Below, in pieces: positions 1 through 35,964 of a stretch of DNA of 35,964 bases. The stretch spans positions 1 through 35,964 of the forward strand of contig CANRMW010000004.1 in the NCBI GenBank assembly GCA_947631835.1. The letters are read 5' to 3'. The position numbers and the translations under genes were made by a program. A model generated the notes under the pieces. The model was not told the DNA's origin. It was given only the letters and a program-made list of their open reading frames with translations, and did not search any database. Every line of letters begins with the position of its first letter. Position 1 is the first letter of the stretch. Source of the stretch: an uncultured Clostridia bacterium (GTDB lineage Bacteria; Bacillota; Clostridia; Oscillospirales; Acutalibacteraceae).

Positions 1-84
1 GTTTACCCCGCCCTGCGCGTTTACCGGTCGCTGCCGGAGACGGAAGAGGTCCATCTGGACCGCTTCGGCCGGGAGATCCCCTGA
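1..84 (+). CDS. 3' end of a truncated CDS, product unknown
   Basis: Open frame from base 1 (VYPALRVYRSLPETEEVHLDRFGREIP) ending in TGA at 82-84, followed by a terminator-like hairpin. Confidence 0.5.
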   Translation, partial: VYPALRVYRSLPETEEVHLDRFGREIP

Positions 85-140
85 ACGCTCCGCTCCGCCC
101 AAGAGCGAACGTCTCCCCGCCCAAACGGAAAAACGCAAAA

Positions 141-178
141 AACGCCGCCCGGTTTTCGGACCGGACGGCGTTTTTATT
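141..178 (+). terminator. Rho-independent terminator (possibly bidirectional)
   Basis: aaaacgccgcccggttttcggaccggacggcgttttta: GC-rich imperfect stem followed by a T-run, with an A-run on the 5' side. Confidence 0.65.
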
Positions 179-193
179 TGTCTTCCTCGGGGA

Positions 194-559
194 TCACGCC
201 CCGGCTCCCGGAAAAAATCCCATCTTGCGCACCGCGTCCGGGACAAAGAGATCCGCGTGCTCCAGCAGATACGCGGGCATGAAGCGCCCTGCGCCCACAA
301 ACACGCCATACTCGGAAAAGAGGCTCCTCGCGGCGATGCGCTCGGAAAAACGCACCGTCACACAGAGAAAAAAACGGCTGCCGATCCGCGCCATAGCGGA
401 GGACAGCACATGCAGTGTACGGACCGCACGCCCGACCGCATCCATCAGACCATTCACGGAATCGAAGCAGAACGCAAGCGGCACGGGCGGAGAAAGGATA
501 CGGATGCTGACCACCCCACTTCCGCCGCGGCAAAGCCGCAACCCTTTGCACAAGACCAT
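194..559 (-). CDS. MecA-like adaptor protein, C-terminal-domain-like fragment (start uncertain)
   Basis: Translation FCFDSVNGLMDAVGRAV...SRFFLCVTVRF...SLFSEYG...AYLLEHADLFVPDAVRKMG resembles the MecA C-terminal pattern (F-FD-hh-hh...SEYG...YL-EH). Only about 120 aa, so no N-terminal domain. Confidence 0.4.
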   Translation of the reverse strand: MVLCKGLRLCRGGSGVVSIRILSPPVPLAFCFDSVNGLMDAVGRAVRTLHVLSSAMARIGSRFFLCVTVRFSERIAARSLFSEYGVFVGAGRFMPAYLLEHADLFVPDAVRKMGFFPGAGA

Positions 560-636
560 TTTACGCCAAAGCCGGGAAAGCCGTGCATAAAACGCCCCGG
601 GACCGCATCTGGACGGCCCGGGGCGCAACGTCTGTC

Positions 637-2898
637 TTATTTGTTCTGTTTCGTCTGCGAGGCGATCAGCTTCGGGAGGCCCCAGATCACGAGGATCCAG
701 AATCCCTCGTAGCCGAGGAGCGCGGGCGCCGTCAGACGCGGCACGCCAGAAAGGAAGGTCAGCAGCGCCACGAGCGCGAAACCGATGATCACGGCGGCCA
801 CCTGCAGCGCCACGATGATCCCCACCTGCCGCCGAAGGTCCATCGACGCGGCGATCAGCCGCAGCATGGATTCGAGCCTGCCCTTCGTCGCGGCGTAAGC
901 GTCCACGCGCCCCGCCGAGCCGGAGGCCATGCCGTCGAGCGCCGGTTCCTCCCCCGCGCCGAGCACGCGCAGGCTTTGCACGTCCAGCCGGAAGAGCTTC
1001 GCGAGGAACTCCGGCGTGAGGTTCGGGTCCGCCGCGCGGACAAGGAGCGTGACGCCGTTTTCCTGCATCGTGCGCAGCTCCGCGGCCTTGCGGCTGTCCG
1101 GGTTGTAGGTCACGCTGAACAGCGCGTAGAGATCGCCGTCCGCGGCAAGATACAGGAGTTGTCTGTCGCCGGTGAGGTACTTCCGCTCCACATCCTCCTC
1201 CGGCGGCTCCACGTTATGGCTGCGCAGGAGCTGGCGGTTCCCGATGAGGACCGTGTGCGCACCCACGCGCCCGACCACGCCGCTGCCCGTTTCGTAGGTG
1301 GCGCTGCCCACCTTGGGCAGGTCCTCGCTCTCGAACTCCTGCAGCACTTGGTCGAACACGCCCCCGATCGGCCCGCCCAGCGCGTGTACGAGCACGCTCG
1401 CGTTGAGCACCGCTTCCTCGAGGCCCTCCGTCTTAAACGCCTTGATCCCGTTCAGAACGATGCTGCCGCGCGGGAAAAGCTGCTCGGAATCCACAAAGAC
1501 CGTGTTCGTCTCGCTGATGCGGCGCGCGGCCTCATACCCGGAGACCATCGCGCCGGCGCGCCGCAGGGCGCGGCTCTGGCGGCTGACCGGAAGATTCATC
1601 GCCAGCAGATTCGTCACGCAGACACAGACGCAGCTCGCGGCGGCAAGCGCCGTCAGCGAAGCGCCCGCGTCTCCGGTGAAGAGCAGCGCGGCGAGGCACA
1701 GCGCGAGGGATGCGAGCGTCCCGATGGGCGCGAGCGTCTGCGAGGCGGCCTCGGCGTCGTCCGGGGCGTAAGAGATCTTCAGAAACCTCTTGAGGAAATC
1801 CGCCTTCTGCTGATATGCGATCACCGGCGTCTCGGCGGGGGAATCGCCCGCAAGACGCAGCGAGGTGTTGTGGTCGTCAAAAATGCGCACGGCATACTTC
1901 GCGTCCCGGGAGGCGACGAAGCGGAAATTCGCGTGGATCCTGCGCAGGAGCGTCAGCTTGCCCGCCGCGTTGCAGAACAGCGCCAGCGCCGCCACCGAGG
2001 TGAGCAGGTGTACGTCGCCCTTTGCGAGGTCCCCCTCGAAGAAGAACGCGCAGACCGTGTGGATCAGCACCGCGACCGCGCTCACGGCGGCGGCGCTGTC
2101 GGAATTGGGAAGGAAAGCGAAGAGCGACCGCAGCCCGCCGACGATCGTGTTCCAGCAGAATCCGAGGAGGATCAGGAACAGGATCGTCGAGGTGACGATG
2201 TACCCCACCGCGTCGCCCGCCTGCGCGTCCGGCCCGAAGCGGCTCTCCGCGAACAGCGTCACGATGAAAAGCACCAGCGTCCCGATGCCCGAGACCAGCA
2301 CCCGCAGCGTCACCCCGTTCAGGCGGGAGCGCAGATCGTGGGACACGCTCTTCGCGTCTGCGGGACCGGTGTAATCATCCAGCGTCTCGGCTTCCTCTCC
2401 CGGCTCTTCTTCCCCGTAAAACGCGTCGTCCAGCCGCGCGTCCCGCTTTGCCTTTCCGCGCGGGGCTGTTTCCCCGTTTTCCGCGCGATCCTTGTAGACC
2501 TCCGCCTCGGAAAGCAGCGCGCTCTGCAGCACGTCCGCGCCGATCACATGCATCGTGAGGTCGCGCGGGCGGTATGTGGTGACGTCCGTGACCGGAACGG
2601 AATATTTCACCGGCTCCGGCGCTTCCCCGCCGTCCGCGGGCGCGCCGCCCGCGTTCGGGAAGAGCTCCGTCACGTTCCCGCCGGCTGCCTTTTCCGGTTC
2701 CTGTTCTTCTCCGTTATTCTCAGGCGCTCCGTCCTCGGGCGCCGATTCTTTCACGTTCTCCGGCGCGGTTTCCTCCGCCCCCTCGGGCAGGTCCTCCGCC
2801 AGCGTCACGAGCTTCGGCGGCTCCTTCTCCGCCGTCTCGAGCGCGGGGTCCACCGCTTCGAGGATGCGCTGCACGCTCTCCTCGCTGACCTCCGGCAC
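637..2898 (-). CDS. Degenerate P-type ATPase-like membrane protein, 3' part of a frameshifted gene
   Basis: Layout matches heavy-metal P-type ATPases: LLAMNLPVSRQSRALRRAGAMVSGYEAARRISETNTVFVDSEQLFPRG (phosphorylation-site region), GSGVVGRVGAHTVLIGNRQLL (nucleotide-binding region), C-terminal TM pair. DKTGT and GDGxNDxP motifs not preserved. Confidence 0.7.
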   Translation of the reverse strand: MPEVSEESVQRILEAVDPALETAEKEPPKLVTLAEDLPEGAEETAPENVKESAPEDGAPENNGEEQEPEKAAGGNVTELFPNAGGAPADGGEAPEPVKYSVPVTDVTTYRPRDLTMHVIGADVLQSALLSEAEVYKDRAENGETAPRGKAKRDARLDDAFYGEEEPGEEAETLDDYTGPADAKSVSHDLRSRLNGVTLRVLVSGIGTLVLFIVTLFAESRFGPDAQAGDAVGYIVTSTILFLILLGFCWNTIVGGLRSLFAFLPNSDSAAAVSAVAVLIHTVCAFFFEGDLAKGDVHLLTSVAALALFCNAAGKLTLLRRIHANFRFVASRDAKYAVRIFDDHNTSLRLAGDSPAETPVIAYQQKADFLKRFLKISYAPDDAEAASQTLAPIGTLASLALCLAALLFTGDAGASLTALAAASCVCVCVTNLLAMNLPVSRQSRALRRAGAMVSGYEAARRISETNTVFVDSEQLFPRGSIVLNGIKAFKTEGLEEAVLNASVLVHALGGPIGGVFDQVLQEFESEDLPKVGSATYETGSGVVGRVGAHTVLIGNRQLLRSHNVEPPEEDVERKYLTGDRQLLYLAADGDLYALFSVTYNPDSRKAAELRTMQENGVTLLVRAADPNLTPEFLAKLFRLDVQSLRVLGAGEEPALDGMASGSAGRVDAYAATKGRLESMLRLIAASMDLRRQVGIIVALQVAAVIIGFALVALLTFLSGVPRLTAPALLGYEGFWILVIWGLPKLIASQTKQNK

Positions 2899-2944
2899 GA
2901 CCTTCGTCTGCTGAACGCCCAGCGAGTCGCTCTCATATCGAGCT

Positions 2945-3767
2945 TGAACTCCATCGTGCGCGTCTCCGCTTCCTGCAGCATCGCGCGCTGGAACTCGGGC
3001 AGGTCCTTCTCGGAATCGAGCCCGTGCTGTTTGGCATAGGGGTCCCCCGCGTAAGCGGAGACCGGGATCGGCGCGACGATGCCAAATTCCTCGTCGATCT
3101 GCCCCACGTCCACGCCGGCGTTCTCCACCGCTTCGGCTACCCGGCGGCGGCGTTCCCGCTGCAGACGGTCAAAGTTCGCCGCGACCTCCTCGTCGAGCTC
3201 CTTCGTGTTCTCGTCAAAGAGCTTCCGGAAGCCCTCCTGCTCCATCGTTTCCTCCCCGGACGAAAAGCGCCGGGTGTATTCGTCGATGGGCTTGAGCTGG
3301 ATGCCGTAGTACATATCCTCCGAAGCGTCGAACTCCTCCGCCTGCTTCCGCTCTCTGCGGCGCTCGAAGAAGCCCTTTTTCTGCCCCTTTCGGCGCAGCT
3401 TGTCCGCTTTTTTCGCTTCCTTGCGGCGGCGCTTCTCCTCGCGGGGGCTGAGCGCTTCCTCGTCCTCTTCGTATTCGTCGGACGGGACGACGCCGCTGTC
3501 TTCGGGATAGTCCTCGTCCCAGTCTTCCTCGCCGCCGTCCTCTTCCCCGAGATCCCTGCCGCTTTGGATGTCTTCGCTCTCCTGCGCCGGCGCTTCCTCC
3601 GGTTCTTCTTCCGGCTCCGGTCCGGCGCCTTCCGCTTCCTCCGGCTCGGCGGCCTCTTCTTCCCCGGGCGCTTCCTCCTCGGGCGCTTCCGACGTGCCGT
3701 GCTCTTCCCGGGCGCGGCGCTGTTCTTCCAAGATCTCCTCAAGCGAATACCGGCTGTCCTTGCTCAT
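2945..3767 (-). CDS. Acidic, low-complexity N-terminal part of the same protein (MSKDSRYSLEEILEEQRRAREEHG...)
   Basis: ATG at 3767; frame is protein-like up to ...RTMEFKLD, then becomes Arg/Ser-rich nonsense. The downstream frame continues as YESDSLGVQQTKVVPEVSEESVQRIL, consistent with a 1-nt frameshift near 2940-2946. Confidence 0.65.
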
Positions 3768-3812
3768 TTGCTGCGACCACCTTTCTCTTCCGGTGCTTAT
3801 CTCTTTGCGCCG

Positions 3813-4565
3813 TCACTTTCCGGCGCCAAATCCCCGCTGCCGCGCGATCTCATAGCAGAGGATCCCGCAGGCCACCGAGGCGTTTAGGGACTGAATCTTT
3901 CCCCGCATGGGCAGGGAAACGAGCTTATCGGCGCGCTCCTTCAGGATCCGGGAAACCCCCGCGCCCTCCGCGCCCACGACGAGCGCCGCCGCGCCGGAAA
4001 AATCCACCGCGTCGTAGGGCTCGCCGCCCATATCCGCCGCATAGACCCAGACGTTCCGCGCCTTCAGCTCTTCCAGAAACGACGCGAGATTCGCCACCCG
4101 CGCCACAGGGACGTATTCCAGCGCGCCGGCGGACGACTTCGCCACCGTCGCGGTGAGTCCCGCCGCGCCGCGCTTCGGCACCACCACGCCGTGCGCCCCG
4201 GCGCATTCCGCCGTGCGGATCACCGCGCCGAGGTTGTGCGGGTCTTCCAGCCCGTCGCAGACGATCACGAAGAGCGGCTCGTTCCGCTCCTCCGCCAGCC
4301 GGAAAATGTCCTCCGGCTGCGCGAAGCCGTGGGCGGCCGCCACCGCCACCACGCCCTGGTGCGGCAGCCCGCCCGCCATCTCGTCGAGCTTCTTGGGATC
4401 CGTCTCCTTGACCGGGATCCCCGCGTCCCGCGCCCTGCGGCAGAGCGCGAGCAGGCTCCCGGCGCGTTCCCCGCGCTTCACACAGAGCCGGTCGATGGGG
4501 CGTCCGGCCCGAAGCGCCTCCGAAACGGCGTTCCTTCCGGCGATGATGTCTGTATTCCCGTCCAT
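3813..4565 (-). CDS. rlmB: 23S rRNA (guanosine-2'-O-)-methyltransferase RlmB / TrmH-family SPOUT methyltransferase
   Basis: MDGNTDIIAGRNAVSEAL...VIVCDGLEDPHNLGAVIRTAECAGAHGVVVPKR...LVVGAEGAGVSRILKERADKLVSLPMRGKIQSLNASVACGILCYE: classic TrmH/RlmB motifs. Confidence 0.95.
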   Translation of the reverse strand: MDGNTDIIAGRNAVSEALRAGRPIDRLCVKRGERAGSLLALCRRARDAGIPVKETDPKKLDEMAGGLPHQGVVAVAAAHGFAQPEDIFRLAEERNEPLFVIVCDGLEDPHNLGAVIRTAECAGAHGVVVPKRGAAGLTATVAKSSAGALEYVPVARVANLASFLEELKARNVWVYAADMGGEPYDAVDFSGAAALVVGAEGAGVSRILKERADKLVSLPMRGKIQSLNASVACGILCYEIARQRGFGAGK

Positions 4566-4659
4566 GAAAAACCGGCCCTTCTCCCTTGGGACAGGCCGCG
4601 CGCACAAAGCAAAAAACGAAACGCGGCGGCCCCCACGCACAAGGTCTATACTTAGAACG

Positions 4660-4689
4660 ATTATACCATACTTTGTTCCCCTTTTGCAA
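4660..4689 (-). promoter_or_regulatory. SigmaA-type promoter for rlmB and downstream genes
   Basis: Minus strand TTGCAA-N18-TATAAT (-35 at 4684-4689, -10 at 4660-4665). Confidence 0.7.
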
Positions 4690-5197
4690 CTGTTTACGTC
4701 TCATCTTTTCCGACGGAAACCGGTTTTTTTCAAAAAAATCACGCGCTTTTTCACCGATTTCTGCATATTTATCGCGCTTCTTTCAAAATCGGACCGATTT
4801 TTTTCCCTTTTCTTCCGCTTCCCGAAAAACGCGCCGTCCCCCATACATCGCTTGACATAAGTGCTCCTCTTCCTTTTTCCAAGGGATGTGGAAAAGTCGG
4901 TGGAAAATGTTCAAAACGCGCCTGTCCACGCCGATTTTTTTCCATTTTCCCGCTGTGGAAACCCGGTTGCGGACAAAAAAAGGCGGTTTCCGCGTAATTT
5001 CCTATTTCTCCCTTTCTTTTCCTGATTTCCTCTTTTTTCGTGCCCAATCGACACGACGATTTGTGTCTCCGGCGGCGACCGTCCCCAAAATACAGCGCGG
5101 CGTTTTTTTCGGCCCCGAAGCATATTTCGACAAATCGGTACACGTTTTCCTTTTTCGGCAAAAAATTTCTCTTTCCCGGGAAAATGGCGAAAAGCGG

Positions 5198-5226
5198 TTG
5201 TAATTTCGGCCAAAATCGTGTAAAAT
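5198..5226 (+). promoter_or_regulatory. SigmaA-type promoter upstream of the DUF6062-like gene
   Basis: TTGTAA-N17-TAAAAT. Confidence 0.6.
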
Positions 5227-5353
5227 GAAAGGGACGGCGGGAACCGGCGACGGCGCGGATCATGCGGCCGGCACAAAAAACGCCGATTTTCCGCCTTTTT
5301 CTGGGTGTTTTCATTTCGGATAAAAATTCATTTTTCAAAAGGGGGACCCTGCC

Positions 5354-6061
5354 ATGCGCGAAGATATCTGCTCCATCCCGATCAGTGAGATTTTTGAGCC
5401 GAAGGACGGCTGTCCGTTCTGCCGGATGCGCGATATGCTGGAGGACCGGATGGCCACCTACATCACCGGCGCCGCCATGATGGAGCCGGACGTGCGCGTC
5501 GAGACGAACCGCCTGGGCTTCTGCAAGACCCATTTCGACCAGATCCTGCAGCGGGGCAGCCGGCTTTCCGTCGCGCTGATCCTCGAGAGCCTCCTCGCCG
5601 AGGTCGGCGGCGAGCTCTTTCCCGAGGGAAAGGTCCCGCTCAAAAAGGTCCTCGCGGCCCACGAAAAGCGCCAGCACTCCTGCTTCGTCTGCGAGAACAT
5701 CGACCAGAACATGGAGCACCTTTCCTCCACCGTCATCAAACTCTGGCAGACCGAGCCGGAGTTCCGCGACCTCTACGCCGCGCAGACGCACATCTGCCTG
5801 GACCATTACGGGTTCATCCTGAAGGCCGCACAGAAGATGCCGCGCAAAAATTTCGAGCCCTTCGCCGAGGTGACGAAGAAGCTCGCAAAGCAGTACCTCG
5901 ACACGGTGCAGGGCGACGTGACGCATTTTTGCCGGATGTTCGACTACCGGAACGCGGGCGGCGACTGGGGCAACTCCCGCGACGCGATCGAGCGCGCGAT
6001 CGAGCTTCTGACCTCGCGCCCCGTCACCATCTCCACGCAGACCGAAGGCAAGAACCGGTGA
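5354..6061 (+). CDS. DUF6062-family-like protein (Cys-motif protein of unknown function)
   Basis: MREDICSIPISEIFEPKDGCPFCRMRDMLEDRMATYITGAAMMEPDVRVETNRLGFCKTHFDQIL: paired CPFC and FCKTHF motifs. Confidence 0.7.
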   Translation: MREDICSIPISEIFEPKDGCPFCRMRDMLEDRMATYITGAAMMEPDVRVETNRLGFCKTHFDQILQRGSRLSVALILESLLAEVGGELFPEGKVPLKKVLAAHEKRQHSCFVCENIDQNMEHLSSTVIKLWQTEPEFRDLYAAQTHICLDHYGFILKAAQKMPRKNFEPFAEVTKKLAKQYLDTVQGDVTHFCRMFDYRNAGGDWGNSRDAIERAIELLTSRPVTISTQTEGKNR

Positions 6062-6879
6062 TCTGCTTTTCCCCGGCGGACGGGCTGTTCTCCCTCGGGG
6101 AAACGCTTTCCTGCGGGCAGAGCTTCCGCTGGCGGCGCGTCTCCCCGCCCGGCGAACCGGAAACGTGGCGGGGTATTGCGTTCGGCCGGGCGCTGACCGT
6201 GCGGGAGGAAAACGGGTCGTTCCTCTTTGACTGCACCGAGGCGGCGTTTCGGGACGTCTGGTTCGACTATTTTGACCTAGGAACGGATTACCGTGCGGCG
6301 CGGGAGCGCATCGCCGCGGCGGTCCCGAAGCTGCGGGACGCGCTGGCGTTCGCGCCGGGCATCCGCCTTTTGCGGCAGGAGCCGTGGGAGGGCCTTGTGA
6401 CCTTTCTGCTCTCCCAGTGCAACAACATTCCGCGCATCGAGGGGATCGTGGAGCGCCTCTGCGCGCGGTTCGGGAAGGAAATTTCGCCTGGCGAATACGC
6501 GTTCCCCAGCGCGGAACGCCTCGCCGCCTGCGCGCTTTCGGACCTCGCGCCGCTTCGCGCGGGGTACCGGGCAAAATATGTCCTCTCCGCCGCGAGAGAA
6601 GTCGCCGCCGGCGCGCTCGACCTCGAAGCGCTGCGGTCTGCGCCGCTCGAAGAGGCGCGCGCGGCGCTCATGGCGCTGCCGGGCGTCGGGCGGAAGGTCG
6701 CGGACTGCGCGCTGCTCTTCGGCCTGCATCGGACGGAATGCTTTCCCGTGGACGTCTGGATGAAGCGCGCGCTCGCGCTTCTCCCCGGCCTCGATCCCGC
6801 CGCGCTCGGCGCGGACGCCGGGCTCGCCCAGCAGTACATTTTTCACGCGGTCCGGCACGGGCGGCTCGCCGGGGAATGA
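6058..6879 (+). CDS. ogg: 8-oxoguanine DNA glycosylase (OGG1-type HhH-GPD)
   Basis: FSLGETLSCGQSFRWRR...QEPWEGLVTFLLSQCNNIPRIEGIVERLC...LMALPGVGRKVADCALLFGLHRTECFPVDVWMKR: HhH-GPD with catalytic Lys and Asp. GTG start overlaps the upstream stop (gtga). Confidence 0.93.
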   Translation: MICFSPADGLFSLGETLSCGQSFRWRRVSPPGEPETWRGIAFGRALTVREENGSFLFDCTEAAFRDVWFDYFDLGTDYRAARERIAAAVPKLRDALAFAPGIRLLRQEPWEGLVTFLLSQCNNIPRIEGIVERLCARFGKEISPGEYAFPSAERLAACALSDLAPLRAGYRAKYVLSAAREVAAGALDLEALRSAPLEEARAALMALPGVGRKVADCALLFGLHRTECFPVDVWMKRALALLPGLDPAALGADAGLAQQYIFHAVRHGRLAGE

Positions 6880-6921
6880 CGTCCCCGGCCGTTTCCCGCT
6901 TTTCCGGAACAGGACAGATAC

Positions 6922-6962
6922 AAAAGGGCCGTCCCTCTCTGCGGGGGGACGGCCTTCTCCGT
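6922..6962 (-). terminator. Hairpin between convergent ogg and HelD genes
   Basis: ggccgtccctctctgcggggggacggcc inverted repeat with A- and T-rich flanks between two convergent stop codons. Confidence 0.55.
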
Positions 6963-9128
6963 TCAGTTTGATCCGCTCGCGGGCCGCTCCACCAGCCACA
7001 GCGCGTGCAGCGCCCGCGTACAGCCGAGGTACGCCTTGCGGTACAGATCGGGATCTCCCCGGTTCCCCGAGAAGAGATCCACGAGGATCACCGCGTCAAA
7101 TTCCAGCCCTTTCGCCAGGAGCAGCGGCATCACGGCGATCCGCGCGGAAACGCTGTCCTGCGGCGAGGCGACCGCCTGCGCGCCGAGCGTTTCCGGGAGC
7201 GCGGCTTGCAGCGCCAGCGCCTCCGCTTCGGTGTTCGTGATCACCGCGACGGACCCGAACCGCCCCAGCGTCCCCAAGATCTGCGCGACGGCGGGCGCGG
7301 GGTCCGCCGCCTCCACATACTGCGGCTCTCCGGCGGAGCGGTCGAAAAAGCTGTAGGTCTTCGGCACGGCGGGGTCCTCGTGCGCGAGGAGCCGGAACGC
7401 CAGTGTGTTGATCTCCTTCGACGACCGGTAGCACTTCGCCAGCGGGATGCGCCGCAGGTCCCCGCCGAAGACGAACGAGAACCCGTCGTAGTCGCGCACC
7501 GTGGTGACGGGATTGACCGCCTGATACACATCGGCCAGCAGCGTGAAGCTGCTTTTGGGGTACAGACGGCGCAGCAGGAGGAGCTGTGCCGGGCTCATGT
7601 CCTGCGCCTCGTCCAGAACGATGTGGCGCACCTCGTTGCGCGCGGGGGTCTCTCCCATCAGCACGCGGACGAGCAGGAGCAGGACCGCGTCTTCAAAGCG
7701 GAGCTGCCCGCTCTCCAGCGCGCGCGCCGTCCCCGCAGCGCCGAACTCCGCGCCGTCTTCCTCCCCGAAAAAGCGATCCAGAAGGAGGACGAGCTGCTTT
7801 TCCGCGTCCAGCCGGTTCAGCCGCGTGATCTCCTCCTCGACGGACACGACTTGCTCGATCCGCATTTTCCTCCAAAGGACGCGCGCCTCCTGCTTCGAAA
7901 GAGGCTCTCCCCGCTTTTCCTCGATCCGCCGGCAGATCTCCTCCCGGTGGTCGTCAAAAAACGCCTCGACGCGCTCCTGCGCCCATCGGACCAGCGCGTC
8001 CCGCCGCGCGCCGAACGTGGAAAACCGCCGCCCGGCAAAAACGTCGTCGGCGAGCGTCGGCGAGACGATCTCCGTCCCCTCCCAGCAGACGCGCGGCGTC
8101 CGGAGCGCAAAGCTGTCGAAATATTCCAGGCAGAAGGAGAGGAACGGCTGCCCGTATTTTTTCCCGATCCATTCGGTCCGCTTTGCGGCGGGCTCCGCCT
8201 CCACCGTGCGAAGCTGGTCGTAGTACGGCTCGATCCGAAACCGGGAACCGAGACACTCCGAGAGCAGCTCCGAAAAGACGACGGTCTCCGCCGGGCGCTC
8301 GCCGAGCTCCGGGAGCACTGAGGCGATATACGAGGCGAACACGCGGCTGCCGGAAAAGATCCGGATGTTTTCCGCGCGCAGCGTGTCGCGGTGATGGTAG
8401 AGAAGATACGCGAGCCGGTGCAGCCCGACGCTCGTCTTCCCGCTCCCGGCAAGGCCGTAGATCAGGCAGTTTTCGTCTGCCCGCGCCCGGATCGCCGCGT
8501 TCTGCTCCTTTTGGATGCTCCCGACGATGACCCGAAGCCTTGGCTCGGTGTTCTGCGCCAGCACCCGGCCGAGGATCTCGTCCGGCATCGCGGAGTCCCC
8601 GTCGTAGACGAGCTCCAGCCTGCCGTCCCGGATCTCAAACTGGCGCTTTCTCGTGATGCGCACCTCGCGGCTCCCGGCCGCCGTCTCGAACCGCCCCGGA
8701 CCGAGATCGAAATCGTAAAAGAGCGAGGCGACCGGCGCGCGCCAGTCCACCACCCACATCCGGCGCGAGGCTTCCTCCCGCATGCTGAACCGCCCGATGT
8801 AATAGGTCCGCGCAAGGCCCTCCTCCTCGAAGTCGAGCCGCGCGAAATACGGCGTGCGCGCCATTTGTTCCGCGCGGGCGATCTCCTCCTCGGCCCGCAG
8901 GTACGCGTCCTCCTCCGCCGCGACCTCCGCTTCCTCTGCGGTCAGGAAGGCCGCGTCGTCGAAATCGGAGACCGCGTGACGCCCGTTCTCCCACATCGCC
9001 CGTCTCGAGCGCATCGCCTTTTCGCGAAGCCCCTCCCGCGCCGCGCAGAGCGCTTCCAGCCGCGTCAAAAGGATCCGCTCCACCTCGGCGAGATACGCGC
9101 CTTCCTCCCGTATGGTCTGTTCGTCCAT
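6963..9128 (-). CDS. helD: HelD-like UvrD/Rep superfamily helicase (RNA-polymerase-associated HelD family)
   Basis: MDEQTIREEGAYLAEVERIL...ASRRMWVVDWRAPVASLFYDF...LIYGLAGSGKTSVGLHRLAYLLYHHRD...HIVLDEAQDMSPAQLLLLRRLYPKSSFTLLADVYQAV: HelD N-terminal region and SF1 motifs. Confidence 0.88.
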   Translation of the reverse strand: MDEQTIREEGAYLAEVERILLTRLEALCAAREGLREKAMRSRRAMWENGRHAVSDFDDAAFLTAEEAEVAAEEDAYLRAEEEIARAEQMARTPYFARLDFEEEGLARTYYIGRFSMREEASRRMWVVDWRAPVASLFYDFDLGPGRFETAAGSREVRITRKRQFEIRDGRLELVYDGDSAMPDEILGRVLAQNTEPRLRVIVGSIQKEQNAAIRARADENCLIYGLAGSGKTSVGLHRLAYLLYHHRDTLRAENIRIFSGSRVFASYIASVLPELGERPAETVVFSELLSECLGSRFRIEPYYDQLRTVEAEPAAKRTEWIGKKYGQPFLSFCLEYFDSFALRTPRVCWEGTEIVSPTLADDVFAGRRFSTFGARRDALVRWAQERVEAFFDDHREEICRRIEEKRGEPLSKQEARVLWRKMRIEQVVSVEEEITRLNRLDAEKQLVLLLDRFFGEEDGAEFGAAGTARALESGQLRFEDAVLLLLVRVLMGETPARNEVRHIVLDEAQDMSPAQLLLLRRLYPKSSFTLLADVYQAVNPVTTVRDYDGFSFVFGGDLRRIPLAKCYRSSKEINTLAFRLLAHEDPAVPKTYSFFDRSAGEPQYVEAADPAPAVAQILGTLGRFGSVAVITNTEAEALALQAALPETLGAQAVASPQDSVSARIAVMPLLLAKGLEFDAVILVDLFSGNRGDPDLYRKAYLGCTRALHALWLVERPASGSN

Positions 9129-9169
9129 ATCCGTCTCTCCTCTCTCCGTGCCGCGCCTCGAATGAAAAA

Positions 9170-9198
9170 ATGGTATCACAGTCTTCCCCGAATTGCAA
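9170..9198 (-). promoter_or_regulatory. Promoter for the HelD gene
   Basis: Minus strand TTGCAA-N17-TACCAT with an extended -10 (TGATACCAT). Confidence 0.5.
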
Positions 9199-9239
9199 GA
9201 CTTGTTTTTCCTCCCCTAATGTGCTATACTGTATATAAA

Positions 9240-9279
9240 GGAAGACCGGATCCGCGCGGGTCCGGCCTTCCGTTTTTTC
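9240..9279 (+). terminator. GC-rich hairpin with T-run
   Basis: ggaagaccggatccgcgcgggtccggccttccgttttttc; the T-run is on the plus strand although both flanking genes are on minus. Confidence 0.6.
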
Positions 9280-10033
9280 AGTTTTCCCACGACGCGTAGC
9301 GGTCCCTGTATTCCGTGGGGAGCATCCCCACATACCGCTTGAACACCTTGGAAAGGTAGTCCGCGCTGCTGAACCCCACCGTTTCCGCGACACGGGAGAT
9401 TTTGAGCTGCTTATTCATAAGCAGCTCCATCGAGCGCTCGATGCGCACTTCCGTGATGTACTGCCGGATCGTTTTGCCCGTGCGCTTTTTGAAAAGCCCG
9501 GAAAGGTAGGTGGGCGTCAGGTACACGCGCTTCGCGAGGTATCCCACGGTGAGGTCCTTGTCCCCGTAGCGCTCCTGAATGATCTGGACCGCCCGCTCCG
9601 CCGCGCCGCCGCCGGACTGCTGCGCGCGGCCCGGGCCGGGAGAAGGCCGCTGCCGCTCCTGCGTGCCCTCCCACATCACGCTCCGGTGTCCCATGACGGA
9701 CGACGGGAGCTGCGCCAGCAGGAACCGCTGCATGGCCGAAAGGGATTCCGGCCTTCGAAGCGGCTCCGGAAACGCCGCATGGTCGCGCCGGTCCGGATCC
9801 TCCAAGCACCAGAGCACGCAGCAGACGCTCCGCACGAGGTCGGGGTCGGCCTCCGGCTGCGCGGAGAGCGTCTCGAAAATGCCGTGGAGCGCGTTCCAAG
9901 CGCCCATCCTGTCCCGGCGGGTGATAGCGGAGAAAAAGCGGTTCAGCGCGGCGAAGTCAAACGCAAGCGGGGCATACCCCTCTCGGCCTTCAAACAGCGC
10001 CGCCTCCCGCTTTTCCTCGTTGTTTTCTCCCAC
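9278..10033 (-). CDS. AraC-family transcriptional regulator
   Basis: C-terminal AraC HTH: IIQERYGDKDLTVGYLAKRVYLTPTYLSGLFKKRTGKTIRQYITEVRIERSMELLMNKQLKISRVAETVGFSSADYLSKVFKRYVGMLPTEYR. GTG start at 10033 preferred because the longer ORF start (TTG at 10102) lies in the -10 box. Confidence 0.9.
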   Translation of the reverse strand: MGENNEEKREAALFEGREGYAPLAFDFAALNRFFSAITRRDRMGAWNALHGIFETLSAQPEADPDLVRSVCCVLWCLEDPDRRDHAAFPEPLRRPESLSAMQRFLLAQLPSSVMGHRSVMWEGTQERQRPSPGPGRAQQSGGGAAERAVQIIQERYGDKDLTVGYLAKRVYLTPTYLSGLFKKRTGKTIRQYITEVRIERSMELLMNKQLKISRVAETVGFSSADYLSKVFKRYVGMLPTEYRDRYASWEN

Positions 10034-10101
10034 AAAAAGCGCCCCCTCGCGGTCCCGGCGCGCCGCGACAGGCCGCGCCGGATCCCTTTCTCTTTTATAC
10101 A

Positions 10102-10130
10102 AGTATAAAGGAATCCGCGCGCGTTGTCAA
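10102..10130 (-). promoter_or_regulatory. Strong sigmaA-type promoter for the AraC regulator
   Basis: Minus strand TTGACA (10125-10130)-N17-TATACT (10102-10107). Confidence 0.75.
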
Positions 10131-10168
10131 GGCCGCCGGATCTTTCGCGAAGGGCGCTCCGTTTTGCC

Positions 10169-11260
10169 TTATTCGCCGATCTTTTCGGGCATCCAGCCCT
10201 TCTTCACACTGCTCCTCAGGTCCCAGCCGTCCGGATCGGAGAGCAGCTTATAGCTCCACCAGAAATAGCCCGCGCCCTCGTCCCACGCGGTGAGCTGCGC
10301 GTCCGCGAGCATCCGGAAGGAGAGCTTCTTCTGCCACGGGGTCATCTCCTCCATCCCCTCGACATGGTGGGAGATGCACCATTCCCCGACGATCACCGGG
10401 AAATAGCGGGACATCTCGCGGATGTCGTCGCGGTAATGCCCGAGCACGTCGTCCACGAGCGCCTTCGTCGTCTTCGCGGCGGGATTCATCATGTAGATGT
10501 GCGTGTCGAGCCAAACGTTCTTGAACTCCGGCTCCTGCATGAACTCCTTCCACATCTTCATGCGGAAGCCGTCGTGGAACACGACCGCCTTGTCTTCCGC
10601 AAGGTATTTGCGGATCTCCCGGTACGCCTTCTTGTAGAAACCGCAGAGGAACTCAAACGGCACGGGCCCGCTGCCTGCGGCGCGTTCGGGGTCTGTCGGC
10701 GGGTAGCGATTTACGATCATCGGCCACATCTCTGGAGAGATCGGCTCGTTGAGGATCTGGACGCCGAAAAGCGCCTCGCGGTCCGCATAGCGCTGCGCCA
10801 GCATCCCGAGCACCTTCACGACGCGCGCCTCGTTCTCCGGCTTCTGCGCGAACTTGCACACGCCGCAGATCCCGCCGTTGTCGAACCCGTTCTGGCTGTC
10901 CGGCGCGGTGTGGACGTCGATGAGGATCTTCAGGCCCGTCTCCTCCGCCCAGTCGAACGCCTTGTCCAGATATTCGATGCACGGCACATACGGGTCGCAG
11001 AACGCGGGGTCGTCCCCAAAGATGAAGTGCGGCACCGGGATGCGAAGCGTGTTGAAGCCGTGGTCCCGGATCCACCGGAAGTCCTCCAGCGTGACGTAGG
11101 TGTCGCGGTGACGCTTCATCCGCGCAAGCAGCTCCTCACGCGGCAGACGCAGGCACAGATCGGTCTCGTCCTCCGCGTCCACGCCGGCAAAAAGCTCCGG
11201 GGACATCCATTTTTCGAGCACGAGCCAGTTTCCCAAATTGACGCCATGGATCTTCTCCAT
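10169..11260 (-). CDS. Glycoside hydrolase family 5 (cellulase/beta-glucanase-like)
   Basis: MEKIHGVNLGNWLVLEKWMSPELF...FNTLRIPVPHFIF...GLKILIDVHTAPDSQNGFDNGG...VQILNEPI...PVIVGEWCI: GH5 signature with NEP and EW catalytic regions. Confidence 0.9.
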   Translation of the reverse strand: MEKIHGVNLGNWLVLEKWMSPELFAGVDAEDETDLCLRLPREELLARMKRHRDTYVTLEDFRWIRDHGFNTLRIPVPHFIFGDDPAFCDPYVPCIEYLDKAFDWAEETGLKILIDVHTAPDSQNGFDNGGICGVCKFAQKPENEARVVKVLGMLAQRYADREALFGVQILNEPISPEMWPMIVNRYPPTDPERAAGSGPVPFEFLCGFYKKAYREIRKYLAEDKAVVFHDGFRMKMWKEFMQEPEFKNVWLDTHIYMMNPAAKTTKALVDDVLGHYRDDIREMSRYFPVIVGEWCISHHVEGMEEMTPWQKKLSFRMLADAQLTAWDEGAGYFWWSYKLLSDPDGWDLRSSVKKGWMPEKIGE

Positions 11261-11383
11261 TTGTTTTGCTCCTTCCTGTGATCTTTCCTCTTGCTTTCGC
11301 GGGCGGCAAAGGTCCCGCCCCGTTTGCGGCGGCTGGACCCGCCGCCTTTCCGTCTCCTGTTTTGCGCTTTCCGCGCCTCGGGG

Positions 11384-13384
11384 TCAGTCCTCCTCGATGA
11401 CGGCGAACCCCCACGGCGCAAGGCGAAGGGTCTCGCCCCGCTTCACTTTCCCGCCGCCGATCAGCTCCGTGCCGTCGCCGTGCAGATACGTCTGCTCGGC
11501 GTCGTCTCCGGAATAGTTGAGGTAGAACCGCAGGTTCTTCCCGCTGCGGCCGACGCCGCTTTCGATGTGCAGCTTCGCCGTCTGCTCCGCGCCCCACAGC
11601 CCGGCCTCCTCGAGGATGGGCCGCAGGATCGCCTTGAGGCACGCGGGAGAGGTCATCGTCCCGATGTAAACGGCTCTGCCCTCGCCGCACGCGTTTTCCG
11701 TGACGGCGGCATACTTCCCCCAGAACTTGTGGTCGTAGGCGGCGAGCACCTTCGCGCCCTCGGGACGGAGCAGCTCCATCCAGACGCGCGCCTCGCGGTC
11801 GTTTTCCGGCAGCGCCAAAACGTCGCTTTTCAGCCGCACGTTTTCCGGCTTCGTGAACTCGTCGTATACGGCGCCGAAGCACGGCGCGAGCACCGCGGGC
11901 TGCACCTCGGGATAGACCTTGAGGTTCTCGTCCGAAAACGCGGTCTTGAACGTCGCGACGAGCGTGCCGCCGCCGAGCGCATACTCTTTCAGCCGTTCGA
12001 GCAGTTCGCGCGGGGCGGTGTAGAGCGCCGGGACGAAGAGGACGTCGTAGTCCGCGAAGTCCGCCGTATCCGTCGGGAAGAGGATGTCGCAGCCGACGTT
12101 CATCTCATAGAGCGCGTCAAAGAGCCAGCGGACCACGTCGTTGTAGCCGACGCCCCGCTCCGGCAGGCGGAACTGGTCCAGCGCGGTGAGCGCTTCGTTG
12201 CTCACGAGCATCGCCGCGCGGTTCTTCTTTTTCATGCCCGCGAGCTTCGGGCTGAGGCGCGCGAGATCCGCGCCGACCGTACACGCCTCGCGGTAGGGCG
12301 CGTTCGGCTGGAGATCGTGGCTGAGCAGGCCCTTCCAGTATGTCTCGAACGAATTGTGGATCGAGTGCCAGTGCCAGTACATCACGCCGCACGCCCCGCT
12401 CGCGATGTGGCTGAACGCCTGCAGGCGGAGCTGCCCGTCGTAGGGCGTCCAGTTCACATGGCCCTGCGCCTCCGTTTCGAGGACGATGTAGTTGTCCCGC
12501 TTCAGGCTGCGCGCGACCGCCCCGCCAAACGCGATCTCCTTGCCGGTCAGGTGGTCCTGCGTCGGGTGATAGATGTCGCAGCCGGCGAGCGTCAGGCAGC
12601 GCGAAGCGGACTTGTGGTTGACGTCCGGCTGCACGCCGAAGGAATAGCCGCGCCACTCGAAATCGAAGTTGTGCGTGATGAACTGGTCCCCGCGCGCGTA
12701 TTCCCGCACGATGCCCGCCTGCCACGCGAGGAAGTCATCGACGAGGCTCCGCTGGAACTCGGCGAACGCCGCCGCAAAGCTCCCGTTGATCGTTCCGGTC
12801 ACGTCGGGGACGTTCTCCCAGCAATCGACGCGGTTGCTCCAGTAATTGAAGCCGAACGCCTCGTTCATCTTCTCGACGGTGCCGAACCTTTCCTTCAGCC
12901 ACGCGACAAAGCGCTTCTGGACGTTTTTGCCGCAGGTGCCGTAGTGCTTCGTCTCGTTGTCGAGCTGGAAACCGATCACGTTCGGGTACTTCTGCACGCA
13001 CTCCATCAGCCTGCGGATCACGCGCTCGGCGTGGAAGAGATACGCGGGCGCGGTGATGTCCATGTTCTGCCGCGGGCCATATTTGCCCTGCCCGCGCGGC
13101 GTCACCGCGAGGATCTCCGGGTGCTCCGCCGCGAGCCATGGCGGGATCGCATAGGTGGGCGTGCCGACGATCACCGAGATACCCGCCTTCTGCGCCGCCG
13201 CGAGCGCGCGCTCGACGTGGGTGAAATCGAACACGCCGTTTTGCGGCTCCTCGCTCGCCCAGGTCGATTCCGCGATGCGGATGACGTTCATGCCCGCCGC
13301 GCGGATCATCTCCATATCCTTTTCCAGCCGTTCATACGGCATGTATTCGTCGTAGTACGCTGCGCCATAAAGCAGCTTTTCCAT
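11384..13384 (-). CDS. Glycoside hydrolase family 42 beta-galactosidase-like
   Basis: MEKLLYGAAYYDEYMPYERLEKDMEMIRAAGMNVIRIAESTWASEEPQNGVFDFTHVERAL...VIGFQLDNETKHYGTCG...IVLETEAQGHVNWTPYDGQLRLQAFSHIASGACGVMYWHW: GH42 catalytic domain. Confidence 0.93.
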   Translation of the reverse strand: MEKLLYGAAYYDEYMPYERLEKDMEMIRAAGMNVIRIAESTWASEEPQNGVFDFTHVERALAAAQKAGISVIVGTPTYAIPPWLAAEHPEILAVTPRGQGKYGPRQNMDITAPAYLFHAERVIRRLMECVQKYPNVIGFQLDNETKHYGTCGKNVQKRFVAWLKERFGTVEKMNEAFGFNYWSNRVDCWENVPDVTGTINGSFAAAFAEFQRSLVDDFLAWQAGIVREYARGDQFITHNFDFEWRGYSFGVQPDVNHKSASRCLTLAGCDIYHPTQDHLTGKEIAFGGAVARSLKRDNYIVLETEAQGHVNWTPYDGQLRLQAFSHIASGACGVMYWHWHSIHNSFETYWKGLLSHDLQPNAPYREACTVGADLARLSPKLAGMKKKNRAAMLVSNEALTALDQFRLPERGVGYNDVVRWLFDALYEMNVGCDILFPTDTADFADYDVLFVPALYTAPRELLERLKEYALGGGTLVATFKTAFSDENLKVYPEVQPAVLAPCFGAVYDEFTKPENVRLKSDVLALPENDREARVWMELLRPEGAKVLAAYDHKFWGKYAAVTENACGEGRAVYIGTMTSPACLKAILRPILEEAGLWGAEQTAKLHIESGVGRSGKNLRFYLNYSGDDAEQTYLHGDGTELIGGGKVKRGETLRLAPWGFAVIEED

Positions 13385-13408
13385 AGGTTCCCCCTCTTGC
13401 CTGGATAC

Positions 13409-13452
13409 AAAGAGGGGCGGCGAAGATCGCCTCCGCCGTCCCCCGTTTTTTG
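13409..13452 (-). terminator. Intercistronic hairpin / partial terminator after the solute-binding protein gene
   Basis: Minus strand cgggggacggcggaggcgatcttcgccgcccctcttt: GC-rich stem followed by TCTTT between SBP stop and GH42 start. Confidence 0.5.
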
Positions 13453-13485
13453 TTTGGTTTCCGTTCAGATCCCAATCCGCAGCGA

Positions 13486-15039
13486 TCAGGACTCAGGCGG
13501 GAAATTCTTGATGTAGTCTTCGAGCTGCGCCTGCAGGGTCTCGATGACCTTATTGACGCCGGCGGCTTCCATCTGAGACTGGAACTCCTTGAGGCCAGCC
13601 TCGAGGTCATCGGTGAAGCCGAGCTCCAGCGGCCACCAGTACTGCTGCACGACGTTGCCGCAAGCATTGTACTCGGTCTCGATGGAGGTGGTGTCGATCG
13701 TGAAGCCGGAATAATACTGGCTGTGGCGGTTACCGTTCTCTGCAATGTAGGCGTCCCACTCGGCCTTCATCTCCTGCTCGTCCTCCGGAGAACCTTCGGT
13801 CGGCAGATTGAACTTCGAGTTTCTCGCAGCCCACATGCCGGTCGAACCGTAGTCCTGATCGGCGTTCAGCGTGCGGACCTGGCCGTCAACGATCTCATAA
13901 GTCGTGCCCTCGATGCCGTTCATGAACGCACGGTAGCCCTCTTCATCGGTGGTGATGTAGTCATAGAGCTGCAGCGCACGGTCGGCGTGCTTCGTGGTGG
14001 TCGGGATGACGCAGGCGTCCTGGGTGAACGGGAGGTTGGAAACGTCCTTGACCCAGTTCTTGTAGCCCCAAGTCCAGCCCTTCGGGTCATTGTACTCGTT
14101 GATGACCTTGCCGGAGTAAGTATCGACGTTATGGACGTCCACGCAGAAGATGCCGTTGTCCATTTCGTTGTTGCCCGCATTGGACAGGGCGGAACGGGAC
14201 CAGAAGCCCTTCTCGCACCAGCGCTTCATCATGGTCAGGAAGTCCATGACGCCGTCATACTGATACCAGGTCGTGAGCTTCGGCTCATCCGCGAACGGAT
14301 CGATGAAGAGCCAAGAGGTGCCGCGGATCGCGTACAGGCTGTTCGCACCGAGCCACATGTCGTCGAGCTCGCTGCCGGACATCGTGACGCCGTAAGGCTG
14401 CATCTCCGGATACTTCGCCTTGATCGCATCGAGGTAGGTCTCGAGGTCGTCAAAACCTTCCATCGCGCCGTCCCACTCGGAATCGTCGAGCAGGTCGGTA
14501 CGGTAATACGGGCCGTAAGCGGAATAGGTGGCGAGCAGCGTCGGGATGCAGTAGTAGTGGCCGTTGACGGTCGCCTGGATCTTCGCCGCCTCGGACTGCT
14601 GCGCCCAGTTGTTCGGCGCGTACTTCGGCCAAATGTCGTCCAGCTCCTTGAACGCGCCCTTCTGCGCCAGAGAGGCGTAGCTCAGCCACGTCGCGGTGTA
14701 GGCGAGGTCAAACTCTTCGCCGGAGGAGAACAGCAGCGGATACTTGTTGCCGTAGTCGGACCACGCGATCCACTGGGTCGTCAGCGTGGTGTTGAGTTTC
14801 TCCTGGAACAGCTTGTTGTAATTTGCCTCGACTTCGTCCCACTTGCCGGGCTTGTCGCTGATGAAATACATCGTCAGGTTGACCGCCTGGGAGTTGTCCA
14901 CGTCGGGCAGGTCCCCGCTGCCGGAGCCGCTGCCGCCTGCCGCGCTGCCGGAGCCGCTGCCGCCGGAGCAGCCGGCGAACACCGTGACCGCAAGCGCCAG
15001 AACCAGCACGAGGGCCAGGAACTTCTGGAACTTCTTCAT
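13486..15039 (-). CDS. ABC transporter extracellular carbohydrate-binding lipoprotein (LplA/YtcQ-type)
   Basis: Lipoprotein signal MKKFQKFLALVLVLALAVTVFAGCSGGSGSGS, long mature domain, followed by two LplB/LplC-type permeases upstream in the same operon. Confidence 0.92.
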   Translation of the reverse strand: MKKFQKFLALVLVLALAVTVFAGCSGGSGSGSAAGGSGSGSGDLPDVDNSQAVNLTMYFISDKPGKWDEVEANYNKLFQEKLNTTLTTQWIAWSDYGNKYPLLFSSGEEFDLAYTATWLSYASLAQKGAFKELDDIWPKYAPNNWAQQSEAAKIQATVNGHYYCIPTLLATYSAYGPYYRTDLLDDSEWDGAMEGFDDLETYLDAIKAKYPEMQPYGVTMSGSELDDMWLGANSLYAIRGTSWLFIDPFADEPKLTTWYQYDGVMDFLTMMKRWCEKGFWSRSALSNAGNNEMDNGIFCVDVHNVDTYSGKVINEYNDPKGWTWGYKNWVKDVSNLPFTQDACVIPTTTKHADRALQLYDYITTDEEGYRAFMNGIEGTTYEIVDGQVRTLNADQDYGSTGMWAARNSKFNLPTEGSPEDEQEMKAEWDAYIAENGNRHSQYYSGFTIDTTSIETEYNACGNVVQQYWWPLELGFTDDLEAGLKEFQSQMEAAGVNKVIETLQAQLEDYIKNFPPES

Positions 15040-15096
15040 TTTCTAATCCTCCTTGAGAATTGATTATTACAGACCGGTCGTTTTTTCAGCCAAGGA

Positions 15097-16011
15097 TCAA
15101 CCCTTGACGGAACCGATCGTAACGCCTTTGACGAAATACTTCTGCAGGAACGGATACAGAAGGATGATCGGGCCGGTGGCGATCACAGCCATGGCGAGCT
15201 TGAGCGTCGTGGAAGGCAGATCCTCCACCGGGATGCCGAGGAGCGTCGCGATGCGCGACATCGCAGCCGCTTTCTGCGTCATGTTGTAGAGCATGTACTG
15301 CAGCGGGAACTTCCACTCGGAGTTGATGTACAGCATCGCATTGTACCAGTCGTTCCAGTAGCCGAGGGCGATGAACAGGCCGATCGTCGCAAGGCCGGAG
15401 CCGAGCAGCGGGAGAACGATCTGGAAGAAGATGCGGACTTCGCCCGCGCCGTCGATCTTCGCGGATTCGATCAGCGCCGTGGGGAGCGCCTGGATAAAGT
15501 TCCGCATGATGAGCATGTAGAACACCGGGCACAGACCGGGCAGGATCAGCGCGAGCAGGCTGTCCTTCAGGTGGTAATACCGGATGAAGAAGATGTAGGT
15601 GCAGACCATGCCGCCGTTGAACAGCGTCGTGAAATAGAAGTAGAAGGAAATCACGTTGCGGTATTTGAAATCCTTGCGGCTGATGACGAACGCCGTCATC
15701 GTCAGAAGGATCAGGCCGACGCCGGCGCCGACCGCCGTGATGAAGATCGTGATGCCGTAAGCCCGGATGATGTCCATCGGCTGACGGAACACGAACTCAT
15801 ACGCCTCCGTCGAAAAGCCCTGCGGGAGAATGCTCAGGCCGTGCAGGCGGATCTCCTGCTCCACGGAGAAGGAACCGGAGATCAGGATGATAAACGGGAT
15901 CAGGCAGACCAGCGCGAGGATGGAAATCAGGATATATCCGATGACGTTAAACGCAATGGTCGCGCCCGCTACCTTGATCTTATTAGACCGTACCGAAGTT
16001 GTTTTGGGCAT
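15097..16011 (-). CDS. Carbohydrate ABC transporter permease (LplC/YtcP-type)
   Basis: MPKTTSVRSNKIKVAGATIAFNVIGYILISILALVCLIPFIILISGSFS...; EAA-type motif around ALIESAKIDGAGEVRIFFQIVLPLLGSGLATIGLF. Confidence 0.92.
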   Translation of the reverse strand: MPKTTSVRSNKIKVAGATIAFNVIGYILISILALVCLIPFIILISGSFSVEQEIRLHGLSILPQGFSTEAYEFVFRQPMDIIRAYGITIFITAVGAGVGLILLTMTAFVISRKDFKYRNVISFYFYFTTLFNGGMVCTYIFFIRYYHLKDSLLALILPGLCPVFYMLIMRNFIQALPTALIESAKIDGAGEVRIFFQIVLPLLGSGLATIGLFIALGYWNDWYNAMLYINSEWKFPLQYMLYNMTQKAAAMSRIATLLGIPVEDLPSTTLKLAMAVIATGPIILLYPFLQKYFVKGVTIGSVKG

Positions 16012-16036
16012 AACTCGAACCTCCTTTTCTCCGTGA

Positions 16037-16963
16037 TCAGAACAGTGCACTGTCTTGGTCGATCTTGCTGACGATCTTGTTCACGACGATGACGAGGATG
16101 AAGCAGACCGCCGACTGATAGAAGGAGGCCGCCGCCGTCATGCCGAGATTGCCGCTCGTCGCGAGGGAACGGAAGACGTATGTATCGATGACGTCCGTCA
16201 CCTGGAAGAGCTGGCCGCTGCTGCCGACGAGCTGATAGAACATCTCGAAGTCGCCGCGGAGAATGCGTCCGACCTGCAGCAGGATCATCGTGATGATGGT
16301 GGGCCGAATGGCCGGGAAGGTGATGTACCAGATCTTGTGGAAAATGTTCGCGCCGTCGATGTCCGCCGCTTCATAGCACTCCGCATCGATGCCGGTGATG
16401 GCCGCGATGTAGATGATGGAGTTGTAGCCGGTCCACTTCCACATGTTGAACAGGCAGATGATGAACACCCACATCCACGCGTTCTCGGAGGTGTACAGGT
16501 TCAGCGGCTCCGAACCCATCGCACGGAGAAGACCGTTCAGAACACCGGTCTCATAGTTGAACAGGTTGTACGCGAAGATACCGACGATGACCCAGGAAAT
16601 GAAGTACGGCAGGAAAATGACGGACTGTACAAAGCGCTTATACAGCCGGCCGACCATCTCCGAGATGATGATGGCCACGATCACCGCGACAAACTGCGAG
16701 GTGATGAGGTTCATCAAGTTATACAGGATCGTGTTGCGCGTGATCAACCATCCTGTGCCGGACTGGAACAGATAGGCGAAATTGTCAAACCCATTCCATG
16801 CACTGCCGAAAACGCCGAGGCTGTAGTTGAAGTTCTTGAACGCAAGAACCAAGCCGGACATCGGCAGGTAAGCCAAGAAGAACGTCAGCAGCACCGCAGG
16901 CGCAGCCATCAGGAAGAGTGCTTTGTTCTTCCTCAGCTCATAAAGAAACCCATGCTTCTTCAT
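16037..16963 (-). CDS. Carbohydrate ABC transporter permease (LplB-type)
   Basis: MKKHGFLYELRKNKALFLMAAPAVLLTFFLAYLPMSGLVLAFKNFNY...YEAADIDGANIFHKIWYITFPAIRPTIITMILLQVGRIL: LplB-like. Confidence 0.92.
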   Translation of the reverse strand: MKKHGFLYELRKNKALFLMAAPAVLLTFFLAYLPMSGLVLAFKNFNYSLGVFGSAWNGFDNFAYLFQSGTGWLITRNTILYNLMNLITSQFVAVIVAIIISEMVGRLYKRFVQSVIFLPYFISWVIVGIFAYNLFNYETGVLNGLLRAMGSEPLNLYTSENAWMWVFIICLFNMWKWTGYNSIIYIAAITGIDAECYEAADIDGANIFHKIWYITFPAIRPTIITMILLQVGRILRGDFEMFYQLVGSSGQLFQVTDVIDTYVFRSLATSGNLGMTAAASFYQSAVCFILVIVVNKIVSKIDQDSALF

Positions 16964-16982
16964 TTGCGATCCTCCTTACAAA

Positions 16983-17025
16983 TTTTGTGGGGACGCACAA
17001 ATTATACACCACACTCCCCACAAAA
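16983..17025. promoter_or_regulatory. Promoter/operator of the minus-strand polysaccharide operon: 11-bp perfect inverted repeat around the -10
   Basis: TTTTGTGGGGA (16983-16993) and TCCCCACAAAA (17015-17025) flank a minus-strand TATAAT (17001-17006). Confidence 0.6.
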
Positions 17026-17234
17026 GAAACAATAAAAACTTACGATTCACCGTAAAAAACAACTGTATTCGCAATTTGTTCACCAATTTTCCATATTTTG
17101 TTCCCACGCTCCTGCACAAAAATCGAGCGCAAAGCTTCGATGTTGTGTGAAATATTCGTCCTATCCCGACAAAAAGAGAGACAAAAAAGCGCAAAATAAA
17201 TCAACAAAACGACCGGTTTTTCGGCGGCACCCCT

Positions 17235-17263
17235 TTGACATTCCCTTTCCCCGGGTGTATAAT
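17235..17263 (+). promoter_or_regulatory. Consensus sigmaA promoter for the aldo/keto reductase
   Basis: TTGACA-N17-TATAAT, perfect consensus hexamers and spacing. Confidence 0.85.
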
Positions 17264-17317
17264 ACAAGCAAATTCAGCGCGGTGAAACGGCCGCGCAAAA
17301 GACGGGAGGAACGATTT

Positions 17318-18301
17318 ATGCGCTATAAGACATTGAAGAGCGCCGACGCGAAGGTCTCCGTCCTCGCGGTGGGCACATGGGCCATCGGCGGCGCGGGCTA
17401 CGGAGAGGTCAACGAGAAGGACTCCGTGGACGCCATCCGCGCGATGCTCGACAACGGGGTCAATTTGGTGGACACCGCCCCGGTCTACGGCACGGGCCAC
17501 GCGGAGACGGTGTGCGGGAAAGCGCTTGCCGGCTACGACCGCTCCAAGCTCCTGATCTCCACGAAATTCGGCGTGGGCGGCACCACGGTGAAAGCGGCGA
17601 AGACCGGCGACGGGGGCCGCGACGGCACGTTTGCGAACGTGCTCTACGAATGCGAGCAGTCCCTCCGGCGCATCGGCACGGATTACATCGATTTCTATTT
17701 CGTCCACTGGCCGGACTACGACACGCCCATCGAAGAGACGATGACGGCGCTGAACCTGCTCAAGAAGCAGGGGAAGATCCGTTTCATCGGCGTTTCGAAT
17801 TTCAATGAAGAGCAGATCCTCGAAGCGGAGAAGACGGCGAAGATCGACGTGATCCAGCCGCCGTATTCCATGGTGGTCCGCCGCGACGAGGCCCTGATGA
17901 AGTGGTGCGCGCAGCGCGGCATCGACACGCTGACCTACGGCACGCTCGGCGCGGGCATCCTCACCGGCGCGTTCCGCACGCCGCCGGTCTTCGGCCAGAG
18001 CGACCCGAGAAGCGGATTCTACCCGTTCTTCAAGGAGCCGCAGTTCTCGAAGGTGATGAAGGTCCTCGAGGTGATGGACAGGATCTCCGCCGAGACGGGC
18101 AAGCCCCTCGCGCAGATCGCAATCAACTGGGCCACGCAGAAGGACTACGTTTCCACCGCGCTGTGCGGCGTTCGGAACGTGGGAGAGGCGGTCGAGAACT
18201 GCGCCGCCGCCGACTGGACGCTCACGCCCGACGCGCTCGCCGCGCTGGACGACGTCATCGAAAAGAACATCGACTTCGACGGCGCTGCGCCGCTCAAGTG
18301 A
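17318..18301 (+). CDS. Aldo/keto reductase
   Basis: MRYKTLKSADAKVSVLAVGTWAIGGAGYGEVNEKDSVDAIRAMLDNGVNLVDTAPVYGTGHAE...IDFYFVHWPD...FIGVSNFN: AKR motifs. SD gggagga. Confidence 0.93.
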   Translation: MRYKTLKSADAKVSVLAVGTWAIGGAGYGEVNEKDSVDAIRAMLDNGVNLVDTAPVYGTGHAETVCGKALAGYDRSKLLISTKFGVGGTTVKAAKTGDGGRDGTFANVLYECEQSLRRIGTDYIDFYFVHWPDYDTPIEETMTALNLLKKQGKIRFIGVSNFNEEQILEAEKTAKIDVIQPPYSMVVRRDEALMKWCAQRGIDTLTYGTLGAGILTGAFRTPPVFGQSDPRSGFYPFFKEPQFSKVMKVLEVMDRISAETGKPLAQIAINWATQKDYVSTALCGVRNVGEAVENCAAADWTLTPDALAALDDVIEKNIDFDGAAPLK

Positions 18302-18342
18302 GCCGGTTCTTTTTCCCTTTCATTTCAATCTGCCGGTACAGA

Positions 18343-18382
18343 CGGAAAAGGCGGCGCGGATCTCCCGCCGCCTTTTTTGAAA
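18343..18382 (+). terminator. Rho-independent terminator
   Basis: aaaaggcggcgcggatctcccgccgccttttttgaaaa. Confidence 0.8.
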
Positions 18383-18416
18383 ATGTCCCGCATATCTCAA
18401 AGGAGCTGAATGACAG

Positions 18417-20450
18417 ATGGATCTCTATGTTTCCTGCACTGCGCCGCGCGGCGGCGACGGCACAAAGCAGAAGCCCTTCCTGACGATCGGCGAGGCGGCC
18501 GCCCTCGCGAAGGCCGGGGACAGGGTCTTCGTCGCGCCCGGCGTGTACCGCGAATGGGTCGATCCGCAAAACGGCGGCACGCCGGAGGCGAGGATCGAGT
18601 ACATCTCGGAGGAGCCGCTCGGCGCGGTCATCTCCGGCGCGGAGCCCGTGAAGACATGGGCGCCGCTCGGGGACGGCGTGTGGACGGCGCGCGTCTCGAA
18701 CGGCATCTTTTCCGACCGCAACCCATACACGACGCGCGTCTCCGGCGACTGGTTCATGGCGGAGATGGTCGCGCACACCGGCGACGTGTACTTAAACGGC
18801 AAATCGCTCTACGAGGTGACGGACCTCGAGGCGGTAAAGCACCCCGTGCGCAACGAAGTTTCCTGGGACCCGGATTTTTCGGTCTATACATGGTATGCCG
18901 AACAGGACCCGGAGAAAAACGAGACGGTCTTCTGGACGAACTTCGGGGAGAAGGACCCGAACGCGGAGAACGTGGAGATCTCCGCGCGCGCCGCGTGCTT
19001 CTACCCGAAGAAGGAGGGCGTCGGCTGGATCACGCTCTCCGGCTTCACGGTCTGCATGGCCGCGACCCAGTGGGCGCCGCCGACGGCGTATCAGGAGGGC
19101 ATGATCGGCCCGCACTGGTCGAAGGGCTGGATCATCGAGGACTGCGAGATCTATGAGTCAAAATGCAGCGGCATTTCGCTGGGCAAATATCTCCAGCCGG
19201 AAAACGAGAACAAGTGGCTGCGCTGGAAGTATAAGGACGGCACGCAGACCGAGCGCGAGTGCATTTTGCAGGCGCAGCGCGAGGGCTGGACGAAGGAGCG
19301 CATCGGCTCGCACACCGTTCGCCGCTGCCACATCCACGACTGCGGGCAGACCGGCATCGTCGGGCACCTCGGCGGCGTGTTCTCCGTGATCGAGGACAAC
19401 CACATCCACCACATCAACAACAAGCAGAACCTCGCGGGCGCGGAGATCGGCGGCATCAAGATGCACGCCGCGATCGACGTCGTGATCCGCCGGAACCACT
19501 TCCACCACTGCACGCGCGGGCTGTGGCTCGACTGGCAGGCACAGGGTACGCGCGTCACGCAGAACCTGTTCCACGACAACACGAAGCCGAACCTCGCGCC
19601 CGACGCGCCGATCGACGGGACGATCATGCAGGGCATGGGCGAGGACATCTTTGTGGAGGTTTCCCATGGCCCGACGCTGATCGACAACAACCTCCTGCTC
19701 TCCGCCCGGGCGCTCAAGCTCGCGACGCAGGGCGTCGCCGTCGTGCACAACCTCGTCGCGGGCGGCATCGCGGCGGCCGGCATCGGCACGGACAACGGCG
19801 CGAAGACGCTCTCCTCCCCGCGCTATACGCCCTACCACGTCCCGCACCGCACGGAGGTCGCGGGCTTCATGACGTTCCTCCACGGCGATATGCGGTTTAT
19901 GAACAACATTTTCCTCCAGCAGCCGATGCACCCGGCGCTCAAAGCCCTGATGGAGGGCATGCGCGCGGGCGGCAAAAACGGCTGGGACGACGGAAACATC
20001 GAGGTCGGCACGTTCCCCTACGACGGCTACCCCGCCGCCGCGGAATGGGAGAAGGAGTTCGAGGGCTACTGCGGCATGGGCAGCGCGCCGAGCGACCGCT
20101 ATTATATGCACCTGCCCGTGTGGACAAACGGCAACGTCTTCGCAAACGGCGCAAAGCCGTGGGAGAAGGAGACGAACTTCGCCGAGATCGACGGCGTGAC
20201 GCTCTCGCTCACCGAAAAGGACGGCGCGGTCGTCCTCGAGACGAATCTCTGGGACAAGCTCCCGGCGCTCGAAACCGCCACCGTTTCGACGGAAACGCTC
20301 GGCATGGCATTTGAGCCGGAGCAGAAGTTTGAGAACCCGGACGGCACGCCCATCGTCTTTGACCGGGACTACTTCGGCGCGCGCCGCGGGCTGCATCCCC
20401 TTCCCGGGCCGTTCGCCTGCGCGAAGGAAGCGGAGAAGGTCCTTTTCTAA
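18417..20450 (+). CDS. Right-handed parallel beta-helix protein, GH120-like beta-xylosidase
   Basis: MDLYVSCTAPRGGDGTKQKPFLTIGEAAALAKAGDRVFVAPGVYREWV...TQWAPPTAYQEGMIGPHWSKGWIIEDCEIYESKCSGISLGK...RGLWLDWQAQGTRVTQNLFHDN...FVEVSHGPTLIDNN: resembles Thermoanaerobacterium XylC-type GH120 from memory. Adjacent to xylB. Confidence 0.8.
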   Translation: MDLYVSCTAPRGGDGTKQKPFLTIGEAAALAKAGDRVFVAPGVYREWVDPQNGGTPEARIEYISEEPLGAVISGAEPVKTWAPLGDGVWTARVSNGIFSDRNPYTTRVSGDWFMAEMVAHTGDVYLNGKSLYEVTDLEAVKHPVRNEVSWDPDFSVYTWYAEQDPEKNETVFWTNFGEKDPNAENVEISARAACFYPKKEGVGWITLSGFTVCMAATQWAPPTAYQEGMIGPHWSKGWIIEDCEIYESKCSGISLGKYLQPENENKWLRWKYKDGTQTERECILQAQREGWTKERIGSHTVRRCHIHDCGQTGIVGHLGGVFSVIEDNHIHHINNKQNLAGAEIGGIKMHAAIDVVIRRNHFHHCTRGLWLDWQAQGTRVTQNLFHDNTKPNLAPDAPIDGTIMQGMGEDIFVEVSHGPTLIDNNLLLSARALKLATQGVAVVHNLVAGGIAAAGIGTDNGAKTLSSPRYTPYHVPHRTEVAGFMTFLHGDMRFMNNIFLQQPMHPALKALMEGMRAGGKNGWDDGNIEVGTFPYDGYPAAAEWEKEFEGYCGMGSAPSDRYYMHLPVWTNGNVFANGAKPWEKETNFAEIDGVTLSLTEKDGAVVLETNLWDKLPALETATVSTETLGMAFEPEQKFENPDGTPIVFDRDYFGARRGLHPLPGPFACAKEAEKVLF

Positions 20451-20475
20451 ATCCCCTCCCTCTTTTGCGTCATCG

Positions 20476-20514
20476 CGCGGGGCCGCCCACTTTCGCGGCC
20501 CCGCTTCCTTTTCT
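20476..20514 (+). terminator. Rho-independent terminator after the GH120-like gene
   Basis: gcgcggggccgcccactttcgcggccccgcttccttttc. Confidence 0.65.
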
Positions 20515-20624
20515 ATGCGCGAGAGGGGCAAAGGCGGAAAAAAGCCTTGACAACTCCGCCGAAATGCCGCAAAATAGAACTATACCATATTTATTCCGCA
20601 AAGCGCGGGGAAGGAGCGAATTGT

Positions 20625-22148
20625 ATGGATTATCTGATCGGGGTGGATCTCGGGACTTCCGGGACAAAAACCGTTTTGTTTGACACGGCCGGCGCGGTCG
20701 TCGCGTCCAAGACCGTGGAATATCCGCTGTATCAGGAGCGGAACGGCTGGGCGGAGCAGGACCCGCTCGACTGGTGGAACGCGGCCGCCGAGACCATCCG
20801 CGCGGTCGTTTCGGAGAGCGGCGTCGATCCCGCTTCGATCCGCGGCCTCGGCATCTCCGGGCAGATGCACGGCCTCGTGATGCTCGACGGCGAAGGGAAC
20901 GTGCTGCGCCGGTCCATCATCTGGTGCGACCAGCGCACCGCGAAGGAATGCGACGAGATCACGGCGCGCGTCGGCAAGGAGCGGCTGATCGAGATCACGG
21001 CGAACCCGGCGCTCACGGGCTTCACCGCCTCGAAGATCCTCTGGGTGCGCAACAACGAGCCGGAGACCTACGCGAAGTGCGCGCACATCCTCCTGCCGAA
21101 GGACTATGTCCGCTATATGCTGACCGGCGATTTCGCGACGGAAGTCTCCGACGCTTCCGGGATGCAGCTGCTCGACGTGCCGCACCGCTGCTGGAGCGCG
21201 GAAGTCCTCGAAAAGCTGGAGATCGACCCGGCGCTCCTGCCGAAGGTCTACGAATCCCCCGAGGTGACGGGCGTCATCTCCGAAGCGGCGGCGAAGCGCA
21301 CGGGGCTCCTTCCGGGCACGCCGGTGGTCGGCGGCGCGGGCGACAACGCGGCGGCGGCGGTCGGCACGGGCGTCGTCACGGACGGCACGGCCTTCACGAC
21401 GATCGGCACCTCCGGCGTCGTCTTCGCGCACACGAGCGACATCTCCATCGACCCGAAGGGCCGCGTGCACACGTTCTGCTGCGCTGTCCCGGGCGCGTGG
21501 CACGTCATGGGCGTGACGCAGGGCGCGGGGCTCTCGCTCAAATGGTTCCGCGACAACTTCTGCGGCGCGGAAAAGGAGACCGCCGCCTCGATGGACGTGG
21601 ATCCGTACTATTTAATGGATAAGGAGGCCGAGCAGGTCCCGATCGGCTGCAACCGCCTGCTCTATCTGCCGTACCTGATGGGCGAGCGCACGCCGCACCT
21701 CGACCCGGACTGCCGGGGCGCGTTCATTGGCCTTTCGGCCATGCACACGAAGCGCGACCTGCTCCGCGCCGTGATGGAGGGCGTGACGTTCTCCCAGCGG
21801 GACAGCCTCGAAGTCCTGCGCGGCATGGGCGTCTTGGTGGACACCATGCTCGCGTGCGGCGGCGGCGGCACCTCGAAGCTCTGGCGGCAAATGCTGGCGG
21901 ACACCTTCGCCTGCCCGGTCCGCACCGTGGCCTCGAAGGAAGGCCCGGCGCTCGGCGTCGCGATCCTCGCGGGCGTCGGCGCGGGGATCTACCCGAGCGT
22001 GGAGGAGGGCTGCCGGCGGGTCATCCGGCTGAACGACTCGCAGCCGCCGATCGAAGAAAACGTCCCCGTCTATGAAAAATATTACCGGCTCTATACCCGG
22101 CTCTATCCGGCGCTGAAGGACCAGTACAAGGCGCTCGCCGCCCTGTGA
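20625..22148 (+). CDS. xylB: Xylulokinase
   Basis: MDYLIGVDLGTSGTKTVLFDTAGAVVASKTVEYPLYQERNGWAEQDPLDWWNAA...GISGQMHGLVMLD...IIWCDQRTAKECDEI: FGGY xylulokinase motifs. Confidence 0.95.
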   Translation: MDYLIGVDLGTSGTKTVLFDTAGAVVASKTVEYPLYQERNGWAEQDPLDWWNAAAETIRAVVSESGVDPASIRGLGISGQMHGLVMLDGEGNVLRRSIIWCDQRTAKECDEITARVGKERLIEITANPALTGFTASKILWVRNNEPETYAKCAHILLPKDYVRYMLTGDFATEVSDASGMQLLDVPHRCWSAEVLEKLEIDPALLPKVYESPEVTGVISEAAAKRTGLLPGTPVVGGAGDNAAAAVGTGVVTDGTAFTTIGTSGVVFAHTSDISIDPKGRVHTFCCAVPGAWHVMGVTQGAGLSLKWFRDNFCGAEKETAASMDVDPYYLMDKEAEQVPIGCNRLLYLPYLMGERTPHLDPDCRGAFIGLSAMHTKRDLLRAVMEGVTFSQRDSLEVLRGMGVLVDTMLACGGGGTSKLWRQMLADTFACPVRTVASKEGPALGVAILAGVGAGIYPSVEEGCRRVIRLNDSQPPIEENVPVYEKYYRLYTRLYPALKDQYKALAAL

Positions 22149-23194
22149 GCGCGGAAAAAACGCTCGCCGCGCTTTCGGCGCATCTCGCGGCGCACCCGGC
22201 CGCGACGGCGCAGGACGCGGCAAAGTTCCTCTATCAGGCGCTCTACGGGCCGGGACACATGATCGAAAGCGAAGCGCGCGCGGAAAGCTGGCTGCGCCGG
22301 GAGGCGGAAAGCCTTCCGGCGGGGCGCGCCGCCCCGCTTTTCGAGCCGCTTTCGGAGGAGTACACGCGGATGGACCTCGCCGCGCTGGAGCAGATCACGC
22401 CGCAGACCGCGGCGCGAATGTTCTGCGCCTCCGCGGAGCCGGAGCCGAAGGAAAAGACCGCGCTCGCGGCGCTGCTGCAAACGGCGCTCGCGCGCGGGCT
22501 GCTCCCCGGCGAAGACGCGGCGGGATGGACCGCGCGGTACACGGCGGCGGGCTGCCCCGCCACGCACCACAGCGAAGCGTACCGCGCCGCGTACCTCCCC
22601 GCCTACCGCGTCGTGCGCACGGAGTTTGTCCGATTCTTCCCGCTCTTTGCCGCCGTGGACCGGCTGCTTTCGGGCGGCGCGCCCGTCTGTGCCGCGATCG
22701 ACGGCATGTGCGGCAGCGGCAAAACGACGCTCGCCGCCCTCCTTTCGAAGGTCTACGACTGCGCCGTCTTCCACGCGGACGATTTCTTCCTCCCGCCCGA
22801 ACTGCGCACGCCGGAGCGCTATGCGGCGCCCGGCGGCAACATCCACTGGGAGCGTCTTCTCCGCGAGGTCCTCGTCCCGCTGAGCGCCGGCGCGCCGGTC
22901 GTTTACCGCCCCTTCGACTGCGGCGCGATGGCGCTCGCGCCAACGGCCGTGCGGGTCGAGCCGAAGCCGCTCTCCGTCGTGGAGGGGTCGTATTCGCTCC
23001 ACCCGAAGCTGCGCTGCGCGTATGACCTGACGGTCTTCCTCAAGACGGACAGGGCGGAGCAAGAGGCGCGCATCCTGCGGCGAAACGGCCCGGAAAGCCT
23101 CAGGATGTTTCGGGAAAAATGGATCCCGCTGGAAGATCTCTACTTCTCCGCCTGCGGCGTGGAAGCGCAGAGCGACCTCGTTTTCGAGACGTAA
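22145..23194 (+). CDS. Uridine-kinase-like P-loop protein with an N-terminal extra domain
   Basis: C-terminal half VCAAIDGMCGSGKTTLAALLSKVYDCAVFHADDFFLPPELRTPER (Walker A and uridine-kinase-like DDFF). N-terminal half KFLYQALYGPGHMIESEARAESWLRRE is a separate domain. GTG start overlaps the xylB stop. Confidence 0.75.
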   Translation: MSAEKTLAALSAHLAAHPAATAQDAAKFLYQALYGPGHMIESEARAESWLRREAESLPAGRAAPLFEPLSEEYTRMDLAALEQITPQTAARMFCASAEPEPKEKTALAALLQTALARGLLPGEDAAGWTARYTAAGCPATHHSEAYRAAYLPAYRVVRTEFVRFFPLFAAVDRLLSGGAPVCAAIDGMCGSGKTTLAALLSKVYDCAVFHADDFFLPPELRTPERYAAPGGNIHWERLLREVLVPLSAGAPVVYRPFDCGAMALAPTAVRVEPKPLSVVEGSYSLHPKLRCAYDLTVFLKTDRAEQEARILRRNGPESLRMFREKWIPLEDLYFSACGVEAQSDLVFET

Positions 23195-23295
23195 ACGGCG
23201 GGCGGAACGCGGCGATCAATTCGACCGTTTTTGGGGAGAAAGGGCACGAAAAAACGGCGAAAGCGCCGAATCTGCAAAAAACCGGAAAAAACCGC

Positions 23296-23324
23296 TTGCA
23301 AAACGGGGAGACCTGTGATAGAAT
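23296..23324 (+). promoter_or_regulatory. Promoter for the orphan 5S rRNA
   Basis: TTGCAA-N17-TAGAAT with an extended -10 TGATAGAAT. Confidence 0.7.
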
Positions 23325-23375
23325 CATCATGTCGCCGGAATACCGACGGCAGTTCCCGGCAAAGACCGGGAAAGA

Positions 23376-23490
23376 GTTGGTGTTGATTACGACGAGGGTC
23401 CACCTGTTCCCATCCCGAACACAGAAGTTAAGCTCGTTCGTGCCGAAGATACTTGGCTGGCGACGGCCCGGGACAATAGGTAATGCCAAC
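23376..23490 (+). rRNA. rrf: 5S ribosomal RNA
   Basis: gttggtgttgattacgacgagggtccacctgttcccatcccgaacacagaagttaagctcgt...aataggtaatgccaac: conserved CCCATCCCGAACACAGAAGTTAAGC core, terminal stem gttggtgtt/aatgccaac. Confidence 0.95.
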
Positions 23491-23496
23491 ACGGAA

Positions 23497-23528
23497 AAAC
23501 GGTCATCCAAGCGATGATCGTTTTTTTG
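23497..23528 (+). terminator. Rho-independent terminator after the 5S rRNA
   Basis: cggtcatccaagcgatgatcgttttttt: 8-bp stem plus T7. Confidence 0.85.
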
Positions 23529-23573
23529 TGTCCGGTCCGCTGTTCAAAAGGCTCCGAAAGCGAGGCGGTTCCC

Positions 23574-24284
23574 ATGCAGGAGCTCTCCGGCCGCGTGCGC
23601 GCGGCGGTCCAAAAGTACGGTATGATCGCGCCGGGCAGCCGCGTGGCCGTCGGCGTCTCCGGCGGAAAGGATTCCCTTTTCCTCCTCACCGCGCTCGCCG
23701 AGCTGCGCCGGTATTATCCGCAGCCGTTCGAGCTCGTCGCGGTCACGGCAGACCCGTGCTTCGGCGGCGCGGAGACGGATTTTTCCGGCGTCGCCGCCCT
23801 CTGCGCATCGCTCGGCGTGCCGTATCACATCCGCCGCACGGAGCTCGGGAAGATCGTCTTTGAGGACCGCCGGGAGGAGAACCCCTGCGCGCTCTGCGCG
23901 CGGATGCGGCGCGGCATCCTGCACAAGCTCTGCGGAGAGCTCGGCTGCACGCACCTCGCCCTCGGCCATCATATCGACGACGCGGCCCAGACGGTCCTGA
24001 TGAACCTGCTCTACGGCGGCCGCTTCGGCTGCTTTTCCCCGAAAAGCTACCTCTCCCGCCGGGGGCTCTGGCTCATCCGCCCGCTCATCTTCTGCCCGGA
24101 ATCGGAGATCCGCCGCGCGGCCGCGCGCCTCGACCTGCCCGTCGTGAAGAGCGGCTGCCCCGCCGACGGCCACACCGCCCGCCGCGCCGCCGCCGACCGC
24201 ATCGCCGCCCTCGAAAAGGATTTCCCCGACCTCACCGCGAAGCTCGTCGGCGCCCTCCAGCGCTCCCACACAGACAACTGGTAA
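23574..24284 (+). CDS. TtcA-like tRNA 2-thiocytidine biosynthesis protein (PP-loop ATPase)
   Basis: MQELSGRVRAAVQKYGMIAPGSRVAVGVSGGKDSLFLLTAL...NPCALCARMRRGILHKLCGELGCTHLALGHHIDDAAQTVLMNLLYGGRF: SGGKDS PP-loop, CxxC, GHHxDD. Confidence 0.88.
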   Translation: MQELSGRVRAAVQKYGMIAPGSRVAVGVSGGKDSLFLLTALAELRRYYPQPFELVAVTADPCFGGAETDFSGVAALCASLGVPYHIRRTELGKIVFEDRREENPCALCARMRRGILHKLCGELGCTHLALGHHIDDAAQTVLMNLLYGGRFGCFSPKSYLSRRGLWLIRPLIFCPESEIRRAAARLDLPVVKSGCPADGHTARRAAADRIAALEKDFPDLTAKLVGALQRSHTDNW

Positions 24285-24289
24285 CCTCC

Positions 24290-25200
24290 TTTTCTTAAAA
24301 GAAAAGCGGCCAAAGGCCGATTCGTCGCGGTGGTCGTTCGCTCCGCGAACTTCGCCTGTGCACCTGGGAAACTTTCCCCCGCGCTGTGATCCGGCTCCGT
24401 TTGGTCAGCCCGCTCCCGTCCTCCGCGAACCAAAATAGGGCAAACGTCAAAAGTTTCGCCCGCCTTTCCAAAGGCCGCAGGGGTCGAGGGGGCAAAGCCC
24501 CTTGGGCGCGGCTCGCAAGCCGCGAAATCCTTTTCGTTCATAAGCGCAGGAAGGTCGGCGAAATCAGCCCGGTGGGCTGTTTCGCCGCAGGGAACCCTCG
24601 CCGGGGGTTCCCTTTCGGGCGTTTCCGCCCCGGCCAAAGGCCGTTTTGTCGCGTTGGGCGTTCGCTCCGCGAACTTCGCCAGCATTTTCGGGAAGCGTTG
24701 CCCCGCGTCATAAACCGGACTGGTTCGGTAAATTCGCTCCCGTCCTCCGCGAACCAGCGCAGCGCGAACGGCAAAAGTTTCGCCCGCCTTTTCAAAGGCG
24801 GTAGGGCTCCAAGGGGCAAAGCCCCTTGGGCGCGGCTCGCAAGCCGCGAAACCCTTATCCTCCATAAGCGCAGGAGGGTCGGCGAAATCAGCCCGGTGGG
24901 CTGTTTCGCCGTAGGGAACCCTCGCCGGGGGTTCCCTTTCGAGCGTCTCCGCCCCGGCCAAAGGCCGATTCGTCGCGACGGTCGTTCGCTCCGCGAACTT
25001 TGCCTGTGCATCTGGGAAACTTTCCCCCGCGCCAGAGGCAAAACCTCTTTCGTCGCGTTGGTCGCGTGTGCGTGAACGCACGACGCTTCGCCGGAATTTC
25101 CAGTGTGCTTTCCCCCGCGCTATGACCCGACTCCGTTTGGTCAGCCCGCCTCCGCTCTCTTCGAGCCAGAGTAGGGCAAACGAAACGGGCTCCGCCCCTC
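24290..25200. repeat. Array of hairpin-dense intergenic repeats with a 324-bp period
   Basis: gttcgctccgcgaac at 24336, 24660 and 24984 (exactly 324 bp apart). Two full units, a third partial unit and a diverged partial copy to about 25180. Units contain many short perfect palindromes (GGCCAAAGGCC, GGGGCAAAGCCCC, GCGGCTCGCAAGCCGC, GGCGAAATCAGCCCGGTGGGCTGTTTCGCC, GGGAACCCTCGCCGGGGGTTCCC). Confidence 0.9.
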
Positions 25201-25242
25201 GGCAGCATGAAAGCAAAATTTCAATTTATCATGCTAAAGGTG

Positions 25243-25271
25243 TTGACAGCGCATGCATTTTGCCTTATAAT
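25243..25271 (+). promoter_or_regulatory. Consensus sigmaA promoter for potABCD
   Basis: TTGACA-N17-TATAAT, perfect consensus hexamers. Confidence 0.85.
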
Positions 25272-25371
25272 CGTATCCAAACGAATCCTACACCGTTTTG
25301 GTAGAGAATCACAAACCGCCGAGACGGGACGCAATAAAAAATCTCCGAAAGCGAGGAATCAACCCCGGAAA

Positions 25372-26340
25372 ATGGACGCAATTTTGGAGCTTTCCGACAT
25401 CCACAAATCCTTTGGCGCGACCAAGGTTTTGAACGGCATCGATCTCGTCGCAGAGCGCGGCGAGTTCATCACGCTGCTGGGCTCCTCCGGCTGCGGCAAA
25501 ACGACGACGCTCCGGATCATCTCTGGCCTCGAGACCCCGGACAGCGGCCGCGTGATCCTGGAGGGCGTGGACGTCACCGACGCCGAGCCGAACAAGCGCG
25601 GCGTACACACGGTCTTCCAGAGCTACGCGCTTTTCCCGCACATGAACGTGGAATCGAACATCGGGTACAGCCTGCGGCTGAAGGGCATGAAGCGGGCGGA
25701 GATCAAGGCGAAGGTCAAGGAGATGCTGGAGCTCGTGCAGCTCCCGGGCTTTGAGGGCAGGATGCCCGGCGAGCTTTCCGGCGGGCAGCGGCAGCGCGTC
25801 GCGATCGCCCGGAGCGTCGTGGATTCCCCGCGCGTGCTCCTTCTCGACGAGCCGCTCGGCGCGCTCGATCTGCAGCTTCGCCGCGCGATGCAGGTGGAGC
25901 TCAAGCGTCTGCAGAAAAAGCTGGGCATCACGTTCATCTATATCACGCACGACCAGGAGGAGGCCCTCAATATGTCGGACCGCATCGCCGTCATGCGCAA
26001 TGGCCTTTTCGAGCAGGTCGGCACGCCCGGCGACGTCTATGACCGGCCGAAGACCGCTTACGTCGCGCGGTTCGTGGGCTCCGCGAACATCATCGTGCGC
26101 GGCGGGAAGACACTCGCCGTGCGCAGCGAATATCTCGAACTCGAAAAGGACGCCGCAGGGTATATGCCGGGCGTCGTGAAGGAAAAATCGTTCTCCGGCG
26201 GGATGCTCCGCATTGCGGTCGAGACCGAAGCCGGCGAGCTCGTCGCGAGCCGCCACGGCATCGATTCTCCGCTCGCCCCGGGCGACGCGGTGGGCGTTTC
26301 GTGGGAACCGCAGAACGCCGTGGAGGTGGAGCCGGAATGA
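25372..26340 (+). CDS. potA: Spermidine/putrescine ABC transporter ATP-binding protein
   Basis: MDAILELSDIHKSFGATKVLNGIDLVAERGEFITLLGSSGCGKTTTLRIISGLETPDSG...LSGGQRQRVAIARSVVDSPRVLLLDEPLGALDLQLRR; followed by PotB, PotC and PotD. Confidence 0.93.
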   Translation: MDAILELSDIHKSFGATKVLNGIDLVAERGEFITLLGSSGCGKTTTLRIISGLETPDSGRVILEGVDVTDAEPNKRGVHTVFQSYALFPHMNVESNIGYSLRLKGMKRAEIKAKVKEMLELVQLPGFEGRMPGELSGGQRQRVAIARSVVDSPRVLLLDEPLGALDLQLRRAMQVELKRLQKKLGITFIYITHDQEEALNMSDRIAVMRNGLFEQVGTPGDVYDRPKTAYVARFVGSANIIVRGGKTLAVRSEYLELEKDAAGYMPGVVKEKSFSGGMLRIAVETEAGELVASRHGIDSPLAPGDAVGVSWEPQNAVEVEPE

Positions 26341-27197
26341 AGCCGAAACGCCGCTTTCGATCCGAAACGCTGATGCTCGTCCCGCTCTACGTCTTCACGC
26401 TGGTCTTCGTGCTGGGGCCGCTCGTCTACATGGTGATCCTCAGCTTTCTCCAGCGCGCGGAGACATGGGGCGTGACGAACGAATTTACCGTGCAGAATTA
26501 CGCGGGCATCCTCGAACCGGTGTACCTCAACACCTTTGTGGAGTCCTTCAAGCTCGCGACGCTCTCGACGCTGCTCATCATCCTGCTCGGCTACCCGTTC
26601 GGGTACTTCATGGCGAAGCTCTCGCAGAAGTGGAAGGGCCGCATGATGATGCTCCTGATGATCCCCTTCTGGACCAGCTCGCTGATCCGTCTCTACGGCT
26701 GGATCATCATCTTCCGCGCGAACGGCATCCTCGACAAGATCCTGATGGGCCTCGGCATCACCGACGCGCCCCTGAAGCTGCTCTACACCTACCCGGCGGT
26801 CGTCGTCGGCATGATCTACGCGCTGCTCCCCTTCATGATCTTTTCGGTCTATTCGAGCGCGGAGAAGATGGACTGGAGCCTCGTGGAGGCCGCGCGCGAC
26901 CTCGGCGCGTCGCGCATCCGGGCGTTCCTCACCGTGACGCTGAAAATGACGCTCCCGGGCCTGCTCTCCGGCGTGATCCTGACGTTCGTCCCCTCGATGG
27001 GCCTGTTCTTCATCGCGGACATCCTCGGCGGCAACAAGGTGGTGCTCGTCGGCAGCCTGATCCAGGACCAGCTCATGAAGGCGCACAACTGGCCGTTCGC
27101 GGCGGCGCTCTCCGTAATCCTGACGCTCCTGACGAGCCTTCTGATCGTGCTGTACCGCAGGCTTGCGGGCGTCAAGGACCTCGAGGGTCTGGTGTGA
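26337..27197 (+). CDS. potB: Spermidine/putrescine ABC transporter permease
   Basis: MKPKRRFRSETLMLVPLYVFTLVFVLGPLVYMVILSFLQ...EAARDLGASRIRAFLTVTLKMTLPGLLSGVILTFVPSMGLFFIADILGG: PotB-like; ATGA overlap with potA. Confidence 0.92.
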   Translation: MKPKRRFRSETLMLVPLYVFTLVFVLGPLVYMVILSFLQRAETWGVTNEFTVQNYAGILEPVYLNTFVESFKLATLSTLLIILLGYPFGYFMAKLSQKWKGRMMMLLMIPFWTSSLIRLYGWIIIFRANGILDKILMGLGITDAPLKLLYTYPAVVVGMIYALLPFMIFSVYSSAEKMDWSLVEAARDLGASRIRAFLTVTLKMTLPGLLSGVILTFVPSMGLFFIADILGGNKVVLVGSLIQDQLMKAHNWPFAAALSVILTLLTSLLIVLYRRLAGVKDLEGLV

Positions 27198-27207
27198 GGA
27201 GGCCGCT

Positions 27208-28023
27208 ATGAAAAACAAAACCGTTCTCCCGAATGTTTACCTCGCGGTCCTCATGATCCTGATGTATGTGCCGATCGTGCTGGTCATCATTTTCTCGTTC
27301 AACGAAAACAAGCTCTCCGTGCGCTGGGACGGCTTTTCATGGCGCTGGTATGAGGCGCTGTTCGCGGACCGCGCCATGTTCGAATCGCTCGTCAACTCGC
27401 TGATCCTCGGCGGCTCCGCGTCGCTCGCGGCGGCCGTCATCGGGACGCTCGGGGCCGTGGGCAGCTCGAAGGTGAAGCTCCCCGGCAAAGACGCGGTCGA
27501 GTATCTTTCGACGCTCCCCATGATGATCCCCGAGATCATCCTCGGCATGGTGTTCATGGTGTTCTTCTCGCTGATCGGCCTGCCGTTCGGCATGATGACG
27601 CTCATCATCGCCCACACGGCGTTCTGCATCCCCTACGTCTTCATGCTCGTGCGGGCGCGGCTCGTCGGCATGGATAAGAGCCTCGAGGAGGCCGCGCTCG
27701 ACCTCGGCGCGTCGAAGATCTACGCGTTCTTCACGGTCGTCCTGCCGCTGATCGCCCCGGCGATTCTCTCCGGGATGCTGCTCTCCTTCGCGATGAGCTT
27801 CGACGACGTGATCATCAGCATGTTCGTCACGGGCGTGGATTCCAACACGCTGCCGCTGCGCGTCTACTCCCAGATCAAGACCGGCGTGACGCCGGAGATC
27901 AACGCGCTGTGCACGCTGATCCTCCTCGTCACCGTGCTCATCCTCGCGCTCGCTGCGGTCCTCTCGCGGATCGGGCGCGGCAAAAAAGAACCGGAGCAGG
28001 CCGCCGAGATCGAAGCGCGCTGA
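27208..28023 (+). CDS. potC: Spermidine/putrescine ABC transporter permease
   Basis: MKNKTVLPNVYLAVLMILMYVPIVLVIIFSFNENKLSVRWDGFSWRWYEALFAD...ALDLGASKIYAFFTVVLPLIAPAILSGMLLSFAMSFDDVIISMFVTG: PotC-like. Confidence 0.93.
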   Translation: MKNKTVLPNVYLAVLMILMYVPIVLVIIFSFNENKLSVRWDGFSWRWYEALFADRAMFESLVNSLILGGSASLAAAVIGTLGAVGSSKVKLPGKDAVEYLSTLPMMIPEIILGMVFMVFFSLIGLPFGMMTLIIAHTAFCIPYVFMLVRARLVGMDKSLEEAALDLGASKIYAFFTVVLPLIAPAILSGMLLSFAMSFDDVIISMFVTGVDSNTLPLRVYSQIKTGVTPEINALCTLILLVTVLILALAAVLSRIGRGKKEPEQAAEIEAR

Positions 28024-28393
28024 ACAGACAGAAAGGCCGCTCTCCCCAAGAGCACGGAAATTAGTCCCCTTCGCGCCGGGCGCGGAGCTTCCCCGGTCCG
28101 CGCTGCAAAACAGAATCGCCGCGGGAAACCGCTGTCGAGATAAATCCCCATTTTTCATTCCCGTGCGCATCCTCGCGCTCGCCGTGGTCCTCTCGCGGAT
28201 CGGGCGCGGCAAAAAAGAGCCGGAGCAGACCGCCGCCGAGATCGAAAACCGCTGACCGGATAGAAAGCCCGCTCTCCCCAAGAGCACGGAAATTAGTCCC
28301 CTTCGCGCCGGGCGCGGGGCTTCCCCCGTCCGCGCTGCAAAACAGAATCGCCGCGGGAAACCGCTGTCGAGATAAATCCCCATTTTTCATCCC
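27932..28393. repeat. Tandem duplication (~230 bp) of the potC 3' end plus intergenic sequence
   Basis: ccgtgc[t/g]catcctcgcgctcgc...cttcgcgccgggcgcgg...gataaatccccatttttcat occurs at about 27932-28160 and again at about 28161-28391. Confidence 0.92.
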
Positions 28394-28412
28394 CGAAAGG
28401 AAGGAATAAGAA

Positions 28413-29624
28413 TTGAAAAAGATCATCGCACTCCTGCTTGTCCTTGCACTCGCACTCTCGCTTGCAGCGTGCTCCGGTTCCGCCGGAAGCAGCAGCACGA
28501 ACCCGGCGACTGTCACCGGCAACACCGGCCCTGCGGAGGACAGCGCGGAAGCGGAAGGCACGAACCCCGCGGATTCCGAAGAAGACGAGGGCGGCGTGAA
28601 CCCCGCCACCGTCACCGGCAACACCGGTCCCGAGGGCAACACCGAGACGGAGCTCGTCCTTTACACATGGGAGGCCATGTTCCCGCAGGAGGTCCTCGAC
28701 GCGTTCGAGGCAGACACCGGCATCAAGGTGAACTATGTGAACTTCGACTACGACGAGACGATGCTCGCCCGCCTCGAGGAGGAAGAGGGCGGCGCTTATG
28801 ACGTCGTGATCGCCGACGACTACATCATCGAGACGGCGGTCAAGGAAGGCCTTGTCGCGGAGCTCGACAAGGAAAAGCTCCCGTCGTTCGGCAACATCGA
28901 CCCGTTCTACCAGGGCTGGTTCTACGACCCCGACGACCTCTACACCGTCCCCTACGGCGCGGGCGTGCAGACGATCGTCTATGACCCGGCGCTCACCGAT
29001 GTGGAGATCGACGGGTATGAGGACCTCTGGGACGAATCCCTGCGCGACAGCATCGGCATCACGGCGAACTACCGCGTGATCGACGGCATGGCGCTGAAGG
29101 TCCTCGGCGAGAGCATGAACACCAGCGACGTCGCGAAGATCGAAGAGGCCGGCGAAAAGCTCAACGCGCTCGCCCCGAACATCCGCCTCATCAAGGACGA
29201 CCGCCTCGAGGAGGACTTGCTCTCCGGCGAGATCAGCGCGGGCATCATGTACACCTCGCAGGTCACCTCTGCGATGATGCAGAACCCGGATCTCAAGGTC
29301 GTCTACCCGAAGGAGGGCATCGGCTTCGGCATCATGGGGATGTTCATCCCCTCTGCCGCGCCGCACGCGAACGCCGCGTACAAATTCCTCGAATACATCC
29401 TGCAGCCGGAAGTGGCCGCGCAGTGCTTTGAGTACATCGGCTATTACAGCACGAACAAGGCCGCGAACGAGTTCATCAGCGACGAGTACAAGGGCTTTTT
29501 GACGCTGCCCGAGGACATCGACCTCGAAAACGCCGAGATCCTCGAGAACATCTCCAACGACGCGCTCGACGCGCACAACCTCGTCTGGGAGACGTTCCGC
29601 GCGGCGACCGGCGCCGGGGAATAA
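28413..29624 (+). CDS. potD: Spermidine/putrescine-binding lipoprotein
   Basis: TTG start with SD aaggaagg upstream; MKKIIALLLVLALALSLAACSG lipobox; LVLYTWEAMFPQEVLDAFEADTGIKVNYVNFDYDETMLARL...YDVVIADDYIIETAVKEGLV: PotD-like. Confidence 0.92.
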   Translation: MKKIIALLLVLALALSLAACSGSAGSSSTNPATVTGNTGPAEDSAEAEGTNPADSEEDEGGVNPATVTGNTGPEGNTETELVLYTWEAMFPQEVLDAFEADTGIKVNYVNFDYDETMLARLEEEEGGAYDVVIADDYIIETAVKEGLVAELDKEKLPSFGNIDPFYQGWFYDPDDLYTVPYGAGVQTIVYDPALTDVEIDGYEDLWDESLRDSIGITANYRVIDGMALKVLGESMNTSDVAKIEEAGEKLNALAPNIRLIKDDRLEEDLLSGEISAGIMYTSQVTSAMMQNPDLKVVYPKEGIGFGIMGMFIPSAAPHANAAYKFLEYILQPEVAAQCFEYIGYYSTNKAANEFISDEYKGFLTLPEDIDLENAEILENISNDALDAHNLVWETFRAATGAGE

Positions 29625-29696
29625 AACCCGAAAAACGCGAAATTCTAAAAGGAACCGATCCAAATCAAAGATTCTTTTGAAAGGAGCCGATACGAC

Positions 29697-29906
29697 ATGG
29701 AGATCACAAAGCAGACCACGATGGGCGAAATGCTCAACTACGACCGGGGGATCGCGTATATCCTGATGCAGTGCGGGATGCACTGTGTCGGCTGCCCGTC
29801 CTCGATCCACGAGTCTCTGGAGGAAGCGTGCATGGTCCACGGCCTCGACGCTGACGCGGTCTACGCGAAGATCCAGGAGTACCTCGCGGAAAAAGCGGCA
29901 AAGTAA
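29697..29906 (+). CDS. DUF1858 domain protein
   Basis: MEITKQTTMGEMLNYDRGIAYILMQCGMHCVGCPSSIHESLEEACMVHGLDADAVYAKIQEYLAEKAAK: typical DUF1858 CGMHCVGC motif. Confidence 0.9.
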   Translation: MEITKQTTMGEMLNYDRGIAYILMQCGMHCVGCPSSIHESLEEACMVHGLDADAVYAKIQEYLAEKAAK

Positions 29907-30027
29907 AAACCGGTACCTTAAAACGGCTCTCCCCTTTCGGGAGGGCCGTTTGCCGGTATTCGGCAAAAAAAACAGGAGCCGCCGTCCCGCGGAAAAAAGG
30001 GACGGGCGCTCCGGAAAGAGGATCGGG

Positions 30028-31530
30028 ATGAAAGGAAAAAAGAAGCTGCTCACGGCGCTTTTCGCCGCCGCGCTGCTCGCCGCGCTGGCGGCCTGCGCCG
30101 CAGACCCGGCGTCCGCGCCGAGCGCGCCCGTAAGCGCGCCGGAGGCCCAGCCGGAAAGCGCGTCCGCCGCGCCCGACACGGCGGAGGAAGACTTGCAATC
30201 TCCTGAAAAAGATGATATGATAGAGTCAAATTCAACCCCCCAGAGGAGGCAAAGCGAAATGAGCAAAGGATACTACACGCTGACCCGCGTCACCGACTAC
30301 GGCCCCTATGTCACAAAAGTCATCCTGCCGATGGAAAGCCCCGTGAAGCAGGACGCCGTGACGGCGGACACGTTCTCCGTCTATGTGGAGCGCATGGACG
30401 AAAAGGGCGAAACGCTCCTTCTGCCGAAGAGCTGGATGGCCCAGAACGACAAGGAGCCGAGCTGCGGCTACATCCCCGTAACAGCGGCGTACCCTTCGGA
30501 CCAGCAGGGTGAAAAGCTCGACTGCGGCGAGTACGTCACGCTGGAAACGGCTTACGGCCCGCTCTGCCAGCTCTCGTCCTGCATTTCCGCGCCAGAGGGC
30601 CTCAACGTCTATGTGAAGATGCGGTACACCGTCACGCAGGTCGAAAAACTCGAGACGGAGGACGGCCCGGTGGTCGGCCTGCTCTACAACTACCCGCTCG
30701 GCAACCGCTGCCCGGACGCCGAGGGCTTCCTGCACGGCGTCTCTTCCTACGAGCCGGAGCCGCTGAACTACGGCTATTTCGTCCCCCAGACAAAAGCCGA
30801 TACGGCGCACCCGCTGATCGTCTGGCTGCACGGCGCAGGCGAAGGCGGCGTGGACCCGACCGTCGCGTATACCGGCAACAAAGTCACGGCGTTCGCCTCG
30901 GAAAAGATCCAGTCCCTCTTCGGCGGCGCGTATATCCTCGCCCCGCAGACGAAGACCTTCTGGATGAACGACGGCTCCGGACAGTACGGCACCACGGGCA
31001 AGAGCATCTATGTGGAAGCGCTCAAGGCGTGCATCGACGAGTTCATCGCGAAGAACCCCGGCGTCGATCCGGACCGCGTCTACATCGGCGGCGACAGCAA
31101 CGGCGGATTCATGACGATGCGCATGATCGTGGATTATCCCGATTTCTTCGCGGCGGCCTTCCCGGTCTGCGAGGCGCTCTACGACGCGGTCATTTCCGAC
31201 CAGGACATCGAGAACATCAAGCACCTGCCGATCTGGTTCACGCACGCGAAAAACGACCCGGTCGTAAAGCCCTCCGAGACCGTCGTCCCCACCTACCAGC
31301 GCCTCATCGCCGCCGGCGCGGAAAACGTCCACTTCACCTTCTGGGACAAGATCGTGGACCTGCACGAGGGCTTCACGGACGCGACCGGCAACCCGTTTGA
31401 GTACATCGGCCACTTCGCGTGGATCCCCGTCTACAACGACGACTGCAAGCTCGATTACGACGGCAACCCCGTCGTCGTGGACGGCAAGGAAGTCTCCCTC
31501 CTCGAGTGGCTGAGCCTCCAGTCCCGCTGA
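30028..31530 (+). CDS. Carbohydrate-esterase-like alpha/beta hydrolase, lipoprotein form (alternative start at 30259)
   Basis: Lipobox MKGKKKLLTALFAAALLAALAACAADP; hydrolase region PLIVWLHGAGEGGVDP...VDPDRVYIGGDSNGGFMTMRMIVDYPDFFAAAFPVCEA (GGDSNGG nucleophile elbow). In-frame ATG at 30259 preceded by aggagg. Confidence 0.85.
   Translation: MKGKKKLLTALFAAALLAALAACAADPASAPSAPVSAPEAQPESASAAPDTAEEDLQSPEKDDMIESNSTPQRRQSEMSKGYYTLTRVTDYGPYVTKVILPMESPVKQDAVTADTFSVYVERMDEKGETLLLPKSWMAQNDKEPSCGYIPVTAAYPSDQQGEKLDCGEYVTLETAYGPLCQLSSCISAPEGLNVYVKMRYTVTQVEKLETEDGPVVGLLYNYPLGNRCPDAEGFLHGVSSYEPEPLNYGYFVPQTKADTAHPLIVWLHGAGEGGVDPTVAYTGNKVTAFASEKIQSLFGGAYILAPQTKTFWMNDGSGQYGTTGKSIYVEALKACIDEFIAKNPGVDPDRVYIGGDSNGGFMTMRMIVDYPDFFAAAFPVCEALYDAVISDQDIENIKHLPIWFTHAKNDPVVKPSETVVPTYQRLIAAGAENVHFTFWDKIVDLHEGFTDATGNPFEYIGHFAWIPVYNDDCKLDYDGNPVVVDGKEVSLLEWLSLQSR
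30193..30249 (+). promoter_or_regulatory. Internal promoter and Shine-Dalgarno inside the esterase ORF
   Basis: TTGCAA (30193-30198)-N17-TATGAT (30216-30221), then AGGAGG (30244-30249), 9 nt before in-frame ATG 30259. Confidence 0.6.
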
Positions 31531-31532
31531 CC

Positions 31533-31690
31533 CCTACTTTTCTTGAAAGAAAAGTAGGCCGGAGGCCGTTTCGTCGCGACGGTCGTTCGCTCCGCGAACT
31601 TCGCCGGTGCGGCTGAAAAGCGTCTCCCCGCGCCATAAGCTGGGCTTGGTTCGGTAAACTCGCCCTTGCTTTCCGCGAGCCAGTATGGAA
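31533..31690. repeat. Dispersed copy of the hairpin-dense repeat
   Basis: cttttcttgaaagaaaag...ggccggaggccgtttcgtcgcgacggtcgttcgctccgcgaacttcgcc...ggttcggtaaactcgcccttgctttccgcgagcca matches the start of the 24.3-kb array. Confidence 0.85.
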
Positions 31691-31929
31691 AGACACCATG
31701 CTTTTTTCGGCTCAACCGTTTCATGATCTTTGCCCCGCGGGACTCCCCAAAAACGGGTTGAAGGCTGCCGGTAGAGCGGATTTGACGACAAAGTTCACTC
31801 TGCTGGCGGTTAAGACACGTCGAAGTCTTTTGGGCACCACTGTGGGAAAGAAGGCCCCCTGCTTTCTCCTCGCTAAGAAGCAGATGGACGATTGGCAACG
31901 CCAAGCGTCTCACTTTCTCTTCAGAAAAG

Positions 31930-32013
31930 CGCGACCTTAAAGGGGTCGAGGGGGCGGAGCCCCATCGGTACGGAGCAAAAAGTTTTTGGCGGGTTTTTGA
32001 AAAAACCGCAAGG
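31930..32013. repeat. Second module of the same dispersed repeat, abutting the GH42 RBS
   Basis: aaaggggtcgagggggcggagccccatcggtacgg resembles aggggtcgagggggcaaagccccttgggcgcgg in the array; followed by hairpin gcgggtttttgaaaaaaccgc. Confidence 0.65.
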
Positions 32014-32020
32014 AGGAAAA

Positions 32021-34084
32021 ATGGCACCCATCACTCCAAAGTTTCCAAAGCTGCTGCACGGGGGCGACTACAACCCCGACCAATGGCTGCATGATCCGGA
32101 CATCCTCGCGACGGACATCGAGCTGATGAAAAAAGCGGGGATCAACTGCGTCTCCGTTGGCATCTTCGCATGGGCGCATCTGGAGCCCCGCGAAGGGGTC
32201 TACACCTTCGACTGGCTCGAGGAGATCGTCAACGATCTCTATCTGAACGGCATTTACACGGTCCTCGCGACGCCCTCGGGCGCAAAACCCCTCTGGATGA
32301 GCGAGAAATACGAGGAGGTCCGCCGCGTGCAGGAAAACGGCGTGCGGGACCGTTCCGGCGGGCGGCACAACCACTGCTACACCTCGCCGTATTACCGGGA
32401 GAAGGTGCGCCAGATGGACACCCGTCTCGCGCAGCGCTTCGGGAAGCACCCGGGCGTCATCCTGTGGCACCTCTCGAACGAATACGGCGGCGCGTGCTAC
32501 TGTCCGCTCTGCGTCGCGGCATTCCGGGACTGGCTGCGGGAGAAATACGGCACGCTCGAGGCGCTGAACCTCGCGTGGTGGACGCATTTCTGGAGCCACA
32601 CCTACACGGACTGGGACCAGATCTACCCGCCTGTCCCGAACGGAGAGACCTGCACGCACGGCCTCACGCTCGACTGGAAGCGCTTCGTCACGCACCAGAC
32701 GGTTGATTTCATGAAGATGGAACGCGACGCGGTGAAAGCCGTCTGCCCCGAGATCCCCGTCACGACGAACCTCATGGGGTTCTACGACGGGCTCGACTAC
32801 TTCAAATTCGGCCCGGAGCTGGACGTCGTCTCCTGGGACAACTACCCCCAGTGGCACACGGCGGACAACGCGGAGATCGCCCTGACCTCCGCGCTCTCGC
32901 ACGACCTGATGCGCGGGATCAAGCGCGCGCCGTTCCTCCTGATGGAATCCACGCCGAGCGCGACGAACTGGTCGCCCGCCGCAATGCTCAAGCGCCCGGG
33001 GATGCACCTGCTCTCGTCTCTGCAGGCGGTGGCGCACGGCTCCAACTCCGTGCAGTATTTCCAGTTCCGCAAGGGACGCGGCTCCTCGGAAAAATTCCAC
33101 GGCGCCGTCGTCGATCATGTGGGCGACCGCGGCCCGCTCTCGGTCGCGCGCACGGAGAACACCCGCGTGTTCCGCGACGTGAAAACGGTCGGGGAGACGC
33201 TCGCCGCCCTCAACGCGGACGGCCGGCTTTATGACACCGAGGTCAAGTCGGAGGCCGCGCTCGTTTTCGACACGGAGAACCGCTGGGCGATCGCAGGCGC
33301 GGCGGGCCTTCGCAACTGCGGCACAAAGTATGTGGAGACCGTGAGGGAGCACTACCGCGCGTTCTGGGAAAAGGGCGTGCAGGTGGACGTCACCGACATG
33401 GACGGCGACCTTTCCGGCTACAAGCTGGTCGTCGCGCCGATGCTCTACATGCTGCGCAGCGGCTTTGAGCGGAAGCTGAAGACCTTCGTGGAAAACGGCG
33501 GCGTCCTCGTCGCCACCTACTGGACCGGCCTCGTGGACGAGACGGACCTGTGCATCACCGGGGGCGCTCCCGGCCGCATGACGGACCTCTTCGGCCTTTG
33601 GGACGAGGAATGGGACGCCCTGCCGGACGGCTTTACAAACGGCGTTTCGGTGGACGGGACCGTCTACACGGCGCGGGAGGTCTGCGCGCGCATCCATCCC
33701 ACGACCGCCGAAGTCCTCGGCACCTACACAGAGGACTTTTACCGGGGAGAAGCCGCTTTCACGAAAAACCGCTTCGGCGCGGGCACGGCGTATTACCTCG
33801 CGGCGCGCACGGACACCGGCCTGCTCCGCCGCCTTTACGGAACGCTCCTCGAGGAACTGGGGATCCGCCCGGCGCTTGCCGGGGTCGAGCTGCCCCGAGG
33901 CGTCACCGCGCACGCGCGGGAAAGCGAAACGGCGCGGATCGTGTTCGTCGAAAACTACACCGCCGCGCCCTGTACGCTGGACCTCAAGCGCGAGTATGAG
34001 ATCCTCTCCACGGGGGAACGGGTAAAACTTCTCAATCTCCCCCCTTACGGCGTCTCCGTATTATCAGATTTTACAAAAGTTTAA
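32021..34084 (+). CDS. Glycoside hydrolase family 42 beta-galactosidase
   Basis: MAPITPKFPKLLHGGDYNPDQWLHDPDILATDIELMKKAGINCVSVGIFAWAHLEPREGVYTFDWLEEIVNDLYLNGIYTVLATPSGAKPLWMSEKY...GVILWHLSNEYGGACYCPLCVAAFRDWLREKYG: GH42 with Cys cluster. SD aaggagg. Confidence 0.96.
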   Translation: MAPITPKFPKLLHGGDYNPDQWLHDPDILATDIELMKKAGINCVSVGIFAWAHLEPREGVYTFDWLEEIVNDLYLNGIYTVLATPSGAKPLWMSEKYEEVRRVQENGVRDRSGGRHNHCYTSPYYREKVRQMDTRLAQRFGKHPGVILWHLSNEYGGACYCPLCVAAFRDWLREKYGTLEALNLAWWTHFWSHTYTDWDQIYPPVPNGETCTHGLTLDWKRFVTHQTVDFMKMERDAVKAVCPEIPVTTNLMGFYDGLDYFKFGPELDVVSWDNYPQWHTADNAEIALTSALSHDLMRGIKRAPFLLMESTPSATNWSPAAMLKRPGMHLLSSLQAVAHGSNSVQYFQFRKGRGSSEKFHGAVVDHVGDRGPLSVARTENTRVFRDVKTVGETLAALNADGRLYDTEVKSEAALVFDTENRWAIAGAAGLRNCGTKYVETVREHYRAFWEKGVQVDVTDMDGDLSGYKLVVAPMLYMLRSGFERKLKTFVENGGVLVATYWTGLVDETDLCITGGAPGRMTDLFGLWDEEWDALPDGFTNGVSVDGTVYTAREVCARIHPTTAEVLGTYTEDFYRGEAAFTKNRFGAGTAYYLAARTDTGLLRRLYGTLLEELGIRPALAGVELPRGVTAHARESETARIVFVENYTAAPCTLDLKREYEILSTGERVKLLNLPPYGVSVLSDFTKV

Positions 34085-34237
34085 TATTTCCTCGGATTGC
34101 TGTGGAATTACGGCGAATTTTGTGGTATAGTTTAATAGGCGTCCGCGCGGGACCGGAGGGTGTTCCGCGCGTTCCCCCCAAATCCTGCCGGGACTATCGG
34201 CAGCCGCTGCAACGATCATGCGTGTCAGGAGGCAATC

Positions 34238-35419
34238 ATGGCAAAGCAAGCAAACTCGACGTATTTCAGCGCGGAAAACCGCGTCGCGCCGCTGGGCATC
34301 GTACCCCTTGCCGGAGCAAGGGAGCTTTCCGAGAAGATCGAAGCCCATCTTCTCCGCTGGGCGAAACGCGCCGGGCTGGATTATGAGACCTTTATGATCC
34401 AGAATGACTGTCCGCGCTTCTCTTCCGGCGACGGCAAGGGGCTCATCCGCTCCACGGTCCGCGGATATGACCTTTATTTTATCGTCGATGTTGGCAATTA
34501 CAGTGTCACCTACAACTACTTCGGCGAGGAGAACCGCATGTCTCCCGACGACCACTATCAGGACCTCAAGCGCCTGATCCAGGCCGCGAGCGGCAAAGCG
34601 CACCGCATCAACGTCATCATGCCGCTGCTCTACGGCGGCAGGCAGCACCGCCGCAGCTACCGGGAATCTCTGGACTGCGCGTTTGCGCTGCAGGAACTTC
34701 AGGCCATGGGCGTGGCGAACCTCGTCACCTTTGACGCGCACGATCCGCGCGTGCAGAACGCCGTCCCGCTGATGGGCTTCGACAACCTGATGCCGACGTA
34801 CCAGGTGATGAAGAAGCTCTTCAAGGATTTCCCGGACATCTCCACGGACAAAAACGACTTCATGGTCGTCGCGCCGGACGAGGGCGGGCTCAACCGCAAC
34901 ATCTACTACGCCTCCGTGCTCGGCGTGGACCTCGGCATGTTCTACAAGCGCCGCGATTACTCCAAGGTCGTGAACGGCCGGAACCCCATCGTCGCCCACG
35001 AGTATATGGGCACGAGCGTGGATGGCAAGGACGTCTTCGTCGCGGACGACATCATCTCCTCCGGCGAGTCGATCCTCGACATTGCGGAGAACGTCAAAGA
35101 GCGCCGCGCGCACCGCTTCTTCGCTTATGCCACCTACACGATCTTCACGAACGGTCTGGACAAGTTCGACAAGGCTTATGAGCAGGGCCTCATTGACGGC
35201 ATCTTCGGCAGCAACCTCACCTACGTCCGCCCCGAGCTGAAAAACCGCCCGTGGTTCCACGAGGTAGACGTCTCCAAGTATGTGGCGTACTTCGTTTCCG
35301 CGCTGAACCACGACGCGTCGATCAGCACGCTCCTCGACCCGCACAGCAAGATCGCGCAGCTCCTCGAAAAGCGCGCCGCCGACCGCGCGAAGTATGTGGA
35401 CGAGCAGCTCAGCCTTTGA
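34238..35419 (+). CDS. prs: Ribose-phosphate pyrophosphokinase (PRPP synthetase), long variant
   Basis: MAKQANSTYFSAENRVAPLGIVPLAGARELSEKIEAHLLRWAKRAG...VTFDAHDPRVQNAVP...VVAPDEGGLNRN...YKRRDYSKVVNGRNPI...DVFVADDIISSGESILD: PRPP synthetase layout. Confidence 0.82.
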   Translation: MAKQANSTYFSAENRVAPLGIVPLAGARELSEKIEAHLLRWAKRAGLDYETFMIQNDCPRFSSGDGKGLIRSTVRGYDLYFIVDVGNYSVTYNYFGEENRMSPDDHYQDLKRLIQAASGKAHRINVIMPLLYGGRQHRRSYRESLDCAFALQELQAMGVANLVTFDAHDPRVQNAVPLMGFDNLMPTYQVMKKLFKDFPDISTDKNDFMVVAPDEGGLNRNIYYASVLGVDLGMFYKRRDYSKVVNGRNPIVAHEYMGTSVDGKDVFVADDIISSGESILDIAENVKERRAHRFFAYATYTIFTNGLDKFDKAYEQGLIDGIFGSNLTYVRPELKNRPWFHEVDVSKYVAYFVSALNHDASISTLLDPHSKIAQLLEKRAADRAKYVDEQLSL

Positions 35420-35432
35420 GCGGACCCTTCGC

Positions 35433-35461
35433 TTGACGTTTCCCGCGCGCTGTGTTATACT
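35433..35461 (+). promoter_or_regulatory. Promoter for tRNA-Gln
   Basis: TTGACG-N17-TATACT. Confidence 0.7.
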
Positions 35462-35570
35462 GAGCTGTGTCGAAAAGCGGCGGTGATCCCGCGCGCTTCG
35501 CGCCGCATTTTTCCGGATCCATCGCGGCTCCGGCCGCCCCGGGCGGACATCCTCCGCCCGGGATATATAT

Positions 35571-35645
35571 TGGGCTGTCGCCAAGCGGTAAGGCAACGGA
35601 CTTTGACTCCGTCACCCGTGGGTCCGAATCCCGCCAGCCCAGCCA
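35571..35645 (+). tRNA. tRNA-Gln (anticodon TTG), CCA encoded
   Basis: tgggctgtcgccaagcggtaaggcaacggactttgactccgtcacccgtgggtccgaatcccgccagcccagcca: 7-bp acceptor stem tgggctg/cagccca, anticodon loop ctttgac. Confidence 0.96.
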
Positions 35646-35673
35646 TCTAATGGCGATGAAAAAGATATTCGCC

Positions 35674-35704
35674 CAAAAAAGCCCGGATTTCCGGGCTTTT
35701 TTGC
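35674..35704 (+). terminator. Rho-independent terminator after tRNA-Gln
   Basis: aaaaaagcccggatttccgggctttttt perfect stem with T-run. Confidence 0.9.
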
Positions 35705-35945
35705 GTCCAAAAGAGGTGAATCTCAGCTATCAATTTCGTAGATATTTCAAGGCGGTTTTTCCACTCTGGCGGGGTTTGAACCCTCGTAGAGGGAGAAAAT
35801 GAAGCAAATCCATCCGTATTTACTAGCCCTCTTCCGAGCACAGTCGGCTCGTGAAATATGTCTAAAAGGATAATTCTATGGCGATCCGCTGGACTTTGCC
35901 AAAGAGCCGTGATATGCTCTTGGTCAAAAAAGGGAGGATGCAGCC

Positions 35946-35964
35946 GTGAGTGTCCTGAAAGAAA
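35946..35964 (+). CDS. Possible 5' end of a truncated CDS (VSVLKE...)
   Basis: GTG start with gggaggatgcagcc upstream; runs off the window; overlaps the stop of a 23-codon ORF (35878-35949). Confidence 0.35.

Follow-up and report, generated by a model that had tools for sequence, protein, structure and literature searches.

What is the hairpin-dense array that separates a PP-loop ATPase gene from a PotABCD-type operon in an uncultured Clostridia bacterium, and how did it come to lie there? The window, that is, the whole stretch of DNA that was analyzed, is 35,964 nucleotides long. Within it, the array extends from approximately 24286 to 25205, with the stop codon of the PP-loop gene (PF01171, TtcA-like) on its left and the potA promoter, a perfect sigma-A type match (TTGACA-17-TATAAT at 25243-25271), on its right. 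This is the location given in a preliminary description, between a TtcA-like gene and the potABCD promoter. That description also held that no gene explains the array, and we agree. No Pfam family matches the longest ORF that crosses the array on the + strand, and arrays elsewhere in the genome repeat every 160 bp, which is not a multiple of 3 and breaks the frame. A coding array is therefore rejected.

The landmark GTTCGCTCCGCGAAC recurs at 24336, 24660, and 24984, as first described, and the spacing of 324 bp is exact. The claim of an exact period stands for spacing and fails for identity: likeness between the 300-nt blocks is 86%, and only the first 79 nt of the third unit are present, after which an A-type unit of another kind (25034-25178) follows, its linkers the same but its stems different. 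Tandem Repeats Finder describes 24307-25034 as 2.2 copies of a 324-bp period with 84% matches. The array is also as rich in hairpins as had been noted, with 12 nonoverlapping perfect stems of at least 6 bp (loops of 3-10) relative to an expectation of 2.75 ± 1.6 from 200 dinucleotide shuffles (maximum of 7). All hairpins listed previously are present, some in one unit only; TGGTTCG...CGAACCA and CGCCTTTTCAAAGGCG, for example, are perfect in unit 2 only. Relative to shuffles, the fold z-score is −8.3 on the + strand and −7.5 on the − strand; the two strands have the same potential for structure.

The array is a mosaic of two modules, A and B, in the order left-end hairpin, A1, B1, A2, B2, A3 (truncated), and A4. 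The features of the window are as follows.

24289-24306, + strand: left-end hairpin CTTTTCTT-AAAAGAAAAG, the start of the array, immediately downstream of the stop codon of the PP-loop gene.
24307-24447, + strand: module A1, with slot hairpin CGGCCAAAGGCCG, GATTCGTCGCG.GGTC, hairpin GTTCGCTCCGCGAAC, and linker to GGGCAAACG.
24449-24613, + strand: module B1, a hairpin-chain core (covariance-model match 24449-24553, 81.8 bits) containing AAAAGTTT, P1 CGCCTTTCCAAAGGC, P2 GGGGCAAAGCCCC, P3 CGCGGCTCGCAAGCCGCG, linker AAGCGCAGGAAGG, P4, and P5 AGGGAACCC..GGGTTCCCT.
24631-24772, + strand: module A2, whose first 78 nt are 79% like those of A1.
24773-24937, + strand: module B2, a second hairpin-chain core (covariance-model match 24773-24877, 90.7 bits, E 8e-20).
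24955-25033, + strand: module A3, truncated, 95% like A1.
25034-25202, + strand: module A4, with slot hairpins AGAGGCAAAACCTCT and CGTGTGCGTGAACGCACG and the array end hairpin GGGCTCCGCCC; its linkers are the same as in other A modules and its stems are different.
31532-31690, + strand: a second dispersed element of the family, made up of a left-end hairpin plus a single A unit and located immediately downstream of a stop codon (BLAST 76%, E 7e-18, matched span 31557-31683).

Module A1 is closer to A3 (95%) than to its neighbor A2 (79%), which shows that more than simple tandem duplication was involved. Behind the A unit of the second element, at 31690-31950, there is more repeat-like sequence, ...GACACGTCGAAGTCTTT...TTCAGAAAAGC.CGACCTT, which also terminates the array of the nearest relative (L109 of G001) and one end of L002; it is possibly a right-end module of arrays. 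Separately, at 27932-28395, a 232-bp tandem duplication (92%) spans the last codons of the second Pot permease gene and the spacer that leads to the gene for the solute-binding protein; as a result, there is a second, truncated gene end that has a stop codon of its own.

The array is one of many. When the region was compared by BLAST with the 2.05-Mb draft genome from which it comes, a fragmented metagenome assembly that is near-complete, approximately 110 places on dozens of contigs matched. Module A is 140-160 bp in length and single or tandem, with five copies at 160-bp spacing on one contig (C5), and is found in the window species and its nearest relative. Module B is a hairpin chain of approximately 165 bp, identified by a covariance model at eight places in the host genome, two of them in the window. 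In module A, stems occupy fixed slots in which letters vary yet remain self-complementary. Stems in the first slot include CGGCC, CAGCC, CAGGC, CGACC, and GAGGC, and this slot holds a hairpin in 35 of 50 A motifs versus 8% of control 16-mers. The left-end hairpin CTTTTCTTGAAAGAAAAG has approximately 37 copies in the genome, versus 0 for a reversed control pattern, and most of the listed copies have the same context, a slot hairpin and then a GTCGCG motif. The base of its stem is locus-specific yet pairs with itself, with a summed extension of 104 bp across 30 copies (shuffled mean of 47, maximum of 68 in 2000).

The family is multi-copy and intergenic, and at the orthologous site it is absent from two congeners and different in the closest relative. 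In the congeners (G005 and G002; PotA 80-82% identical), approximately 100 bp with the promoter separates the PP-loop gene from potA. In the nearest relative (G001; PotA 94% identical), the stop codon and the promoter-proximal sequence GGCAGCATGA.AGCAAAATTTCAATTTATCATGCTAAAGGTGTTGACA are the same as in the window and bound a different array of approximately 590 bp that has two A-type units and no B. The empty sites, together with the differing array, imply an insertion in the lineage of the window and a content that turns over fast.

Module B reaches much farther than module A. Using a covariance model built on the first three hairpins and the linker, we found the B core in at least 41 of 298 genomes and at least 29 of 148 genera of the order, figures that are lower bounds with 13 candidates scored per genome. 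Across a phylum-wide sample of 300 genomes, the window's own genome alone matched. A sample of relatives placed B in further genera of the family, and a first look at G030 gave hundreds of candidates. The matches listed from a pattern scan over named genomes are all metagenome assemblies of Clostridia and related Bacillota, including Oscillospiraceae, Ruminococcaceae, Candidatus Fimenecus, Candidatus Howiella, and Christensenellaceae. The core of Candidatus Howiella intestinavium (L169) is identical to one from G023, a genome assigned to the same family as that of the window. The repeat family is widespread in uncultured gut bacteria and apparently undescribed; a limited search of open-access full texts, which is weak evidence of absence, returned no account of such a family in Clostridia.

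Some B cores (L151, L146, L172, L194, and L183) have an additional hairpin or a replaced stem within the chain; L194, for example, has GCAAGAGGACGGCGTAAGCCGTCGTCTTGC between P3 and the linker. It is as if insertion or exchange of hairpin units had taken place. Copies also lie within approximately 150 bases of contig ends at L123, L136, L139, L142, L163, and L178 (RGIG3116), and likewise at approximately 150 bases or less on contigs C14, C18, C29, C34, and C35 of G627. The repeats probably break these metagenome assemblies.

The stems of module B covary. Among 28 B cores that differ by at least 22%, standard pairs make up 94.4% of pair cells, in comparison to 78.7 ± 0.7 when shuffled and 40–58% when partners are slid by 1-3 columns. 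Changes occurred on both sides in 27 of 41 pairs, and the covariation score is 0.435 versus 0.149. The linkers AAAGTTT and GCGCAGGAGG are conserved and strand-specific. An AGGAGG in the core linker was considered as a Shine-Dalgarno-like translation signal and dropped, as no conserved start codon was seen downstream by eye.

Such strong compensatory change in stems, along with conserved, strand-specific linkers, is what a structured-RNA family would show. In that case, a transcribed core would act as RNA through its hairpin chain, in termination, in mRNA protection, or in trans, and dispersal would be secondary. A structured ncRNA had been proposed for this locus and the covarying stems are in its favor, but fold potential is equal on both strands, and the orientation of elements relative to neighboring genes is mixed in four genomes (rough ORF-based gene calls). 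Moreover, the window array has no promoter of its own, and a scan of 23.8-25.7 kb with Rfam 15 matched no family, with the only hit, to a miRNA family, far below the cut-off. The invariance of GCGCAGGAG and P5 in the core set is in part a product of the search pattern, and copies in the congener G006 differ there. We consider the RNA reading unlikely.

Covariation has another possible source. When imperfect palindromes undergo template switching, stems in DNA can become perfect with no selection involved, and for this reason covariation is not proof of a working RNA. Carried further, this argument would make the whole family one of mutational palindromes, in which template switching perfects stems in dispensable intergenic DNA and old tandem duplications are spread by recombination. 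The locus-specific yet self-complementary stem bases of the left-end hairpin are as correction would give, and the many different stems found in the same slot, as well as a likeness of A1 to A3 that exceeds that of A1 to A2, fit equally. Terminal repeats, locus-specific duplications, and empty orthologous sites are nonetheless left unexplained, and we regard this reading as quite improbable.

Terminal repeats and target duplications were delimited in elements of relatives rather than in the window copies. In other genera, the B core lies between terminal inverted repeats flanked by target duplications. The B-type element of G030 is approximately 200-220 bp with terminal inverted repeats CCACCTGTGCGGTTG...CAACCGCACAGGTGG, and its end motif has 64 sites versus 0 for the reversed control. 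The 15 copies with both ends have AT-rich target duplications of 8-9 bp (z 4.3, 0/1000 permutations). At L058 of the same genome, an element adjoins a truncated copy of the same element (gtatagctatgacaatgaaaag...), which suggests nested insertion. A third type of end was seen at L155, L159, L181, and L190, where the flanks of the core carry TCACGGATTTTTGTGGGATT and a near inverted repeat (..AATCCCACAATTTTCCGTGA).

A different pair of ends, CAGTCTGTCGATAAACTG / TACTTTTTCTACACGCTG (also given as CAGTCTGTCGATAAACTG / CAGCGTGTAGAAAAAGTA), delimits elements in rabbit-gut Clostridia assemblies and G300. Here, the element immediately follows a terminator-like hairpin, on its 3' side, and a full copy of that hairpin recurs beyond the element with its T-run retained, as for AGCCATCCGACCGCAGAAAAGCAGTCGGATGGCT on both sides in L150 and AAGGCTGTATAATTTTAAAATACAGCCTT in L198. 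Of 28 two-ended elements, 22 have direct repeats of at least 14 bp near the ends, most of these repeats being whole stem-loops (20-37 bp); the rate in cross-pairs is 0.7%. In a set of 90 B copies picked independent of end type, direct repeats of at least 16 bp flank 27 (30%), versus none in controls; not all of these repeats are hairpins. The length of the duplication follows the hairpin. Duplication of a whole stem-loop was observed for a single type of terminal repeat; isolated cases of a similar kind occur elsewhere. Long direct repeats are also a feature of IS1202-type elements. In open-access full texts, a limited search that is weak evidence, we found no report of a target duplication that comprises a whole terminator.

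Two roles from the preliminary description can be judged from these results. A nonautonomous mobile repeat is borne out by the more than 100 places in the genome, the empty orthologous sites, and the terminal inverted repeats and target duplications in relatives. A cruciform or protein-binding array is supported in one sense only, in that elements in relatives appear to use hairpins as their sites of insertion.

The search for an enzyme was negative. A transposase with ends matching those of the elements was not found in the genomes and loci searched. In 885 kb of loci, there was no long element with the same ends; the search returned nothing beyond two elements that contain internal inserts and a single chance pair around ordinary genes. 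The DDE_Tnp_1_6 domain (PF13751, IS1182-type), the one domain used as a test for the IS1182 family, is absent from seven of eight host genomes tested; G030 has a fragment. The Y1 transposase (PF01797) has no match in the near-complete draft genome of the host, whereas the same profile matches in five control genomes. This absence bears on a REP/BIME-like system mobilized by a Y1 (RAYT) transposase, a reading that would fit high copy number and extragenic, palindromic mosaics. In addition, units are 105-320 bp and, in relatives, have terminal repeats, in contrast to REPs of 20-40 bp, and target duplications are present, making such a system very unlikely. A one-off local tandem duplication has next to no likelihood, as the 2.2 copies of 324 bp at the window locus may owe their period to one but approximately 110 places in the genome and at least 29 genera refute it as a full account, and BLASTN against the own genome and the covariance model found both further copies and covariation, the two things whose absence had been taken in advance as its sign.

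The array is, in our judgment, probably one locus of a nonautonomous mobile repeat family that is MITE-like, has a BOX-like modularity, is built from hairpin modules (a lineage-specific A and a structured core, B, that is widely shared), and is served by a transposase in trans. A host transposase would act on the ends of elements. It may recognize an extruded hairpin and join the two strands at its two feet, which would copy the hairpin. Every new copy of an element, being itself a chain of hairpins, would offer fresh targets. The small hairpin CGGCCAAAGGCCG recurs at 24307, 24631, and 24955, and such repeats would allow nested insertion and recombination to lengthen, shorten, and rearrange arrays, which would account for the 324-bp period of the window copy. 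Insertion beside existing terminators would do little harm to the host.

A model for such a reaction comes from IS1272, whose transposase is proposed to attack the feet of an extruded stem-loop, which is replaced (PMC5678879). In a hypothetical "pathway b", the attack would fall on the 5' feet and the stem-loop would be duplicated in full (PMC5678879). The duplications in relatives have the form of pathway b.

The missing matching transposase counts against the mobile-repeat reading, as do the delimitation of terminal repeats and target duplications in relatives only and the conservation of the middle while ends differ by lineage. MITEs usually retain their ends and lose their middle. Since the opposite is seen here, the core must be kept for some reason. 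A more specific proposal is offered tentatively: an order-wide nonautonomous family with a covarying core and exchanged ends, which inserts at extruded terminator-type hairpins with duplication of the whole hairpin, makes its own targets, and forms arrays.

An unexplained intergenic array has become one member of a widespread repeat family. What is unusual about the family is its conserved interior with lineage-specific ends and its hairpin-sized duplication. The former raises the question of why a nonautonomous element keeps its middle. The latter is a natural test of structure-dependent transposition, for which stem-loop replacement only has been reported (PMC5678879).

Compared with known systems, REP/BIME elements with RAYT are alike in being extragenic palindromic mosaics of high copy number and differ in size, terminal repeats, target duplication, and the lack here of a Y1 transposase in the host genome. 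The target of IS1272 and the IS1182 family is an inverted repeat of 21-85 bp that is recognized by structure rather than sequence, and IS1272 replaces the stem-loop and leaves no target-site duplication (PMC5678879). In contrast, the stem-loop is duplicated here, on both sides of most elements with delimited ends. An IS1272-type element that replaces stem-loops was rejected because the stem-loop is kept and PF13751 is absent from seven of eight hosts.

Prokaryotic MITEs are closer. Elements of relatives share with them a size of approximately 200-300 bp, terminal inverted repeats, target-site duplications, and lack of coding capacity. The host genome has approximately 110 places, arrays of less than 1 kb, and no Pfam match, with an empty site in G002 and G005, and terminal inverted repeats with target-site duplication are found in the elements of relatives. 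Unlike in MITEs, the interior is kept by compensatory change, terminal inverted repeats vary by lineage, and no parent insertion sequence was found.

BOX elements of Streptococcus pneumoniae are noncoding, intergenic, present in more than 100 copies, and modular with a tandem internal module (PMC3049150). They have terminal inverted repeats and target-site duplications, vary in length between strains, are predicted to form stem-loops, and are regarded as parasitic (PMC3049150). In architecture, which is the basis of comparison rather than sequence, the family described here is similar in being modular, with tandem A or AB units, terminal inverted repeats with target-site duplications, and variable length. 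It differs in that one core is found in at least 29 genera with ends that differ, and in that the target duplicated in some lineages is a whole hairpin.
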